DNA of 64,000 nucleotides from Micromonospora sp. NBC_01699. GTDB taxonomy: Bacteria > Actinomycetota > Actinomycetes > Mycobacteriales > Micromonosporaceae. The notes under the pieces were generated by a model. The model was not told where the DNA came from, ran no database searches, and worked only from the letters and a program-made list of their open reading frames with translations. A program made the position numbers and the translations under genes. Positions within the stretch are counted from its first letter, which is position 1. Each line of letters opens with the position of its first letter. The stretch lies in contig NZ_CP109199.1 of assembly GCF_036250065.1 (NCBI RefSeq), forward strand, positions 6,694,001-6,758,000, given 5' to 3'. Shown piece by piece: positions 1 through 64,000 of this stretch.

Positions 1-239
1 TCACGGGCACCGGCCGCGGCGGCGAGCGTACGCCGGGCCTCCGGCAGCAGCAGCCGGCCGGCGTCGGTCAACTCGACCCGGTGGGTGGTCCGATCGAACA
101 GCGCCACGCCGAGGTCCCGCTCCAGGTTGCGGACGGCGGCGGAGACGGCGGACTGGACCACCCGCAGCCGGTCGGCGGCCCGGGTGAAGCTGCCCTCCTC
201 GGCGACGGCGGTGAAGGTGGCGAGGTGCCGGAGTTCCAT
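1..239 (-). CDS. LysR-family transcriptional regulator, N-terminal part (gene cut by window edge)
   Basis: The first 79 codons of a LysR regulator are visible; the gene continues beyond the left edge with no stop. Residues 1-60 form the typical LysR winged HTH (MELRHLATFTAVAEEGSFTR, then AADRL, LERDLG, LFDRT). The ATG at 237-239 is chosen because the LysR motif begins exactly there; an upstream in-frame start is not needed. It is divergent from the MFS transporter at 356, and the 116-base gap holds a perfect 7-bp inverted repeat (261-284), the usual LysR arrangement of regulator, operator and divergent target. Effector unknown. Confidence 0.9.
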   Translation of the reverse strand, partial: MELRHLATFTAVAEEGSFTRAADRLRVVQSAVSAAVRNLERDLGVALFDRTTHRVELTDAGRLLLPEARRTLAAAAGAR

Positions 240-260
240 CCCCCGTGTTTATCACGGATC

Positions 261-284
261 AAGATAATGGATAGAAGTTATCTT
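261..284. promoter_or_regulatory. Inverted repeat AAGATAA-N10-TTATCTT, probable LysR operator
   Basis: Perfect 7-bp arms at 261-267 and 278-284 with a 10-base spacer, in an AT-rich patch between the LysR gene and the divergent MFS gene. The inner ATAA-N10-TTAT has the spacing of LysR T-N11-A sites. Its role as operator is inferred from position and symmetry. Confidence 0.6.
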
Positions 285-355
285 CGTGGCCGGCGATCGA
301 GCGCCGGGGCATCATCGGGACCGACCCAACTGCTTCACCACGAGGTGCTCCGAAC

Positions 356-1624
356 ATGTCCACGCACAGCACCAGCCTCCGGCCACAGCCATCCGTACGC
401 CAGCACGGTCGAGGCTTCTGGGCGGTCGCGCTCGCCTTCGTCGCGGTGATGGCGCTCGGTACGGTGCCGTCCCCGCTCTACCCGCTCTACCAGCAGCACG
501 ACGGGTTCAGCACCTTCACCATCACGCTGATCTACGCCGCGTACGCCGCCGGTGTGATGGTCACCCTGTTCACCGCCGGGCACATCTCCGACTGGCACGG
601 CCGGCGCCGGATCCTCGCCCCGGCGGTCGCCCTCAGCGCGCTCAGCGCCGTGGTCTTCCTGCTCTGGCCGGCCCTGCCCGGCCTGTTCGTCGCCCGGGTG
701 CTCAGCGGCCTCTCGGTCGGTGTGGTGACCGCCACCGCCACCGTCTGGTTGGCGGAACTGCACCGGGCACACCGGCCGGACGCCTCAGCCCGGCGGGCCC
801 AACTCGTCGCCGCCACCGCCAACCTCGGTGGACTCGGCCTCGGCCCGCTGATCGCCGGCCTGCTCGCCCAGTACGCCCCCCAACCGCTGCGGCTGCCGTA
901 CGCGGTGCTGCTCGTCGCGCTGGCGTTGGCGCTGGTCGGCGTACTGCTCTCGCCGGATGTCCGGGAACTGCCCAACCCCCGCCCGCGCTACCGGGTGCAG
1001 CGGGTCGCCGTACCGGCCGCGTCCCGGAACCGGTTCTACGCCGCGCTGAGCGGGGCGTTTCTCGCCTTCGGCGGGCTCGGGGTGCTCACCGGGCTCTCCG
1101 GCACGTTCCTCGCCGGGACCCTGCACCACCCCTCCCGCGCACTCGCCGGGGCGGCGGTCTTCCTGGTCTTCGCCGCCGGGGTGGTGATCCAGTTGACCAC
1201 CGCCGCCTGGTCGATCCGGCGCAGCCTGGCGTTCGGGATGGGCGCGCTGCTGGCCGGGATCGGGCTGGTCGTCCTCGCCGCCTGGTTGCCGACCCCGAGC
1301 CTGGCGGTCTTCCTGGTCGGCGGGGTGCTGACCGGGGCGGGCGCCGGTTCGATGTTCAAGGGCACCCTCGGCACCACCGTGGCCATCTCTCACGACGAGA
1401 GCAGGGCGGAGTCGCTGGCCGGACTCTTCCTCGCCGGTTACCTCGGGCTTTCCGTACCGGTGATCGGGATCGGCATCGCGTTGCAGCACGTCAGCGCGCG
1501 GGTGGCGCTGCTCGGCTTCGCCGTACTCGTCGGGGTCGGGGTGCTGGCCGTGGCGCGGCGGCTGCTGGCCGGTCCGCGCCCGACCACGACGGCGGCCCGG
1601 CCGCTGGTCGCCGCCCAGCGCTGA
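356..1624 (+). CDS. MFS transporter, probable drug/metabolite efflux
   Basis: 422-residue hydrophobic protein with about 12 predicted transmembrane segments. The loop after helix 2 carries the major facilitator motif A (GHISDWHGRRR, residues 75-85), typical of proton-driven antiporters. ATG at 356 follows a GAGGTGC ribosome-binding site. It is transcribed away from the LysR gene, so that regulator probably controls it. The gene ends 56 bases before the convergent end of the RiPP-like operon, with a shared hairpin terminator between. Substrate unknown; an exporter role for the neighbouring peptide is possible, but opposite orientation and the terminator give no direct support. Confidence 0.85.
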   Translation: MSTHSTSLRPQPSVRQHGRGFWAVALAFVAVMALGTVPSPLYPLYQQHDGFSTFTITLIYAAYAAGVMVTLFTAGHISDWHGRRRILAPAVALSALSAVVFLLWPALPGLFVARVLSGLSVGVVTATATVWLAELHRAHRPDASARRAQLVAATANLGGLGLGPLIAGLLAQYAPQPLRLPYAVLLVALALALVGVLLSPDVRELPNPRPRYRVQRVAVPAASRNRFYAALSGAFLAFGGLGVLTGLSGTFLAGTLHHPSRALAGAAVFLVFAAGVVIQLTTAAWSIRRSLAFGMGALLAGIGLVVLAAWLPTPSLAVFLVGGVLTGAGAGSMFKGTLGTTVAISHDESRAESLAGLFLAGYLGLSVPVIGIGIALQHVSARVALLGFAVLVGVGVLAVARRLLAGPRPTTTAARPLVAAQR

Positions 1625-1637
1625 CCTCCCGAACATC

Positions 1638-1669
1638 TGACCGGCCGGGCAGCGTGGCCCGGCCGGTCA
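1638..1669. terminator. Bidirectional hairpin terminator
   Basis: Perfect 13-bp stem (TGACCGGCCGGGC / GCCCGGCCGGTCA) with a 6-base loop, centred between two convergent genes: 13 bases after the MFS stop and 10 bases beyond the JmjC gene stop. Confidence 0.75.
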
Positions 1670-1679
1670 GGTCCGTCCC

Positions 1680-2813
1680 TCAGCCGTCGGCTGCCGCGAT
1701 CGCAACGCCACGGGACACGAGTTCGTTGAGCAACGACTCGATCTCCGTGCGCTCGTCGGGCCGGGCGCGGGCGACCAGTGCCGCCGGGTTGGTTCTGGTG
1801 CCAGTCGCCAGCTGGGCAATCACGGGCGCTACCGTCTCCGCGGGCAACGGCGTGTAAATGGTGTGACCGTCGACGCCGCATACGCACCCGTCGGGGACAG
1901 CAGTCCATCGCACCGGAAACCGTGAGTTTCCTTGCAGGACAACACCGTCGAGAGACATATTCGCCGACCGTGGTTCGGGCGCTGGTTCGAAACCTGCCGC
2001 CGTCAGTCTCCGCAGGGAGACCTCTGCTATCCGCCGTGGGTCGACCGTCGCCCTCGGCTGCGGCGGCATGGCGGTCGAGGTCACCGCATCCGCCGAGGAC
2101 ACAGCGACGATGTCGTCGATTTCGTACGCGGTGAGGTGCTCCTCCCGCGCGACACCTACATTGATGCTGGTCGCCGCTCCGGTGGTCTCGCCGACGTGGT
2201 AATAGCGGGACGGCCAGTAGAGCACATCTCCCGGCTCTACATCGACGGCGAACGACATCTCCAGATACGACGCATAATCGGCCTGCGTGCTGACCGGCTC
2301 GGACCAGGGACGGTCGGCCCAGAACCGCATCCGCTTGCGTCCACGCAACGGAAACATGAAGGTGGCGAAGCGGTCCTTGTGCACACCTACCGGGCTATGC
2401 TCATAATCGCCATGGAACAGGGTGGTGATGGCGCTGTCCAACGGCAGACCCACCCGCTTCCACAGCTCGGAGTAGAAGTCGCGCTCACGGTTCCACATCG
2501 CCCGGTCGAACCGGTGGAACCGATTGATCATCAGGGCATGTCGACGATCAGGCAGAATGACAGCCATACGTCGCTGATACCCGTCCCATGAGCCGTCCGA
2601 GGCAACCGGAAGCCACGGCTGCGGGGCCGACTGCCGAACCTGGTCGAGGGTGAGCCGTACGTCGACAGGGGCAGCACCCACCGCCGCCCGGAAGGTCGAT
2701 GTCTGGTCGAACGGCGCAACCCCGACACCGCGATAGTGGACTGGACGTCGATCCCAGTGGAGTTCCACGAACTCGTCCCAGTCGAATTGATCGGCTACCG
2801 CGTACTCAAGCAT
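1680..2813 (-). CDS. JmjC/cupin-8 type Fe(II)/2-oxoglutarate oxygenase, probable RiPP tailoring enzyme
   Basis: 377 residues. The N-terminal 230 residues read as a JmjC/cupin-like domain: H145-K-D147 followed by H206 (in PSRYYHVGE) give the H-x-D...H metal triad, and FMFPLRGRKRMRFW forms the core strands. Proteins of this family hydroxylate amino-acid side chains using Fe(II) and 2-oxoglutarate. The C-terminal ~110 residues form a second domain starting at LRRLTAAGFEPAPEPR (268-282), also present in the upstream neighbour. Last gene of a four-gene operon; its ATG overlaps the end of the preceding gene by 8 bases, so the two are probably translationally coupled. I infer action on the precursor peptide at 5978-6109. 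Substrate residue unknown. Confidence 0.7.
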   Translation of the reverse strand: MLEYAVADQFDWDEFVELHWDRRPVHYRGVGVAPFDQTSTFRAAVGAAPVDVRLTLDQVRQSAPQPWLPVASDGSWDGYQRRMAVILPDRRHALMINRFHRFDRAMWNRERDFYSELWKRVGLPLDSAITTLFHGDYEHSPVGVHKDRFATFMFPLRGRKRMRFWADRPWSEPVSTQADYASYLEMSFAVDVEPGDVLYWPSRYYHVGETTGAATSINVGVAREEHLTAYEIDDIVAVSSADAVTSTAMPPQPRATVDPRRIAEVSLRRLTAAGFEPAPEPRSANMSLDGVVLQGNSRFPVRWTAVPDGCVCGVDGHTIYTPLPAETVAPVIAQLATGTRTNPAALVARARPDERTEIESLLNELVSRGVAIAAADG

Positions 2814-3843
2814 GATCGATCACCCTTATCGAATACAGCATGCGCAGTAGACCGAGCACGCCGGGATGGGGCCGGCACAGGTCGGCAATCGAGCACGGAC
2901 CCTGCTGTAGCTGATCGAGGATCCGGTCGCCGAGTGTCCCACGCACCGGAAAGACGTGCCCGTTGCCTGCCCATAGCCATTCGTTGTCGTTGTCCATCCG
3001 GTGGACCGGATGGACGATCGTGACAATGTCCGAGGGGGACAACTCAGTCGGTTTGCGGGGGGCCGGCACCGGCTCCAGACCACCGGCACTGACGCGGCGC
3101 AACCAGGCCATCTTTCTGTGCCGTCGCAATTCTGGGCCGGCTAGCAGCTCACGTACCCGTTGCCCTGAGCTTTCGAGGTCCGGTAGCGGTGCGGTGGATC
3201 CGTCCGACCGCACCGGCGGTGGCCAGGGCGAATGCGGCATGGGCGGATTCGGGCCGCTGGTCCGGTCCAGGAGATCAGCCAGCATACCTTTCAGTTCGTC
3301 GCCGGGCAGATCCGCGTCCATTGGCGCGTGCACCCGCAGTACGAGGCCGTTCTCGTACTCTTCCTGGGTGTGCATCGCGCCGGGCGGACTTTGCCACATA
3401 TCGCCCGCCTTGATCACGGTGCCGTCGACCCGTACCGATCCGGAGAGCACCCACAGAGCTGTCGCCCGACGCGGCACAGGCTGTGTCCGCAGCGTGAAGC
3501 AATTCCCGATGGCGAGTTCGGTCAGGACCGGCTGAATGGGAAATCCCCACTGCTTCCACAGCTCAGTCAGTCCGGCCCGCACCTGCGCCCACACCGTGAA
3601 GTCAAGGAACAGCGGGTGCCGAACGGTCACCAGGTATCCGTCACCATCAAGGGCGGCATGTAGTCGCTCCGTATACGACGCCGCTGTCAGGTCGTCAGCC
3701 CCCGGCAGAAGTTGCCCGGGTAGGCCGATCTGCCCCGCTACGACGTCGAATCGCACATCGGGGAGGGCACCAAATCGGCTGCCCGCACGGAATGGTGCAC
3801 ACGCTGTCGTCAGGGTGCGATAGGCCGAGTCGACGGGGATCAC
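2806..3843 (-). CDS. Degenerate JmjC/cupin-like protein, paralogous partner of the downstream oxygenase
   Basis: 345 residues. Residues ~60-175 contain a cupin-like barrel (ALWVLSGSVRVDG, GDMWQSPPGAMH), and residues ~240-345 a C-terminal domain opening with LRRVSAGGLEPVPAPR, matching the downstream enzyme. Aligning ATALWVLSGSVRV with ATFMFPLRGRKRM of the paralogue puts Pro122 and Pro124 where that protein has H145 and D147; only the distal histidine (H158) remains. It is therefore probably not an active iron oxygenase and may act as a scaffold or peptide-binding partner. Start ATG overlaps the stop of the dehydratase gene by 4 bases (ATGA type). Function inferred from family and context only. 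Confidence 0.6.
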   Translation of the reverse strand: MIPVDSAYRTLTTACAPFRAGSRFGALPDVRFDVVAGQIGLPGQLLPGADDLTAASYTERLHAALDGDGYLVTVRHPLFLDFTVWAQVRAGLTELWKQWGFPIQPVLTELAIGNCFTLRTQPVPRRATALWVLSGSVRVDGTVIKAGDMWQSPPGAMHTQEEYENGLVLRVHAPMDADLPGDELKGMLADLLDRTSGPNPPMPHSPWPPPVRSDGSTAPLPDLESSGQRVRELLAGPELRRHRKMAWLRRVSAGGLEPVPAPRKPTELSPSDIVTIVHPVHRMDNDNEWLWAGNGHVFPVRGTLGDRILDQLQQGPCSIADLCRPHPGVLGLLRMLYSIRVIDHA

Positions 3844-5924
3844 AGGCCAAACTCCTCTCGCAAGCGCTGTGCGTAGTCGGTCAACGGTTCCAGCCCGACA
3901 GCCGCGCGTCGGACATCTACCCGGACGGGAGACTCAAGAGGATGGGGTCCCAGCTCGCCGTCGACGATCCGGAACTTGGTGCCATAAACCTGCGGCTGCC
4001 CGGCCTGTACGCGGAGCGCGTCGGTGAGGTAGGCGACCTGACGGGCCGGCAGATCACCGGCCGCCGCGGCCGAGCGCACGAGGTCCAAGCAGTGTTCACG
4101 AAAGGTCTGCTGGCCCTCAGCATGCTGAACGAGGCGGCAGGCGGCCTCGGCCGCATCGGGCCCTACCATCGCATGTCCCGGCCAGCCCTGCTGCCCGATC
4201 ACTTCCTCAAGCCACACCATCGCCTGCGCCGTGTGCGCGGCAAGTTGTCGTGCCGCGTCGTCATCGACGAATCCATCACGCGCCCAGCGTGTACGCAACC
4301 GCGCATCCCATGAGTCGATCCGCATCAGGGTGCGCCGCACCGGGTCGTCGAATCCGTGTTCCAACGGGTCGATCCGGAGGTGAACAGTGGCTTCATCCCA
4401 GAACCAGCGAACCCGTTTGCCGGTCTGCGCCCAGTCGAACTCCACCTCCGTCGGGCCGACATGGACGCCGAACTCGCGATCGTCGATGACATCGTCCTCG
4501 GAAACGCCCGCGTACTCGACGGCGTCCCGGAGGGCCATGCCGAGGCCGGAGAGCGTAAGGCGGTCGGGATCGAACCCGACGACGTGCTCCTCGCCGTCGG
4601 CCACCTCGACAAACTCGCCGTCCTGCCCCACCATCATCAGCGGTCCACCGGCAAGACAACGGAAGAAGTAGGGAACGTCCGCGCGTGTCAGCTGTGCCCG
4701 TTCAGCCGGGCTGAACCCGTCGAGTGGGACCTCACCGGCCAGCGCCTTGCCGTAGGTGGCGGTATCCGCCAGCAACACGCGAACGTGAAGTTCATCCGCC
4801 CGGTCCTGAATCAGCTCCGCAAGACGCTCCCGGCTGCGGCACATCCGCACCCAGGTATCGAACATCCCCCGCAGGAACACCGGCAGGTACGGTCCATACC
4901 CAATATTTCCGTCCACGTCCGCGACGACTGTTCGGGTCTGCGTCCGTGCCCAGGGGGCGTTGAGCCGGTCGATCCGCCGGCCATCCACAAACGCGTGCGA
5001 CGGGCCCTCGGCGGCGCACCACCGCGCCTGGTTTTCCAGTCCCACATGATGGTTGCCGGATGGGACGGCGATCAGGCCGGTGTCCGACAGCCGGCCGACC
5101 GGGGTGAGGAATACCTCCAAGTCAACCGGATACATGCGGTGATCCGCCCCGATCAGCACGTTCCCTTCGAACAGGTCTCCGATTCCGAATCCGAAGCAGG
5201 CTGCCGAAACTCCCCCGGCAGATCGGAAGTAGCGGCGAGCTTGGGTGGGGCTCAGCACGGCGCCGGCCAGTCGAAGCTCCGGCGAGCTGCGCAGCGTGCC
5301 CCATTCGGACGGCGGGTCCACCCATTCCTGCCACAGATAGGCCAGACGATCTGGGCGCTCGCCGGTCCAGCACCGCAGCGTCGGCAGGCCGAGAACGCCG
5401 AAGACTGAATCCCGTTCGGCTAGGAACAGCAGCTCACCGTTTGCCGGACGAGCCTTGTAGGCCACGGCCGCACCCCCGTGGCATTGCAGCCGGAGCACCC
5501 GTCTGCGTCCGTTGTGGGTCTCTCCCGGCATCGCGGTGATCCCCGTTATGGGCAACGCGAACGCTGGATGATCGGGCCAGGCATCCGCGTCGAGCCGCGC
5601 AAGAAACTCTTCCATGAAAGACAGGAACATGTCGGCCTCGACCCGGGCCTGTGCTGCGTCCTCGCGGGCACACCGGATGAGCAGCTCACTCACCAACGGG
5701 CCGAACAGGTCGGCGTTCGCGGGGTCGAACACGCCCGGTGCCACCCTGTCGCTGTGCATCGTCGGAGCCCATTGGTTGAGCCGTTCGAGCAGCTCCACCA
5801 CTGGCGCGAAGCGTGGCTCCGCGAGGATGCCGGCGACCTCGTCGGCGCGGAGGGGTCGATCGACGACAAACACGTTCTCGGCGGCTAAACGCACTACCGG
5901 AGGGAACAGTGCGGCAATGGTCAT
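3840..5924 (-). CDS. LanM-type (DUF4135) lanthipeptide dehydratase-like protein with C-terminal DUF6624-like domain, no LanC cyclase
   Basis: 694 residues from the ATG at 5922-5924, preferred over an upstream in-frame start because GAGGGG lies six bases before it. Residues ~20-530 match the class II lanthipeptide dehydratase, a kinase-like fold that phosphorylates Ser/Thr and eliminates phosphate. Visible: invariant-type lysine in AVAYKARP (K157), GIGDLFEGNVLI (D250, N255; the usual GDLHxEN histidine is Phe252), VDLE (D268), and VRVLLADTATY holding Arg382 and Thr388 at the spacing of the LanM elimination pair. LanMs continue into a ~400-residue LanC cyclase; here the last ~140 residues (554-694: GWPG, VQHAE, AYLTDALRV, YGTKF, VDVRRAAVGLEPL) instead resemble DUF6624. 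There is no CHG zinc motif. The precursor gene lies 53 bases upstream, two cupin genes downstream overlap in series. Probably dehydrates or phosphorylates the precursor. Confidence 0.75.
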   Translation of the reverse strand: MTIAALFPPVVRLAAENVFVVDRPLRADEVAGILAEPRFAPVVELLERLNQWAPTMHSDRVAPGVFDPANADLFGPLVSELLIRCAREDAAQARVEADMFLSFMEEFLARLDADAWPDHPAFALPITGITAMPGETHNGRRRVLRLQCHGGAAVAYKARPANGELLFLAERDSVFGVLGLPTLRCWTGERPDRLAYLWQEWVDPPSEWGTLRSSPELRLAGAVLSPTQARRYFRSAGGVSAACFGFGIGDLFEGNVLIGADHRMYPVDLEVFLTPVGRLSDTGLIAVPSGNHHVGLENQARWCAAEGPSHAFVDGRRIDRLNAPWARTQTRTVVADVDGNIGYGPYLPVFLRGMFDTWVRMCRSRERLAELIQDRADELHVRVLLADTATYGKALAGEVPLDGFSPAERAQLTRADVPYFFRCLAGGPLMMVGQDGEFVEVADGEEHVVGFDPDRLTLSGLGMALRDAVEYAGVSEDDVIDDREFGVHVGPTEVEFDWAQTGKRVRWFWDEATVHLRIDPLEHGFDDPVRRTLMRIDSWDARLRTRWARDGFVDDDAARQLAAHTAQAMVWLEEVIGQQGWPGHAMVGPDAAEAACRLVQHAEGQQTFREHCLDLVRSAAAAGDLPARQVAYLTDALRVQAGQPQVYGTKFRIVDGELGPHPLESPVRVDVRRAAVGLEPLTDYAQRLREEFGL

Positions 5925-5977
5925 GTGCGGCCCCTCGGAATGGTGGGCCGGTTGCACCGGCCCACCATCCATCGCGA

Positions 5978-6109
5978 TCAGATGCAGTAGTAGTGGCGGA
6001 TACAGGTACCGCGCTGGGCGGCGCCCTCCTCGATTACCTGCTCAAGCTCGCCAACGACGAGGTCGAGCTCCTCCACCTCAGTTTGCTCCGAGCTGGTGAC
6101 GTCGGTCAT
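5978..6109 (-). CDS. RiPP precursor peptide, 43 residues (leader plus short Cys-containing core)
   Basis: ATG at 6107-6109 is preceded by a perfect AGGAGG (6115-6120), stronger than any start further upstream. Residues 1-28 are acidic and leader-like (VEELDLVVGELEQVIEE near residues 12-28), followed by a small-residue break GAAQR and the C-terminal GTCIRHYYCI. The last ten residues hold one Thr (35), two Cys (36, 42) and two Tyr, suiting dehydration of Thr35, a thioether to Cys42 or a Cys36-Cys42 disulfide, and hydroxylation. A short acidic leader next to a LanM-type enzyme gene is the standard RiPP layout. Core boundary (after A31, Q32 or R33) is inferred. No homologue recognised. Confidence 0.75.
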   Translation of the reverse strand: MTDVTSSEQTEVEELDLVVGELEQVIEEGAAQRGTCIRHYYCI

Positions 6110-6144
6110 GACTGCCTCCTCCGCGAAGATCAATGATGTTGGAA

Positions 6145-6187
6145 AGTGTAACCACGGCTTTTCCACATTGATGACCCTCAAGGTCAA
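6145..6187 (-). promoter_or_regulatory. Candidate promoter/operator of the RiPP-like operon
   Basis: On the minus strand TACACT (6145-6150) could be a -10 box, giving a leader of about 30 bases before the precursor ATG. Just upstream is a perfect inverted repeat TGACC-N5-GGTCA (6172-6186), flanked by outer TTGA/TCAA (6168-6171, 6184-6187). A good -35 at the right spacing is not obvious, so the repeat may be an activator site. Role inferred from position. Confidence 0.35.
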
Positions 6188-6358
6188 ACTATCGTTTATG
6201 GGACATAATCAGCTTCGGCCCTTTCGTACGGGGCCTCCACCGCGCCACCGCGTCGGGGTCCGGGTGCCGGGTGCCGGTTCACCGCGAACGCGCCGGCCTG
6301 CGGGCGGCGTGGTCCATCAGCGCCATCGCCGGCTCCGGCTCCGGCAACGAGCTGCGCG

Positions 6359-7318
6359 CTACGGGTAGTTGCTGATCTCGATCAGATTGCCGTCCGGGTC
6401 ACGCAGGTAGATGCTGTTCATCGGCCCCATCGCCCCGGTACGCGACACCGGCCCCAGCTCCACCGGCACCCCTTCACGGGCCAGGTGGGCGAGCACCTCC
6501 GCCAGTGGGGTGCCGGCGACGAAGCAGAGGTCGGCGCTGCCGGGTGTGGCGCGGGCCGCTCGCGGGGTCCGCTCCGCACCGAGCTGATGCAGGTTGATCT
6601 TGCTGGTGCCGAAGGCCAACGCACGCCGGCCCGCGTCGAAACTCACCGGCCGCATGCCCAGGGCCCGCCGGTAGAAGTCGACCGTACGGTCGAGGTCGGC
6701 CACCGTCAGCACCAGATGATCGAGTACGTCGATCTGCACCGCCCCGACCGGCGGCTCCCCGGCCCAGTCGCCGTTGTCGTCGAACAGGTGCTGGCAGGAC
6801 TGCCAGGCGGCGGACGACATCCGGGGCCGGACCCGGCCGAACAGCCGCCCCAGCGCGGCACCGTGCTCGGCGGCCAGGGCGGGATTGTGGCCCAGTACGT
6901 CGAGTTCGTTCGCGACGGTGATCTCCACGAAGGCGCGCAGTTCCGCCTCGGTCGGCTGCTCCACCGTGCCGGTGAACCGATCGGTGAACGGCACCGGACC
7001 GGGTTCACCGAGCCGGGGGTAGACGGCGCGGCGCACGCAGCTCCCGTACCAATAGACCAGCGCCTCGGCGGCCGGACCGATCACCTCGACCAGGGTGGCC
7101 CGTTCGGACGGCTCCAGCAGGGCGGTGTCGAATCCGTCCGTGCCGTAGCTGGCGTGGCAGAGCCCGGCCAGCTGGACGTCGGGCGGCGCACCCCAGGCGG
7201 CGAGCCGGTCCGCCACCCGGCACAGGTGGTCGTAGAGCGTCCCGCCCGGATGGGCGATCTCCTCCGTTCCCCGCGTCCGCAGGAAGTCTTCCGCCGAGAG
7301 TCGCGCGTCCCCGTCCAC
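6359..7318 (-). CDS. DUF6817 (HD-like) domain fused to a VOC/glyoxalase domain
   Basis: About 319 residues from the GTG at 7316-7318, weakly preceded by GAGCAG. A longer in-frame start at 7462 exists, but its extra residues look non-coding and would overlap the DinB gene. N-terminal ~185 residues resemble DUF6817 (EEIAHPGGTLYDHLCRVADRL, LAGLCHASYGTDGF, ALVYWYGSCVRR), with an HD-phosphohydrolase look. C-terminal ~130 residues are a VOC domain (VLDHLVLTVADLDRTVDFY, then YLRDPDGNLIEI), the fold of glyoxalases and ring-cleavage dioxygenases. Substrate unknown. Two palindromes lie upstream (7367-7409). No sign that it belongs to the RiPP cluster. Confidence 0.7.
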   Translation of the reverse strand: MDGDARLSAEDFLRTRGTEEIAHPGGTLYDHLCRVADRLAAWGAPPDVQLAGLCHASYGTDGFDTALLEPSERATLVEVIGPAAEALVYWYGSCVRRAVYPRLGEPGPVPFTDRFTGTVEQPTEAELRAFVEITVANELDVLGHNPALAAEHGAALGRLFGRVRPRMSSAAWQSCQHLFDDNGDWAGEPPVGAVQIDVLDHLVLTVADLDRTVDFYRRALGMRPVSFDAGRRALAFGTSKINLHQLGAERTPRAARATPGSADLCFVAGTPLAEVLAHLAREGVPVELGPVSRTGAMGPMNSIYLRDPDGNLIEISNYP

Positions 7319-7366
7319 CTGCTCAGTTATAGACCGCCGGGGTCCCCGGCGGTTGCCGCCGACAAC

Positions 7367-7409
7367 GGATGTGGCGCATCCGACCATCGACGACGGATGC
7401 GGCGCATCC
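7367..7409. promoter_or_regulatory. Two tandem 15-bp palindromes, probable operators
   Basis: 7395-7409 reads GGATGCG-G-CGCATCC, a perfect 7-1-7 palindrome; 7367-7381 is the same with one change (GGATGTGGCGCATCC). Centres are 28 bases apart. They lie 49-91 bases upstream of the GTG of the DUF6817-VOC gene and just after the stop of the DinB gene, so they probably control the former. Confidence 0.55.
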
Positions 7410-7427
7410 GAGCACCCCGGCGGGAGG

Positions 7428-7931
7428 TCACCACGCCCCGGTGGACCCGTCGGTGAGTTCACGCAGGATGTCGATGTGGCCGGCGTGCCGGGCGGTCTCG
7501 TCGATCATGTGGACGTAGATCCAGCGCAGCGACACCGGGCCGAGCTGGTCATGGGTGCCGGTGTCGTCGAGCCGGTACCCGGCGGCGGTCGCGCGGGACC
7601 GGGCACACTCCCGCGAGTACGCCTCCAGCAGCTCCGCCATGGTGGTCTGCTCGACCGACCAGCCGCCGTCGGCGTCCTCGTCCGGGGTCGGCTGCCCGGC
7701 CAGGTGGTGCTGGAACCAGTTCCGCTCGACCACGGCCAGGTGCCGGAGCACCCCGGCGAGCGTGGTCTCGGACGGCACGAGCCGGCGCTTGGCGTCGGCG
7801 TCCGGCACCTCGTGCAGCTTCGTCACGATGATCCGGCGGTAGAAGTCGAGGAAGGATTCCAGCACCCTCCGCTCGTCCGCGGTGACGACGAGTTCCGGTC
7901 CGAAGGGCGGGGTGAGCGACATCGTCTCCAT
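7428..7931 (-). CDS. DinB/DUF664 family protein
   Basis: 167 residues, four-helix-bundle DinB type. The putative metal-binding histidines are H64 (VLRHLAVVERNW), H148 and H151 (ARHAGHIDIL), as in DUF664 proteins, which resemble mycothiol- or bacillithiol-dependent transferases. The ATG at 7929-7931 fits the family length; a second ATG three codons later (MSLTPPFG) is an alternative. It is in tandem with the DUF6817-VOC gene but separated by paired palindromes. Thiol-dependent S-transfer is family knowledge; the substrate cannot be told. Confidence 0.75.
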   Translation of the reverse strand: METMSLTPPFGPELVVTADERRVLESFLDFYRRIIVTKLHEVPDADAKRRLVPSETTLAGVLRHLAVVERNWFQHHLAGQPTPDEDADGGWSVEQTTMAELLEAYSRECARSRATAAGYRLDDTGTHDQLGPVSLRWIYVHMIDETARHAGHIDILRELTDGSTGAW

Positions 7932-7998
7932 GAGCCACGATAACCGAGCCGGCCCGGCCCCCGCTGTCCGCCGGACGCCACAGCAGACGATGGGGGTC

Positions 7999-9234
7999 TC
8001 AGCCGACGGAGGCGAGATAGGCGGCGGTCTTGGCCGGGTCCATCAGCCAGTCGGTGTAGTCGGCCGGATCGGAGAAGCCGTTGGCGAACCGGCGGGCCAC
8101 CGTCGGGTTGACCGCCGCGGTACCGAGGATCTGCTGCACGTGCTCGGGCAGCGGCGCCAGCATGGCGTTGGTCCAGTCGGTCACCGGCGCGCCGGTCCGG
8201 TCCCAGAAGTCGGCGAAGGTCCCCTCCATCCAGGACCGGTCGAACGGCCCGTCGCCGTGCCGGACGATCGCCTCCAGGTACGCGGCGGCACACTTCGCCG
8301 CGGTGTTGCTGCCCTGGCCGGTGATCGGGTCGTTGGAGACGACCACGTCGGCCATGCCCAGCACCAGCCCGCCGGAGGGCAGTTCGGCGACCGGGTGCCG
8401 GACCGTCGGGGTATACCGGCCGGAGAGGGTGGCGCGGGCGTCGGTGAGCTCGACGGCGGCGCAGCGGTCGTACACCCAGGGGGTGTAGCGACGGGCCAAC
8501 TCGATGGTCAGCTTGAGCTGCTCCGCCGGGTCGAGCCGGTCCTGCCACAGGTCCAGCGGCCCGTCCGGCACCGCCTCCCAGAACAGGATGTCGCAGGGTC
8601 CGCTGTGGGTCAGGCCCGGGATCACGAACAACTCCCCAAGACCGGGTACGGCGTTGAAGCCGACGCTCGGCGCCGGGAACCGGGGGTCGGGCGCCAGCCC
8701 GTGCACGTACGACACCGCCAGCCCGCGCTGCGGGGCGGTGAACCGTGACCGGGCCGGGTCGCGGTCGAAGACGCCGACGAGTTCACCCTTGCCGGCGGCG
8801 ACGACGGTCAGGTCGTACCGGCCGATCCGGGTCAGCCCGTCCAGGTCGGCCGTGGTGACCCCCTGGTAGTGCACTATCCCGCCGCGCTCCTCGAACAGTT
8901 CCAGCCAGGCGGCCATCTTCAGCCGCTGGTCGGTGCTCTGCCCCGGGGAGTCCAGCGGCGCGACGACGCTCAGTGCCCGCTGGCCCGGCGGTGCGGAGAG
9001 CGACACGTGCAGCCCCTCGATCCGGGGCGCCCTGTCCTCCCAGAGGTTCAGCCCGTACGCGCGCTCGGTCTCCAGGGCCTGGTGGAACATCGCCTGGGTG
9101 CTCGTCACCCAGCCGGCGCGGATCTCCTCGGGGGTGCGCGCCGACATCAGGGTCACCTGGTAGCCCTCGGCGAGCAGGCTGAGACCGAGCTGTAGGCCGG
9201 ACTGTCCGGCACCGACAATCAGGATTTTCCGCAT
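7999..9234 (-). CDS. Styrene/indole monooxygenase-type FAD-dependent oxygenase (StyA-like), conservon-linked
   Basis: 411 residues from the ATG at 9232-9234 behind GGGAGAAACG. The N-terminal dinucleotide-binding loop GAGQSGLQLG (residues 8-17) and the family signature around STDQRLKMAAWLELFEERGG and SNDPITGQGSNTAAK fit the StyA group of two-component monooxygenases, which epoxidise aryl alkenes or oxidise indole using FADH2 from a separate reductase. No reductase gene is adjacent. It lies 29 bases after the conservon GTPase on the same strand, in the position where many conservons carry a cytochrome P450. Likely co-transcribed with the conservon. Confidence 0.8.
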   Translation of the reverse strand: MRKILIVGAGQSGLQLGLSLLAEGYQVTLMSARTPEEIRAGWVTSTQAMFHQALETERAYGLNLWEDRAPRIEGLHVSLSAPPGQRALSVVAPLDSPGQSTDQRLKMAAWLELFEERGGIVHYQGVTTADLDGLTRIGRYDLTVVAAGKGELVGVFDRDPARSRFTAPQRGLAVSYVHGLAPDPRFPAPSVGFNAVPGLGELFVIPGLTHSGPCDILFWEAVPDGPLDLWQDRLDPAEQLKLTIELARRYTPWVYDRCAAVELTDARATLSGRYTPTVRHPVAELPSGGLVLGMADVVVSNDPITGQGSNTAAKCAAAYLEAIVRHGDGPFDRSWMEGTFADFWDRTGAPVTDWTNAMLAPLPEHVQQILGTAAVNPTVARRFANGFSDPADYTDWLMDPAKTAAYLASVG

Positions 9235-9263
9235 CGTTTCTCCCGAGGGGTGGGGTGGTGGGG

Positions 9264-9899
9264 CTATCGGTGGGCGGAGGCGGGGGCAGCCGGCGCGGGA
9301 GCGGTGAACCGGCCGGTCGGTCCGCCACCGGTCCGGCGGATGGTGTGGTCCACGACGGCGAGCAGGGCGCGGGCGACCGAGCCGCTGTCGCGGGCGTCGC
9401 AGGTGATCACCGGCACGTCCGGGCCGAGCGCGAGCGCCCGGCGTACGTCGGCCAACTGGTGGTTGAGCCGGCCGTCGAACAGGTTCACGCAGACCACGAA
9501 CGGCAGGTTGCTGTCCTGCTCGAAGTAGTTGACCGCCGCGAACGACACGTCCAACCGGCGGGTGTCGACCAGCACCACGGCACCGACCGCACCCCGGCAC
9601 AGGTCGTCCCACATCGGCCAGAACCGCGCCTGTCCCGGCGTACCAAAGAGGTAGAGAACCAGGTCCTCGGCGACGGTCCGCCGGCCGAAGTCCATCGCCA
9701 CGGTGGTCGTGGTCTTGTCGATGCCGGGGTCGAGCCGGTCCACCGGCTCGCTCGCCGCGGTCATCCACGCCTCGGTGTTGACCGGCGGGATCTCCGAGAT
9801 GGATCCGACGAAGGTGGTCTTACCCACCCCGAAGCCACCGGCCACGACGATCTTCGCCGAGGTCGGCACGGGGTGCTCAGGCAAGCTGTAGGAGGCCAT
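9264..9899 (-). CDS. Conservon small GTPase (CvnD type)
   Basis: 211 residues. P-loop GGFGVGKTTF (residues 21-30) and LYLFGTPGQARFWPMWDDL as the G3 region are diagnostic of the Ras-like GTPases that end conservon gene sets. Conservon proteins form a membrane-associated complex likened to G-protein-coupled signalling and affect development and antibiotic production in Streptomyces. ATG at 9897-9899 (MASYSLPEHPV) is preferred to an upstream in-frame start because it lies just inside the end of the DUF742 gene (23-base overlap). The proline/alanine-rich C-terminus is probably disordered. Confidence 0.9.
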   Translation of the reverse strand: MASYSLPEHPVPTSAKIVVAGGFGVGKTTFVGSISEIPPVNTEAWMTAASEPVDRLDPGIDKTTTTVAMDFGRRTVAEDLVLYLFGTPGQARFWPMWDDLCRGAVGAVVLVDTRRLDVSFAAVNYFEQDSNLPFVVCVNLFDGRLNHQLADVRRALALGPDVPVITCDARDSGSVARALLAVVDHTIRRTGGGPTGRFTAPAPAAPASAHR

Positions 9900-10221
9900 C
9901 ACGGAGTCTTTCCAGAAGCCGGGAATCGAACGGGGACGAGTAGGTGTCCGGGTGGACCTGCAACCGGTTGGTGGTCGCAAGATCGTCGATGACCACGCGG
10001 GTCACGCCCAGCGGCATCCCGGAGTACGCGGAGAGTTCGGCCACCGACGTGGTCCGCCGGGCCCGGTCGTAGAGCGTCCTGGTCTCCGGTGGCAGACCGG
10101 CGGCGAACCTCGGGTCGTAGTACGGCACCGAGATGAGGGTGTGCACGAAGAGGCGCTGCCGGGTCCGGGTACGACCGCCCGTCAGTACGTAGGGTCGCAC
10201 CTTCCAATGTGCGGTAGCCAC
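9877..10221 (-). CDS. Conservon DUF742 protein (CvnC type)
   Basis: 114 residues, GTG start at 10219-10221. The sequence (VRPYVLTGGRTRTRQ near the N-terminus, then GVTRVVIDDLATTNRLQVH) is the canonical DUF742 winged-helix-like protein of conservons, usually 110-130 residues. It sits between the roadblock and GTPase genes, in the standard A-B-C-D order. A 111-base spacer separates it from the roadblock gene, wider than usual, so some independent initiation is possible. Confidence 0.9.
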   Translation of the reverse strand: MATAHWKVRPYVLTGGRTRTRQRLFVHTLISVPYYDPRFAAGLPPETRTLYDRARRTTSVAELSAYSGMPLGVTRVVIDDLATTNRLQVHPDTYSSPFDSRLLERLRDGLLQLA

Positions 10222-10332
10222 GGTGGCGTTCGCTCCCTCAAGAGTGCGGGGTCAGGATCTCCGACGAGTACGCGCCAATCCGCCGCCGAGACGGCCGACG
10301 TGCGTACGCGGATGTGCGGTGGTCCGTGGTGA

Positions 10333-10797
10333 TCAGCCGGCGCCCTGGCTCGCGGTCCGCCGTTGCAGGTCGTTGCGCATCTGTGGGCTGAGCAGGTGAC
10401 CGACCGAGGCCACGAACTTTGTCATCTGGTACGCCACCACCCGCAGGTCGCAGCCGCTGGTGGCCGCCACGGCGAGCCCGGCCGAGTCACCCACCCGCAT
10501 GAACAGCAGGTGCCCACCGGGAAGGCGGACCGTAAGGTACTCGGACAGGCCCAGGTCGAGCAGGGCGGCGCTGCGATCGGCCATGCTGAGCAGGCCGGAG
10601 GTCAACGCGGCCAGCTGGTCGCCGAGGTCGCGCGGCACCGCCTCGGAGGCGACGAGTTGCAGCCCGTCCAGGCTGACCAGCAGGGCGTGCGTCACCCCCG
10701 AGGTCTCGGCCGCGAACCGCCCGATCAGCCAGGCGAAGTCCTGTGGCGAGTGGACCGTGGTCGACGGACGCGGAAGATCATTGCGGGGGCTGGTCAT
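10333..10797 (-). CDS. Conservon roadblock/LC7 protein (CvnB type)
   Basis: 154 residues from the ATG at 10795-10797, overlapping the end of the kinase gene by 20 bases. Roadblock/LC7 fold: DFAWLIGRFAAETSGVTHAL, LVSLDGLQLVASEAV and GHLLFMRVGDSAGLAV. In conservons this protein is thought to regulate the GTPase and interact with the kinase-like protein. Longer upstream in-frame readings run through the repetitive kinase tail and are not plausible. Confidence 0.9.
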   Translation of the reverse strand: MTSPRNDLPRPSTTVHSPQDFAWLIGRFAAETSGVTHALLVSLDGLQLVASEAVPRDLGDQLAALTSGLLSMADRSAALLDLGLSEYLTVRLPGGHLLFMRVGDSAGLAVAATSGCDLRVVAYQMTKFVASVGHLLSPQMRNDLQRRTASQGAG

Positions 10798-12124
10798 CAC
10801 GGTGTCCTTCGGAACGGTTGCTGGAGTGGGGTTCCCGCCCATCGCGGAACCCGGCGGCGAAGTCGATCGTCTCGTCCGGCCAGGCGAGCTGGTCGGACCC
10901 GACGGTCGGTCCGGCCGGTGCCGCCGGTCGGGGCGGCGGCATGTCCCCGCGCAGGCTGGCCGGTTCACGCCGGGGCAGACCGCCCCGGACACCCGACACC
11001 CCACCCCCGCCACGCGAACCGGCCGGGCCACCGCCGTTACGCGAACCGGCCGGATCGCTCCCGTTACGCGAACCGGCCGGATCGCTCCCGTTACGCGGAC
11101 CGAAAGGATCGCTGGCAGTGCGCGGACCGAAAGGATCGCTGCCATTGCGCGGGCCCGCCGGATCAGTGCCGGTACGCGGTCCTGCCGGATCACTGCCGTT
11201 GCGCGGTCCCACCGAGAACTGGCTGGGCGGTGGAAGTTGGCCGGGTGAAGGGTGTTGGCCGGGTGAAGGGTGTTGGCGGACGGGTGGGAGTGGGACCGGG
11301 GGCTCCGGTGCCGACGGGATCTCGCAGAGCAGTCCGGCGGGCAGCAGCACGGTCGCGGTCGTACCGCCGGTGGGTCGGGCGGTCAGCCGTACGCCGATCC
11401 GGTGCGCGGCGGCGAGCCGCTGCACCACCAGCAGGCCCAGCCGGCTGGCGCCGGACTCGATCACGGCCACCGGGGCGGTGCTGGCCAGCATGGCGTTGAC
11501 GTCGACGAGTTGCGCGGGGCCGAAGCCCAGCCCGATGTCCTCGACCCGCAGCAGCACACTGCCCGCCTCGGTCAGGTGGGCCGACACGGTGACCGGCGCG
11601 GTCGGCGGGGAGAACCGGGCCGCGTTGTCCAACACCTCGGTGAGCACCCGGATCACGTCGTCGGCCGCGAAGTCGACCACGGCGAGATGGGCGATCACGC
11701 CGAGGCGTACCCGGGGGTAGTGCTCGATCGCGGAGGTCGCCGCCCGTACGACGTCGAGCAGCGAGGTGACCTGCCGGCCGGCGTCGTCGACCGTACGGCC
11801 GGCGAGCACCAGCAGGTTCTCCGCCTGCCGGCGGATCCGGGTGTTGGCGTGGTCGATCCGGTAGAACTGGGCCAGCCGGCCCGGATCCTGCTCGTCCGCC
11901 TCGACCGCCGCGAGCTGGCCGCCGGTCTGGTAGGCGGCGGACAGGATCCGCAGGGCGAACTGTTCACAGAGCGCCGGCCAGGCCTGTGCGGCGCTGGCAT
12001 CCGGACCGGGTACGGCGGGCGGAGCGGCCTCGTACGCGCCGGTCGGGCCGGGCGTGAACCCGTCGTCCATGGACGGGTCCAGCCAGCGGGCGACCCGACG
12101 TCGTAGTCCACCCGGCCGGTTCAT
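10778..12124 (-). CDS. Conservon histidine-kinase-like protein (CvnA type) with C-terminal 9-residue repeats
   Basis: 448 residues from the ATG at 12122-12124 behind AAAGG (a GTG 21 bases upstream is an alternative). The HATPase region is clear: N box EVLDNAARFSPP, G1 VEDIGLGFG, then GLLVVQRLAAAH. No N-terminal sensor or transmembrane domain is visible, so it is shorter than many CvnA proteins. After the ATPase domain comes a Pro/Gly-rich tail with seven 9-residue repeats of the type NGSDPAGPR, encoded by 27-base repeats at about 11030-11214. First gene of the conservon; a candidate promoter lies 71-99 bases upstream. Confidence 0.85.
   Translation of the reverse strand: MNRPGGLRRRVARWLDPSMDDGFTPGPTGAYEAAPPAVPGPDASAAQAWPALCEQFALRILSAAYQTGGQLAAVEADEQDPGRLAQFYRIDHANTRIRRQAENLLVLAGRTVDDAGRQVTSLLDVVRAATSAIEHYPRVRLGVIAHLAVVDFAADDVIRVLTEVLDNAARFSPPTAPVTVSAHLTEAGSVLLRVEDIGLGFGPAQLVDVNAMLASTAPVAVIESGASRLGLLVVQRLAAAHRIGVRLTARPTGGTTATVLLPAGLLCEIPSAPEPPVPLPPVRQHPSPGQHPSPGQLPPPSQFSVGPRNGSDPAGPRTGTDPAGPRNGSDPFGPRTASDPFGPRNGSDPAGSRNGSDPAGSRNGGGPAGSRGGGGVSGVRGGLPRREPASLRGDMPPPRPAAPAGPTVGSDQLAWPDETIDFAAGFRDGREPHSSNRSEGHRDDQPPQ
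11030..11214. repeat. Seven 27-base tandem repeats inside the conservon kinase gene
   Basis: Units such as CGTTACGCGAACCGGCCGG... recur every 27 bases with drift (CGTTACGCG, CAGTGCGCG, CATTGCGCG, CGGTACGCG, CGTTGCGCG starts) and encode 9-residue units (NGSDPAGPR, TGTDPAGPR, NGSDPFGPR, TASDPFGPR, then two NGSDPAGSR and NGGGPAGSR). In frame, so length changes would not break the gene. Confidence 0.85.
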
Positions 12125-12194
12125 CGGCAAGCCTTTGAGCAGCACATATCCTGTTCTTCCGGATCAGTGACGAACTCACCACGGGCACACCATT

Positions 12195-12223
12195 TATTTA
12201 TGGTTCGAGGGGTTTGGGTCATA
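12195..12223 (-). promoter_or_regulatory. Candidate promoter of the conservon operon
   Basis: Minus strand: TATGAC (12218-12223) and TAAATA (12195-12200) separated by exactly 17 bases, in a locally AT-rich patch, about 64 bases upstream of the kinase ATG. Inverted repeats overlap both boxes: ACCAT-N6-ATGGT (12189-12204) at the -10 and TAGCT-N6-AGCTA (12222-12237) at the -35, possible regulator sites. Confidence 0.45.
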
Positions 12224-12291
12224 GCTCGCTGTAGCTAATCAGTCCCGGACGGGAACGGCAATAGGGGTTCGCGCTCCACACGCGGTGCATA

Positions 12292-12301
12292 CCCCTAGGG
12301 G
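12292..12301. promoter_or_regulatory. 10-bp palindrome CCCCTAGGGG upstream of the SDR gene
   Basis: Perfect palindrome about 85 bases before the SDR ATG; TAGGGG also occurs at about 12262. Possible operator; no clear -10/-35 pair seen. Confidence 0.25.
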
Positions 12302-12386
12302 CAGGCACATCGACGGCCAGCCATGCGGCACGCCGAATTTGTCCGGTCTGCCGGTCTTCGGGGCGTCGAGCGGCGACACTACCGGC

Positions 12387-13148
12387 ATGGGAGTTTTCCG
12401 CATCGACGGCGCCACGGCGCTGGTCACCGGTGGGTCGTCCGGCATCGGCGCGGCGGCGGCGCGGCAACTGGCCGGCGCCGGCGCCAAGGTCTTCCTCGCC
12501 GGCCGGGACGCCACCCGGCTCACCGAACTCGCCGACCGAATCGGCGGTACGGCGGTGATCGGCGACCTGACCGAACCGGCCGGTGCGGCCGACCTGGCCG
12601 AGCGGGTGCTGACCGAGGCCGGGCGGGTCGACGTGCTGGTCAACAACGCCGGTCAGGGCTGGGCCGGGCCGGTGACCGGGATGACCGAGCCCGACATCGC
12701 GCGCATGGTCGCGCTCAACCTGACCGCGCCGATCCTGCTGACCCGTGCCGTACTGCCCGACATGCTGGCCCGGGGCCGGGGACATCTCGGTTTCGTCGGC
12801 TCGATCGCCGGTCGGCTCGGCGTACGCGAGGAGGCGGTCTACTCGGCGACCAAGGCCGGGCTGAGCGTCTTCGCCGACAGCCTGCGCCAGGAGACGGCCG
12901 GACACGGGATAGTCGTCACCGAACTCGTACCGGCCGTCGTGGACACCCCGTTCTTCGTACGCCGGGGTCGCCCCTACGACCGCCGCTCCCCACGGCCGGT
13001 GCCCCCCGAGCGCGCCTCAGCCGCCCTGCTCACCGCCATGTTCGCCGGCCGCCCCGAGACCTACCTCCCCACCTGGCTCCGCCTCCCCATAGCCCTCCGA
13101 GCCACCCTCCCCCACACCTACCGAACCCTCTCCCACCGCTGGAGCTAA
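12387..13148 (+). CDS. Short-chain dehydrogenase/reductase (SDR)
   Basis: 253 residues, full length for a classical SDR. Cofactor motif TGGSSGIG (residues 15-22), NNAG, and the catalytic Ser-Tyr-Lys set in GSIAGRLGVREEAVYSATKAG. The absence of an acidic residue typical of NAD-preferring enzymes and the GR after strand 2 (FLAGRD) hint at NADP, which is inference. ATG at 12387 fits the family N-terminus; an in-frame upstream ATG would add 34 residues of low-quality sequence. Stands alone on the plus strand, convergent with HpnH; a 62-base palindromic element follows 64 bases after its stop. Confidence 0.85.
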   Translation: MGVFRIDGATALVTGGSSGIGAAAARQLAGAGAKVFLAGRDATRLTELADRIGGTAVIGDLTEPAGAADLAERVLTEAGRVDVLVNNAGQGWAGPVTGMTEPDIARMVALNLTAPILLTRAVLPDMLARGRGHLGFVGSIAGRLGVREEAVYSATKAGLSVFADSLRQETAGHGIVVTELVPAVVDTPFFVRRGRPYDRRSPRPVPPERASAALLTAMFAGRPETYLPTWLRLPIALRATLPHTYRTLSHRWS

Positions 13149-13212
13149 CCCCTCCCCTCCCCGCCCCCCTGCCCCCCGTGCCCCCCTGCCCCCCGTGCCC
13201 ACCCCAGTCCTC

Positions 13213-13274
13213 GCCGATCTAGGGCAAATACGTGTGATTAGAGATCCACTAGCCCCCATATGCCCTAGATCGAC
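13213..13274. repeat. 62-base palindromic element, copy 1
   Basis: Arms 13213-13229 (GCCGATCTAGGGCAAAT) and 13258-13274 (ATATGCCCTAGATCGAC) pair at 15 of 17 positions around a 28-base centre containing ATTAGAGATC. Copy 2 at 25649-25710 has the same length, arms and centre. Both lie between convergent genes with C-rich sequence before and G-rich sequence after. Could act as a bidirectional terminator or be a non-autonomous mobile repeat. Confidence 0.8.
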
Positions 13275-13278
13275 GCGT

Positions 13279-13335
13279 AGGAGGGACGCCGACGCGCAGG
13301 AGGGACGCCGACGCGCAGGAGGGACGCCGACGCGC
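13279..13335. repeat. Three exact 19-base tandem repeats
   Basis: AGGAGGGACGCCGACGCGC three times without change (13279-13297, 13298-13316, 13317-13335), directly after palindromic element 1 and before the end of the hpnH gene. Non-coding, purine-rich on this strand. Confidence 0.9.
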
Positions 13336-13369
13336 GCGAGGGAGGGGAGGGGGAGGGAGGCGGGAGGGG

Positions 13370-14377
13370 TTAGGAGGCGGAGCGGAGGGCTCGGATGGAT
13401 TGGGTTAGGGAGTTCATGGTGGCTAGGACGGCGGTGGGTTCGTAGCCGCAGTGGGCCATGCAGTTGGCGCAGCGGGAGTCGCGGCCCCGGCCGTAGGTTT
13501 CCCAGTCGGTGGTTTCGATGAGCTCCTTGTACGTTTTGGTGTAGCCGTCGTTCATCAGGTAGCAGGGGCGCTGCCAGCCGAACAGCGAGTACGACGGGAT
13601 CGCCCAGGCGGTGCACGGGAAGTCGACCTTGCCCTCAAGGAAGTCCAGGAACAGCGGCGAGTGGTTGAGCCGCCACTTGCGCCGCCGGCCGTCCGCGAAC
13701 GCCTTGCTGAACATCGACCGGGTCTCCTCCACCCCGAGGAAGTGTTCCTGGTCCGGCGCCTTGTCGTAGGCGTACGCCGGGGAGAGCATCATCTGGTCGA
13801 CGGCGAGTTCGTCGTTGAGGTAGTCGAGCACCTCGATCACGGTCTGCGGGGTGTCGGTGGAGAAGAACGTGGTGTTGCTGGTGACCCGGAAGCCGCGCCG
13901 CTTCGCCTCCTTGACCGCCGCCACCGCCTCGTCGAAGACGCCGTCCTTGCAGACCGAGGCGTCGTGCCGTTCCTTCAGGCCGTCGATGTGCACGGCGAAG
14001 GAGAAGTACGGCGACGGCCGGAACTTGTCCAGCTTCTTGATCAGCAGGGCCGCGTTGGTGCAGAGGAAGACGAACTTGCGGCGCTTGACCAGCTCGTTGA
14101 CGATGACGTCGATCTGCGGGTGCATCAACGGCTCGCCACCGGCGATCGAGACCATCGGTGCCCCGGACTCCATCACCGCCCCGACCGCCTGCTCCACCGG
14201 CATCCGCCGTTTCAGTACGTCGGCCGGGTGCTGGATCTTGCCACAGCCGGCGCAGGCGAGATTGCAGGCGAACAGCGGCTCCAACTCCACCAGCAGCGGG
14301 AAATACTGCTTACGGCGCAGCTTCTGCCCGATCAGGTAGCGGCCGACCCGGATGCTCTGACGCAACGGCATACTCAT
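13370..14377 (-). CDS. hpnH: Adenosylhopane synthase, radical SAM protein HpnH
   Basis: 335 residues. Radical SAM cluster CNLACAGC (C38, C42, C45) and GGEPLMHPQ are present, and the C-terminal cysteine set CANCMAHCGYEPTA is typical of HpnH. HpnH joins a 5-deoxyadenosyl radical to diploptene, giving adenosylhopane, the first step of hopanoid side-chain building. Last gene of the hopanoid operon; ATG overlaps the stop of the HpnG-IspH gene by 4 bases (ATGA). Assigned with high confidence from sequence plus context. Confidence 0.93.
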   Translation of the reverse strand: MSMPLRQSIRVGRYLIGQKLRRKQYFPLLVELEPLFACNLACAGCGKIQHPADVLKRRMPVEQAVGAVMESGAPMVSIAGGEPLMHPQIDVIVNELVKRRKFVFLCTNAALLIKKLDKFRPSPYFSFAVHIDGLKERHDASVCKDGVFDEAVAAVKEAKRRGFRVTSNTTFFSTDTPQTVIEVLDYLNDELAVDQMMLSPAYAYDKAPDQEHFLGVEETRSMFSKAFADGRRRKWRLNHSPLFLDFLEGKVDFPCTAWAIPSYSLFGWQRPCYLMNDGYTKTYKELIETTDWETYGRGRDSRCANCMAHCGYEPTAVLATMNSLTQSIRALRSAS

Positions 14378-15912
14378 CGCGGACGTTTCTCCTTCGGCAG
14401 GGTGAAATGCACATCTTCGGTACTGGTCGTGCGTTCCCGTACGGCCCGCGCACCCAGCCCGACCAGGGCCTCGACGGTCTGGTCGACCAGGTGCGGTGGA
14501 GCCGACGCCCCGGCGGTGACGCCGACGGTGCGGGCACCGGCGAGCCAGCGCAGGTCCACCGCGCCGACGTCGTCGACCAGGTGGGCGGGGGTGCCGGCCC
14601 GGCTGGCCACCTCGACCAGCCGGAGTGAGTTCGAGGAGTTCGCCGAGCCGACCACCAGCACCAGGTCCGCATCGTCGGCGATCGCCCGGAGCGAGACCTG
14701 GCGGTTGGTGGTGGCGTAGCAGATGTCGTCGGAGGAGGGCCCGGTCAGCGCCGGGAAGCGGCGGCGCAGTACGTCCAGCACCCCGCTCACCTCGTCCACC
14801 GCGAGGGTGGTCTGCACCAGGTAGGAGACCCGACCGGGGTCGGCCACCTCGACCCGTTCGGCCTCGCGGGGGCTCTGCACCAGGGTGATCCCGCCGGGCA
14901 CCTCGCCGAGCGTGCCCTCGGTCTCCTCGTGTCCGGCGTGACCGATCAGCAGCACCGTACGGCCCTGGCCGGTGAACCGGCGCGCCTCGTTGTGCACCTT
15001 CGTCACCAGCGGGCAGGTCGCGTCGATCACCGGCAGCCCACGGGTGGCGGCGGTTTCGCGTACCTCGGTGGAGACGCCGTGTGCGGAGAAGACGGTGACC
15101 GCGCCGTCCGGCACCTCGGTCAACTCGTCCACGAACACCGCACCGCGCCGCCGCAGGTCGTCAATGACGTGGGTGTTGTGCACTATCTGCTTGCGCACGT
15201 AGACCGGTGCACCGTGCCGGTCCAGGGCCTGCTCGACCACGGCGATGGCCCGTTCCACCCCGGCGCAGAACGACCGGGGCGAGGCGAGCACCACCTCCCG
15301 TACGGTGGTCGCCGCCGCCCACTCGGTCAGTGCCGGCCCGACCAGCGTCAACACCCGCAGCGCGGTGGCGATCCGATTCAGGGTGGCGGCCCGGAACAGC
15401 GGTTCCGGTGCCACGTCGGCGATCACCCGTACGCAGGCGGTGGGTCGGTCCGGTGGGCCGGCGAGCAGCGCGGACGACTCGGTGTCCACGGCCAGCGCGC
15501 CGGTGGCGGCCAGCCGTTCCCGGTCGGCGCCGTCGATCAGCCGGTCACAGCTCACCACCGGTCCCAGGTGCACGGTCAGCCCGTGGCGGCGCAGCGCGGC
15601 GGCGAGCATCGGCGCGGACGGGCAGGCCAGGCGCTCGTCCCCGGTCCGGCTGTCCCGGCGTACCTCGGTGGCGACGACCACGTCACCCGGCCGCAGCGCC
15701 GGGTCCAGGCCACCGGCGATACCGGCGACCGCGAGCGCCGACGTGCCACCGTAGCCGGCGGCCGCGCGGGTGGCCCGGAGCAACCCTCGACCGGTACGCC
15801 GCAGCGGCACGTCCGCCGGCAGCGACCGGCGTAACGCGTGCGCCTCCATCCGCATCGGGGCGAACAGCACCCAGTCGCCGGAGCGGTCGATGCGTTCGCC
15901 GAGCCCGGTCAC
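14374..15912 (-). CDS. Fusion of HpnG (adenosylhopane nucleosidase) and IspH (HMBPP reductase)
   Basis: 512 residues. Residues ~1-200 match the HpnG/nucleosidase family (FAPMRMEAHALRR, AVAGIAGGLDPALRPGDVV, AVDTESSALL), which removes adenine from adenosylhopane. Residues ~205-510 are a full IspH: SPRSFCAGVERAI (C216), IDATCPLVTKVH (C300) and DDICYATTNRQ (C398) supply the three iron-sulfur cysteines, with QIVHNTHV and SAHG also present. IspH makes IPP/DMAPP in the MEP pathway, the precursor supply for squalene. The two halves read through without stop or overlap, so this is one bifunctional gene. Start overlaps the SHC stop by 4 bases. Confidence 0.9.
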   Translation of the reverse strand: MTGLGERIDRSGDWVLFAPMRMEAHALRRSLPADVPLRRTGRGLLRATRAAAGYGGTSALAVAGIAGGLDPALRPGDVVVATEVRRDSRTGDERLACPSAPMLAAALRRHGLTVHLGPVVSCDRLIDGADRERLAATGALAVDTESSALLAGPPDRPTACVRVIADVAPEPLFRAATLNRIATALRVLTLVGPALTEWAAATTVREVVLASPRSFCAGVERAIAVVEQALDRHGAPVYVRKQIVHNTHVIDDLRRRGAVFVDELTEVPDGAVTVFSAHGVSTEVRETAATRGLPVIDATCPLVTKVHNEARRFTGQGRTVLLIGHAGHEETEGTLGEVPGGITLVQSPREAERVEVADPGRVSYLVQTTLAVDEVSGVLDVLRRRFPALTGPSSDDICYATTNRQVSLRAIADDADLVLVVGSANSSNSLRLVEVASRAGTPAHLVDDVGAVDLRWLAGARTVGVTAGASAPPHLVDQTVEALVGLGARAVRERTTSTEDVHFTLPKEKRPR

Positions 15913-18116
15913 CCACGCCCCCTGACGGGTTCCGAGCCGTCGGCGGCGACAGCACCGGCAGCCGGGTCGGCGGCGGTGGCAGCACCGCTGGCCGCGCCGA
16001 CGGCGGCCAGGGCCGCAGCACCGGCACCGGCACCGGTGGGGAGGGTGGTCAGGATGCGGCCGAGGGCGCTGATCGGGAAGACCAGCCGGTAGAGGTGGTA
16101 GTTGATGTAGAAGTAGCCGGGGAAGCCGGTGCCGGTGTACTGCGGCTCGTCCCAGCCGCCGTCGGCGCGCTGGGTCGCCAGCAGCCAGTCGACGCCGCGC
16201 CGGGCCGGCTCACCGTCGCCGGCTCCGGTGGCGTGCAGGGCCAGCAGCGCCCAGGCGGTCTGCGACGCGGTCGAGTCGCCCCGGCCCCGCCAGGACCGGT
16301 CCCGGTACGACCGCATGTCCTCACCCCAGCCGCCGTCCGGGTTCTGCGCCCGGTGCAGCCAGCCGACGGCGCGTACCAGCACCGGGTCGTCGACCGGTAG
16401 GCCCGCCGCGACGAGTGCGGGGACCACCGCGCCGGTGCCGTACACGTGGTTGGCGCCCCAGCGGCCGAACCAGGAGCCGTCGCGTTCCTGGGCCCGCAGC
16501 AGCCAGGCCACCCCGCGCCGGACCGCCGCCGAGTCGGACGGTCCACGGGCGCACAGTTCCTCCACCACGTGCGCGGTGACGTCGGCGGTGGGCGGGTCGA
16601 TCACCTCACCGAAGTCGCAGAACGGCAGCTCACGGGCGAGCGTACGGGTGTTGTCGGCGTCGAACGCCCCCCAGCCGCCGTCGCGGCACTGCATCCCGCG
16701 CAGCCACCGCTCGCCCCGCTCCAGGGCTTCCGGCGTACGCGGGTCGCCGTCGCTTCGCCGCAGCGCCAGCAGCACCTCGGCGGTGTCGTCGGTGTCCGGG
16801 TAGCCGTCGTTGTCGAACTCGAACGCCCAGCCGCTCGGCGGCAGGTCCGGCCGGCGGACCGCCCAGTCGCCGCCGACCCGGATCTCCTCGTCGAGCAGCC
16901 AGCGGTTGGCCCGGACCAGCGCCGGATGGTCGCCCGGCAGGCCGGCGTCGGCGAGCGCGGTCACCGCGAGCGCGGTGTCCCAGACCGGGGACTGGCACGC
17001 CTCCAGCCGGCGCAGTTCACCGTCCGGGGTGGCCTCCCGCACGGTGAACCGGTCCAGTCCGGCCAGCCCGGTACGCAGCACCGGGTGGTCGAGCGGGTAG
17101 CCGAGCAGGTGCAGCGCGATCAGCGAGTAGACCCACGGTGGTTGGATACCGCCCCAGGAGCCGTCCGCCTCCTGCCGGGCGATGATCCACTCCGCGGCCC
17201 GGCGCAGCGCGTTGCGGCGTACGGCCCGCACCGGGTGTCGGTCGTAACCGCGCAGCACCCCGTCGAGCCGCTGGAACCAGCCGGTACGCGTACGCAGCGA
17301 GGTGACCGGTGCCGTACGGACGCCGGTGCGCAGCTCGTCCAGGGCGAAGCCGAGCGGGCGGACCGGGCGCAGGGATCGGACGATCGACAGCGGCACGATG
17401 GTCTGCCGGGCCCAGCAGGCGAAGTCGTAGATGTTCAGCGGCACCCAGGACGGCAGCAGCACCACCTCCGGTGGGACCGCCGGGATCCGGTCCCAGGACC
17501 ATTCGCCGAACAGGGCCAGCCAGATCCGGGTGAAGACCCGGCTGCGTTCGATGCCGCCGTGGGCGAGCACGAACTCGCGGGCCAGGCGCAGGTGGTCGTC
17601 GTCCACCTGGTCCCCGGCCAGCCGCAGCGCCGCGTACGCCTCGATGGTGGTGGACAGGTCACCCGGTCCGCCGTGGAAGTTGGCCCAGCTGCCGTCGCCC
17701 TGCTGCCGACCCCGGATCCACCGGGCGGTGGCCTCGGTCTCCTCGTCGGTGCGGATCCCGAGGAACTGCCGCATCAGCAGGTCCTCGGCCTCCATGGTCA
17801 CGTTGGTGGCCAGTTCCCCCTGCCACCAGCCGCCCGGCTGCTGGGCGGCGAGCAGGTGTTCGCGTGCCCGGTCGAGCCCGGCGACCAGCCGCTCCCGCCG
17901 ATCGGCTCCGGCCGAGTCGACGTCACCGGCCGGCTCCCCCGGCAGTCCCGGCGCGACGCCGCCCACCGAGCCGATGCTCGGCAGTACGGCCGAGTCGACC
18001 GCCTCCGCGACGGCCAGGTCGACGGCGTGCTCGACACCGAGTTCGACCGCCCCGTCGACGGCCGGCTCGGCAACGGGAACGGCGTCGGCCCCGGTGGACG
18101 AGCGGGTGGTGGCCAT
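15909..18116 (-). CDS. shc: Squalene-hopene cyclase (HpnF)
   Basis: 735 residues. The catalytic acid motif DTDDTA lies near residue 440, and several QW repeats are visible (GSWGGIQPPW, GGWGAFDADNT, GSWFGRWGANHVYG, GGWDEPQYTGTGFPGYFYINYHLYRLVFP). The enzyme cyclises squalene to hopene/hopanol at the membrane. ATG at 18114-18116 shares its bases with the stop of the polyprenyl synthase gene. The first ~70 residues are a low-complexity Ala/Val/Asp/Glu stretch (AVELGVEH, AVDLAVAEAVDSAV) not part of the cyclase fold, and the C-terminus has an Ala/Gly tail; the family is usually ~630-680 residues. Confidence 0.95.
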   Translation of the reverse strand: MATTRSSTGADAVPVAEPAVDGAVELGVEHAVDLAVAEAVDSAVLPSIGSVGGVAPGLPGEPAGDVDSAGADRRERLVAGLDRAREHLLAAQQPGGWWQGELATNVTMEAEDLLMRQFLGIRTDEETEATARWIRGRQQGDGSWANFHGGPGDLSTTIEAYAALRLAGDQVDDDHLRLAREFVLAHGGIERSRVFTRIWLALFGEWSWDRIPAVPPEVVLLPSWVPLNIYDFACWARQTIVPLSIVRSLRPVRPLGFALDELRTGVRTAPVTSLRTRTGWFQRLDGVLRGYDRHPVRAVRRNALRRAAEWIIARQEADGSWGGIQPPWVYSLIALHLLGYPLDHPVLRTGLAGLDRFTVREATPDGELRRLEACQSPVWDTALAVTALADAGLPGDHPALVRANRWLLDEEIRVGGDWAVRRPDLPPSGWAFEFDNDGYPDTDDTAEVLLALRRSDGDPRTPEALERGERWLRGMQCRDGGWGAFDADNTRTLARELPFCDFGEVIDPPTADVTAHVVEELCARGPSDSAAVRRGVAWLLRAQERDGSWFGRWGANHVYGTGAVVPALVAAGLPVDDPVLVRAVGWLHRAQNPDGGWGEDMRSYRDRSWRGRGDSTASQTAWALLALHATGAGDGEPARRGVDWLLATQRADGGWDEPQYTGTGFPGYFYINYHLYRLVFPISALGRILTTLPTGAGAGAAALAAVGAASGAATAADPAAGAVAADGSEPVRGRG

Positions 18117-19165
18117 CAGTGGTCCCGGCCGGTCATGAACCGGGCGATCTCCACCAGTTCCCGGTGTACGTCGGCCAGCGTGTTCGCGTCCGGCCCGCCG
18201 GTCGTGCCGAGTTCGGTCAGCCGGTCGAGTTCGGCGAGGGCCTCGGTGAGCAGCCGGTCCGCCTCCTTCTCGGTCCAGTCCCGGGCCCCGGTCTCCTCGA
18301 TCAGGGTGGCGGCCAGGGCCAGGTCGGAGCCGGACAGCTCGCCCGGGGTGGCGTACAGCTCGCGGAGCTGGTCGCTGGCCGTACCGCCGGCGGTGAGGGC
18401 GCGGACCACCGGCACCGACTTCTTCCGCGCCACCAGGTCGGACAGGACCGGTTTGCCGGTGACCGCCGGTTCGCCCCAGATGCCGAGCAGGTCGTCGACG
18501 AGTTGGAAGGCCAGCCCGAGCCGGTCGCCGTACAGGGCCAGGCCCAGGGTGAGCGCGGGCGGGCCACCGCAGAGCACCGCGCCCAGGGTCGCCGAGCAGG
18601 ACAGCAGGGCCGCGGTCTTGTCCCGGGCCATGGTCAGACACTCGTCCAGGGTGACCGTGTCCCGGTGCTCGAACGCCACGTCGGCGGCCTGGCCGGCGAT
18701 CAGCCGGCGCACCGCCGCGTTCAGGTAACGCAGCCCCCAGGTGCCGCCGTGCCCCGGCATCGCCGACAGGACGTCACCGGCGAGGCTGAGCAGCGCGTCG
18801 CCGGCCAGGATCGCCGGGCCGATGCCGAACGCGGCCCAGGCGGTCGGCCGGTGCCGGCGTTCGGCGTCCCCGTCGATCACGTCGTCGTGCAGCAGCGAGA
18901 AGTTGTGCACCAGCTCCACCGCCACCGCGCCGGGCAGCGCGTCCTCGGCGGTCTTGCCGGCGGCCCGCGCGGAGAGCAGTACCAGGGCTGGTCGCAGCCC
19001 TTTGCCACCGCCACGGGTGGTCGGCTGCCCCTGCGCGTCCCAGTAGCCGAGCTGGTAGCCGGCGGTCAACCGGGTGCGTTCGTCGATCCGGTCGAGCGCC
19101 GCCCGGATCTCGGGCTGCACGAGCGTGTCCACCTCGGCCAGGAAGCCAGGCAAGGTCATGGTCAT
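18116..19165 (-). CDS. Polyprenyl (farnesyl-type) diphosphate synthase of the hopanoid operon
   Basis: 349 residues. First aspartate-rich motif HDDVIDGD (D94, D95, D98), GGKGLRPAL for diphosphate binding, and second motif FQLVDDLLGIWG. It condenses IPP with allylic diphosphates; in this operon it most likely supplies farnesyl diphosphate for HpnD. The Ser/Leu residues before the first DDxxD would set chain length, which I cannot resolve. ATG at 19163-19165 (MTMTLPGF) overlaps the HpnE stop in ATGA fashion; a second ATG two codons later is possible. Confidence 0.92.
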   Translation of the reverse strand: MTMTLPGFLAEVDTLVQPEIRAALDRIDERTRLTAGYQLGYWDAQGQPTTRGGGKGLRPALVLLSARAAGKTAEDALPGAVAVELVHNFSLLHDDVIDGDAERRHRPTAWAAFGIGPAILAGDALLSLAGDVLSAMPGHGGTWGLRYLNAAVRRLIAGQAADVAFEHRDTVTLDECLTMARDKTAALLSCSATLGAVLCGGPPALTLGLALYGDRLGLAFQLVDDLLGIWGEPAVTGKPVLSDLVARKKSVPVVRALTAGGTASDQLRELYATPGELSGSDLALAATLIEETGARDWTEKEADRLLTEALAELDRLTELGTTGGPDANTLADVHRELVEIARFMTGRDH

Positions 19166-20511
19166 CTCAGCGCCTCCGTCGTACTCGATCTCGACCCGAG
19201 ATGGGCGAGCACGACGTCGGCGGCCTGCCGGCCGCTGCGTACCGCGCCCTCCATCGTGTCCGGCCATCCGGTGTCGGTCCACGCTCCCGCCAGCACCATC
19301 CCCGGCAGCCGGGTACCCGCCGCCGGCCGGTCCCGGCGGGTACCGGGCCCCTGCCGGAAGGTGGCCCGGGGCTCGCGGGTGACGAACACGTCGTGTACCG
19401 GGGTCCGCCGTGCCGCCGGGAAGAGGTCGGCGAGCGCGGCGAGTTGGCCCCGGCCCAGTTGCGCCGACGGCGTCCGCAGTACGGTCTCCGCCGCCGAGAT
19501 GGAGGTGACCAGGTACTGGCCACTGGCGCCGGGCGGGGTCCGGTCGAAGACCCACTGCACCGGGTTGTCCAGCGCGGCGGCGAACTCCAGGTCGGTGACC
19601 CGCTCCCGGTAGCGGACGTGCACGTTGACGATCGGCGCCGCGCCGAGCCCGGCCCAACGTTCCCGGTCGGGTGCCGCCTGGGTCGGGACCAGTCGGGCCG
19701 CCTGCGGGTGCGGGACGGCCAGCACGACCGCCGCGGCGCTCAGCCGTACCCCGTCGGCACTGACCCGGAACCGGCCCCGGTCGGCGGCGATCTCGCGCAC
19801 CCTGACCCCGGTGTGCACGGTGCCGCCGACGCGGCGCAGCAGCGCCCGCGCGGGTTCACCGTGCAGTTCGGACAGCGGCACCGTGGGTCGGCCGATGTCA
19901 CCGGCGTCGGCCCGGTCGAGCAGCCCGGTCCGGAACACCCGCGCGGCCAGCGCGAGCGACGCCCGGTGCGGCGGCGCGTTCAGCGCCGCGACGCAGATCA
20001 GCTCCCACAACCGCCGTACGGTCGGCGCGTCCTGCCCGTGCCCGGTGAGCCAGTCGCCGAAGCTGATGTCGTCGTTGGCCGGGTCGTCCGGGTCGACGGT
20101 ACGCAGCGCGGCGGCGCCCCGGATCGCGGCCAACCGCTGCCCCATCCGCAGTGGCCGGTAGTTGACCAGTGCCGGCAGCAGGTGCGCCGGTGCCGGCAGC
20201 CGCCGGGTACGGGTGAGCAGGTGCGGCGGTACGCCGACGCGCAGGATCGGCACCGCGAACACGTCCTGTAGACGCGCTCCGCCGGTCGTACCGAGCCGGT
20301 CGAGCAGTTGCCGGTACTCGTGGTAGCAGCGCAGGAAGACGTGCTGGCCGGTGTCGACCACGAGATCGTCGCGGCGGAACGAGTAGGTGGCCCCGCCCAG
20401 TTCCGGCCGGGCCTCCAGCAGGGTGACCCGTGCCCCGGCGTCGGCCAGGCGCAGGGCGGCGGCGATCCCGGCCAGGCCGCCACCGACGACGCACACCTCG
20501 TCGCCGTTCAC
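19162..20511 (-). CDS. hpnE: HpnE, hydroxysqualene dehydroxylase (squalene-forming flavoprotein)
   Basis: 449 residues from the GTG at 20509-20511, which shares bases with the HpnD stop (GTGA). N-terminal FAD site VCVVGGGLAGIAAALRLADAG, then LLEARPELGGATYSF; C-terminal MVLAGAWTDTGWPDTMEGAVRSG is typical of phytoene-desaturase-like amine oxidoreductases. HpnE reduces hydroxysqualene to squalene. Longer readings upstream are out of context because they run inside hpnD. Confidence 0.93.
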   Translation of the reverse strand: MNGDEVCVVGGGLAGIAAALRLADAGARVTLLEARPELGGATYSFRRDDLVVDTGQHVFLRCYHEYRQLLDRLGTTGGARLQDVFAVPILRVGVPPHLLTRTRRLPAPAHLLPALVNYRPLRMGQRLAAIRGAAALRTVDPDDPANDDISFGDWLTGHGQDAPTVRRLWELICVAALNAPPHRASLALAARVFRTGLLDRADAGDIGRPTVPLSELHGEPARALLRRVGGTVHTGVRVREIAADRGRFRVSADGVRLSAAAVVLAVPHPQAARLVPTQAAPDRERWAGLGAAPIVNVHVRYRERVTDLEFAAALDNPVQWVFDRTPPGASGQYLVTSISAAETVLRTPSAQLGRGQLAALADLFPAARRTPVHDVFVTREPRATFRQGPGTRRDRPAAGTRLPGMVLAGAWTDTGWPDTMEGAVRSGRQAADVVLAHLGSRSSTTEALR

Positions 20512-21401
20512 GCGCTGCTCCGGGTCATCGCCCGTGCCGCGACGTACGCCTTCTGCCAGCCGGGCAGCGAGACCCGGCGCCGGGTGACCGCCAGCGGGTC
20601 GGCGACGATCCGGGCCAGCAGCCGGTGGTAGATGCCGGCCATCGCGGCGACGCACGAGGCGCTGCGCCGATCCAGCAGCGGCAGCAGCCGCAGTCCGGTG
20701 CGGTAGTAGCGTTCGGCCCGCTGGGCCTGCCAGCGGACCAGGCCGGCGAGCCGGTCCGACGGGTCGGCGAGGCCGCCGTCGAGCGCGGGTGCCAGGGTGC
20801 AGCCGAACCGGTCCAGGTCCTCGCGCGGCAGGTAGATCCGGCCGTTGCCGCGATCCTCCACGATGTCCCGGAGAATGTTGGTCAGTTGCAGCGCGATGCC
20901 GAGCGTGTCGGCCAGTTCGCTGGCGACGTCGCGGGACACGGTCGGCCGGACGTCGAAGACGCCGAGGGAGAGCCGGCCGACCGAGCCGGCCACCTGCCGG
21001 CAGTAGCCGACCAGGTCGTCGAAGGTGTCGTAGGTGGTGCCCTTGACGTCGGCCAGGCAGCCGTCGACGAGTTCGTCCAGCGCGGGCAGCGGGATCGGCA
21101 GCCGGTCACCGGCGTCGGCCAGGGCGAGCAGCACCGGGTCGCCGCCGGCCTCGGGCAACTGGTGCAGCGCGGCCCGGACCTGGTCCAGCCGGGCCACCTT
21201 GGCCGCCGACGGCAGGTCACCGTCGCCGATGTCGTCGATCCGCCGGGCCACCGCGTACACCGCGCAGAGGGCGCCGCGCCGCTCCGGGCGCAGCAGTCGG
21301 ATGCCGTACGAGAAGTTCCGGGCCTCGGTGCGGGTGATCCGCTCACATTCCCGGTAGGCCCGGTCCAGCAGGGAGCCGGCGGTCCGGCCCGGGGCGGTCA
21401 T
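20508..21401 (-). CDS. hpnD: HpnD, presqualene diphosphate synthase
   Basis: 297 residues from the ATG at 21399-21401 (ATGA overlap with hpnC stop). Squalene/phytoene synthase fold with both aspartate motifs: ARRIDDIGDGD and NILRDIVEDRGNGRIYLP. Also YGIRLLRPERRGALCAVYAVAR near the N-terminus. Joins two farnesyl diphosphates to presqualene diphosphate. Normal length for the family, in contrast to its neighbour HpnC. Confidence 0.94.
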   Translation of the reverse strand: MTAPGRTAGSLLDRAYRECERITRTEARNFSYGIRLLRPERRGALCAVYAVARRIDDIGDGDLPSAAKVARLDQVRAALHQLPEAGGDPVLLALADAGDRLPIPLPALDELVDGCLADVKGTTYDTFDDLVGYCRQVAGSVGRLSLGVFDVRPTVSRDVASELADTLGIALQLTNILRDIVEDRGNGRIYLPREDLDRFGCTLAPALDGGLADPSDRLAGLVRWQAQRAERYYRTGLRLLPLLDRRSASCVAAMAGIYHRLLARIVADPLAVTRRRVSLPGWQKAYVAARAMTRSSA

Positions 21402-22690
21402 CCGGGCCTCGCGATCAGCGTCTTGAGCCACTGCCCGGCGGTGCCGGCCCGGGTCGGCCGGGGCACCCGGCTCAGCGGGTCGTGGTCGGAGCGGGCTAGG
21501 GCGGCCAGCGCGGCCCGCCCGCCGGCCAGGTAGCCGGCGACCGCCAACCGGGCCCAGCCGTGCAACGCGCCGACCAGCGGCGCACCCGCGTCCAGCGCGG
21601 CGCCGGCCCGTACGGCCTGCAACCGGATCACCGCCCGCAGCCCGTCACTGGCGTACGGCGCCGCCAGGTCGTCCGGCGCCACGCCGTACTGGTCCAGGTC
21701 GGTCGCGGGTAGGTAGATCCGCCCCCGGCGGTAGTCCTCGGCGACGTCCTGGAGGTGTTCGACCACCTGCAACGCGGTGCAGATCCGGTTGGACAGGGCG
21801 ATCCGCCGGGCCGACTGCGCCTCGAAGACGTGCAGCACCAGTTCACCGACCGGGTCGGCGGAGAGGTGGCAGTAGTCGACCAGGTCGTCGTAGGTGTCGT
21901 AGCGGTGTACCACCTGGTCGCGCTGGTTGGCGGCGATGAGCCGGCGCAGTGGTTCGATCGGCAGCCGGCGGTCGGCCACCGTCGGGGCGAGCGCTACCAG
22001 CACCGGATGGGTCGGTGGTCGGCCGTCGTACATGGCCCGGAGCTCGTCCTCGAAGCGGTGCAGCGCCGCCGACCGGGCCGCCGGGGTGTCGTAGTGCCCG
22101 GCCGGGGTGTCGTAGTGGCCGGCCGGGGTGTCGTAGTGGCCGGCCGGGGTGTCGTAGTGGCCGGCCGGGGTGTCGTAGTGGCCGGCCGGGGTGTCGTAGT
22201 GCCCGGCTGACCGGTGGCCGGTGGCCGGGTCGCGGGCGGGCGGGCTGGTCGGGTCCTGCGGCGGCAGGCTGCCGGGGTCGCGGGCGGGTGGACTGCCGGG
22301 GTCGCGGGCGGGTGGACTGTTCGGGTCCCGTGGCGGCTGGCTGCCGGGATCACGCGGAGGTTCGCTGACCGGGTCACGCGCGGGCTCCCGGCCGTACGCC
22401 GGTCCCCGGCCGCGACCAGGTTCCCCGCCGCGCGCCGATTCGCGGCCGCGCACCGGTGCGGGCTGGTCGCCCACGGGCTCGTCGCCGAGATCGTCCACAT
22501 AGCGCGCGTACCCGTACAGCGCCAGCAGGTGCCGGCGGATGGTGCCGGGCAGGATCCGCAGGGCGACCGGGAAGTTCTCGCCGGACAGCGCGGTGTCCGG
22601 GATCCGCCGCAGCGCGGACGGGTCTCCGGATGGCCGGGCGGCTGGGTCCCCTGGCGGCTGGCTGGAGACGTTGCCGGTCAATTCGAGCAC
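21398..22690 (-). CDS. hpnC: HpnC, hydroxysqualene synthase, with a large repeat-built insertion
   Basis: 430 residues from the GTG at 22688-22690 behind GAGAGG; most HpnC proteins are near 290. The fold is split: ENFPVALRILPGTIRRHLLALYGYARYVDDLGDE (first Asp motif) comes first, then about 140 low-complexity residues, then FEDELRAMYDG and HLQDVAEDYRRGRIYLP (second Asp motif). The insertion has imperfect 8-residue Pro/Arg/Asp units (PPARDPGS type) followed by six 7-residue units GHYDTPA. The reading frame is intact and both active-site motifs remain, so the enzyme is probably functional. Converts presqualene diphosphate to hydroxysqualene. First gene of the hopanoid operon. Confidence 0.9.
   Translation of the reverse strand: MLELTGNVSSQPPGDPAARPSGDPSALRRIPDTALSGENFPVALRILPGTIRRHLLALYGYARYVDDLGDEPVGDQPAPVRGRESARGGEPGRGRGPAYGREPARDPVSEPPRDPGSQPPRDPNSPPARDPGSPPARDPGSLPPQDPTSPPARDPATGHRSAGHYDTPAGHYDTPAGHYDTPAGHYDTPAGHYDTPAGHYDTPAARSAALHRFEDELRAMYDGRPPTHPVLVALAPTVADRRLPIEPLRRLIAANQRDQVVHRYDTYDDLVDYCHLSADPVGELVLHVFEAQSARRIALSNRICTALQVVEHLQDVAEDYRRGRIYLPATDLDQYGVAPDDLAAPYASDGLRAVIRLQAVRAGAALDAGAPLVGALHGWARLAVAGYLAGGRAALAALARSDHDPLSRVPRPTRAGTAGQWLKTLIARPG
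22080..22205. repeat. Six 21-base tandem repeats inside hpnC
   Basis: GCCGGGGTGTCGTAGTGGCCG repeated six times; the first and last units differ by one base (GTGCCCG). In frame, encoding GHYDTPA on the minus strand. Near identity of the units suggests recent expansion by slippage or unequal crossover. Confidence 0.95.
22215..22375. repeat. Imperfect 24-base repeats inside hpnC
   Basis: About six diverged units such as CGGGTCGCGGGCGGGTGGACT, encoding 8-residue blocks (SPPARDPG, SQPPRDPN, SLPPQDPT). Adjacent to the 21-base array and part of the same insertion; older, since the units have drifted. Confidence 0.75.
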
Positions 22691-22800
22691 ATGCAGCCTC
22701 TCGCGCAGAGTCCACCTGTCGACGCGAGCCGGCCGGGACCGCCGCACCAGATGTCAGTAACCCATCACTCGCGCTAAGTAGTCGTGACTGAGCGTACCCA

Positions 22801-22834
22801 ACTTCACCGGCCTGGACGGTGAGGCCGGCGAAGT
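22801..22834 (-). terminator. Hairpin terminator after the DMT transporter gene
   Basis: Arms 22801-22813 (ACTTCACCGGCCT) and 22822-22834 (AGGCCGGCGAAGT) pair at 12 of 13 positions around an 8-base loop, 27 bases beyond the DMT stop. No U-tract, as common in GC-rich actinobacteria. It separates the DMT gene from the hopanoid operon. Confidence 0.65.
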
Positions 22835-22860
22835 CTGTTTCAGGTTCCGATCGGGCCGGG

Positions 22861-23703
22861 CTACTTCGAACGGGTGGTGCTGGCCAGCGAGATCCCGACG
22901 ATCATGAAGATCACGGCGATGATCTCGATCACCAACCGGGGCCCGTCGGTGGAGAGCGTCTCGTGGAACGCGGTTACTCCGATGACTATCCCGCCGAACG
23001 GGTCGAGCAGGGTGATCGCGGTCAGCGGCGCGGCGATCGGCCCGCTCTGGTACGCGTTCTGGTTCAGGATCAGCGCCGCCAGTCCGACCAGGAACAGGGC
23101 GTAGACGTGCCAGTGGGCGAGCAGCGTCCACGGGTGTTTGGTCAGGTCCTCGCTGATCGTCTTCAGCAGCGCGGCGGCGACCGCGTACAGCAGGCCGGTG
23201 GCGATGCCGAGCAGGGTGCCCCGGTGGGCGTCCCTGGTCCGCCAGGCGACCAGCAGGCAGATGGCGATCAGGCCGCCGACCACCCCGCCGACGCCCAGCC
23301 AGGCCATCGTCGACGGCTGGGACACCCCGGCCCGCGGGTTCGCGGTGACCAGGAAGGCGGCCAGCCCGATGATGCCGACCCCGGCCAGGATCAGGTCCTT
23401 GCGGTGCGGCCGGCGCTTCTCCAGCGCCGCCTCCAGCGGAATCGCCATGAACAGGCCGCTCATCAGCAGCGGCTCGACCAGCGCCAGCGGACCGAACCGC
23501 AGCGCGACCGCCTGGAGCCCGGTGCCGATCACGTCCGGGATGCCGCCGAAGAGCCAGAGCGGCCGGTGCAGCAACCGGATCAGCAGCCGGGGGTCGCCGG
23601 CCCTGGTCGGCTTCTCCTGCTTGGCGGCGTGCTGTTCGAGCGCCGAACTGAACGCGAAGAACAGCGCCGAGGCAAGGCCCAGCAGGACCGCGAGGAGGGC
23701 CAT
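22861..23703 (-). CDS. DMT-family (EamA-like) membrane transporter
   Basis: 280 residues with about ten hydrophobic segments beginning MALLAVLLGLASALFFAFSSALEQ. The two-fold helix pattern (PLALVEPLLMSGLFMAIPLEA in the first half; GPIAAPLTAITLLDPFGGIVIGVTAFHE in the second) matches DMT transporters of the actinobacterial type. Substrate unknown. It is upstream of the hopanoid operon on the same strand but separated by a hairpin and 170 bases, so a role in hopanoid handling is not supported. ATG at 23701-23703. Confidence 0.8.
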   Translation of the reverse strand: MALLAVLLGLASALFFAFSSALEQHAAKQEKPTRAGDPRLLIRLLHRPLWLFGGIPDVIGTGLQAVALRFGPLALVEPLLMSGLFMAIPLEAALEKRRPHRKDLILAGVGIIGLAAFLVTANPRAGVSQPSTMAWLGVGGVVGGLIAICLLVAWRTRDAHRGTLLGIATGLLYAVAAALLKTISEDLTKHPWTLLAHWHVYALFLVGLAALILNQNAYQSGPIAAPLTAITLLDPFGGIVIGVTAFHETLSTDGPRLVIEIIAVIFMIVGISLASTTRSK

Positions 23704-23733
23704 CGGATCAGCCCGTACCGCGCGGGCTCGACC

Positions 23734-25155
23734 TCACCTGCGCCGTCCCGGTGGAGTGGGCTGCTGGGCGTGATGGTGGACGTACCAGTTCAGGGCGGCG
23801 ACCGCCAGGCAGACCAGGACACCGGCGCGCCGGGCCCGGCGACCGCGCCGCCCCCGGCTACGCGACGACGGCCTCGGCAACGGGTTCGGCAGCGCCTCCA
23901 CCCCACGGGCGATGTCGGCCACCACCCGCGCCGGATCGGACTCGAACAGCTCCAGCCCGGCCTCGCGCTGCTCCCGACCGCGTACGCCGTCGGTCAGCTC
24001 GACCAGGGTCGGCCCCAGGTCCTCGGCCCGGCGTACCCAGCTCACCATCCCGGCCTGGGCCATGGTGACCGCGTTGGCCCGGCCGTGACCGGGAATCGGC
24101 CGGTAGGTGGCGACCGGCAGCCCGCTGGCCATCGCCTCCAGCGCGGTCAGCCCACCGGCGTTCTCCACCAGTACGTCGGCGGCGCGCAGCAGCGCGGGCA
24201 TGTCGTCCACCCAGCCGAAGACGTGGGCCACCCGCTGGCGGCACAGCCGACGGTAGAGCGCCTCGTTGTGCCCGCAGACGACCACCGGGGTGGCCACCCC
24301 GGTCCGGGCGATCTCGGCGGCGGTGGTCGCCACCTCACCGACCCCCCACGAGCCGGCGACCAGCAGGGCGAGTCGCCCCTGCACCGGCAGACCGAAGTGT
24401 TCACGGGCGTGTCGCCGGGCCCGTTCCGTGCCGGGGCCGAAGCCGGCGGAGACGAGCCGGCCGACCACCCGTACCTCGGTCGCGCCGAGCGCGCGGGCCT
24501 GGGCCCGGCTGGTCGGGTGCGCGGCGCAGTAGACGTCCACCCCGGGCGAGACCCAGAGCGGGTTGACCGCGAAGTCGGTCAGGTACGTGATGACCGGTAC
24601 GCCGAGCTGCCCCTTGCGCCGCAGCGGTCCGAGCAGTTGGGTGGCGATCGGATACGTCGAGACCACCGCCCGGGTGTCCGGTCCGACCAGCCGGCTCACC
24701 TCGGGCCGGACCGGGCGGAGCAGGGCCCGGGTGATCGGGCCGGCGCCGGTGAAGTTGCAGCCGATGGCGAACAGCGACCCGTAGATCCACGGGAACCTGC
24801 TCAGCATCCCGTGGTACGTGCCGCGCAGCAGCTTGCCGAGCCCGTACGGGAAGATGTCCGCCAGGTCCCGGCAGTCCACCTCGAATCCCCGGCCACGGAG
24901 GCGGTGCGCCAACTCGCGGCTCGCACCCTCGTGCCCGGCCCCCGCACTGGCCGAGATGATCACCACGCGCGCTGGCCGCTCCGGCAGACCGTGCCGCCCC
25001 GACGGAACCCCCGCCGAGGCGTACGGGTCCCACGTCGCCGGCCTCGGCGTGCCGCCGTTCGGCTCGGCCGCCGGGCGCGCCCCGCGCCACCCGCGAATCA
25101 ATCGCATCCGGCCATCTACCCGAACCGGGTACGAAGAATCCTCGGCAATCGGCAT
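23734..25155 (-). CDS. MGDG-synthase/MurG-like glycosyltransferase
   Basis: About 473 residues; start uncertain (ATG 25155, or ATG 25107 giving 457). The N-terminal block RVVIISASAGAGHEGASRELAHRL and FPYGLGKLLRGTYHGMLSRFPWIYG match the diacylglycerol glucosyl/galactosyltransferase family (GT28-like), and the C-terminal half holds the nucleotide-sugar site (GWVDDMPALLRAADVLVENAGGLTALEAMASGLPVATY). A single hydrophobic helix at the extreme C-terminus (AGVLVCLAVAALNWYVHHH) suggests membrane attachment. Likely makes a glycolipid; acceptor unknown. Near the hopanoid genes but separated by the DMT gene. Confidence 0.8.
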   Translation of the reverse strand: MPIAEDSSYPVRVDGRMRLIRGWRGARPAAEPNGGTPRPATWDPYASAGVPSGRHGLPERPARVVIISASAGAGHEGASRELAHRLRGRGFEVDCRDLADIFPYGLGKLLRGTYHGMLSRFPWIYGSLFAIGCNFTGAGPITRALLRPVRPEVSRLVGPDTRAVVSTYPIATQLLGPLRRKGQLGVPVITYLTDFAVNPLWVSPGVDVYCAAHPTSRAQARALGATEVRVVGRLVSAGFGPGTERARRHAREHFGLPVQGRLALLVAGSWGVGEVATTAAEIARTGVATPVVVCGHNEALYRRLCRQRVAHVFGWVDDMPALLRAADVLVENAGGLTALEAMASGLPVATYRPIPGHGRANAVTMAQAGMVSWVRRAEDLGPTLVELTDGVRGREQREAGLELFESDPARVVADIARGVEALPNPLPRPSSRSRGRRGRRARRAGVLVCLAVAALNWYVHHHAQQPTPPGRRR

Positions 25156-25222
25156 TCTGCCCGGATATCTGCCCCGCTCCCCCCGTGACCGGACCGGCGG
25201 AGCGAGCGACGATCATGGTGGG

Positions 25223-25630
25223 ATGCCCCATCTCGGACTGGTTACCCTCGTCGTACGCGACTATGACGAGGCCATCGCCTTCTACGTCGACCGGGTCGGC
25301 TTCCGCCTGATCGAGGACACCCCACGCGGTGACGGCACCCGCTGGGTGGTGGTCGCCCCGCCCGGCTCGACCGAGACCGCGCTGCTGCTGGCCCGCGCCG
25401 CCACCCCGCAACAGGCCGCCCGGATCGGCGACCAGACCGGCGGCCGGGTAGCCCTGTTCCTGTACACCGACGACTTCGACCGCGACCACCGCCGCATGAC
25501 AGCCGCCGGCGTCCACTTCACCGAACCGCCCCGCCACGAGCCGTACGGCTCCGTCGCCATCTTCACCGACCCCTACGGCAACCGCTGGGACCTCCTCCAC
25601 CCCACCCCACCCCCTGACCCCCACCCCTGA
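25223..25630 (+). CDS. VOC-family (glyoxalase/bleomycin-resistance type) protein
   Basis: 135 residues. Opening LGLVTLVVRDYDEAIAFYVDRVGFRLIED and closing SVAIFTDPYGNRWDLLHP are the paired beta-alpha-beta-beta-beta modules of the VOC fold. His at the start of strand 1 and the C-terminal Asp-Pro-x-Gly-Asn-x-W are typical. Enzyme activity or ligand unknown. Single gene, divergent from the glycosyltransferase and convergent with the acyltransferase; palindromic element 2 follows 18 bases after its stop. Confidence 0.8.
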   Translation: MPHLGLVTLVVRDYDEAIAFYVDRVGFRLIEDTPRGDGTRWVVVAPPGSTETALLLARAATPQQAARIGDQTGGRVALFLYTDDFDRDHRRMTAAGVHFTEPPRHEPYGSVAIFTDPYGNRWDLLHPTPPPDPHP

Positions 25631-25648
25631 CCCCCACCCCCTGACCTC

Positions 25649-25710
25649 GTCGATCTAGGGCAAATGGTGGTCATTAGAGATCAACAAGCCTGTATTTGTC
25701 CTAGATCGAC
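25649..25710. repeat. 62-base palindromic element, copy 2
   Basis: Arms 25649-25665 (GTCGATCTAGGGCAAAT) and 25694-25710 (ATTTGTCCTAGATCGAC) pair at 16 of 17 positions around a 28-base centre with ATTAGAGATC. Same size and layout as 13213-13274, including flanking C-rich and G-rich tracts and location between convergent stops. Confidence 0.8.
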
Positions 25711-25754
25711 GGGGGAAGCGGGCACGGGGGGCGGGGGGCGAGGGGGCGCGGGGG

Positions 25755-26537
25755 TTAGTGATCGGGTTCGGTGATTAGGGTGGGTTGGGGGCGGCGGGGG
25801 CGGCGGGGGGTTTCGCCGTCTAGTTCGGCGGCTTGTTCCGGGGTGGGGGCGGAGCCGCCGAGGTGGGCGGGCTGCCACCAGGTGTCGTCCGGCCCGGCCG
25901 GCTGGTCCGGGTACTCCCGCTGGGCCCGGTCGAGCAGGGCGGTGAGCTGCCGACGCAGCTCCGCCATCAGCCCACCCGAGGTGCCGAAGTCGGCCGGCGC
26001 CAGCGGCTCGCCGATCAGCACCGTGATCGGGGTGTGCCGCCGGGTCAGGGTCTTCGGTCTGCCCTTGGTCCAGAGCCGCTGGGTGCCCCAGAGCGCGACC
26101 GGCAGCACCGGTACGCCGGCCGTGTCAGCCATCCGAGCCACCCCGCTCTTGGTCCCCTTGAGGGTGAACGAGCGGCTGATCGTCGCCTCCGGGAAGACCC
26201 CGACCACCTCGCCCGCGCGCAACGCGCTCACCGCGGTCGCGTACGAGCCGGCGCCGTTGTCCCGGTCGACGGGAATGTGCCGCATGCCGCGCATCAGCGG
26301 GCCGGCGTACCGGTTGGTGAAAACCTCCTGCTTTGCCATGAACCGGACCAGCCGACGGGACGGCTGGGCGCCCAGGCCGCAGAAAATGAAATCGAGGTAG
26401 CTGACATGGTTGCTGGCCATCACGGCGCCACCGGAGCGGGGCACGTGCTGCCCGCCCTCCACTCGCAGCCGCAGGTCGAGCGCGCGGAAGAGCGTCTTGG
26501 CGGTCGCGATCACGGGCGGGTACACGAGTTCTGGCAT
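25755..26537 (-). CDS. 1-acylglycerol-3-phosphate O-acyltransferase (PlsC family)
   Basis: 260 residues from the ATG at 26535-26537. PlsC motifs in order: NHVSYLD (NHx4D catalytic pair), MRHIPVDRDN, VGVFPEATISRS (FPEAT) and VLPVALWGTQRLW. Transfers an acyl group in phospholipid synthesis at the membrane. The last ~40 residues are a charged Pro/Arg-rich tail. The alpha/beta-hydrolase gene lies 36 bases upstream on the same strand, so the two may share a transcript. Confidence 0.88.
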   Translation of the reverse strand: MPELVYPPVIATAKTLFRALDLRLRVEGGQHVPRSGGAVMASNHVSYLDFIFCGLGAQPSRRLVRFMAKQEVFTNRYAGPLMRGMRHIPVDRDNGAGSYATAVSALRAGEVVGVFPEATISRSFTLKGTKSGVARMADTAGVPVLPVALWGTQRLWTKGRPKTLTRRHTPITVLIGEPLAPADFGTSGGLMAELRRQLTALLDRAQREYPDQPAGPDDTWWQPAHLGGSAPTPEQAAELDGETPRRPRRPQPTLITEPDH

Positions 26538-26572
26538 CGTCAAACGTTACCCGGACCACATCGCGAGGTAAC

Positions 26573-27415
26573 TCACGCCCCGGCCGGTTCGCCCGCGCGC
26601 TCCCCCTTCGGGTCCGCGAGGAACGCCCTGACCAGGTCGGCCACCCGCTCCGGTCGGTCGACGACCATGCCGTGCGTCGCCCCGGCCAGCTCGACCACCC
26701 GCAGCCCCGGGTTCACCGCCACCGCCCGCGCGATCCCGGCCGAGGTGCCCCGCCGATAGGCGTCGTACAGCTCCCGGAACGGCTGCTGCGGCCGAAGATC
26801 GGCCGTGGCGAGCACCAGCAGCAGCGGGCATTTCGCCGCCCCCAGCGCCGCGACCAGGTCGAATGATGCCATCGCCAGGCGTACCTGCTCGACCGTCTCC
26901 GGACCGGGGCGTGATCCGGACCGGGCCAGTTCGACGGTCATCGCCGCGAAGGCGGTGTGCAGCCGGTCCAGTTCGGCCGCCGCGTGGTCGGGCGCCAGGC
27001 CGGCCAGTTGGTCCGGCCGGGTCGGTGCCGGCACGCCGTCCAGGCTGACCACGCCCGGACACTCGGGATGCCGCCGGGCCCACTCGGTGGCGACCATCCC
27101 GCCGAGCGACCAGCCGACGATGGCGGGCGCGGCCAGGCCCAGCTCACCGGCGAGTGCGTCAAGATCGGCAAGGACCGCGTCCGTGGTCCACCGGCCGTCG
27201 CCGGACCGGCCGTGTCCGCGCAGGTCCATCGTCACCACCCGGTACGCCGACCGCAGCTCCCCGCCCAGCGCCTCCATGTCGGCCAGGCTGCCGCCCGCCC
27301 CGTGCAGCAGAACCACCGGCGACCCGGTCCCACCGAAGTCCCGTACGGCGAGCGGCACCCCGGCGCCCGCCACGATCACATCACCCACGCCCGACCCGCC
27401 CGTCGCGTCACGCAT
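26573..27415 (-). CDS. Alpha/beta hydrolase
   Basis: 280 residues from the ATG at 27413-27415. Oxyanion motif VVLLHGAGGS, nucleophile elbow IVGWSLGGMVA (Ser in GWSLG), and C-terminal ATHGMVVDRPE with the catalytic His; the acid is probably the Asp in LVLATADLRPQ. Substrate unknown. The start overlaps the preceding HTH-protein gene by 8 bases, implying coupling. An 843-base frame with no repeats except those of its neighbour. Confidence 0.85.
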   Translation of the reverse strand: MRDATGGSGVGDVIVAGAGVPLAVRDFGGTGSPVVLLHGAGGSLADMEALGGELRSAYRVVTMDLRGHGRSGDGRWTTDAVLADLDALAGELGLAAPAIVGWSLGGMVATEWARRHPECPGVVSLDGVPAPTRPDQLAGLAPDHAAAELDRLHTAFAAMTVELARSGSRPGPETVEQVRLAMASFDLVAALGAAKCPLLLVLATADLRPQQPFRELYDAYRRGTSAGIARAVAVNPGLRVVELAGATHGMVVDRPERVADLVRAFLADPKGERAGEPAGA

Positions 27416-27935
27416 GACCGGCCTGGCCGTCGAGGTGGGCGCGGTCGGCCTGGCCGTCGAGGTGGGCGCGGTCGGCCTGGCCGTCGAGGTGGAGCAGCCG
27501 GTCCCGGACCGAGGCGGGCACCACCCCGCCGTCCGGGTGGCGGGCCAACCGCCCCCGGTTGACCAGATCGTGCACGCCCTGTCGGGTGATGCCGAGCATC
27601 GCGCCGGCCACCGCGTACGAGATGGCTGGGGCCGTGGGGTGGCCGACCCGGCGGCTGACGGCCCGGCCCAGCGGGGTGCGCCACCAGTCCAGCGGCGGTT
27701 CGAACGGCCCGTCGTCCGGGTAGAGGGTCGACACCACCCGCATGATCGTGCCGATCGCGGTCCGGTCGTCGCCGTCGACGATCCGGTCCGCCCAGGTCGC
27801 CGCCCGGATCCGGACCACGGTACGCAGCGCCGCAACGCTGTCGTCCCCGTCGAGCAGGATCTCCAGCGGGTCGAGCAACCGGATGTCAAGCACCCGAACG
27901 AGCTGCTCGGCAAGCTGCTTCCGATCCACCACCAC
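27408..27935 (-). CDS. Unrecognised protein with C-terminal helix-turn-helix, probable autoregulator
   Basis: 175 residues from the GTG at 27933-27935, chosen because GGGAGG lies five bases upstream; longer readings cross the operator palindromes. Residues ~1-100 are not recognised (LAEQLVRVLDIRLLDPLEILLDGD, DWWRTPLGRAVSRRVGH). Residues ~105-150 (AISYAVAGAMLGITRQGVHDLVNRGRLARHPDGG) look like an excisionase/MerR-type HTH. The C-terminus has three 9-residue repeats HLDGQADRA, encoded by 27-base repeats at about 27417-27497. Two perfect palindromes lie 35-72 bases upstream of the start, so it probably binds its own promoter. Confidence 0.6.
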   Translation of the reverse strand: MVVDRKQLAEQLVRVLDIRLLDPLEILLDGDDSVAALRTVVRIRAATWADRIVDGDDRTAIGTIMRVVSTLYPDDGPFEPPLDWWRTPLGRAVSRRVGHPTAPAISYAVAGAMLGITRQGVHDLVNRGRLARHPDGGVVPASVRDRLLHLDGQADRAHLDGQADRAHLDGQAGHA

Positions 27936-27969
27936 AATGCCTCCCCTCTCAACACCACTCACCAACCAC

Positions 27970-28007
27970 TTGACACCCACTGTCAACCACTTGACGCCTC
28001 CCGTCAA
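27970..28007. promoter_or_regulatory. Two tandem 17-bp palindromes TTGACR-N5-YGTCAA, probable operators
   Basis: 27970-27986 reads TTGACA-CCCAC-TGTCAA and 27991-28007 reads TTGACG-CCTCC-CGTCAA, each a perfect 6-5-6 palindrome, with a 4-base gap. Centres are 21 bases apart, two helical turns, which suits cooperative binding of two dimers on one DNA face. TTGACA/TTGACG could double as -35 elements. Confidence 0.7.
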
Positions 28008-28132
28008 CCCCACCCATGAGGGGGCCACTCTTTTCTCTACCTAAGTGCGGATCTTGGGGCGGGGAGGAAGGGGAGGAAGGGGAGGAAGGTAGGTGGTGGT
28101 GCAAGGTAGGTAGGGGTGCTAGCTTGCTTGGT

Positions 28133-28471
28133 GTGGATCAGGAACGGCGGGGGCAGTGGTTGCGTGGGGTACTCGACCTCTGCGTACTGGCACTGCTCGC
28201 CAGGCGGGAGTCGTACGGGTACGAGCTGGCCCAGTCGCTGAACGCGGCCGGGGTGGGGCCGATCCAGGGCGGCACGCTCTACCCGGTGCTGCTCCGGTTG
28301 CAGCGCACCGGCCTGGTCAGCGCGCAGTGGCGGGAGGGCACGAGCGGCCCGGCCCGCAAGTACTACCGGATCACGGTCGCGGGCGACGAGACGCTGCGCC
28401 GAACCACCGCCGACTGGGCCGCGTTCAGCGACGGGGTGGGCGCGATTCTGCGGGAGGGGAGCACGCGGTGA
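28133..28471 (+). CDS. PadR-family transcriptional regulator
   Basis: 112 residues. Winged HTH of PadR type: LRGVLDLCVLALLARRESYGYELAQSL, GGTLYPVLLRLQRTGLVSAQW, GPARKYYRITVAGDETLR. GTG at 28133 is the start; TAGCTT at 28120-28125 sits 7 bases before it, so the mRNA may be leaderless. The upstream 60 bases are rich in GGGGAGGAA and AAGGTAGG repeats and could hold its operator. It overlaps the ABC ATPase gene by 4 bases and most likely regulates this ABC operon. Confidence 0.85.
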   Translation: MDQERRGQWLRGVLDLCVLALLARRESYGYELAQSLNAAGVGPIQGGTLYPVLLRLQRTGLVSAQWREGTSGPARKYYRITVAGDETLRRTTADWAAFSDGVGAILREGSTR

Positions 28472-29313
28472 GCGACGAGCAACCGGCGAACCACGAGGGA
28501 TGGCTGGCCGCCCTGGCCGGCGAACTGCGCCGGCACGGCGTCGACCGGGACCTGGCAGGGCACGTGGTCGCCGAGGCGGCCACCCACCTGCGCGACAGCG
28601 GAGAGGCGCCACTGCGGGTGTTCGGGCCCCCGGCGTCGTACGCGGCGGCGGTGGCGGACAGCGTCGGTGCGGCGCAACCGCAGGTCTACCGCGCCGCACC
28701 GGGGCCGGTACGACTGGAGGCGCGCGGCATCAGCAAGCGCTACCGCCGGCACCGGGTGCTGACCGGGCTCGACCTGACCGTACGGGCGGGTGAGATCGCG
28801 GCGGTGGTCGGCGCGAACGGCTCCGGCAAGAGCACCTTCCTGCGCATCTGCGCCGGCCTGGCCAGCCCCGACCGGGGACAGGTACGCGTGCACGGCACCA
28901 TCGGCTACTGCCCGCAGTCCGGCGGGACCAACGATTTCCTCGTACCGGAGGAGCATTTTGTGCTGGTCGGCGCGGGCCGTGGACTGGCCCGCGACACGGC
29001 GCGGTCGGCGGGCCGGCGCCACGCCGCCGGGCTGGACTGGGATCCGACCGGGCCGACCCAGGCCCGGCACCTCTCCGGCGGCACCCGGCAGAAGCTCAAC
29101 CTGGTGCTGGCCGGGCTCGGCGACCCGGACGTGCTGCTGCTGGACGAGCCCTACCAGGGCTTCGATCGGGGCACCTACCTCGACTTCTGGCACCAGCTGT
29201 GGGACTGGCGGGCGGCCGGCAAGGCGATCGTGGTGGTGACCCACCTGCTCAACCAGCTCGACCGGGTCGACACCGTGCTCGACCTGAGCCCGTCCCGGCA
29301 GCCGGTCGGATGA
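28468..29313 (+). CDS. ABC transporter ATPase with N-terminal PadR-partner-like extension
   Basis: 281 residues, GTG start overlapping the padR stop. ABC motifs: Walker A GANGSGKST (115-123), Q-loop YCPQSGG, signature LSGGTRQ, Walker B VLLLDEP and H-loop VTH. The first ~75 residues (WLAALAGELRRHGVDRDLAGHVVAEAATHLRDSGEAPLRVFGPPASYA) resemble the small HAAS-type domain usually encoded beside PadR genes as a separate protein or N-terminal domain of a membrane protein. Here it is fused to the ATPase. Together with the next gene it makes a two-component exporter; substrate unknown. Confidence 0.85.
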   Translation: MSDEQPANHEGWLAALAGELRRHGVDRDLAGHVVAEAATHLRDSGEAPLRVFGPPASYAAAVADSVGAAQPQVYRAAPGPVRLEARGISKRYRRHRVLTGLDLTVRAGEIAAVVGANGSGKSTFLRICAGLASPDRGQVRVHGTIGYCPQSGGTNDFLVPEEHFVLVGAGRGLARDTARSAGRRHAAGLDWDPTGPTQARHLSGGTRQKLNLVLAGLGDPDVLLLDEPYQGFDRGTYLDFWHQLWDWRAAGKAIVVVTHLLNQLDRVDTVLDLSPSRQPVG

Positions 29314-29395
29314 GCGGCGGAAACAGAGAAAACCGGATGAGCGGCGGAAACGGGTCGAGCGAGAAAAACCGGACGAGCGGCGGGGACGGAACGAA

Positions 29396-30088
29396 ATGAT
29401 CAAGTTGCTGACGGTTGCCGAGATGGCACTGCGGGAGATGGTGCGGCGACGGGCGGTGCTGGTGATTCTGCTGGTGCTGCCGCTGCTGTTCTATCTGAGC
29501 CGGCGCGGCGACCACCTGGGCCAGTCGATCCGGTTCGTCTGCCTGGGGCTGGGCTGGGCGTTGAGCACCGCCGCCCTGTTCGCCGGCAGTGCGGCCCGGG
29601 AGATCGAACCCCGGCTGCGGCTCTCCGGCTACCGGGCGTACCACCTGCACCTGGGCCGGCTGCTCGCGCTCTGGATCGTCGGCCTCGGGCTCTCGGTGCC
29701 GTACTTCCTGCTCGTCCGGTTCGACCAGCACGACGTCCGGTACGGCGCGATCGCCCTGATCATGCTGCTCACGGTGGCCACCGCGGCGCCGTTCGGGCTG
29801 CTGCTGAGCGCCGTGCTGCCGCGTGAGCTGGAGGGCACCCTGGTCCTGCTGATCGTGTTCGGGTTGCAGATGATGCTCGACCCGGCCGGGACCGCCGCCC
29901 GGTTCCTGCCGTTCTGGGCCAGCCGGGAGATCGGCACGTACGCGGTCGACCACACCGACGGCGGTTACCTGGCCCGCGGCCTGGTGCACGGCGTGGTCTT
30001 CGCGGTGGCGCTCACCGCCCTGGTCGCGCTCGCCTCCGGGTTCCGGCTGCGGCAGCGCGCACACCTGAGGTTCAGTCCGATCCGCTGA
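29396..30088 (+). CDS. ABC transporter permease
   Basis: 230 residues with six hydrophobic helices (LVILLVLPLLFYL near the N-terminus, LLALWIVGLGLSVPYFLLV, AIALIMLLTVATAAPFGLLL, LVLLIVFGLQMML, VFAVALTALVALASGF), ABC-2 type. ATG at 29396. The 82 bases between it and the ATPase gene hold near-repeats of GAGCGGCGGAAAC. Its last codons (FSPIR, stop) are the first of four imperfect tandem repeats that continue downstream. Membrane partner of the preceding ATPase. Confidence 0.8.
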   Translation: MIKLLTVAEMALREMVRRRAVLVILLVLPLLFYLSRRGDHLGQSIRFVCLGLGWALSTAALFAGSAAREIEPRLRLSGYRAYHLHLGRLLALWIVGLGLSVPYFLLVRFDQHDVRYGAIALIMLLTVATAAPFGLLLSAVLPRELEGTLVLLIVFGLQMMLDPAGTAARFLPFWASREIGTYAVDHTDGGYLARGLVHGVVFAVALTALVALASGFRLRQRAHLRFSPIR

Positions 30089-30180
30089 GCCGTCCGAAGG
30101 TCCGATCCGCTGAGCCGTCCGAGGGTTCGGTCCGATCCGCTCGGCCGTCCGAAGGTTCAGTCCGATCCGCTCGGCCGCCA
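30068..30180. repeat. Four imperfect tandem repeats at the end of the permease gene
   Basis: Core GTCCGATCCGCTGAGCCGTCC recurs four times with 25-30 base spacing (starts near 30068, 30098, 30123, 30153). The first copy contains the permease stop codon; the rest are non-coding. Confidence 0.8.
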
Positions 30181-30186
30181 CACCGA

Positions 30187-30192
30187 TACGAT
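30187..30192 (+). promoter_or_regulatory. Candidate -10 box of a leaderless transcript
   Basis: TACGAT, fitting TAnnnT, 7 bases before the GTG at 30200. This spacing is typical of leaderless actinobacterial mRNAs. No clear -35. Confidence 0.35.
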
Positions 30193-30199
30193 TGCGGGC

Positions 30200-30301
30200 G
30201 TGATCCCGCTCGACGCGACCGCAGCCGCCTACCGGTGCTGGATCACGCCCGCGCTGCCGCTCTACGGCAACGACCACGACCGCGCAGACTTCGCTCCCTG
30301 A
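30200..30301 (+). CDS. Candidate leaderless small ORF, 33 residues
   Basis: GTG at 30200 to TGA at 30299-30301, encoding 33 residues beginning MIPLDATAAAYRCWITPALP and ending DRADFAP. Placement exactly 7 bases after a TAnnnT -10 box suggests translation from the 5' end of the message. It ends 59 bases before the MFS transporter ATG and could be a leader peptide for that gene or an independent small protein. Nothing recognised by family. Confidence 0.4.
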   Translation: MIPLDATAAAYRCWITPALPLYGNDHDRADFAP

Positions 30302-30360
30302 CGGGTTCGCCGAACCGATCATCGTCCGGTCCCCCTCGCCCGATCCGGGAGCGTCCCGTC

Positions 30361-31683
30361 ATGCCCGAAAACTCCGACACCGTTGCACGCCCGACACCGC
30401 CCGTGCAGGCACCGCCGACGCAAGCACCGATGGAAGCCCCGGCGAACACCTCCGCGCTGACCGTGCTGCGGGCGCCGCAGGCCGCCCGGGTGCTGGCGGC
30501 CAGCCTGCTCGGCCGGATCCCGCTCGGTGCGGCACCACTGGCCCTGCTGATCTTCGCCCGCGAGACGATGTCGCTGACCGTGGCCGGGCTGCTGGTCGGC
30601 GCGTACACCGCCGGCATGGCGATCGGTCAGCCGATGCTGGCCCGGGTCGCCGACCGGTGGCGGCAACCGCCGGTGCTGTGGCTGTCGATGGTCGTCTCCA
30701 CCATCGGCTTCGCGCTCGCCGCCGCGCACATCAGCCTGCCGGTGACCGTGTTCGCCGCCGCGCTGGCCGGGGTGGGCGCGCCACCGTTCGAGTCGTGCCT
30801 GCGGGTGCTCTGGCGCGGCCTGCTCCCGGCCCACCAGGTGCAGACCGCGTACACCCTGGACATCGCGGTCCAGGAGTCGATCTTCATTCTCGGCCCGGTG
30901 GTCACCCTCGGCGCGGTCGGCCTGGTCGGCCCGGCCGGTGGCCTGGCCGCCGCCGCGCTGTTCCAGGCCGGAGGCACCGCCTGGTTCGCCACCACCGGCG
31001 CGGTCCGTCGGTGGCGGGGCGAGCCGGCCGTACGGCACTGGGCCGGCCCGCTGCGCGCCGCCCGGCTCCGGTTGATCCTCGGCGCGCTGGTGCTGGTGGG
31101 GGCCGGGGTGGGCAGCGTGACGGTGGCCGCGACCGGTTACGCCGAGGTGTCCGGGGCCCGATCCTGGGCCGGCTGGCTGCTCGCCGCCCAGGCCACCGGC
31201 GCACTCGTCGGCGGGCTGCTCTACGTACGCTTCGCCGGCCTGCGCCGGTACGCCACCCTGCCCCGGGCGACGGCGGTCTTCGCGGCCGGCTACCTGCCCC
31301 TGCTGCTCACCCCGGCCCCGCCCGCGATGCTGGTGCTGATGGCGGTCAGCGGGCTCGCGCTGCCGCCGCTGCTCACCGTCGCGTTCGTGGCGATCGACCG
31401 GGTGGCCCCGGTCGGCACCGTCGCCGAGGCGTTCGCCTGGGCGGCCACCGCCTTCTCGGTCGGCAACGCCGCCGGTGCGGCGGTCAACGGTGCGCTGCTG
31501 GACACCAGTGGACGGGTGACCGTCGGCTTCGTGCTCGCCCCGGTCGCCGCCGCCATGGCCAGCGGCCTGCTCCTACTGCTCGGACGACGGGCCCGAGGAA
31601 ACGGGGCAACGGGCGACGGGGCAACGGGCGACGGGGCAACGAGCAACGAGGCGACGGGCGACGGGTTCACCTCCTCCGGGTGA
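30361..31683 (+). CDS. MFS transporter
   Basis: 440 residues, about 12 transmembrane segments from residue ~35 (VLAASLLGRIPLGAAPLALLIFA onward). ATG at 30361 follows GGGAG. The short motif MAIGQPMLARVADRW after helix 2 resembles a relaxed MFS motif A. The N-terminal 30 residues are Pro/Ala-rich, and the C-terminus ends in a hydrophilic tail of 4-residue units (GATGDGATGDGATS) encoded by 12-base repeats. Substrate unknown. A possible leader ORF precedes it. Confidence 0.8.
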   Translation: MPENSDTVARPTPPVQAPPTQAPMEAPANTSALTVLRAPQAARVLAASLLGRIPLGAAPLALLIFARETMSLTVAGLLVGAYTAGMAIGQPMLARVADRWRQPPVLWLSMVVSTIGFALAAAHISLPVTVFAAALAGVGAPPFESCLRVLWRGLLPAHQVQTAYTLDIAVQESIFILGPVVTLGAVGLVGPAGGLAAAALFQAGGTAWFATTGAVRRWRGEPAVRHWAGPLRAARLRLILGALVLVGAGVGSVTVAATGYAEVSGARSWAGWLLAAQATGALVGGLLYVRFAGLRRYATLPRATAVFAAGYLPLLLTPAPPAMLVLMAVSGLALPPLLTVAFVAIDRVAPVGTVAEAFAWAATAFSVGNAAGAAVNGALLDTSGRVTVGFVLAPVAAAMASGLLLLLGRRARGNGATGDGATGDGATSNEATGDGFTSSG

Positions 31684-31736
31684 TGTGCCCGCCGGGCGTA
31701 CCGGGTGATGCTTCTTCCTACGAGGAGGAGTACGCG

Positions 31737-32111
31737 ATGAGCGAGGTCACCACGAGCTTCTTCCACGGGCTCGGCGAACGCGCGCCCGACCTGCTGCCGA
31801 GGCGCGCCCACGGCACGTTGCGGTTCGACCTGCGCCACGGGGCGGAGATCGAGCACTGGTTCGTCTCCATGCACCACGGCAACATGTCGGTCTCGCAGGA
31901 CCGGCGGGACGCCGACTGTGTGGTGCACGTCGCCGGGGAGTTGTTCGACCGGTTCGCCACCGGCGACGCCAACGTCATCTCCGCGATGATCCGTACCGAC
32001 TGTGTCCTTGAGGGCAACATCCCGCTGCTGATGATGTTCCGACGGTTCTTTCCGGCCGCTCCGGACGCGGTCGACCCGCGCCGGTTGGTCCGGGAGCGGG
32101 ACACCCGGTGA
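31737..32111 (+). CDS. SCP2 sterol-carrier-like protein, copy A
   Basis: 124 residues. SCP2 fold: GTLRFDLRHGAEIEHWFVSMHHGNMSVSQDRRDADCVVHVAGELFDRFATGD ... NIPLLMMFRRFFP. SCP2 domains bind lipids or other hydrophobic ligands. ATG at 31737 sits behind GAGGAGGAG. Its stop overlaps the GTG of the debranching-like gene (GTGA), so they form a two-gene unit. A paralogue with the same partner lies at 36758-37132 on the other strand. Confidence 0.85.
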   Translation: MSEVTTSFFHGLGERAPDLLPRRAHGTLRFDLRHGAEIEHWFVSMHHGNMSVSQDRRDADCVVHVAGELFDRFATGDANVISAMIRTDCVLEGNIPLLMMFRRFFPAAPDAVDPRRLVRERDTR

Positions 32112-34189
32112 GCCAGCCGGTCAGCATCCTCGACGGCGCCACCTTCGTGGTGAGCAGCCGCAACGGCGACATCGACCCGTCGCCGACCTTTCCCACCGGC
32201 CTGTTCGCCCTCGACACCCGGTTCATTGCGCGCTGGGAACTGACCATCAACGGCGAGCACCTGCACTCGCTCTCCGTCGACGACCTGCGGTACTTCCAGA
32301 CCAGCTTCTTCCTCGCCCCAGGCGAGCCGACGCACTACATCGACGCGAAGGCTTCGGTGATCCGGCAACGTACGGTCGGTGGCGGGTTCGAGGAGCGGTT
32401 GACCGTACTGAACCATCAGGAGGAGCCGGTCGACTTCACCGTACGGATGGAGATCGCCAGCGACTTCGCGGACCTGTTCGAGATCAAGAACCTGCTGCCG
32501 AAGCGTGGTGACATCACCACCCGGGTGCAGGACGACACGCTGCGGCTGAGCTACCGGCGGGACGCCTTCTACCGAGAGACGGTGATCTCGGCCAGCAGCG
32601 GGGCCGAGATCGACGAGCAGGGCATGACCTTCCGGATCCGGGTCGAGCCGCACGGCAAGTGGACCACGGTCCTGCGGGTGGTCACGCTCTTCCCGAGCGC
32701 GGACGATTCGGCCGCGGCGGAACTGCCGACGTCGCAGCGGGGACGGGGACGGCCCGACATGCAGCGCCGGCTCGACGAGTGGATGGCGCGGGCACCACAC
32801 CTGGCCTGCGACTGCGAGCCGCTGAACGACTCGTACGAGCGCAGCATCACCGACCTGGCCGCGCTGCGCTACACCGGTCTGCTGCGCAAGGAGAAGCTGC
32901 CCGCCGCCGGCCTGCCCTGGTTCATGACCCTGTTCGGCCGGGACAGCATGATCACCTGTTTGCAGTCGCTGCCGTTCATCCCGGAGATCGCCCCGCCCAC
33001 CCTGCGCACCCTGGCCGACCTCCAGGGGGCCCGGCTGGACAACCTGCGCGACGAGGAGCCCGGCAAGATCCTGCACGAGATCCGCTACGGCGAGTCGGCG
33101 GCGTTCGAGGAGCAGCCGCACTCGCCGTACTACGGTTCGGCCGACGCGACCCCGCTGTTCGTGATCCTGCTGGACGAGTACGAACGTTGGAGCGGCGACA
33201 CGGCCCTGGTCCGCGAACTGGCCGACGAGGCCCGGCAGGCCCTGCGCTGGATCGACACCCACGGCGACCTGCTCGGCAACGGCTACGTCTGGTACGAGCG
33301 CCGCAACACCCGCAACGGCCTGGAGAACCAGTGCTGGAAGGACTCCTGGGACGCCATCTGCTTCCGTGACGGCACCCTGCCCGGCTTCCCCCGCGCCACC
33401 TGCGAGATCCAGGGGTACGCCTACGACGCGAAGATCCGGGGTGCCCGGATGGCCCGCAAGTTCTGGGACGACCCGGCACTCGCCGACCGGTTGGAGCGGG
33501 AGGCGGCCGACCTGAAGGTGCGTTTCAACCGCGACTTCTGGGTGGAGGACGGGGAGTACTACGCGCTCGCGCTCGACGGCGAGGGCCGGCAGGTCGACGG
33601 GCTCGCCTCGAACATGGGACACCTGCTCTGGAGCGGGATCGTCGATCACGACAGGGCGGCGCTGGTGGCCCGGCACCTGCTCGGTCCGAGAATGTTCTCC
33701 GGCTGGGGTGTGCGTACGCTCGCCGAGGGCAACGGTCGGTACAACCCGCTCGGCTACCACGTCGGCACGGTCTGGCCGTTCGACAACTCGATCATCGCCT
33801 CCGGTCTGGCGAGGTACGGCTTCACCGAAGAGTCGGCCCGGATCGCGGAGAGCATCATCGACGCGGCGAAGTACTTCCAGGGCCGGCTGCCGGAGGCGTT
33901 CGCCGGCTACGACCGGGAGCTGACCACGTACCCGGTGCAGTACCCGACGGCGTGCAGCCCGCAGGCCTGGTCGGCCGGTACGCCACTGCTGTTGCTGCGT
34001 ACGATGCTCGGCCTCGAACCGCAGGAGGACGGGCTGACCGTGCGGCCCGCGGTGCCGGCCAGTCTGGGCCGGATCGAACTGCTCGGGATACCGGGCCGGT
34101 GGGGACGGATCGACGCGTTCGGGCGGGGTCGACTGCATACCACGGCCCAGCCGGCGACCAACCCGACCAATCACGACGGTCCCGCATAA
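32108..34189 (+). CDS. Glycogen-debranching-like glycoside hydrolase, copy A
   Basis: 693 residues. N-terminal ~220 residues are the glycogen-debranching N-terminal domain (FVVSSRNGDIDPSPTFPTGLFALDTRF); the rest is an (alpha/alpha)6 barrel of the amylo-1,6-glucosidase/MGH1 group (GLPWFMTLFGRDSMITCLQSLPF, GENQ-like NGLENQCWKDSWDAI, YDAKIRGARMAR, GTVWPFDNSIIASGL). No signal peptide, so cytoplasmic. Likely acts on alpha-glucan or a glucoside; exact substrate unknown. Closely similar over its length to the protein at 34644-36761. Confidence 0.85.
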   Translation: MSQPVSILDGATFVVSSRNGDIDPSPTFPTGLFALDTRFIARWELTINGEHLHSLSVDDLRYFQTSFFLAPGEPTHYIDAKASVIRQRTVGGGFEERLTVLNHQEEPVDFTVRMEIASDFADLFEIKNLLPKRGDITTRVQDDTLRLSYRRDAFYRETVISASSGAEIDEQGMTFRIRVEPHGKWTTVLRVVTLFPSADDSAAAELPTSQRGRGRPDMQRRLDEWMARAPHLACDCEPLNDSYERSITDLAALRYTGLLRKEKLPAAGLPWFMTLFGRDSMITCLQSLPFIPEIAPPTLRTLADLQGARLDNLRDEEPGKILHEIRYGESAAFEEQPHSPYYGSADATPLFVILLDEYERWSGDTALVRELADEARQALRWIDTHGDLLGNGYVWYERRNTRNGLENQCWKDSWDAICFRDGTLPGFPRATCEIQGYAYDAKIRGARMARKFWDDPALADRLEREAADLKVRFNRDFWVEDGEYYALALDGEGRQVDGLASNMGHLLWSGIVDHDRAALVARHLLGPRMFSGWGVRTLAEGNGRYNPLGYHVGTVWPFDNSIIASGLARYGFTEESARIAESIIDAAKYFQGRLPEAFAGYDRELTTYPVQYPTACSPQAWSAGTPLLLLRTMLGLEPQEDGLTVRPAVPASLGRIELLGIPGRWGRIDAFGRGRLHTTAQPATNPTNHDGPA

Positions 34190-34362
34190 CTGCCGGAAAT
34201 ACGACTGTTCCACGGGTGGGGACGCGACAGCGGTTACCGTCACGCCAACCTGCCAGTTTCCGTTTGACCCAGGTCAGACGTCGATCGGATCGGGATGAGG
34301 GTCATGGAGGACGAGCGCGACGCGATCCGTCGCCCACGAGCGGTGCGCACAGGGCAGGCACG

Positions 34363-34623
34363 GTGACCGAGGTGCCGGCGGTGCACGTACCCGCCCGACC
34401 CGACTGGTCCTGCCGGGCCTGCGGCCAGGAGTGGCCGTGCATCGTCCGCAAGCACCAGTTGAAGTACCTCTACCAGGGCAATCCGGCCGGGCTGGGCCGG
34501 CAGTTGCGGTTGTTGCTGCGGCAGGCCCGCGAGGACCTGCCGGCGCTGACCGACGAGCAGCTCGCCGAACGGTTCGTGTACTGGAGCGAGCGTCCGCTGC
34601 GCGCCGGCCGTACCTGGAGCTGA
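34363..34623 (+). CDS. Small Cys-containing actinobacterial protein
   Basis: 86 residues from the GTG at 34363. DWSCRACGQEWPC near the N-terminus holds three cysteines (C-x2-C-x5-C) and may bind metal; the rest is helical and basic. Similar proteins are sometimes labelled flavin reductase, but at this length it cannot hold that fold. A 23-codon frame at 34295-34366 ends on the same bases as this start (GTGA) and could be a translated leader. Lies between the two debranching units; function unknown. Confidence 0.6.
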   Translation: MTEVPAVHVPARPDWSCRACGQEWPCIVRKHQLKYLYQGNPAGLGRQLRLLLRQAREDLPALTDEQLAERFVYWSERPLRAGRTWS

Positions 34624-34643
34624 CGCCACCGGGTCCGGGGCCG

Positions 34644-36761
34644 CTACCGGCCGTCCGGCAGCGCCTGCACCAACGGCTGGGTCGACCGGTCGCTCTCCAG
34701 GTCGACGGCCTCCTGCTCGTGGTGGATGTCGACCCGACCCCGGCCGAACGCGTCGATCTTGCCCCAGCGGCCGGGAATGTCGAGCAGTTCGAGCCGGCCC
34801 ATCCCCTTCGGCAGGGCGGGGTCGACCACCAGATGCTCGTCGTGCGGTTCGAGGCCGAGCATCGTACGGAGCAGCAGCATCGGCGTACCGGTCGACCACG
34901 CCTGCGGGCTGCACGCCGTCGGGTACTGGACCGGGTACTTGGTCAGCACCCGGTCGTAGCCGGCGAACGCCTCCGGCAGCCGGCCCCGGAAGTACTGCGA
35001 CGCGTCGATGATCGCCTCGGCGATCCGACCGGCCTCCTCGTCGAAGCCGTACCGGCGCAGCCCCCAGGCGATGAACGAGTTGTCGAACGGCCAGACCGTG
35101 CCGACGTGGTATCCGACCGGGTTGTAGCGACCCTCGCCCTCGGCCAGGGTGCGTACCCCCCAGCCGGAGAAGAGCCGGGGCCCGAGCAGGTGTTCGGCCA
35201 CCCTGCCGGCCCGGTCCGGGTCGACGATGCCGCTCCAGAGCAGGTGGCCCATGTTGGACGACAGCGCGTCGACCTGGCCGCCCTCGGCGTCCAGCGCCAG
35301 CGCGTAGTACTCGCCGTTCTCGACCCAGAAGTCGCGGTTGAACCGGCTCTTCAGGTCCATCGCCTCCTGCTCCAGCCGGTCGGCGAAGACCGGGTCGTGC
35401 CAGACCCGGCGGGCCAGTCGTGCCCCGCGCATCTTCGCGTCGTACGCGTACCCCTGTAGCTCGCAGGTGGCCCGGGGAAACGACGGCAGCCGCCCGTCCC
35501 GGTACGAGATGGCGTCGAAGGAGTCCTTCCAGCACTGGTTCTCCAGCCCGTTGCGGCCGTTGCGCCGCTCGTACCAGAGGTATCCGTTGCCCATGATGTC
35601 GCCGTACGTGTCGATCCAGCGCAGTGCGGCGCGTGCCTCGTGCTCCAGCCGCCGGACGAGTTCCACGTCGCCGGTCCAGCGCTCGTACTCGTCCAGCAGG
35701 ATCACGAACAGCGGCGTCGAGTCGGCCGCCCCGAAGTACGGCGAGTGCGGCTGGTCCTCGAACGCGGCCGACTCCCCGTACCGCAGCTCGTGCAGGATCT
35801 TGCCCGGCTCCTCGTCCCGGAAGTCGTCCAGTTTGGTGCCCTGTTTCATGGCCAGGATCTGCAACGTCGGGCCGGCGAGTTCCGGGGTGAACGGCAGCGA
35901 CTGGAGGCAGGTGAAGATGCTGTCCCGGCCGAACAGGGTCATGAACCAGGGCAGGCCGGCGGTCGGCACCTTCGACTCGAAGGAGAGCGGGGTGTAGCGC
36001 AGTGCGGCGAGGTCGACCAGGCTGCGCTCGTACGTGTCGCCGAGCGGTTCACAGTCGCAGGCGAGCTTCGGCGCGCGGTCGACCCACTGGGCCAGGTCGT
36101 GCTGCATCTGGGTCCTGACCCGGCTGGTGTGGCTGATCAGTCCGAGCCGCAGGTCGCGTCCGCCGGCGCCCTCCACCATGGTCTCCACGTGCAGGGTGGT
36201 GGTCCACTCGGCGTGCGCCGGGATCCGTACCCGGAAGGTCAGCCCGTGCTCGTCGATCTCGGCGGGGGTGCTGGACGTGATGAACGTTTCGCGCCGGAAG
36301 GTGTCCCGGCGGTAGCTGAGCCGCAGCCGCCCCTGCTCGACGTACGCCTGCGCCGCACCGACCTTCTCCTGTACGTCCTTGATCTCGAACAGGTCGGCGA
36401 AGTCGCACCCGACCTCCATCCGGATGGTCAGCTCGACCGGCTCGCCCTGGTGGTTGAGCACGGTGAGCTGCTCGTCGAAGCTGCCGCCGATGGTCCGCTG
36501 CCGGACCACCGACACCTTCGCGTCGACGTAGTGCGTCGGCTCGCCGGGCACCAGGAAGAACCGGGTCTCGTAGTACTGAAGGTCGTCGATGGACAGGGCG
36601 TTGAGCCGTTCCCCGTCGATGGTGAGTTCCCAGCGGGACAGGAACCGGGTGTCGAACGAGAAAAGGCCGGTGGGGAACGTCGGCGACGGGTCGATGTCGC
36701 CCCGGCTGTCGCTGACCAGGAAGGTGTTGCCGTCGAGGATGCTCACCATGTTGTCGGTCAC
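34644..36761 (-). CDS. Glycogen-debranching-like glycoside hydrolase, copy B
   Basis: 705 residues, GTG start at 36759-36761. Same architecture and motifs as copy A: LVSDSRGDIDPSPTFPTGLF, then GLPWFMTLFGRDSIFTCLQSLPF, NGLENQCWKDSFDAIS, GYHVGTVWPFDNSFIAWGL. By eye well over half the residues are identical. Differences cluster in the middle linker (EGAGGRDLRLGLISHTS) and C-terminus. The start overlaps the stop of its SCP2 partner. Presumed cytoplasmic alpha-glucan or glucoside hydrolase. Confidence 0.85.
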   Translation of the reverse strand: MTDNMVSILDGNTFLVSDSRGDIDPSPTFPTGLFSFDTRFLSRWELTIDGERLNALSIDDLQYYETRFFLVPGEPTHYVDAKVSVVRQRTIGGSFDEQLTVLNHQGEPVELTIRMEVGCDFADLFEIKDVQEKVGAAQAYVEQGRLRLSYRRDTFRRETFITSSTPAEIDEHGLTFRVRIPAHAEWTTTLHVETMVEGAGGRDLRLGLISHTSRVRTQMQHDLAQWVDRAPKLACDCEPLGDTYERSLVDLAALRYTPLSFESKVPTAGLPWFMTLFGRDSIFTCLQSLPFTPELAGPTLQILAMKQGTKLDDFRDEEPGKILHELRYGESAAFEDQPHSPYFGAADSTPLFVILLDEYERWTGDVELVRRLEHEARAALRWIDTYGDIMGNGYLWYERRNGRNGLENQCWKDSFDAISYRDGRLPSFPRATCELQGYAYDAKMRGARLARRVWHDPVFADRLEQEAMDLKSRFNRDFWVENGEYYALALDAEGGQVDALSSNMGHLLWSGIVDPDRAGRVAEHLLGPRLFSGWGVRTLAEGEGRYNPVGYHVGTVWPFDNSFIAWGLRRYGFDEEAGRIAEAIIDASQYFRGRLPEAFAGYDRVLTKYPVQYPTACSPQAWSTGTPMLLLRTMLGLEPHDEHLVVDPALPKGMGRLELLDIPGRWGKIDAFGRGRVDIHHEQEAVDLESDRSTQPLVQALPDGR

Positions 36762-37132
36762 TTCTGCCTCCTCTCCCGGACCAGCTCACGGGGGTCGTGC
36801 GCGCCCGGCGGACCCGGCAGGAGCCGCTGGAAGTAGTGGAACAGCAGCAGGTTTCCCTGGACGGTGATCTCGTTGCGGAGCAGCGCCGCGATCGGGTTCG
36901 CCTCGCCCCGGGTCACCTTGTCGAAGAACTGGAGCTGGGTGCTGATCACGCAGTCCGCCGGCCGTTCCCCCCGGCTGGCGCTGATGTTCCCCTCGCTCAT
37001 CACCAGGACCCAGTGGTCGGTCCCGTCCCGGTGTCCGAGGTCGAACCGGACCGTGCCCCGGACCTTCGTCAGCAGCGGCTCGGGCCCGCGATGGCCGAGG
37101 CCGTCGAAGAAGTCGGCGGTCGGATCTGCCAT
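36758..37132 (-). CDS. SCP2 sterol-carrier-like protein, copy B
   Basis: 124 residues from the ATG at 37130-37132 behind GAGGAACCG. GTVRFDLGHRDGTDHWVLVMSEGNISASRGERPADCVISTQLQFFDKVTRGEANPI shows clear homology to copy A at the same length. A longer in-frame start exists upstream but the added residues look non-coding. Forms a coupled pair with debranching-like copy B. Confidence 0.85.
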   Translation of the reverse strand: MADPTADFFDGLGHRGPEPLLTKVRGTVRFDLGHRDGTDHWVLVMSEGNISASRGERPADCVISTQLQFFDKVTRGEANPIAALLRNEITVQGNLLLFHYFQRLLPGPPGAHDPRELVRERRQK

Positions 37133-37282
37133 CGGTTCCTCCTCGGGTGCCGCACGAATAGCCCACGTCACCGCAGCGTCGCGCACACTCCGGTGGCCGG
37201 TCATCCTCCGCCGGGGGTGAGGTTCGACGGGTCGGGCAACAGCCGTCACACCGGCCACCGCGCGGCCGTGGGCGCACGACGC

Positions 37283-37319
37283 GACCGCGCCGACTCCCGG
37301 TACGGGGATCGGCGCGGTC
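37283..37319 (-). terminator. Hairpin terminator after the CBS gene
   Basis: Perfect 11-bp arms GACCGCGCCGA (37283-37293) and TCGGCGCGGTC (37309-37319) with a further inner CCCG/CGGG pair, 60 bases beyond the CBS gene stop on the minus strand. Confidence 0.6.
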
Positions 37320-37335
37320 ACGGCCTGTCGTCATT

Positions 37336-37362
37336 GGTACGTGGTACGTGGTACGTGGTACG
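37336..37362. repeat. 7-base tandem repeat GGTACGT, nearly four units
   Basis: GGTACGT at 37336, 37343 and 37350, plus GGTACG at 37357. Non-coding, between the CBS gene stop and the hairpin at 37283-37319. Confidence 0.9.
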
Positions 37363-37378
37363 AACTGTGCTGGTCGCG

Positions 37379-37795
37379 CTAGTTGTTCGGGTCGTCGGCG
37401 CTGATGTCGGCGAGTACGGACTGTGGCTCCCGTTCCACCGCCAGGTCGCCGAGCGAGACCAGCCCGATCAGCCGGCCCTCCTCGATCACCGGCAGCCGCC
37501 GTACGCCGTAGGTCCGCATCAGGTCGGCGGCGGCCACGGCATCGTCGTACTGGGTCACCGTGACGACGTCGTTGCTCAGGATCTGGCTGAGCGTCGCACT
37601 GGTGACGTCCAGCCCATCGGCCACCCCACGTACCGTTATGTCACGGTCGGTGACGATGCCGATCACCGCGTCCCCACTGGTCACGATCACATCGCCAATG
37701 GCGCTGTCCCGCATCTCCTGGGCCGCGGCGGTGAGCGTGTCGGTGCCGTCCATGGTCACCAACCGGGTCGTCATGAACTCTCCGACGGTCGTCAT
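37379..37795 (-). CDS. Tandem CBS-domain protein
   Basis: 138 residues made of two CBS modules: FMTTRLVTMDGTDTLTAAAQEMRD...VIGIVTDRDI and QILSNDVVTVTQYDDAVAAADLMRTYGVRRLPVIEEGRLIGLVSLGDLA. Such stand-alone pairs bind adenosine nucleotides and sense energy state; partner unknown. ATG at 37793-37795 behind GAGAGGAG. Single gene with its own terminator downstream. Confidence 0.9.
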   Translation of the reverse strand: MTTVGEFMTTRLVTMDGTDTLTAAAQEMRDSAIGDVIVTSGDAVIGIVTDRDITVRGVADGLDVTSATLSQILSNDVVTVTQYDDAVAAADLMRTYGVRRLPVIEEGRLIGLVSLGDLAVEREPQSVLADISADDPNN

Positions 37796-37851
37796 GGTGC
37801 TCCTCTCTCTGTCGGCGGTTGCCGTCTACCCGCCTGACCACCCCCGACACC

Positions 37852-38922
37852 TCAGTGGTCGAGCACGACCACCCGGCCCTGCGTCGCCGACGCGTACGCC
37901 GCCTCGATCACCCGCAGGCCCTCCACCGCGCCGGCCGGGTCGACCGGGAACTCGCCGCGCCCCAGCAGGGCATCCCGAACCTCGGCGTAGAACAGCTCAT
38001 ACCGGCCGATCTCGGTCGGTACCGTCTCGATGGTGTCGTTCACCCCGAGCACCCCGGCGTTCTCCGCCGGCTCGATCCCCCAGCCCGGGTCACCGGGCCG
38101 CTTGCCGGCGAGCACCTGTGGCTCCTGCACGTCCAGCCCGTACTTGGTGAAGGTGGCCCGGTCGCCCAGCACCCGGAAGCGCGGGTTGCGGGTGCCGGCG
38201 AGCGCCGACGCCCACAGGTGCGTACGCACCCCGTTGACGTGCCGCAGCGCGACGAAGGTGTCGTCGTCCACCCGCACCCCCGGCCGGCGGCGGTCGAGTT
38301 CGGCGTACACCTGGGCGACCGGGCCGAACAGTTGCAGCGCCTGGTCGACGATGTGCGCGCCGAGGTCGTACAGCAGCCCACCGGCCTCGGCCGGGTCGCC
38401 GAACTCGCGCCAGTTCTCCTTCGGCGTCGGGACCCAGCGGTCGTAGCGCGACTCGAAGCGGTAGACCTCGCCCAGCCGTCCCGACGCCAGCACCCCGCGT
38501 ACGGTCAGGAAGTCCGAGTCCAGCCGCCGGTTCTGGAACACGGTCAGCCCGACGCCGGCCCGTGCCGCCGCCTCGACCACCTGCCGGGCGTCCGCCGCGG
38601 TCGGCGCGAACGGCTTGTCGACCACCACCGGCAGCCCCGCCTCGATGGCCCGCAGGGCGAGCTGCACGTGGGTCCGGTTCGGCGTGCTGACCACCACCAG
38701 GTCGAGCTGGTCGGCGAGCGTGAACAGGTCGTCGGCGGTCGGCACCACCCGCGCCCCCGGATAGTCCGCCCGCGCCCGGTCGGCGCGTTCCGGGCTGCTC
38801 GTGACGATCACCGCCACCGACAGGCCCGGCGTCGCCGCCACCAGCGGGGCATGGAACCGCTGTCCACCGATGCCGTATCCGAGAATGCCGACCCGCAGGT
38901 CAGTGCTTGTGTCCGTACTCAT
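37852..38922 (-). CDS. Gfo/Idh/MocA-family NAD(P)-dependent oxidoreductase
   Basis: 356 residues. N-terminal Rossmann motif VGILGYGIGGQRFHAPLV (GxGxxG) and the catalytic-site lysine in VVVDKPFAPTAADARQ; C-terminal substrate domain includes GGLLYDLGAHIVDQALQLFG, with the His commonly used in catalysis. Oxidises or reduces a sugar or sugar-like polyol; substrate not deducible. ATG at 38920-38922. 57 bases upstream of the CBS gene start on the same strand. Confidence 0.88.
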   Translation of the reverse strand: MSTDTSTDLRVGILGYGIGGQRFHAPLVAATPGLSVAVIVTSSPERADRARADYPGARVVPTADDLFTLADQLDLVVVSTPNRTHVQLALRAIEAGLPVVVDKPFAPTAADARQVVEAAARAGVGLTVFQNRRLDSDFLTVRGVLASGRLGEVYRFESRYDRWVPTPKENWREFGDPAEAGGLLYDLGAHIVDQALQLFGPVAQVYAELDRRRPGVRVDDDTFVALRHVNGVRTHLWASALAGTRNPRFRVLGDRATFTKYGLDVQEPQVLAGKRPGDPGWGIEPAENAGVLGVNDTIETVPTEIGRYELFYAEVRDALLGRGEFPVDPAGAVEGLRVIEAAYASATQGRVVVLDH

Positions 38923-38956
38923 GATCGGTATTAAACAGCGCTCGCCGGAAACGGCA

Positions 38957-39002
38957 GGAAGGGCCCCTTGTTATTGCCTTTTAGGTGGGAACGGGCCCTT
39001 CC
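38957..39002. repeat. Inverted repeat GGAAGGGCCC / GGGCCCTTCC with 26-base loop
   Basis: Perfect 10-bp arms at 38957-38966 and 38993-39002, in the gap between divergent genes, where a terminator is not expected. It lies 10 bases before a TTGACA box (39012). Possible regulatory or dispersed repeat. Confidence 0.6.
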
Positions 39003-39011
39003 GAACTCCCG

Positions 39012-39017
39012 TTGACA
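39012..39017 (+). promoter_or_regulatory. Candidate -35 box TTGACA for the flavoprotein gene
   Basis: Consensus TTGACA 59 bases before the GTG. The -10 at 17-18 bases is weak (CATGGT), so the promoter is tentative. A strong GGAGG at 39064-39068 precedes the start. Confidence 0.35.
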
Positions 39018-39075
39018 GGCTCCAAGGAATCCTCCATGGTCGATCTCTAGCGGTAAGCAACCTGGAGGTAGCGGC

Positions 39076-40701
39076 GTGACCGAGAATCGGACCAGCGAGC
39101 AACATCGGCCGACCGGCGGGGACTCCACGACAGAGCCGGAACAGCACCGGTACGTGATCGTCGGCGGCGGCCCGGCCGGGATCCAACTGAGCTACTACCT
39201 GCAACAAGCCGGCGCGGACTACGTCACCCTGGAGCGCGAACCGGAGCCGGCGACCTTCTTCCGGCACTACCCCCGGCACCGCCGGTTGATCTCCCTCAAC
39301 AAGGTGCACACGCACAGCAACGACCCCGAGATCCGGCTCCGCTGGGACTGGAACTCGCTGCTCAACGACCGGGCCGACCTGCACTTCCCGCACTACAGCA
39401 GCGACTATTTCCCGCACGCCGACGACCTGGTCCGCTATCTCGACGACTTCCAGCGGGAACACCGGCTCGGGATCCGGTTCAACGAGGCCGTCGAACGAAT
39501 CGAACGGCTCGACGAGGCCGACGGCGGGGGTTTCCTGGTCCGTACCGGTCGGGGGCTGATCCGCGCCCGCTGCGTCATCGTCGCCACCGGTTGGGCGACG
39601 CCCTACGTACCGCAGATCGACGGGATCGAGCACGCCATCGGCTACGAGACGGTCGACACCGACCCGGCGGCCTTCACCAACCAGCGGGTGCTCATCATCG
39701 GCAAGGGCAACTCGGCCTTCGAGACGGCGTCGGCGATCCTCGGCCACGCGGCGATGGTGCACGTGGCCAGCCCCCGAACGCTCCAGCTCGCCTGGAACAC
39801 CAAACACCCCGGCAACGTACGGACCCACTACGGCGCGATGCTGGACAGCTACCAGTTCAAGACGCTGCACGCGGTGCTCGACTGCGTTGTCGACGTGATC
39901 CGCCCGGCCGGCGACGCGTACGAGGTCGAGATCAGCTACACCCACGCCGACGGCGAACGGGAGCTGCTGGAGTACGACTCGGTGATCCGCTGCACCGGGT
40001 TCGTGATGGACACCTCGGTGTTCGCCCCGAACTGCCGGCCGGAGCTGGCCCCGAACGGGCGGATGCCGGCGACCGGCCCGGACTGGCAGTCGACCAACGT
40101 GCCGGGGCTGTACTTCGCCGGCACCATCGCCCAGGCCCGGGACTTCAAACGCGCCTCGTCGGCCTTCATCGACGGGTTCCGCTACAACCTGCGTACGCTC
40201 ACCCGCCTGCTCCGCGAGGCGTACGGCGAGGAGCCGCTGCCGTACGACGTGCTGCCGGCCGAGCCGAAGGAGATGACCTCGCTGGTGCTGGAGCGGCTGA
40301 ACTGGAGTTCGGCCCTCTGGACCCAGTTCGAGTACCTCTGCGACGCGCTGGTGCCCGACGAGGACACCGGTGAGTTCCGGTACTACCAGGACCTGCCGGA
40401 GGACTACGCGGTGGACCGGTTCGGCGACTGCTACACCGTCACCCTGCGCTGGGGCCGGGACGAGTACGCCGACGTCTTCGCGATCGAACGCCACCCGTCG
40501 CCGGACCGGGCGGCCGAGAGCGCCTTCATCCACCCGGTCGTCCGGCACTACCGCAACGGCGAGTTGGTAGCCGAGCGGCACCTGCTGGAGGACCTACTCG
40601 CCGAGTGGACCCGGCAGGACCGGCACATCGCCCCGCTGCACGCGTTCTTCCAGGACGAACTGGGCCGGTCCGGCGTACCGGCGGTGTCGCCACCGGTCTG
40701 A
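39076..40701 (+). CDS. FAD-dependent NAD(P)H oxidoreductase / monooxygenase-like flavoprotein
   Basis: 541 residues. FAD site YVIVGGGPAGIQLSYYLQQAG (residues ~26-46) and a second dinucleotide site VLIIGKGNSAFETASAIL; linking motif VIVATGWATPYVP. C-terminal GLYFAGTIAQARDF completes the FAD fold. The layout recalls group B flavin monooxygenases and FOXRED2-like proteins. GTG start behind GGAGG. Substrate unknown. Single-gene unit with hairpin terminator after it. Confidence 0.8.
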   Translation: MTENRTSEQHRPTGGDSTTEPEQHRYVIVGGGPAGIQLSYYLQQAGADYVTLEREPEPATFFRHYPRHRRLISLNKVHTHSNDPEIRLRWDWNSLLNDRADLHFPHYSSDYFPHADDLVRYLDDFQREHRLGIRFNEAVERIERLDEADGGGFLVRTGRGLIRARCVIVATGWATPYVPQIDGIEHAIGYETVDTDPAAFTNQRVLIIGKGNSAFETASAILGHAAMVHVASPRTLQLAWNTKHPGNVRTHYGAMLDSYQFKTLHAVLDCVVDVIRPAGDAYEVEISYTHADGERELLEYDSVIRCTGFVMDTSVFAPNCRPELAPNGRMPATGPDWQSTNVPGLYFAGTIAQARDFKRASSAFIDGFRYNLRTLTRLLREAYGEEPLPYDVLPAEPKEMTSLVLERLNWSSALWTQFEYLCDALVPDEDTGEFRYYQDLPEDYAVDRFGDCYTVTLRWGRDEYADVFAIERHPSPDRAAESAFIHPVVRHYRNGELVAERHLLEDLLAEWTRQDRHIAPLHAFFQDELGRSGVPAVSPPV

Positions 40702-40715
40702 TCCCGCCCCGACGG

Positions 40716-40739
40716 GCTGACCCGGCTCGCCGGGTCAGC
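40716..40739. terminator. Bidirectional hairpin terminator
   Basis: GCTGACCCGG-CTCG-CCGGGTCAGC, perfect 10-bp stem with tetraloop, between convergent genes and overlapping the last codons of the nitroreductase. Confidence 0.7.
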
Positions 40740-41412
40740 GTTCGATCATCACCTCGGTCAGCGGCTTGCGGGTGAGTTCCGGCACCCGCGCGCCGTCGGC
40801 CGGGTAACCCACCGGCAGCACCAGGTACGGACGCTCGTGCGCCGGGCGCTCGCAGACCTCGTTGAGGAACCGCATCGGGCTGGGGGTGTGCGTCAGCGTC
40901 GCCAGCCCGGCCAGGTGCAGGGCGCTGATCAGCATCCCCACCGCGATGCCGACCGACTCCTTCACGTAGTACGGCTTGGGGTTCTCCCCACCCCGGTGCA
41001 CCTCGAACACCACGATCACCACCGGCGCCACCTCAAGGAACGGCTTGCGCCAGTCGGTGCCGATCGGGGCGAGCGCGCTCAGCCACTCGTCGCTGGCCCG
41101 GTGGTCGTAGAAATCCCGCTCCTCCGCCTCCGCGCGCTCCCGCAACAGCCGCTTGCGGTCCGGGTCGGTGAGCACCACGAACCGCCACGGCTGCCGGTTC
41201 GCCCCGCTCGGCGCGCTCGCCGCGGCGGCCACCGCCGCCTCGATCACCTCCGGCGGCACCGGCTCGCGGGAGAAGTCACGCACCGACCGGCGGGCGCACA
41301 TCTGCTCCGCGTACGCCCGTGCGGTACTCACCATCTCGGCCGGCGGACGCCGAGTCGACTGGACCAGTCGGGTGGACTGGATCGGTCCGATCGTTTGCTG
41401 CGCGGTGTTCAT
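40735..41412 (-). CDS. Nitroreductase-family flavoprotein
   Basis: 225 residues. [43 protein letters not shown] is the FMN-binding start of the family, and [26 protein letters not shown] the dimer helix. The PSGANRQPW form and overall length recall iodotyrosine-deiodinase-like members. Reduces nitro, quinone or halogenated aromatics in the family; the actual substrate is unknown. ATG at 41410-41412 behind GGGGAGG. 75 bases downstream of the GCS2 gene on the same strand. Confidence 0.85.
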
Positions 41413-41487
41413 CCACGCCTCCCCAGGTGTGTGGCCGTACCTCTAAAGGGTGGCCCGGACCGGGGCGGCTGCCCACTGCGAGCGTGC

Positions 41488-42648
41488 TCAATCGACCTCG
41501 ACCAGCTCCGGCACGGTCTGTGCGACAAGATCGTCCACCACGTCGGTGAGCCGGTCGCGGCGGGCCGCCGCCCGACGTTGGCGCACCGCGCCGTCGGCCG
41601 CCGAGCCGAGCAGCCGGTCCAACCAGGAGGTGACCGACGGAAGGTCACCGTTTCGCGCCAGCACCGGCGCGACGTACCGGTGGAGCCGGTCGACGAGTTC
41701 GACCGCCGGCCACAGCTCGCCGGTGAGCGGGTCGACGCCGTGTCCGGCCAGCCCGTCGCGGGCGGCCCGCCAGTAGGCCACCCGGAGCAGTTCGGCCGGG
41801 ACGCCCGGTCCGGGCTCGCCCCGGTCGACCTCTACTCCGACGCGTACGACCAGCGCCCGGACCAGCGCGGCGAACAGCGCCGACTCCTCGGCGGTGATCG
41901 GTACGTCGGCGACCCGGATCTCCAGGGTGGGCAGGTGTGCCGACAGCCGGATGTCCCAGAACAGGGTGCCCAGGTCGACCAGCGCACCGGCGTCGAGCAG
42001 GGTGTCCACTGTCCGGTCGTAGTGCTCGGCCGAGGTGAAGTACGGCGGCGGCCCGGCCACCGGCCAGCGGTGCCAGGCGATGGTGCGCCAGCTCGCGTAC
42101 CCGGTGTCCCGTCCCGCCCAGTACGGCGAGTTCGCCGTCAACCCGATCAACACCGGCAGGTACGGCCGCAGATGGTTGCTGACCAGCGCCGCCCGGTCCC
42201 GGTCCGGCATCTCGACGTGCACGTGCACCGAGCAGATCGCCACCTCGTCGTGCAGGCCACGGAAGGTCGCCGTACCCCGGGCCGGGCGCTCGCCGGAGAC
42301 GATCGGCGGCGGGACGACGTCGCCCAGCACCGCGCTGCCGCTCGCCACCACCCGCAGTCCCTCGGCCGCGGCGGCGGCCCCGATCACGGCCCGTCCCCGT
42401 ACCAGTTGCCGGTGCAGGTCCGCCACGTTGTCACAGGGCGCGGTCTTCGTCTCGACCTGCAACGTGGTGATCTCGCCGCCGACCAGGTCGCCGAGTTCCG
42501 GCCGGGCCCGCCGCAGCACCGCCTCCGCCTGCGGCACCGCCTCCCTGGTCTCCGGATCGACGACCAGGAACTCCTCCTCGACCCCGAACCGGGGGCCGAC
42601 GACGGTGCCGGCGGGAAGCTCCGCCGCGATCTCGGCTGTGCCGGTCAT
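41488..42648 (-). CDS. GCS2-type carboxylate-amine ligase (glutamate-cysteine ligase-like)
   Basis: 386 residues from the ATG at 42646-42648. ATP-grasp-unrelated GCS2 fold: FGVEEEFLVVDPET at the N-terminus, VETKTAPCDNVADL, and HVHVEMPDRDRAALVSNHLRPYLP with metal-binding His/Glu. Members ligate glutamate to an amine (YbdK/EgtA relatives). No mycothiol or ergothioneine genes are near, so the acceptor is unknown. A longer in-frame GTG/ATG upstream would add 47 residues of poor sequence. Confidence 0.85.
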   Translation of the reverse strand: MTGTAEIAAELPAGTVVGPRFGVEEEFLVVDPETREAVPQAEAVLRRARPELGDLVGGEITTLQVETKTAPCDNVADLHRQLVRGRAVIGAAAAAEGLRVVASGSAVLGDVVPPPIVSGERPARGTATFRGLHDEVAICSVHVHVEMPDRDRAALVSNHLRPYLPVLIGLTANSPYWAGRDTGYASWRTIAWHRWPVAGPPPYFTSAEHYDRTVDTLLDAGALVDLGTLFWDIRLSAHLPTLEIRVADVPITAEESALFAALVRALVVRVGVEVDRGEPGPGVPAELLRVAYWRAARDGLAGHGVDPLTGELWPAVELVDRLHRYVAPVLARNGDLPSVTSWLDRLLGSAADGAVRQRRAAARRDRLTDVVDDLVAQTVPELVEVD

Positions 42649-42862
42649 ACCCGCGCTCACCTTCGCCGGGTGCGCTCGGCGAGCCGGCCGGCGGCCGTCA
42701 CGAACGGCGTGGGCCCGGTCCGCCGGACCCGGAAACGGCGGACAGCAGTGCTGCCCCGATCCTAGGCAGCCGGACCGAACTCCGCGCACTACGCTCGCCG
42801 GGTGTCGCCGACGGGACTGCCGCCGGGCGGGCGGGTACGACCGTTCGCCGCCCCGGTGGACC

Positions 42863-44098
42863 TCAGCCGGGCTGACCGGCCGGCACGTCGAGCACGGCCG
42901 GAACGTCCATTCCGACCGGGTCGCCGGTCACGGGCGATCCGTCGAGTGCGGCCGGGGCGAGGTGCGGTGGCAGCGGCCCGGCCAGCAGCCGCTCGACCAG
43001 TGCGGTCAGCATCGCCACCCGCTCCGGCATCCGACGCAGGTCCATGTACTCGCCCCGGCCGTGCGGGAAGCCACCGACCGCGCCGAGTCCGTCCAGGGTG
43101 GGCACACCGAGCGCGGCGGTGAAGTTCCCGTCCGACGCGCCGGGAGCGGAAACCCCCACCGGTGGTTCCAGGCCGATCGCGACCGCCGCGGACCGGGCCG
43201 CGGCGAGCAGCGGCAGCGCCACCGCGCGGGTCATCGGGTACCGGTTGAGGCCGCCGCGCAGGGTCAGCCCGGCCTCGGCCAGCCGGGGCACCAGGCGGTG
43301 CATCATCCGGTCCACCCGGTGCAGTTCGGCCCGGCTCCAGGAGCGGACGTCGACGCTGAAGCTCGCCGCCTCCGGCACCGTGTTCGTCGTGGTGCCGGAG
43401 GCGGCCACGGTCGGCGTCACCGTCGTACCGTCCGGTACGGAGGCCAGGGCCTGTACGGCCAGCACCTGGTGGGCCAGCTCGACGGTGGCGTTGATCCCCC
43501 GGAACGGCTCCACCCCGGCGTGGGCGGCCCGGCCGTGCACCTCGACCCGGTACACGGAGCCGCCCTTGCGGGCCACCTTGAGTGCCCCGTCCTCGGTGGA
43601 CGGCTCACACACCAGTACGACGCCCGAGCGCCGGGCCTGCTCCTCGATCAGTGGCCGCGAGGTGGTCGAGCCGGTCTCCTCGTCGCAGGTGAGCAGCACC
43701 CCGACCGAGGAGGGGTCGGTGAGCAGGGACAGCGCCGCGAAAAGCTGGACGATGCCGCCCTTCATGTCGCAGACGCCGGGACCGGTGGCGATCCCGTCCC
43801 GTACCCGGTACGGCCACTCGTCGATGGTGCCCGCCGGCCACACCGTGTCGAAGTGTCCGAGCAGCAGCACCTGCTGCCGCTGCGCGGGCCAGAGCAGGTG
43901 GGGCAGTCCGTCGCGGAACACCCGCTGGGCGGGACGGCCGAGGATGGCCTCGCCCCAGCCGGCGAGCAGGTCGGCACAGGCATTCAGTTGGGGCAGGGCT
44001 CCGGGCGGTGATTCACACGAGACAAGTTCGCCGATCCGGTCCTTACACGTCGGGGTGAGGGACCGGGCTGCTGATCGGATCGCATCGAGATGCACCAT
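42863..44098 (-). CDS. M20-family metallopeptidase (glutamate carboxypeptidase/ArgE-like)
   Basis: 411 residues. Two-metal site residues visible in order: LLGHFDTVWPAGT (His, Asp), VCDMKGGIVQ (bridging Asp), TCDEETGS (Glu-Glu), VCEPST (acidic ligand), and the dimerisation domain with RGINATVELAH. Hydrolyses amide bonds of N-acylated amino acids or glutamyl peptides; possibly acts with the GCS2 ligase 214 bases downstream on the same strand. Direct repeats lie 44-87 bases upstream of its ATG. Confidence 0.85.
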   Translation of the reverse strand: MVHLDAIRSAARSLTPTCKDRIGELVSCESPPGALPQLNACADLLAGWGEAILGRPAQRVFRDGLPHLLWPAQRQQVLLLGHFDTVWPAGTIDEWPYRVRDGIATGPGVCDMKGGIVQLFAALSLLTDPSSVGVLLTCDEETGSTTSRPLIEEQARRSGVVLVCEPSTEDGALKVARKGGSVYRVEVHGRAAHAGVEPFRGINATVELAHQVLAVQALASVPDGTTVTPTVAASGTTTNTVPEAASFSVDVRSWSRAELHRVDRMMHRLVPRLAEAGLTLRGGLNRYPMTRAVALPLLAAARSAAVAIGLEPPVGVSAPGASDGNFTAALGVPTLDGLGAVGGFPHGRGEYMDLRRMPERVAMLTALVERLLAGPLPPHLAPAALDGSPVTGDPVGMDVPAVLDVPAGQPG

Positions 44099-44141
44099 TG
44101 CCCGATGGTAGGAGTGGGAATGCGCCCGGATCGCCGATCAG

Positions 44142-44185
44142 CGACAAGAGAGCATTTCCGCCACTGTGACCACGACAAGAGAGCA
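44142..44185. repeat. 13-base direct repeat CGACAAGAGAGCA, two copies 31 bases apart
   Basis: Copies at 44142-44154 and 44173-44185 in the 137-base gap upstream of the M20 peptidase gene. Spacing near three helical turns suggests a protein-binding array; could be operator of the peptidase gene. Confidence 0.6.
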
Positions 44186-44235
44186 ATCCGGCGTTACCTT
44201 CGACGATCGGGCCCGGCACCGGCCGGCGGGGTGGG

Positions 44236-46848
<2,613 letters not shown>

Positions 46849-46852
<4 letters not shown>

Positions 46853-47289
46853 CGGGTCACCTGCCAGTTGACGACGGTCTCGTCGGTGTCGACCCCGGTC
46901 GGCCGCCCGTCGACCATGGCGTGCCGGCGGATCACTATCGAGACCGTGGCCAGCGGTGGCCGGTCCGGGTTACGCCGGTGGTACGCGTCCACGACCAGGA
47001 CCAGCCGCGCCGGGTCGGCGGTGAACCGGCTCATCTGCCCCTCGATCTCCGCCCGGCGGATACCGGTCTCCCGCTCGGTCAGTACGAGGCTGTCCCCCGC
47101 CGCGTCCCGGGCCAGCACCAGCGCCTCGGCCACCGGGGCGTCGAGCCGGTCGGTGGTGGCGTACATCCGGAACGGGCCGAACGGGAAGTTGTCGTCGGAG
47201 CCGACCAGCGTCCCGGCCAACAACAGACCGGCGCCGACCAGGGTCACCACCACCCGGACCAGGCGACCGCGGGCGGTCAGCGATTCCAT
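46849..47289 (-). CDS. Small single-TM protein coupled to the HTTM gene
   Basis: 146 residues: one N-terminal hydrophobic helix (VVVTLVGAGLLLAGTLVG), then an extracytoplasmic domain beginning SDDNFPFGPFRMYATTDRLD. The FPF...RMYA block is a recurrent partner of HTTM proteins in actinobacteria. Function unknown; it probably forms a membrane complex with the HTTM protein. ATG at 47287-47289. Confidence 0.7.
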
Positions 47290-47405
47290 TTGCCGCACAA
47301 TACTGCCGGGGCCCGGAAAATTTCCCACCCCGGCCGGGTCGTCCCATCCCGGACATCCGCCCCACCGTCGGCCCGGCCCGACCCGGCCGGCTAGCCTGGG
47401 TCGCC

Positions 47406-48647
47406 ATGAGCAGGAAGCAACCGGCCGGGCCCACCACCGAACGCACCCCCGCTGAGCTGCGTGTGCGGCGGACAGCTGCGATGGCGGCCTGGGTCGTCGT
47501 CTTCGTGGCCGGCTGGCTGCTGATCGGGTTGCCCACCGACCCGCTCTACGCCTTCTTCTGGCTCTGGGCGGCGACCGTGGCGTGGCGCAGCCACCTGCCC
47601 TGGCGGCAGCACCTGGTCTTCGCCCGGGACTGGCTGCCGGTGGTGCTCCTGCTGGTGGTCTACAACATCTCCCGTGGGTTCGCCGACGACTACTTCGACC
47701 CGCACGTGACCGAGCTGATCCACGCCGACGAGTGGATGTTCGGCTGGGCCACCGGCGGCCAGATCCCCACCATCTGGTTGCAGCAGCACCTCTACCACCC
47801 CGACGTCCGCTGGTACGACGTACTCGCGAGCTTCGTCTACTTCTCCCACTTCGTCGCCGCGCTGGCCGCCGCGGTAGTGCTCTGGATGAAGTCACGCCCG
47901 CGTTGGGCCGCCTTCATGCGCCGCTGGTTCGCGCTGAGCCTGGCCGGTCTGATCACGTACTTCGTCTACCCGGCCGCCCCGCCGTGGTGGGCCTCGGTGG
48001 AGGGTTACCTGCCGGTCGAGGTGCTCCGGATCTCGAACCGGGGTTGGCAGGAGTTCGGCCTGCACGGCGCCGGCAACTCGCTCAACCTGCTCCAGCTCGC
48101 CTCGAACCCGGTGGCCGCGATGCCGTCGTTGCACACCGCGTTCGCGCTGTTCGTGGTGCTGTTCTTCCTGCCGTCGGTCAAGCGCCGGTGGTGGCCGCTG
48201 CTGCTGGCGTACCCGCTGGCGATGACCTTCACCCTGGTCTACACCGGCGAGCACTACGTGCTCGACGTGCTGGTCGGCTGGGCGTACGTGGTGGGGGTGT
48301 TCCTGCTGGTCGGTGCGGGTGAGCGCTGGTGGGCGGCGCGTCGGGCGCGGCTGGCCGGCCCGACCGGCCCGGGCCCGGAGGCCGGCGGCCCGCACACCGC
48401 GCCGCCGGTCGACCCGACCACCGGTCCCGGTGGTCCGAGCGGCGCGCCGACCGATCCCGGCGGCCCGACGCAGGTCCCCGGCGAACCGGGCGGCCGGCCG
48501 AGCGGGGCACCCCACACCGGTATGGCCGACACCGGTACCGGCGGCAAGGACCCGGCCGGGACACCGCGCCCGAGGTCGGCTCCCGAGCAGGACGGCGCGC
48601 GGCTCGGCACCGACGACCGCACGGAAGCCGGCCAGCGTCCCCGCTGA
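47406..48647 (+). CDS. PAP2-superfamily phosphatase/inositolphosphotransferase-like membrane protein
   Basis: 413 residues. Six helices in the first ~310 residues with PAP2 motifs AAMPSLHTAFALFVVLFF (PSxH) and YTGEHYVLDVLVGW (HxxxD). Resembles the AUR1/inositol-phosphorylceramide-synthase-like group acting on lipid phosphates at the membrane. The last ~100 residues are a hydrophilic Pro/Gly/Thr-rich tail, poorly constrained. ATG at 47406, divergent from the HTTM pair. Confidence 0.85.
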   Translation: MSRKQPAGPTTERTPAELRVRRTAAMAAWVVVFVAGWLLIGLPTDPLYAFFWLWAATVAWRSHLPWRQHLVFARDWLPVVLLLVVYNISRGFADDYFDPHVTELIHADEWMFGWATGGQIPTIWLQQHLYHPDVRWYDVLASFVYFSHFVAALAAAVVLWMKSRPRWAAFMRRWFALSLAGLITYFVYPAAPPWWASVEGYLPVEVLRISNRGWQEFGLHGAGNSLNLLQLASNPVAAMPSLHTAFALFVVLFFLPSVKRRWWPLLLAYPLAMTFTLVYTGEHYVLDVLVGWAYVVGVFLLVGAGERWWAARRARLAGPTGPGPEAGGPHTAPPVDPTTGPGGPSGAPTDPGGPTQVPGEPGGRPSGAPHTGMADTGTGGKDPAGTPRPRSAPEQDGARLGTDDRTEAGQRPR

Positions 48648-48659
48648 CCGGCCCCCACG

Positions 48660-48722
48660 CACTCGAACCGGCCGGCTCGACCACGCTCGAACCGGCCGGC
48701 TCCGCACACTCGAACCGGGCGG
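48660..48722. repeat. Three near-repeats CTCGAACCGGCCGG between convergent genes
   Basis: CTCGAACCGGCCGGCTC recurs at about 48661, 48687 and (changed to CTCGAACCGGGCGG) 48710. Each contains the palindrome CCGGCCGG, so it may act as a terminator for either side. Confidence 0.6.
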
Positions 48723-50069
48723 TTACCGCTCGGCGTCGACCACGTCGCCGAGGCCGGTGGCCACGATCTCGTCCCGGATCAGCGCCGCGTCGCCCTCCAC
48801 CACCAGGGTCAGGCCGTCCGGGTGCAGGTGGGTCGCGGCCGCCGCGGAGACCTCCGCCTCGGTCGCGGCCAACAACCGGGTACGCAACGTGGCGTGGTAG
48901 TCGTCCGGCAGCCCGTACAGCACCAGGGTGCCGAGCGCGCCGACGATGGCCCGGGGCGACTGCAACTCGACCGAGAGCTGACCCGCTCGCCAGGACCGGG
49001 CGACCGCCAACTCCGGCTCGGTCACGCCCTCGGCCGCCGTACGGCTGATCTCGCCGATCGCGTCCACCAGGGCGGGCGCGGTCACCGCCGTCTGTACGTT
49101 GCCGGCGACCACGAACCGGCCGAACCGCCGGGACAGGCCGAAGTCGGAGCGGATGCCGTACGTGTAGCCGCGCACCTCGCGCAGCAGGTGGTTCAGCCGC
49201 GACGTGAACGCCCCGCCGAGCACGGTGCCGACCAGGGTCATCGGCACGTAGTCCGGGTGCGCGCGGTGCGGTCCGGGGTGCCCGAGGCGCAACGTCGACT
49301 GCACCGAACCGGGCCGGTCCACCACGATGATCCGCCGCTGTTCGCGTACGGCGACCCCGATCGGCCCCTCGACCGGTGCCGGTTGCCCGGCGGCTCCGGC
49401 GAACGCCGCCTCGCCGAGCGCGTCGAGGTCGAGTTTGTCCAGGTCACCGGCGACGAGCAGGGTGCCGGGCCGGAGCAGCCAGTCGGCGTGGAACGCCTTG
49501 ACGTCGTCCACCCCGATCGCGGCCACCGAGTCCGGGTCGCCGTCCATCGGGCGGCCGTGCCGCTGGTCGGCGCCGAACAGGTCGGCCCGCAGCGCGGCGT
49601 CGGCCCGGGGGCCGGGGTTGGCCCAGTACATCCGCAGCGCGGTGACCTCGTCGTCGCGTACCCGATCGATGTCGGCCGGGTCGAGCCTGGGCGTCCGGAC
49701 GGCCTCGGCCATCAGTTGCACCGCGGCCAGCAGCCGGCGGACCGGCACCTGCACCCCGACCTGGAAGGCGTCCCAGTCGCTGCCGATGCTCAGCTCGGTG
49801 CCGAGCCCCTCCAGGGCCAGTGCGTACGCCGACGAGTCCCGCTGGGCGGTCCCCTCTTCGAGGGCCTTGGCCAGCACCCCGCCGAGCCCCTCGCGGCCGA
49901 GCGGCTCCCGGCCGGCGCCCGCGTCGAGCAGCAGCGTGGCGGCGGCCAGGTTGTGGCCGGGCAGGTGGGCGGCGACCACCTCACCGCCGGCCACCGTCCG
50001 CCGGACCACGTTCGGGAACCGGTACGGCCTCGGCTCGCCCGTCTCCGGACGGTCAGCGATGAGCGTCAT
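48723..50069 (-). CDS. M16-family (pitrilysin-like) peptidase homologue, non-catalytic subunit
   Basis: 448 residues from the ATG at 50067-50069 (ATGA overlap with the upstream gene). M16 fold (LLDAGAGREPLGREGLGGVLAKALEEGT; FTSRLNHLLREVRGYTYGIRSDF) but the HxxEH zinc motif is missing at the expected place, where GLGGVLAKAL stands. The R/Y pair near LREVRGYTYG, used in substrate binding, is kept. Typical beta-type subunit of a two-gene M16 protease; partner is the next gene upstream. Confidence 0.85.
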   Translation of the reverse strand: MTLIADRPETGEPRPYRFPNVVRRTVAGGEVVAAHLPGHNLAAATLLLDAGAGREPLGREGLGGVLAKALEEGTAQRDSSAYALALEGLGTELSIGSDWDAFQVGVQVPVRRLLAAVQLMAEAVRTPRLDPADIDRVRDDEVTALRMYWANPGPRADAALRADLFGADQRHGRPMDGDPDSVAAIGVDDVKAFHADWLLRPGTLLVAGDLDKLDLDALGEAAFAGAAGQPAPVEGPIGVAVREQRRIIVVDRPGSVQSTLRLGHPGPHRAHPDYVPMTLVGTVLGGAFTSRLNHLLREVRGYTYGIRSDFGLSRRFGRFVVAGNVQTAVTAPALVDAIGEISRTAAEGVTEPELAVARSWRAGQLSVELQSPRAIVGALGTLVLYGLPDDYHATLRTRLLAATEAEVSAAAATHLHPDGLTLVVEGDAALIRDEIVATGLGDVVDAER

Positions 50070-51358
50070 GCCTTCTCCTCCGGCAGGTAGGTCAGGGTCA
50101 CCCGGTCGGCCGGACGCAGCACCTCGGCGGCCACCTCGGCCAGTTGGTCGGCACCGACACCGAGCCAGCCCGGCAGCCGGTCGGCGGCGCGGGCCGGGTC
50201 GCCGAACTGGAGCGCGTACCGGCCGAGGGTGTCGGCCCGGCCGTCGACCGTGGCGAGCGAACGCCACCAGGCGGTGGTCAGCAGGGCGCGGGCCCGGTCG
50301 AGTTCCGCCCCGGTCACCCCGCCGTCGGCAAGTTCGTCGACCACCTCGGTCAGCCCGGCGGTCAGCTCCTCGGCGGACACACCGGGACGGGCGGTGGCGG
50401 TGATGATCAGCGGGGCCGGCGCGTGCGCCAGGTCGACCCCGTACGCGCCGATGTTGTCCGGCTGGGCGAGCCGGGCCCCGTCGGCGAGCCGCTGGTAGAG
50501 CCGGCTGCCCCGACCGTGCCCGAGCAGATAGCCGAGTACGGTCACCGCGTCGTACTCCGGGGTGCCGAACGGGTACGTGCGGTGCGCCAGGTAGACCCGC
50601 GGCGCCGGTACGTCGGCGTACACCGTCTCGCGTGCCGGTGCGCCGGTCGCCGGCACCACCAGCCCGTCCGGTGCCGGCGGGATGTCGGCTCGCGGCTTCA
50701 GCCCGCCGAAGAACCGCTCGACCAGCCGGAAGACCTCGCCGGCCGAGGTGTCGCCGACGACGGTGAGGACCACGTTGTTCGGCGCGTAGTAGGTGCTGTG
50801 GAAGTTCTGGAAGGTGGCCAGGTCGGCGGCGTTCAGGTCCTCCATCGACCCGATCGTCGAGTGGTGGTACGGGTGCCCCGGCGGGTAGAGCAGTGGCAGC
50901 AGGCGCAGCCACGCGTCGCCGTACGGGACGTTCTCGTAGCGCTGACGCCGCTCGTTCTTCACCACCTCACGCTGGTTGTCCAGCGTCTCCTGGGTCAGCG
51001 CGGGCACCAGGCCGCCCAACCGGTCGGCCTCCAGCCACAGCACCAGGGCCAGGTGCTCGGCCGGCACCGTGTTGAAGTAGTTGGTCCGGTCCGGGTTGGT
51101 GGTCGCGTTGAGCGAACCGCCGGAGCCCTGGATCAGCTTCATGTGCTCGGTCTTGGCCACGTTCACCGAGCCCTCGAACATGAGGTGCTCGAAGAGGTGG
51201 GCGAAGCCGGTCTGGCCGTCGGGTTCGTGGCGCGACCCGACGTCGTACCAGAGGTTGACCGCCACCACGGGGGCGGTGCGGTCCTCGCTGACGACCACAC
51301 GCAGGCCGTTGTCCAGCCGGGTGGTCTCGATCGGCCAGGGGTAACCGGTCTCGGGCAT
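50066..51358 (-). CDS. M16-family zinc metallopeptidase, catalytic subunit
   Basis: 430 residues from the ATG at 51356-51358. Zinc motif HLFEH (FAHLFEHLMFEGS) with the downstream glutamate in TLDNQREVVKNERRQR. Forms the catalytic half of a heterodimeric processing-type peptidase with the following gene, with which it overlaps by 4 bases. No signal peptide; cytoplasmic or membrane-associated. Substrates unknown. Confidence 0.92.
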   Translation of the reverse strand: MPETGYPWPIETTRLDNGLRVVVSEDRTAPVVAVNLWYDVGSRHEPDGQTGFAHLFEHLMFEGSVNVAKTEHMKLIQGSGGSLNATTNPDRTNYFNTVPAEHLALVLWLEADRLGGLVPALTQETLDNQREVVKNERRQRYENVPYGDAWLRLLPLLYPPGHPYHHSTIGSMEDLNAADLATFQNFHSTYYAPNNVVLTVVGDTSAGEVFRLVERFFGGLKPRADIPPAPDGLVVPATGAPARETVYADVPAPRVYLAHRTYPFGTPEYDAVTVLGYLLGHGRGSRLYQRLADGARLAQPDNIGAYGVDLAHAPAPLIITATARPGVSAEELTAGLTEVVDELADGGVTGAELDRARALLTTAWWRSLATVDGRADTLGRYALQFGDPARAADRLPGWLGVGADQLAEVAAEVLRPADRVTLTYLPEEKA

Positions 51359-51587
51359 GGGCACGACGCTATCCGATCCGGGCGCCGTCGCGGCACAGGT
51401 GGTCTTGCGAACTGCCGAGCCGTCGGTGCGCGGGCCACGATCGCGATCCCCTTCGGGGGATCCTCGCCGCGTCGGCCACCGCCGGTCCGCCCGGCAGATC
51501 TACTGGGCAGGGATCGGTGGCGGGTGGTCCGGGTCGGCTGCACCGGTCGTCCTGTCCGCTGCCGGTCGTACCCGAAGGTGGTGTCGA

Positions 51588-54047
51588 ATGTTCGCGCACC
51601 GACAAGTCCGACCCGGTCCGTTCGGCCGGCGCGGTGTCCACCGGGCCGACCGGTCGCCCGGTCGGTCGCCCCGGCGGGTCCGGCTGACCAGGATCGGGAC
51701 GATGCTGGTCGCCGGTCTGGCGGCCGGGGTGCTGGTCGCCGGGTTGGCGTTTCCCGGTCTGGCGTTCACCGGTCTGTTGACGAGGGCCGGAGTGGAGACG
51801 TTCGAGAGTCTGCCGGTGGAGTTGCGGGTGGCCCAGGCACCGCAGGCGAGCCGGGTGTTCGCCGCCGACGGCCGGACCCCACTGGCCGTGTTCTTCGACG
51901 AGAACCGCCGGGACGTGGCGTTCGCGGAGATCGCCCCGGCAATGCGGGACGCGATCGTCGCCGCCGAGGACCACGGCTTCTACCGGCACGGCGGCGTCGA
52001 CCTGCGGGGCTTCCTGCGGGCGCTGGTCGCGAACAGCGTCGGTGGCCGCCAGGGCGCGTCGACGCTGACCATGCAACTTGTACGGATGTCCGTTACCTAC
52101 TCGGCGTCGGACCCGCAGACGGTGGTCGCGGCCAGCGAGGACACCGGTGGCCGCAAGCTACGGGAGATGCGTCGGGCCTCGGTGCTGGAGGCGCACCTGA
52201 GCAAGGACGAGATCCTGGCGCGCTACCTGAACCTGGCCCCGTTCGGCCACGGCACGTACGGCGTCTCGGCCGCCGCCCGGTTCTACTTCGGCAAGCGGCC
52301 CGGGGAGCTGACCGTGCCGGAGGCGGCGATGCTGGCCGGGTTGGTGAAGTCGCCGAGTTTCTACGACGCGCTGGACCACACCGGGCGGGGCGCGGCCGAG
52401 ACCCGCAACCGGCGCGACTGGGTGATCGGGCAGATGGTCGAGACCGGGGCGATCGGCGAGGCGGAGGCGAGCGCCGCGCGGGCGGTGCCGCTGGCGGTGC
52501 AGGGTCGGGTGCCGGCGAACGGCTGCTCGGTCACCGGCCGGCAGGACTGGGGTTTCTTCTGTGACTACTTCTACCGGTGGTGGCTCGGTCAGGACACGTT
52601 CGGCGGCACCGAGTACGACCGGGAGCGGCGGCTGAAGGGCGGCGGGTACCGGATCGTCAGCACCCTGGACGCGCCGACCCAGGCGGCGGCGCACCGCAAC
52701 GTCGAGCGTGAACTGCCGACCGGGACGGCGCAGGCGCTGATGCTGGCCGCCGTCGAGCCGGGCACCGGCCGGGTACGGGCCCTGGCGACGAACCGTACCT
52801 TCGCCCTGGACGACCCGGCGGAGCCGACCAACGGCCCGGCCACCGATCCGGCGAAGGCGGCGGCCGGGATCCGGGGCACCTATCCGCGTACGACCAATCC
52901 GCTGCTCACCGGCGGTACCGACGTGGTCGGTTACCAGGCCGGCTCCACGTTCAAGATCTTCACCGTGGTGGCCGCCCTGGAGCAGGGCATCCCGCTGTCG
53001 ACCACCATCGACGCACCGCTGCGGTACGAGTCGTCGTACGCCGTCGAACGGGACAGTCCGGCCGCCTGTCCGGGTACGGAGCGGTACTGCCCGGGTAACT
53101 ACGACGAGGAGATGGCCGGCCGGCACGACATGTGGTCCGCGTTCGGCTCGTCGGTCAACACGTACTTCGTCCCGCTGGTCGAACGGGTCGGGGCGGCCAA
53201 CGCGGTGGATGTGGCCCGCCGGCTCGGGATCGGGTTCCGGGCACAGGGTGACGCGGCACTGGCCGGCGATCCGAAGTCGGCCGACCGGTGGGGCGCGTTC
53301 ACCCTGGGCGTGTCGTCGACCACCCCGTTGGAGCTGGCCAACGCGTACGCCACCCTGGCCGCCGGGGGTCGGTACTGCGTACCGACGCCGGTGCAGGAGA
53401 TCCGCGATCGGACCGGCGGTCCGCTCGACGCGGTGCGCCCCCGGTGCAAGCGCGCCGTCCGCCCCGAGGTCGCGTACGCGGCGATCGACGCCGCCCGCTG
53501 CCCGGTCGGGGACACGTCGACCGCGAACCGGTGCCGGGAGGGGACGGTGGGCGACGCCCGTCGGCTCGTCGGGCACCCGCTGGCCGGCAAGACCGGCACC
53601 ACTGACGGCCGCCGTACGGCCTCGGTGGTGGAGACGACCACCTCGCTCACGGTCGCCGGCGTCCTGGCCGACCCGGACTGGCCGGACGGCACCACCGAGA
53701 TGCCGCGCGAGGTGGTGAATCCGGCGGTGTCGCTGACCCTGGCCGACGCGATGAAGGGCAAGCCGAAGCGGGACTTCCCGAGGACGACGGCAACCCTGAT
53801 GGGCCTGCCCGAGCAACCCCTTCCGGGGGTGGAGTGCGCTCCGGCGGGCGAGGCGGCGCAGCGGCTGCGGTCGGCCGGCTTCCGGGTCGCGGTGCACCCG
53901 GATCCGATCGACTCGGACTGCCCGGGCGGCACCGCCGCCGAAACCTCTCCCGGCACCCGGTCGGTCGCCGGGGCCGTGGTGGTCCTGCGGCTGAGCAACG
54001 GGCGGTTCGCCCCGATGGCAGGTCTATCCGTCCCGCCCGACCGCTGA
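51588..54047 (+). CDS. Class A penicillin-binding protein (bifunctional transglycosylase/transpeptidase)
   Basis: 819 residues from the ATG at 51588 behind AAGGTGG. One N-terminal transmembrane helix (MLVAGLAAGVLVAGLAFPGL), then the GT51 transglycosylase (AAEDHGFYRHGGVDLRGFLRA, GASTLTMQL), then the transpeptidase with SxxK in GSTFK, SxN in SSVN and KTGTT. C-terminal ~70 residues look like one PASTA-type module (LPGVECAPAGEAAQRLRSAGFRV). Polymerises and crosslinks peptidoglycan outside the membrane. Divergent from the M16 pair; two hairpins follow the stop. Confidence 0.93.
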   Translation: MFAHRQVRPGPFGRRGVHRADRSPGRSPRRVRLTRIGTMLVAGLAAGVLVAGLAFPGLAFTGLLTRAGVETFESLPVELRVAQAPQASRVFAADGRTPLAVFFDENRRDVAFAEIAPAMRDAIVAAEDHGFYRHGGVDLRGFLRALVANSVGGRQGASTLTMQLVRMSVTYSASDPQTVVAASEDTGGRKLREMRRASVLEAHLSKDEILARYLNLAPFGHGTYGVSAAARFYFGKRPGELTVPEAAMLAGLVKSPSFYDALDHTGRGAAETRNRRDWVIGQMVETGAIGEAEASAARAVPLAVQGRVPANGCSVTGRQDWGFFCDYFYRWWLGQDTFGGTEYDRERRLKGGGYRIVSTLDAPTQAAAHRNVERELPTGTAQALMLAAVEPGTGRVRALATNRTFALDDPAEPTNGPATDPAKAAAGIRGTYPRTTNPLLTGGTDVVGYQAGSTFKIFTVVAALEQGIPLSTTIDAPLRYESSYAVERDSPAACPGTERYCPGNYDEEMAGRHDMWSAFGSSVNTYFVPLVERVGAANAVDVARRLGIGFRAQGDAALAGDPKSADRWGAFTLGVSSTTPLELANAYATLAAGGRYCVPTPVQEIRDRTGGPLDAVRPRCKRAVRPEVAYAAIDAARCPVGDTSTANRCREGTVGDARRLVGHPLAGKTGTTDGRRTASVVETTTSLTVAGVLADPDWPDGTTEMPREVVNPAVSLTLADAMKGKPKRDFPRTTATLMGLPEQPLPGVECAPAGEAAQRLRSAGFRVAVHPDPIDSDCPGGTAAETSPGTRSVAGAVVVLRLSNGRFAPMAGLSVPPDR

Positions 54048-54072
54048 CCGCGCCTGGGGAGGCCGCCCACGA

Positions 54073-54102
54073 TGCCGCCCACGACCCGAGTCGTGGGCGG
54101 CA
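54073..54102 (+). terminator. Strong hairpin terminator after the penicillin-binding protein gene
   Basis: TGCCGCCCACGAC-CCGA-GTCGTGGGCGGCA, perfect 13-bp stem with tetraloop, 26 bases after the PBP stop. Confidence 0.8.
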
Positions 54103-54146
54103 CGGGTGGAAACCCGGGAAAGGGTACGGATCAGGGCGAAAAAATA

Positions 54147-54176
54147 CGCCGCCCACGGCTGTTGCCATGGGCGGCG
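54147..54176 (-). terminator. Second hairpin, with T-tract on the minus strand
   Basis: CGCCGCCCA (54147-54155) pairs with TGGGCGGCG (54168-54176), with an inner GGC/GCC. The minus strand continues into TATTTTTT (54137-54145), so it may terminate transcription coming from the XRE gene. It shares GCCGCCCA with the hairpin at 54073. Confidence 0.55.
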
Positions 54177-54338
54177 CGGGTGTCGGTGTGCAGGTCGCCT
54201 CTCGGCGAGTGGCACGACGCGGCTCCAGCCGAACGGTATTCCGCGAGGGCAGTTAGGTGAGGCCCGGGGACACTGGTCACACCGACAGTCATCACAACGA
54301 GCCGACCCCGTCCCGGATTCCACCCGCCCCTGTGGGAG

Positions 54339-54617
54339 ATGTCACTGCCCGACACCCGCTCGGCGTACGCGCCGTGTTTGGCCCATTTCGATCCGGGTAG
54401 CTGGGCTTTCGTGACCGATGACCCGCTCCGCCCCGCCCTCGACGACCTGCTCGACGATCTCTATGCCGGCCAGGAACGGCTCACCCAGGGCGAGATCCAC
54501 CGCCGAGCGGTCGCCGCCGAACTCCCGGCCGAGCTGCTGACCCGGATCAACGCCATGCCGGAAGGCGAGTACGCCGACGACGAAGCCGCCGACCTACTGG
54601 GCGGCACTTCCCCGTAG
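54339..54617 (+). CDS. Small acidic hypothetical protein
   Basis: 92 residues from the ATG at 54339, the only start that fits the composition; GTGGGAG abuts it directly, so the ribosome site is unusual. The sequence (SLPDTRSAYAPCLAHFDPGSWAFVTDDPLRPALDDLLDDLYAG ...) is not recognised. Middle part is helical and acidic (LDDLLDDL). Sits between the PBP terminators and the XRE gene on the opposite strand. Function unknown. Confidence 0.55.
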   Translation: MSLPDTRSAYAPCLAHFDPGSWAFVTDDPLRPALDDLLDDLYAGQERLTQGEIHRRAVAAELPAELLTRINAMPEGEYADDEAADLLGGTSP

Positions 54618-54646
54618 CCCACCTCGAACCGCAACGGGGTCGGCGC

Positions 54647-54949
54647 CTACGAGGCCAACCGCTCGGCCGCGTTGCGGCCCGATCCAGCGAGTTCGACCCC
54701 GCCGTCCGACTGGTTGATCTCCGACCACACCGCATCGAGGGAAAGGCCGAGGACGTCGGCGATCGCGGCGATGGTCGGGAAGGCGGGGGTGGCCACGCGA
54801 CCGGTCTCGATCTTCCGAAGGGTCTCCGGCGAGACACCCGCGGCCAGCGCGGTACCGAGCATCGAACGCTCCCCCCTGGCTCGACGCAGGATGGCGCCGA
54901 GGCGCTGTCCGCGCTCGACCTCCGCGGGAGTGAGCGGCAACCTAACCAT
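54647..54949 (-). CDS. XRE-family transcriptional regulator
   Basis: 100 residues. A classic five-helix HTH: LGAILRRARGERSMLGTALAAGVSPETLRKIETGRVATPAFPTIAAIADVLGLSLDAVW. ATG at 54947-54949. Divergent from the methionine aminopeptidase gene, with an 8-bp palindrome TACCGGTA (54964-54971) in the 66-base gap, a candidate shared operator. Confidence 0.85.
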   Translation of the reverse strand: MVRLPLTPAEVERGQRLGAILRRARGERSMLGTALAAGVSPETLRKIETGRVATPAFPTIAAIADVLGLSLDAVWSEINQSDGGVELAGSGRNAAERLAS

Positions 54950-54963
54950 GGCCGCGATTCTAG

Positions 54964-54971
54964 TACCGGTA
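54964..54971. promoter_or_regulatory. Palindrome TACCGGTA in the divergent XRE/map promoter
   Basis: Perfect 8-bp palindrome next to TATAAC (54970-54975, on the plus strand), which resembles a -10 box. Sits between divergent genes encoding an XRE regulator and methionine aminopeptidase. Confidence 0.4.
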
Positions 54972-55015
54972 TAACATGGCCGGGATACTTATTGGCCGTA
55001 CAGGTTAGGCGCCGC

Positions 55016-55798
55016 ATGATCGAGATCCTGAACCCCACCCAGCTGCTGCAAGCGAAGGACACCGGCGCCCTGGTCGCCGGCATATTGCAGACCCTGAAGA
55101 GCCGCAGCACGGTCGGCACGAACCTTCGGGACATCAACCGGTGGGCCCAGACCATGATCATCGAGGCCGGAGCGCAGTCCTGCTACGTCGACTACGAGCC
55201 GTCGTTCGGACGCGGGCCATTCGGCCACTACATCTGTACGTCGGTCAACGACGCCGTGCTGCACGGACTGCCGTACGACTACCCGCTCGCCGACGGCGAC
55301 CTGCTGTCGCTCGACCTCGCCGTCTCCACCGGCGGAGTTGTCACCGACTCCGCCATCAGCTTCATCGTGGGCGACTCGAAGCCCCCGGAGAGCGTCGCGC
55401 TGATCGACGCGACCGAACGCGCGTTGAGCGCGGGGATAGCCGCGGCCGGTCCCGGGGCTCGCATCGGTGACATCTCCCATGCCATCGGCTCGGTCCTCAG
55501 CGCGGCGGGATATCCGATCAACACCGAGTTCGGCGGTCACGGCGTCGGCTCGACGATGCACCAGGACCCGCACGTCTCGAACACGGGGCGGCCCGGTCGC
55601 GGCTACCGGCTGCGCCCCGGGCTACTGCTGGCACTGGAGCCATGGGTCATGGCGGACACCGCCAGGCTCGTCACCGATGCCGACGGCTGGACACTCCGAA
55701 GCGCGACCGGCTGCCGGACGGCGCACAGCGAGCACACGATCGCCATCACCGACGACGGAGCCGAGATTCTCACCCTGCCGAGGCCGGCACAACCGTGA
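55016..55798 (+). CDS. map: Methionine aminopeptidase (M24, type I)
   Basis: 260 residues from the ATG at 55016. Metal ligands visible: Asp in LSLDLAVSTGGVVTDSA (two Asp), His in GGHGVGSTMH, Glu in LALEPWVM and Glu in HSEHTIAI. His in YICTSVNDAVLHGLP contacts substrate. Removes N-terminal Met from nascent proteins; probably an extra copy next to the housekeeping one, since it is next to an XRE regulator and not the ribosomal-protein operon. Confidence 0.9.
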   Translation: MIEILNPTQLLQAKDTGALVAGILQTLKSRSTVGTNLRDINRWAQTMIIEAGAQSCYVDYEPSFGRGPFGHYICTSVNDAVLHGLPYDYPLADGDLLSLDLAVSTGGVVTDSAISFIVGDSKPPESVALIDATERALSAGIAAAGPGARIGDISHAIGSVLSAAGYPINTEFGGHGVGSTMHQDPHVSNTGRPGRGYRLRPGLLLALEPWVMADTARLVTDADGWTLRSATGCRTAHSEHTIAITDDGAEILTLPRPAQP

Positions 55799-55843
55799 GC
55801 TGACGGCCATCCGCGGTCCCCGGTCGGTACACCTGGACCTCGC

Positions 55844-56416
55844 CTAGACCTCGCCCAGACCCGACGCGGCGGCGGGCGGCGACGGGGTGGTCGGGGGGTG
55901 GGGGCCGGTCGCGGCCTGTTGGGCGGTGGCGTAGGCCAGTTGGAGGAAGTCGGAGGCGGCTATGGCCGTCAGGGCGGTGGCCGTCAGCCGGGTGAGGCGA
56001 GGGGCGAGGACCAGGCTCCCGGTGAGTCCGGTGGCCACCCAGACGGCCAGGCAGAACGGGCAGCTCAACAGTTCACCGAGGGCGTGCCGGGCGCTGCTGC
56101 CCTGGTCGCGTACCTGCTCCATCACCTCACCGTGGCCGCTCGGCCGGTCGTAGCTGGTGAACGGGGCACGCAGCGGGCTGGTGATGGCGTCCTTGGTGAG
56201 CAGTCGGCTGAGCTTGTGGGTGGCGATGGCGAGCAGGACGATGTCCTTGGTCGACGGGGCGTCCGGCACCGGGGTACGGGTCGCCCGCACCACTGCGGTC
56301 AGCCCGGCGGTGACCCCGGCGTACGCACCGAGCGCCACCAGGTAACCGCCGAGCGGCCGGTGCTCGTGTGGCGCGTACGCCCGGCGCAAGCGCGCGACCC
56401 TGTCCCGAACACTCAT
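55844..56416 (-). CDS. DUF1360 membrane protein
   Basis: 190 residues, about four transmembrane segments. LVALGAYAGVTAGLTAVVRATR, IVLLAIATHKLSRLLTKDAITSPLRAPFT and LLSCPFCLAVWVATGL (CPFC) are typical of DUF1360. The CPFC pair may be redox active or bind metal. C-terminal Pro/Ala-rich tail. ATG at 56414-56416. Function unknown. Confidence 0.85.
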   Translation of the reverse strand: MSVRDRVARLRRAYAPHEHRPLGGYLVALGAYAGVTAGLTAVVRATRTPVPDAPSTKDIVLLAIATHKLSRLLTKDAITSPLRAPFTSYDRPSGHGEVMEQVRDQGSSARHALGELLSCPFCLAVWVATGLTGSLVLAPRLTRLTATALTAIAASDFLQLAYATAQQAATGPHPPTTPSPPAAASGLGEV

Positions 56417-56538
56417 TGCCGACTCCCTCTATCGATCCGGTGCGGTGCGGTCTCGTTCGCTGCCGGCAGGACCGGCGCCTGGTCCTCCCACCTCACCGGT
56501 GGCCGGTCACCCCGGCCGAGCGGGGATTCGCCGAGGGT

Positions 56539-56874
56539 TCAGCCGGGGGTGAGGTTGTCCGCCACCTCGCGGGCGAGGTTCACCAGCGACTCGTCGGCGA
56601 GCCGGTCGAGTCCCCGGTCCTGCGGGTCGGCCGCCAGCTCCAGCCGTACGCTGGCCCCGCCGGCATCGCCCGGTCGGACCTGAAGCCGGGCCGACCAGGT
56701 CGGCGAGCCGCTGGTCCGCCAGTGCGCGCCGAGCGGGTCGGTGATCCCGGCCGGTGTGCCGCCGTCGCGGCGCAGTGGCGCGGGCAGCCAGGCGTCCACC
56801 CGGTCGGGGTCGGTCGCGGTGTTGAAGACCACCTCGGGCGGCGCGGACATGCCCCGTTCGGCGTGCGCCACCAC
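56539..56874 (-). CDS. SRPBCC/START-like protein
   Basis: 111 residues from the GTG at 56872-56874. Short SRPBCC-type sequence (MSAPPEVVFNTATDPDRVDAWLP, then VRLELAADPQ); shorter than most (130-160), so strands at the C-terminus may be missing or reduced. May bind a hydrophobic ligand. It starts one base after the stop of the DUF6158-like gene, so both are on one transcript. Confidence 0.65.
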   Translation of the reverse strand: MVAHAERGMSAPPEVVFNTATDPDRVDAWLPAPLRRDGGTPAGITDPLGAHWRTSGSPTWSARLQVRPGDAGGASVRLELAADPQDRGLDRLADESLVNLAREVADNLTPG

Positions 56875-56875
56875 G

Positions 56876-57229
56876 TCAGTCGCCGTTCCGGAGCCGGGCC
56901 GGGTCGACCTCGCGGCCCGGATGCCGGCTGAGGTATTCGGTCTCCAGCTCGGCGGTGCGGCGCAGGTGGTTGGCCAGCGCCGTGTCGGCGGCGTGCCGGA
57001 GCGTGTCCAGCCGGGTCCGGTGCAGGCTGTGCAGTTCCCGGATCAGGTCGTCGTCACCGAGTTCGGCCGGGTCGATGCCGACGTCCTCGGTCTCGTCCTC
57101 GGTGAAGCCGGCGGCCACCGTACCGGAGGTGGCGGGGTGGTCGCCGTCCCACTCTCCGACTCGTTGCTCGGGGCTGTCGTCGACGGATCCGGGTGCCCCG
57201 AACTGGGCACCGCGTACTGATTCGGTCAT
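56876..57229 (-). CDS. DUF6158-like acidic protein
   Basis: 117 residues from the ATG at 57227-57229. GIDPAELGDDDLIRELHSLHRTRLDTLRHAADTALANHLRRTAELETEYLSRHPGREVDPARLR matches the actinobacterial DUF6158 family as I remember it. N-terminus acidic and probably disordered. Role unknown. Co-transcribed with the SRPBCC gene. Confidence 0.7.
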   Translation of the reverse strand: MTESVRGAQFGAPGSVDDSPEQRVGEWDGDHPATSGTVAAGFTEDETEDVGIDPAELGDDDLIRELHSLHRTRLDTLRHAADTALANHLRRTAELETEYLSRHPGREVDPARLRNGD

Positions 57230-57366
57230 TATCGCCCCCGGTTGCTCGACTGGGTTGGCGACTGGACGGTTGCCCACGCCGGACCGACCCCAAACCAGAC
57301 CCGGGTGGGCGCGGACTACGACGCCGCGTCGGAGAACCGGCTCGGCCGCCGGTACGCTCTAGAGCC

Positions 57367-57792
57367 ATGAGACGGTTGTGGACACCGGCGTGGATCGGCC
57401 GCCACGTGCTCACGATCGCGCTCGTGGCCGGGTTCCTGGCGCTCGGCTGGTGGCAGATCAGCCGGGCCTCGGCGGGCAACACACTCAGCTGGGCGTACGC
57501 GGTAGAGTGGCCGATCTTCGCCGGTTTTGTGATCTTCCTCTGGATCCGCGAGGCCCGGCACACCCTGCGCCCGGAGGAACCGGCCGCACCGACCGCGCCG
57601 GCACCGCCGCCGGCCGGCTCTCCCGGCGTACGGCGACCGGTCCGTTCCGCCCGGATGCTGGTGGCGGCCCGGGGCAGTGGTCCCGAACCGGACGACAGCG
57701 ATCCCGAGTTGAGCGAGTACAACCACTACCTGTCGTGGTTGAACGCGAATCCGGGCGCCAAGCCCGGCGACTACCCCGGCCCCGGCCGGTAG
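57367..57792 (+). CDS. Two-helix membrane protein of unknown function
   Basis: 141 residues from the ATG at 57367. Two hydrophobic segments (LTIALVAGFLALGWWQIS, VEWPIFAGFVIFLWI) followed by a Pro/Ala-rich cytosolic linker and a conserved-looking end ELSEYNHYLSWLNANPG. Immediately upstream of the DUF3817 gene (16-base gap), likely co-transcribed. Function unknown. Confidence 0.7.
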   Translation: MRRLWTPAWIGRHVLTIALVAGFLALGWWQISRASAGNTLSWAYAVEWPIFAGFVIFLWIREARHTLRPEEPAAPTAPAPPPAGSPGVRRPVRSARMLVAARGSGPEPDDSDPELSEYNHYLSWLNANPGAKPGDYPGPGR

Positions 57793-57808
57793 GAAGGAAC
57801 GGAACGAA

Positions 57809-58144
57809 GTGGGCGCAGCCCTGACCCGATACCGTGTGATCGCCTACGTCGTAGGTGTCGTGCTGATCCTGCTGGTCCTGGTGGGAATGCCACTGAAGTA
57901 CGGCTGGGACGAGCCGGTGGTGGTGGAGACGATCGGCCCGGCACACGGCTTCCTGTACATGATCTACCTCGTCGCCGCGTTCGACGTGACCCGCCGGGCG
58001 AAGTGGCCGCTCGGTCAGATGCTGCTGGTGATGCTCGCCGGCACCGTCCCGTTCGTGTCGTTCTATGCCGAACGGGTGGTGAGTCGCCGGATCGCCGCCC
58101 AGCTACGGGAGGAGCGACCGCAGCCGCAGACCGTCGCCGGCTGA
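57809..58144 (+). CDS. DUF3817 membrane protein
   Basis: 111 residues, GTG start behind GGAAGGAACGGAACG. Three helices: YVVGVVLILLVLVGMPLKY, GPAHGFLYMIYLVAAFDVT, LGQMLLVMLAGTVPFVSFYAERVV. HGFLYMIYLVAAFD is the DUF3817 signature. Function unknown. Confidence 0.85.
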   Translation: MGAALTRYRVIAYVVGVVLILLVLVGMPLKYGWDEPVVVETIGPAHGFLYMIYLVAAFDVTRRAKWPLGQMLLVMLAGTVPFVSFYAERVVSRRIAAQLREERPQPQTVAG

Positions 58145-58416
58145 CCCCCGGGCCGGTTCGAGACCGCAGGCACCCCTCCCGCAGTGCAGCACGGAAACGC
58201 CCGGCGGGGCGGACGGGCGGCTCCGCGAGACGGATCGGCGGGGCGCCGACGACCTGCATGTCGGGACGTTCCGTCTCGATCCAAATGTCGCACGGCGGGA
58301 CCGGCCGCAGAAGGCGGCGGCCCCTGAGTGAACCGTGAGCAGGCACGTGAATCCACCGGTCGGCGACGTCACCGACACCCCGTCGCCGACCGCCGGTACG
58401 CCCGGCGGGCGAGCGG

Positions 58417-58617
58417 TCAGCCGTGATCGAACTCGCGGGCGCGTACGGTGTCGACGAACGCCTGCCAGGCGGTTGCCGGGAAGACGACGTACCGGTCCGG
58501 GTCGGTGGAGTTGCGGACCGCCATTCCGGCCGTGACCTCGGCAACCTCGACGCATTTCTGCGACTCGCATCGAGTGCTCTTCCGCCACGTACCCGTGCCG
58601 GGACCCGGCTGCGACAT
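58417..58617 (-). CDS. DUF397 protein, partner of the XRE regulator
   Basis: 66 residues from the ATG at 58615-58617. WRKSTRCESQKCVEVAE and FPATAWQAFVDTVRAREFD are the DUF397 signature. In actinobacteria these small proteins are encoded beside XRE/DUF5753 regulators and modulate them in development and antibiotic control. It is divergent from that regulator across a 305-base gap. Confidence 0.9.
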   Translation of the reverse strand: MSQPGPGTGTWRKSTRCESQKCVEVAEVTAGMAVRNSTDPDRYVVFPATAWQAFVDTVRAREFDHG

Positions 58618-58922
58618 GCATCCTCCTTGACACCCGCTACCTCGCACGGCAGGCGCCGCGACGAGCAGACGATACCGGTCGGCCAGCGAGGCGGATAGCC
58701 CGGAAATGCGTACATTATGGTGCTTCATGTATAGCCTGTACCGATCGCTACCGATCGGTCGCTGAACGCTGCGCGAACCCTGGTATTCGTTTGCGCGCCC
58801 GGTGTAGCCTGCTCGATAGTCCGCCGGTCCGGCAGGTAGCGGATAGCCAGGTGGCATCCTGACGACACCGGCACGGCGACCCCTCGCCCCGCCGCCGGTC
58901 TGCCGTTGACGGAGAGAGTCTG
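58618..58922. promoter_or_regulatory. Intergenic region (305 bases) of the divergent XRE/DUF397 pair
   Basis: No gene seen. It holds the inverted repeat TACAT-N11-ATGTA (58711-58731), followed within 10 bases by TACCGATCG twice (58739-58747 and about 58749-58757), ending in palindrome ACCGATCGGT. TATAGC at 58730-58735 could be a -10. These are the best candidates for the XRE operator and both promoters. Confidence 0.45.
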
Positions 58923-59786
58923 ATGACCACGGCATTCGGCCCGACGGTGGGCAGGCGCAGGCTCCGCTCGGCGATCCGCCGGGCCCGCGAGGCCTCCGGG
59001 CTCACCCAGGAGCAGGTCGCCCTCGCGATGGACTGGTCGCTCTCCAAGCTGATCCGGATCGAGTCCGGCTACGTCTCCATCTCCACCAACGACGTCAAGG
59101 CCCTGCTGCACCACTACCAGGTGACCGATCCGGCGCAGGTGGCGAAGCTGGTCGAACTGGCCCGGGTGGCCCGTCAACGCACCTGGTGGTCGCAGTACCG
59201 GGACAGCGTGCCGCCGGCCTACTACGCCTACATCGGACTTGAGGCGGAGGCGTCGCGGCTCTGCTTCTACCAGTCGGTCGGCATGCCCGGACTGTTGCAG
59301 ACCGAGGCGTTCGCCCAGGCCGTGGTGCACTCGGTGATCCCGAACTTCAACGACGAGGCGGAGGCCCAGGCGTCGGTGGCACTACGGTTGCGCCGCCAGC
59401 GGGAGGTGCTCGACCGGCCCGACCCGCCCACCATCGACGTGGTGCTGGACGAGGCCACCCTGCACCGGCAGACCGGCGGCCGCGAGGTGATCCGCGAACA
59501 ACTGCTCAATCTGGTACGGCTCGCCGAGGTGGAGCACATCACGATCCAGGTGCTGCCGTTCACCTCGACCATCTACACCCCGCTCGGCCAGTTCGTGATC
59601 GTCTGCTTCGCCGGGTCGGAGGAGACCGACGCGGTCTACCTGGAGAGCACCGGGCTGGAGGACGTACTCGACCATCCGGAGTCGGTCACCTCGCACCTGG
59701 TGACGTTCGAGGGACTGCGGCGGGCGGCGTTGAGCCCGGCGGAGTCCCTCGAACGGATCGCCACCATCGCCCGCGGCCTGACCTGA
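58923..59786 (+). CDS. XRE-family regulator with DUF5753 domain
   Basis: 287 residues, ATG behind GGAGAGAG. N-terminal HTH LRSAIRRAREASGLTQEQVALAMDWSLSKLIRIESGYVSIS; residues ~100-280 the DUF5753 ligand/sensor domain (YAYIGLEAEASRLCFYQSVGMPGLLQTEAFAQAV; HITIQVLPF). Usual partner of DUF397 proteins. Likely regulator of itself and its divergent partner and possibly of development genes. Confidence 0.9.
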   Translation: MTTAFGPTVGRRRLRSAIRRAREASGLTQEQVALAMDWSLSKLIRIESGYVSISTNDVKALLHHYQVTDPAQVAKLVELARVARQRTWWSQYRDSVPPAYYAYIGLEAEASRLCFYQSVGMPGLLQTEAFAQAVVHSVIPNFNDEAEAQASVALRLRRQREVLDRPDPPTIDVVLDEATLHRQTGGREVIREQLLNLVRLAEVEHITIQVLPFTSTIYTPLGQFVIVCFAGSEETDAVYLESTGLEDVLDHPESVTSHLVTFEGLRRAALSPAESLERIATIARGLT

Positions 59787-59817
59787 CCGGCACCGCCGGG
59801 GCGGGGCGATCGGTCAG
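59783..59817. terminator. Candidate hairpin terminator, convergent genes
   Basis: CTGACCG (59783-59789) pairs with CGGTCAG (59811-59817), with an inner CCGCC/GGCGG; lies between the convergent XRE and DUF6232-like gene stops. Confidence 0.45.
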
Positions 59818-60362
59818 CGGGCCGGTGGTTCCCAGGGCGGCGAGAGGGTGACCAGCGGATCGGCGACGCCACCGGACCGGGCGACCTCCTGGGCCCGGCG
59901 CAGGGCCCGGGTGAGCTGGCCGAACTGACGCTCCTGGTCGCTGCTGAACAACAGCATCATTTCGCCCCGGTACCGTCCCCACAGTTCGTGCGTTGGTGGG
60001 CGCAGCCGGTGGCCGAGGAACGCGAGCACCACCGGCAGGAACGCGGCGGCGCCGAGGGCCAGGTAGGTGGCGGCGTCGAGCCGGTAGAACTCGCCGGTGT
60101 AGCCGAAGGCGACCCCGATCACGACCAGCACAGCACCGGTCACCACCACGGTCCGTACGGTGAGCGGGTCGTGTGGGCCCCGGGCGGTCCTGAGCTGGGT
60201 CAGTTCGGCGACCGGGAACCGGTGGCCCGCCACGGTGAACGACTCGCTCGTGACCTGTACGCCGGGCTGCCGGTAGAACTCGACCGGAGCGGGCCGACCC
60301 GCCCGCCTTTCGGTTACGGATTGTGCACCTGTTCGGCGCGCGGAGTCGCGCGTAGGATGCAT
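59814..60362 (-). CDS. DUF6232-like two-helix membrane protein
   Basis: 182 residues from the ATG at 60360-60362 behind GGAGG. VEFYRQPGVQVTSESFTVAGHRFPVAELTQLRTARG precedes two hydrophobic segments (VVVTGAVLVVIGVAFGY and LALGAAAFLPVVLAFLG) and then an amphipathic cytosolic tail (GEMMLLFSSDQERQFGQLTRALRRAQ). The layout fits DUF6232. Function unknown. Longer in-frame starts further up are not preferred. Confidence 0.7.
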   Translation of the reverse strand: MHPTRDSARRTGAQSVTERRAGRPAPVEFYRQPGVQVTSESFTVAGHRFPVAELTQLRTARGPHDPLTVRTVVVTGAVLVVIGVAFGYTGEFYRLDAATYLALGAAAFLPVVLAFLGHRLRPPTHELWGRYRGEMMLLFSSDQERQFGQLTRALRRAQEVARSGGVADPLVTLSPPWEPPAR

Positions 60363-60410
60363 GACAGCCTCCAACGGCTCGTGAGGCGGGCTGATGTGGG
60401 GGTCTGTAAA

Positions 60411-60452
60411 GATCGGCACTTGGTGGCAGCCAGGTGCCGATCATCGTTTTTT
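60411..60452 (+). terminator. Intrinsic terminator-like hairpin with T-tract
   Basis: GATCGGCAC (60411-60419) pairs with GTGCCGATC (60434-60442), extended inward by TGG/CCA, followed within a few bases by TTTTTT (60447-60452). A true U-tract terminator is unusual in this GC-rich genome. It points in the plus direction, toward the NlpC/P60 gene. Confidence 0.6.
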
Positions 60453-60485
60453 GCAACGATGCCGTTGCCGGAATTTGATTCCGGC
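60411..60485 (+). ncRNA. Candidate structured RNA element (three consecutive perfect stems)
   Basis: Stem 1 60411-60442 (9 bp), stem 2 CATCGTT/AACGATG (60442-60448, 60455-60461), stem 3 GCCGGAAT-TTG-ATTCCGGC (60467-60485, 8 bp, 3-base loop). Stems 1 and 2 share the T-tract region. Could be an attenuator in the leader of the peptidoglycan hydrolase gene or a small RNA. No known riboswitch consensus recognised. Confidence 0.35.
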
Positions 60486-61073
60486 CCTGCAATCATTGTG
60501 CGAAGGACACGCCAGCAGTGGGAAGGGCGATTTCAGCCACCTGGCAGATTTCCAGGCGGCAGCTAGCGCCCTGGACAGATTTATGTCCTTCTTTGTGATG
60601 GTTTACCCCACCAATGGGCACTACCCCATTTGCCAACACCGGCCAAAAGGGCACTCGGCGAGTCCCGGTACGGGACCCACCCGCCATATCACCAAGCGAC
60701 TCGGACCCAGCACGGCTAGTGATCACGACATTCCGCCTATCCGTTGCCGCTTGCCGCAGAACGCTCGGCCCCCACTGTTGTCGCCGCCCGACCTGGGACT
60801 AGGTTGGTTCCGCTGGTCCGGTGGTCAGTCATCCCCCTGGGTGATGCCGGCCCGGCGCCGCCGAAGCGCTCCGGCCGGACCCGACCACGCAGTGACACTC
60901 CGCAGTCGCGGTCCGCGATCGCTCCACAACGGACACCGCTCGTTCGGCGGTGGCCGACCAGCGGACACACCGCTGCCCGTGAAGCGGAACGCCGGCTCGA
61001 ACCCGGTCCGGCACCACCCGGACCGCGATCGGGACACCCGTTCGGCGGCGGGAAAGGAAGGGGCTCCGCACTC

Positions 61074-62036
61074 TTGCCATCCACGCGGATCCTGTTGCGC
61101 GCGCTCGTCCTGGCGGGTCTGTCGGTCGGGCTGATCGCGCCCACCACGATCGCCCAGGCGGAACCGTCCGCCGCCGAGCTCACGCAGCAGATCGACAAGG
61201 CTTCGACCGAGCTGGAAAAGATCGTCGAGTCGTACAACAAGCTCAACGAGCAGATCAAGAGCACCAAGGCCGCGACCGCCGAACTGGGCGTCAAACTCGC
61301 ACCGCTGGAACAGCAGGCCACGCAGAGCCGCGCCGAGGTGGCCGCACTCGCCACCAAGGCGTACAAGGGGGGCGGGCTGCGTACGGCGGACGCGCTGCTC
61401 GGCGACAACGCCGCGGACAGCCTGATCGCCCGGCTCGGCACCCTCGACTACCTGGCCCGCAACCGGGAGCGGCAGCTCGCCGGGCTGACCGCCGCCCAGC
61501 AGCAGTACGTCGACCAGAAGGCCAAGCTCGACGGCACGCTGGCCCGGCAGACCGCACAGGCCAAGGAACTCGATGCCGGCAAGAAGAAGATCGAGGCCGA
61601 GATCGCCAAGCTCTCCGAGCTGCGCCGCAAGGCGTACGGCTCGGCGACCTCGACCGGCACCAAGTACACCGGCAAGATCCCGGCCGTCTCCGGCAAGGCC
61701 GGCGCCGCCGTCACGTACGCGTACAAGGCGATCGGCAAGCCGTACGTCTGGGCGGCCGAGGGGCCGAACGGGTACGACTGCTCCGGGCTGACCCTGGCCG
61801 CGTGGAAGGTGGCCGGCAAGTCCCTGCCACACAACGCGGAGATGCAGTGGGGCAAGGTGGCGCACATCAGCCGAAGTTCACTGCAACCCGGTGACCTGGT
61901 CTTCTACAGCAGTCTCGGACACGTCGCGCTCTACGTCGGCGGCAACCAGGTGATCCACGCGCCGAGCTTCGGCGACAGCGTCAAACTCGCCAGCGTGGAC
62001 ATGATGAAGCCGTACGGCTACGGCCGGGTCCGCTAA
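61074..62036 (+). CDS. Secreted NlpC/P60 peptidoglycan endopeptidase with coiled coil
   Basis: 320 residues from the TTG at 61074, ten bases after GGAAAGGAAGGGG. Signal peptide LLRALVLAGLSVGLIAPTTIAQA, likely cleaved after A29. Residues ~30-190 form a long coiled coil (TQQIDKASTELEKIVESYNKLNEQIKSTKAATAEL). C-terminal NlpC/P60 domain: catalytic Cys in GYDCSGLTLAAW, His in GHVALYVGG, and a third polar residue in QVIHAPSFG. Cleaves D-Glu-meso-DAP type bonds in the wall, resembling RipA/RpfA-linked enzymes. A longer in-frame reading upstream is not credible because it lacks coding character. Confidence 0.9.
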   Translation: MPSTRILLRALVLAGLSVGLIAPTTIAQAEPSAAELTQQIDKASTELEKIVESYNKLNEQIKSTKAATAELGVKLAPLEQQATQSRAEVAALATKAYKGGGLRTADALLGDNAADSLIARLGTLDYLARNRERQLAGLTAAQQQYVDQKAKLDGTLARQTAQAKELDAGKKKIEAEIAKLSELRRKAYGSATSTGTKYTGKIPAVSGKAGAAVTYAYKAIGKPYVWAAEGPNGYDCSGLTLAAWKVAGKSLPHNAEMQWGKVAHISRSSLQPGDLVFYSSLGHVALYVGGNQVIHAPSFGDSVKLASVDMMKPYGYGRVR

Positions 62037-62045
62037 CCTGCCCGG

Positions 62046-62717
62046 GTGACCACGCCCGACCACCCCGACCCGCTGGCGGGTACGGCGATCGAACTCCTGA
62101 CGCCGTACCTGCCGGCGATCGGCATAGCCGGTGTGGGGCACGGGGACCCCGCCGTCCGGTCGCTCTACGAGACCGTGGCCGCCCGGCTGCGTGCCCTGGG
62201 CGAAGCGGAGGCGCTGGCCGAGTTCGTCCGGCAACCCCGCAACAACTCCCTCGTACGCCGACTGCTCGCGACCGCCGTCCGGGACGACCCGGCGTACGCG
62301 GCCGAGCTGGCTGCCGCCGTCGCGGCGGTCCCACCCGTCGGCTCGCAGACCGCGGCCAGCGCGGGTCCCCCGGCCGACGCCCCGGACCGGAGCCGGTCCA
62401 CCGGCACCCGGCGGCTGTTCCGACGTACGCTGCTCGTCACCCTGGCGGTGTCGGCCGTCGCGGTGTTGGTGGTCTGCCTGGTGGCCCGGAACATCCTCGC
62501 CGACCTGGACGACAGCGGCGGCCTCACCACCCAGTCCTCCTGTGCCGAGTTCCGGCAGGCGCCACGGGAGGACCGGTCCCGTGCCCTGCGGGCCATCGCG
62601 CTGGCCCGGGGCGTGCCCGAGTTGGACACCCCGCTGGCCCTGACCGTGGTCACCCAGGCCTGTGCCAGCGCCCCGGACCGCCGGCTCGGCGACGTGGTGG
62701 CGGGATTCGGCAACTGA
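62046..62717 (+). CDS. Single-TM membrane protein of unknown function
   Basis: 223 residues, GTG start at 62046, nine bases after the NlpC stop and therefore probably in the same transcript. N-terminal ~100 residues cytosolic and helical (VRSLYETVAARLRALGEAEALAEFV), one transmembrane helix (LLVTLAVSAVAVLVVCLVA, ~130-148), then a small extracytoplasmic domain with two Cys (SSCAEF, TQACASAP) likely disulfide-bonded. Unrecognised family; possibly linked to cell wall work by context. Confidence 0.65.
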   Translation: MTTPDHPDPLAGTAIELLTPYLPAIGIAGVGHGDPAVRSLYETVAARLRALGEAEALAEFVRQPRNNSLVRRLLATAVRDDPAYAAELAAAVAAVPPVGSQTAASAGPPADAPDRSRSTGTRRLFRRTLLVTLAVSAVAVLVVCLVARNILADLDDSGGLTTQSSCAEFRQAPREDRSRALRAIALARGVPELDTPLALTVVTQACASAPDRRLGDVVAGFGN

Positions 62718-62734
62718 ACGTGGTGGAAACGGCG

Positions 62735-62774
62735 GTGGCCGGTGTCCCCCGAACTTCCGGGAGACACCGGCCAC
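62735..62774. terminator. Bidirectional hairpin terminator
   Basis: Perfect 12-bp arms GTGGCCGGTGTC (62735-62746) and GACACCGGCCAC (62763-62774), with inner CCC/GGG pairing, between convergent stops of the membrane protein and sigma factor genes. Confidence 0.8.
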
Positions 62775-62800
62775 GTTCGCCGTTGGGTGTGTGATCAGGC

Positions 62801-63802
<1,002 letters not shown>

Positions 63803-64000
63803 CAGCCCTCCCCCGTAACCCCTGCTGTGCCCTGTGGCGCTGACACCTACACAACAGTTGAGACGCGTTGGGGATTCCATCCCGTGGGTCGAAAGTGTCA
63901 CGAATGCCTGAGTAGTTGCTGTGAGCACGATCGACGTTTGCTGTCAGGAGGGCTCTTCAGCTGCGGTGCAACCCGTATCCGTAGACGACTGTCGGATCGA
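63803..64000. other. Upstream region of the sigma factor gene
   Basis: 198 bases with no gene visible to the window edge. Minus-strand GGGAT-GGA-ATCCC forms a small hairpin (63872-63884 region) and TGTGTAGGTG at about 63845-63854 could be a weak -10. Nothing firmer can be said. Confidence 0.3.

Follow-up and report, generated by a model that had tools for sequence, protein, structure and literature searches.

A conserved candidate RiPP operon family associating a LanM-type dehydratase devoid of LanC, a DUF6624 domain and a JmjC protein pair

Introduction

In the window (the whole stretch of 64,000 nucleotides of Micromonospora sp. NBC_01699 that was analyzed), a very small ORF precedes the gene of a LanM-type enzyme and two genes of JmjC type. 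Is this ORF the precursor gene of a RiPP pathway, and how would its product be modified by an enzyme that carries a DUF6624 domain and no LanC domain? An earlier note, made from the letters of the window, proposed that the locus may belong to a new RiPP class. The present work examines this proposal by comparing the operon with its relatives in other genomes.

Organization of the operon

The earlier note described a 43-residue precursor gene preceded by AGGAGG and ending with GTCIRHYYCI, a gene encoding a DUF4135 LanM-type enzyme 53 bases further, and then two JmjC/cupin genes overlapping in series; all these features were retrieved on the minus strand (Table 1). The 53 bases separate the stop of the precursor gene from the enzyme start at 5924, an alternative start being the in-frame ATG at 5972 that would give an enzyme of 710 aa. 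The overlaps amount to 4 bases between the enzyme gene and the first JmjC-type gene (CUP) and to 8 bases between CUP and the second one (JMJ).

Table 1. Features of the operon in the window (minus-strand features, positions of the whole stretch).
Feature	Positions	Strand	Basis
Precursor gene, 43 aa; DLVVGELEQ-type motif in the leader, GTCIRHYYCI at the end of the core	5978..6109	minus	ORF read and relatives in 64/64 loci
Precursor ribosome-binding site AGGAGG	6115..6120	minus	read directly from letters
GC-rich near-perfect hairpin, gap between precursor and enzyme genes	5937..5970	minus	folding z -3.0
Enzyme gene, LanM-type dehydratase (kinase/lyase) fused to DUF6624, 694 aa	3840..5924	minus	Pfam, alignment, profiles
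Dehydratase part: DUF4135 (residues 95-275) and the region that follows, which includes R382 and T388 and extends to around residue 425	4650..5642	minus	Pfam, LanM alignment, profile comparison
DUF6624 domain, residues 557-694	3843..4256	minus	Pfam
CUP, 345 aa, pseudo-oxygenase: JmjC-type paralogue devoid of Fe ligands; weak RRE resemblance of the C-terminal tail	2806..3843	minus	alignment, profiles
JMJ, 377 aa, Fe/2-oxoglutarate oxygenase of the JmjC_2 (ROX) type; HxD...H and Lys kept	1680..2813	minus	Pfam, alignment

RiPP precursor genes usually have behind them hairpins such as the one found here. Among the 12 loci that were folded (out of the 64 described below), ten have a hairpin with z <= -1.8 behind the precursor gene and two have weaker ones (L066, z -1.1; L041, z -0.2). 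This structure is likely an attenuator or a stabilizer that would raise the level of the precursor over that of the enzyme.

In agreement with the reading of the window, which included no protease or dedicated transporter, neither of them occupies a constant position next to the operon among the largest clusters of flanking proteins from 65 loci. The clusters listed, which were named by eye, include LanC, operon-gene frames of antisense or shadow type and otherwise mainly local-synteny groups, each uniting 5-10 Streptomyces or Luteimonas loci that are closely placed. Among those listed, the clusters found across groups are an SDR-like family (8 loci including the window) and an MFS-like family (5 loci, namely four Streptomyces and L073), which lie at varied distances and are taken as common families met by chance. 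The names given to neighbors in this work (nuo, nusA, infB, MFS, SDR and radical SAM) are presumed ones that come from our own reading of the sequences. A defence-system reading was rejected, as no PADLOC match was found for the enzyme, CUP or JMJ.

Distribution of the operon family

The searches in the bacterial family and class of the window scored few candidates per genome and their genome counts are therefore lower bounds: full-length relatives of the enzyme are carried by at least seven of the 354 genomes of the family, and a JMJ profile matches at least eight of them, seven being the enzyme-bearing genomes, and, in a reverse test, at least three of the 394 genomes of the class, with the enzyme and precursor genes adjoining in all three (the genome of the window being included in the enzyme and class counts). 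In the eighth JMJ-positive genome of the family (G038), the match is weaker (112 bits) and adjoins a protein reading like a radical SAM enzyme.

A scan of contigs gave 97 stretches matching the scan patterns, among which there are 59 named loci. Thirty-three of them belong to Streptomyces and 13 to eight other genera of Actinomycetota (Kitasatospora, Nonomuraea, Sphaerisporangium, Catenulispora, Actinorhabdospora, Plantactinospora, Fodinicola and Stackebrandtia), ten to Luteimonas, Lysobacter and Lysobacterales MAGs and two to Myxococcus; one further record is labelled Comamonas and has a precursor very like that of Myxococcus L093. In a plasmid collection, one of the 35 matching records, that of Nonomuraea gerenzanensis (11.85 Mb), has a complete enzyme. 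The set analyzed here (64 loci) gathers the window, the 59 named loci, the one of Nonomuraea gerenzanensis and three more, and shows that the family spans Actinomycetota, Lysobacterales and Myxococcus. Four loci were left out since they are the same DNA as others (L034, L036, L037 and L040, identical to L096, L067, L070 and L088), as well as L035, a paralogue that lacks both the JmjC genes and DUF6624. The loci are mutually related and the counts given below are not counts of independent events.

The conserved co-occurrence expected by the earlier note was found: the precursor is present in all 64 loci and both JmjC-type genes in all the 60 loci left complete by the contig ends (L061, L092, L094 and L095 are cut and are omitted from all JmjC counts). 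This refutes neighbors varying at random. In Luteimonas, the first JmjC-type gene is ahead of the enzyme gene. The distance matrices of the enzyme, CUP and JMJ correlate at 0.94-0.97 (39 loci, shared ancestry not removed), as expected of co-inherited genes.

Precursor peptides and their motif

Small ORFs ending with [S/T]-C-x(2-4)-aa-Y-C are present in each of the 64 loci (1-3 per locus). The pattern search located 79 of them directly ahead of the enzyme gene, in 63 loci, and gave two other matches, one of which is the true precursor of L084, located between operon genes; off-target matches are limited to one over the six frames of 968 kb. Among the 79 ORFs, the residue preceding the first Cys is T in 57 and S in 22, the spacer between C and YC is of 3 (n = 50), 4 (n = 25) or 5 residues (n = 4), and 64 distinct motif strings are found.

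The pattern sets [S/T]C and YC by construction, and a profile of the leader only was used as a core-free check. This HMM, built from the leaders that it then matched (consensus dlviG.lEq..P), retrieved 80 motif ORFs and no other among 13,316 ORFs (E up to 1); therefore, no leader-bearing ORF without the motif was seen. The precursor of the window has no match with Pfam models, nor six precursors with NCBIfam models (E up to 1).

Taken alone, the window would permit a chance ORF beside an unrelated kinase/oxygenase operon. The presence of motif ORFs in all 64 loci and the leader HMM refute this explanation, to which we leave virtually no weight. The precursor is indeed conserved next to homologous enzymes: all loci have a gene-encoded precursor, with a conserved leader and core, adjoining conserved modifying enzymes. 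An artefact is thus set aside in favor of a real, conserved family of candidate RiPP operons, and the class proposal of the earlier note is largely right.

A LanM-type dehydratase

The enzyme of the window matches Pfam DUF4135 (56.6 bits, cut-off 29) and has no match with Pfam LANC_like, which supports the claim of a LanM-type dehydratase without fused LanC. It scores 17.9 bits with the NCBIfam LanM model (cut-off 304), and the comparison of the enzyme profile with a LanM profile gives a probability of 99% over the dehydratase part. A sequence search of the PDB with the single enzyme as query gave no match (E up to 1); the search with a 43-row enzyme profile gave CylM and LicM2, over the dehydratase part only.

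The positions of LanM residues were assigned by alignment to four LanM-type proteins of the same bacterial family. The alignment includes the enzymes of 43 of the 64 loci; those outside it have broken frames (L049 and L098), are truncated (L092 and L095) or, for the other 17, are near copies of kept rows or were excluded for their source. Residues E135, H137, K157, D250, N255, D268, E270 and R382 are present in the 43 enzymes, and T388 is kept in 39 of them and replaced by S in the other 4. The residues of CylM described in PMC4550811 are Lys274, Asp347, His349, Asn352 and Asp364 for phosphorylation and Asp252, His254, Arg506 and Thr512 for elimination. The P-loop pair E135 and H137 corresponds to Asp252 and His254, with a change of Asp to Glu, and none of the 43 enzymes has a His at the position of His349, the catalytic-loop His; the H349A mutant of CylM is slow yet still active (PMC4550811). 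Thus, as in class II synthetases, the enzyme has a LanM-type dehydratase domain with its catalytic residues, except for the His349 position and Asp252 replaced by Glu, whereas the fused C-terminal LanC with zinc ligands is absent from the window enzyme.

Since the phosphorylation and elimination residues are kept, apart from these two positions, dehydration of the Ser/Thr that precedes the first Cys is predicted. The enzyme would, quite probably, phosphorylate the Ser/Thr that immediately precedes the first core Cys, then eliminate the phosphate to give Dha or Dhb.

LanC and the number of cysteines

A separate LanC gene is located behind the JmjC genes in 21 loci, from Streptomyces, Nonomuraea and one Fodinicola. 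The three that were tested match Pfam LANC_like with 151.6-160.2 bits, and those of L080 and L098 are spread over several frames. In 58 loci, the downstream DNA is long enough for LanC to be assessed: the gene is found in all the 21 with 4-Cys precursors and in none of the 37 with 2 or 3 Cys. The six other loci have too little downstream DNA; they include L061 and L092, whose precursors have 4 Cys and where no LanC is visible because the contig ends. Although the match is exact, the LanC carriers probably result from few independent events and no significance is claimed. The genome of the window (8.28 Mb) has one LanC-like match, about 2.8 Mb from the operon.

Since LanC is confined to the 4-Cys loci, the common [S/T]C-x-YC end is handled without LanC in most members, and the separate LanC of the 21 relatives probably serves their extra Thr/Cys set. 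The absence of LanC from 37 of the 58 assessable loci would also fit an enzyme that acts only as a peptide kinase or dehydratase, yielding a linear product (phosphorylated or with Dha/Dhb) or one closed by a disulfide, a possibility left by the earlier note. The dehydrazole LanMbC dehydrates without making lanthionine rings, as reported in PMC10676384. However, a kinase-only role disagrees with the retention of the elimination residues in 43 of 43 enzymes (T388 as T or S), and a disulfide would need neither JMJ nor the invariant Tyr, so that we regard this explanation as improbable.

DUF6624, a common component of the pathway

The enzyme of the window matches Pfam DUF6624 with 71.3 bits (cut-off 27). 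When the duplicates and the L035 paralogue are counted, 63 of 69 loci have DUF6624, either fused or in the vicinity; it is present in all the 21 loci with a separate LanC and is a separate gene in Myxococcus L084. The intact loci without DUF6624 are L087, L090 and L093: in the genomes of the last two, a pathway-type DUF6624 lies away from the locus, next to a different JmjC pair, and a second locus from the species of L087 (L069) includes DUF6624. Matches to DUF6624 only are common in the bacterial family of the window, and the domain is also met, separate from DUF4135, in unrelated contexts.

The earlier note considered that DUF6624 replaces LanC, a claim that does not hold in this form: since DUF6624 coexists with LanC and stands alone in Myxococcus, its place is that of a common component, not of a plain stand-in for LanC. 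It could be a true substitute cyclase in the LanC-less members, given its presence in 63 of 69 loci and its supply from elsewhere in two genomes whose locus is devoid of it; however, its equal presence in the 21 LanC loci and its occurrence in unrelated settings make this unlikely. A truncated LanC, which would have refuted the proposal of the earlier note, is disfavored by the lack of LANC_like match, the profile comparison (0.2% with stand-alone LanC and 0.2% with LanM) being uninformative since its positive control, LanC against LanM, reached only 1.7%.

The JmjC pair and the predicted product

Both JmjC/cupin proteins noticed in the window are conserved, but they are not equivalent, as only JMJ looks catalytic. 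JMJ matches Pfam JmjC_2 (36.4 bits, cut-off 22) and has the H, D and H ligands plus the Lys in 60 of 60 loci. CUP matches Cupin_7 below threshold and has, in any of the 60 loci, at most one of the three metal ligands. The profiles of the CUP and JMJ tails match each other at 97.5%; the match with the PqqD profile (RRE) is weak for the CUP tail (26%, E 7e-4) and of 2.6% for the JMJ tail, against 99% for the control (PqqD halves). RRE tails have been reported on PF08007 JmjC proteins (PMC12710340), and CUP may be both a metal-less partner of JMJ and a leader binder.

JMJ would oxidize the invariant C-x(2-4)-aa-Y-C end. By analogy, our first choice, tentative as it is, would be a Cys-Tyr crosslink: the first reported joining of Cys and Tyr by a 2OG enzyme in a RiPP (Xia et al., JACS 2025, 147:26693, cited in PMC12636437) involves the two kinds of residues that are invariant in the core here, and the family of Xia et al. 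may be identical to the present one. The second choice, possible but a little less favored, would be beta-hydroxylation of Tyr or of a neighboring residue.

JMJ might even do nothing but hydroxylate (for example to beta-OH Tyr), the terminal Cys and the dehydrated Ser/Thr then forming a (methyl)lanthionine without any Cys-Tyr bond. The solved JmjC_2 relatives of JMJ are named as hydroxylases, namely the L16 arginine hydroxylase (E 7e-5) and NO66, a histidyl hydroxylase and demethylase (E 0.02), and BipG of biphenomycin is a JmjC ornithine hydroxylase according to PMC12707348. Nevertheless, this would not account for a first Cys that is no less invariant than the second, and we hold this possibility to be rather unlikely.

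Taken as a whole, the comparison of sequences favors, with a probability of roughly 0.6, a product with a dehydrated Ser/Thr before Cys and an oxidized C-x-Y-C end, plausibly Cys-Tyr crosslinked. The second Cys may moreover add to the Dha/Dhb, unaided or with DUF6624, to give a (methyl)lanthionine. A speculative and, in our opinion, doubtful extension would be a nested bicycle, with an inner Cys-Tyr bond made by the JmjC oxygenase/pseudo-oxygenase pair, an outer (methyl)lanthionine joining Ser/Thr to the last Cys without LanC, and DUF6624 as a RiPP enzyme not known before. If true, this would put the four invariant residues to use and define a new class of RiPPs, spread over three phyla or more.

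Relationships with known systems and significance

The enzyme shares with LanM (CylM and relatives) the DUF4135 lipid-kinase-like dehydratase and nearly the same phosphorylation and elimination residues; it differs by the lack of a LanC domain, the presence of DUF6624 instead, the loss of the catalytic-loop His, the JmjC pair and the tiny core. Like the dehydrazole LanMbC CcaM (carnazolamide), as described in PMC10676384, it is a divergent DUF4135 dehydratase with partner enzymes; CcaM works without forming lanthionine. CcaM, however, includes a class III cyclase domain devoid of zinc and acts with YcaO partners, whereas no YcaO or class III-like cyclase was found in the four operon proteins (Pfam: DUF4135, DUF6624 and JmjC/cupin only). 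BipG is, like JMJ, a JmjC Fe/2OG enzyme tailoring a RiPP core, but it belongs to an MNIO/rSAM pathway whose cluster, as described in PMC12707348, includes no DUF4135, and it hydroxylates ornithine. DUF6624 accompanies RiPP precursors in graspetide groups 18, 20, 23 and 42, with oxygenases in group 18, and the survey that defines them regards it as a possible biosynthetic enzyme; graspetides differ by their ATP-grasp chemistry, lanthipeptide dehydratases being only rarer neighbors in some of the new groups described there (PMC13097080).

The LanM-type and JmjC enzymes therefore have relatives in RiPP pathways and DUF6624 is known beside such enzymes; neither their combination nor the motif turned up in the literature searched, namely open-licence PMC text, where no description of the operon was found and which leaves most subscription papers outside.

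In this family, one short invariant peptide motif ties together a LanC-less LanM-type dehydratase, DUF6624 and a JmjC pair made of a catalytic enzyme and a pseudo-enzyme. With a core of about 10 residues and few genes, each step is testable by co-expression, including the formation of lanthionine without LanC and the role of DUF6624, and the split between LanC-bearing (4-Cys) and LanC-less (2-3-Cys) members provides a natural experiment. As judged from the genomes compared here, this operon, which occurs in several phyla, stands as a good candidate to represent a new natural-product family of bacteria.

Surroundings of the operon in the window and in its relatives

The gene convergent with the putative RiPP operon of the window encodes what we take to be an MFS-type transporter. 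In the relatives this gene did not turn up as a fixed neighbour of the operon, and it was therefore left outside the operon. In the Luteimonas loci (L066, L076-L079 and L081), which carry one to three precursors each, presumed NADH dehydrogenase genes lie upstream near the operon and, in most of them, presumed nusA/infB genes lie downstream (identities judged by sequence). The record of locus L090 is labelled Comamonas; this label is probably wrong, since the genome is about 9 Mb and the precursor closely resembles that of Myxococcus (L093).

Broken and reduced copies, and a distant JmjC relative

The frame of the enzyme gene is broken at L049 and L098, and at L098 the separate cyclase gene LanC is likewise in pieces; these broken frames could be due to sequencing error or decay. 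The paralogue at L035 consists of the dehydratase part alone (557 aa), with neither DUF6624 nor JmjC genes at the locus, and in the sequence alignment its catalytic loop is incomplete.

A more remote JmjC relative is encoded at L133, beside a protein that, judged by its sequence, resembles a B12-radical-SAM enzyme. A small acidic peptide is encoded close to this pair, and L133 may possibly be another RiPP cluster.

Genes located in the window and at other loci
Locus	Feature	Coordinates	Strand
Window	MFS-type transporter gene (identity by its sequence)	356-1624	+
L133	JmjC relative and adjoining B12-radical-SAM-like protein	6557-7774, 7818-10139	-, -
L105 (Klebsiella plasmid)	Stand-alone DUF6624 gene	3857-4402	

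At L105 the stand-alone DUF6624 gene sits in a class 1 integron with a resistance cassette on either side, so gene cassettes are another form in which the DUF6624 family is found.
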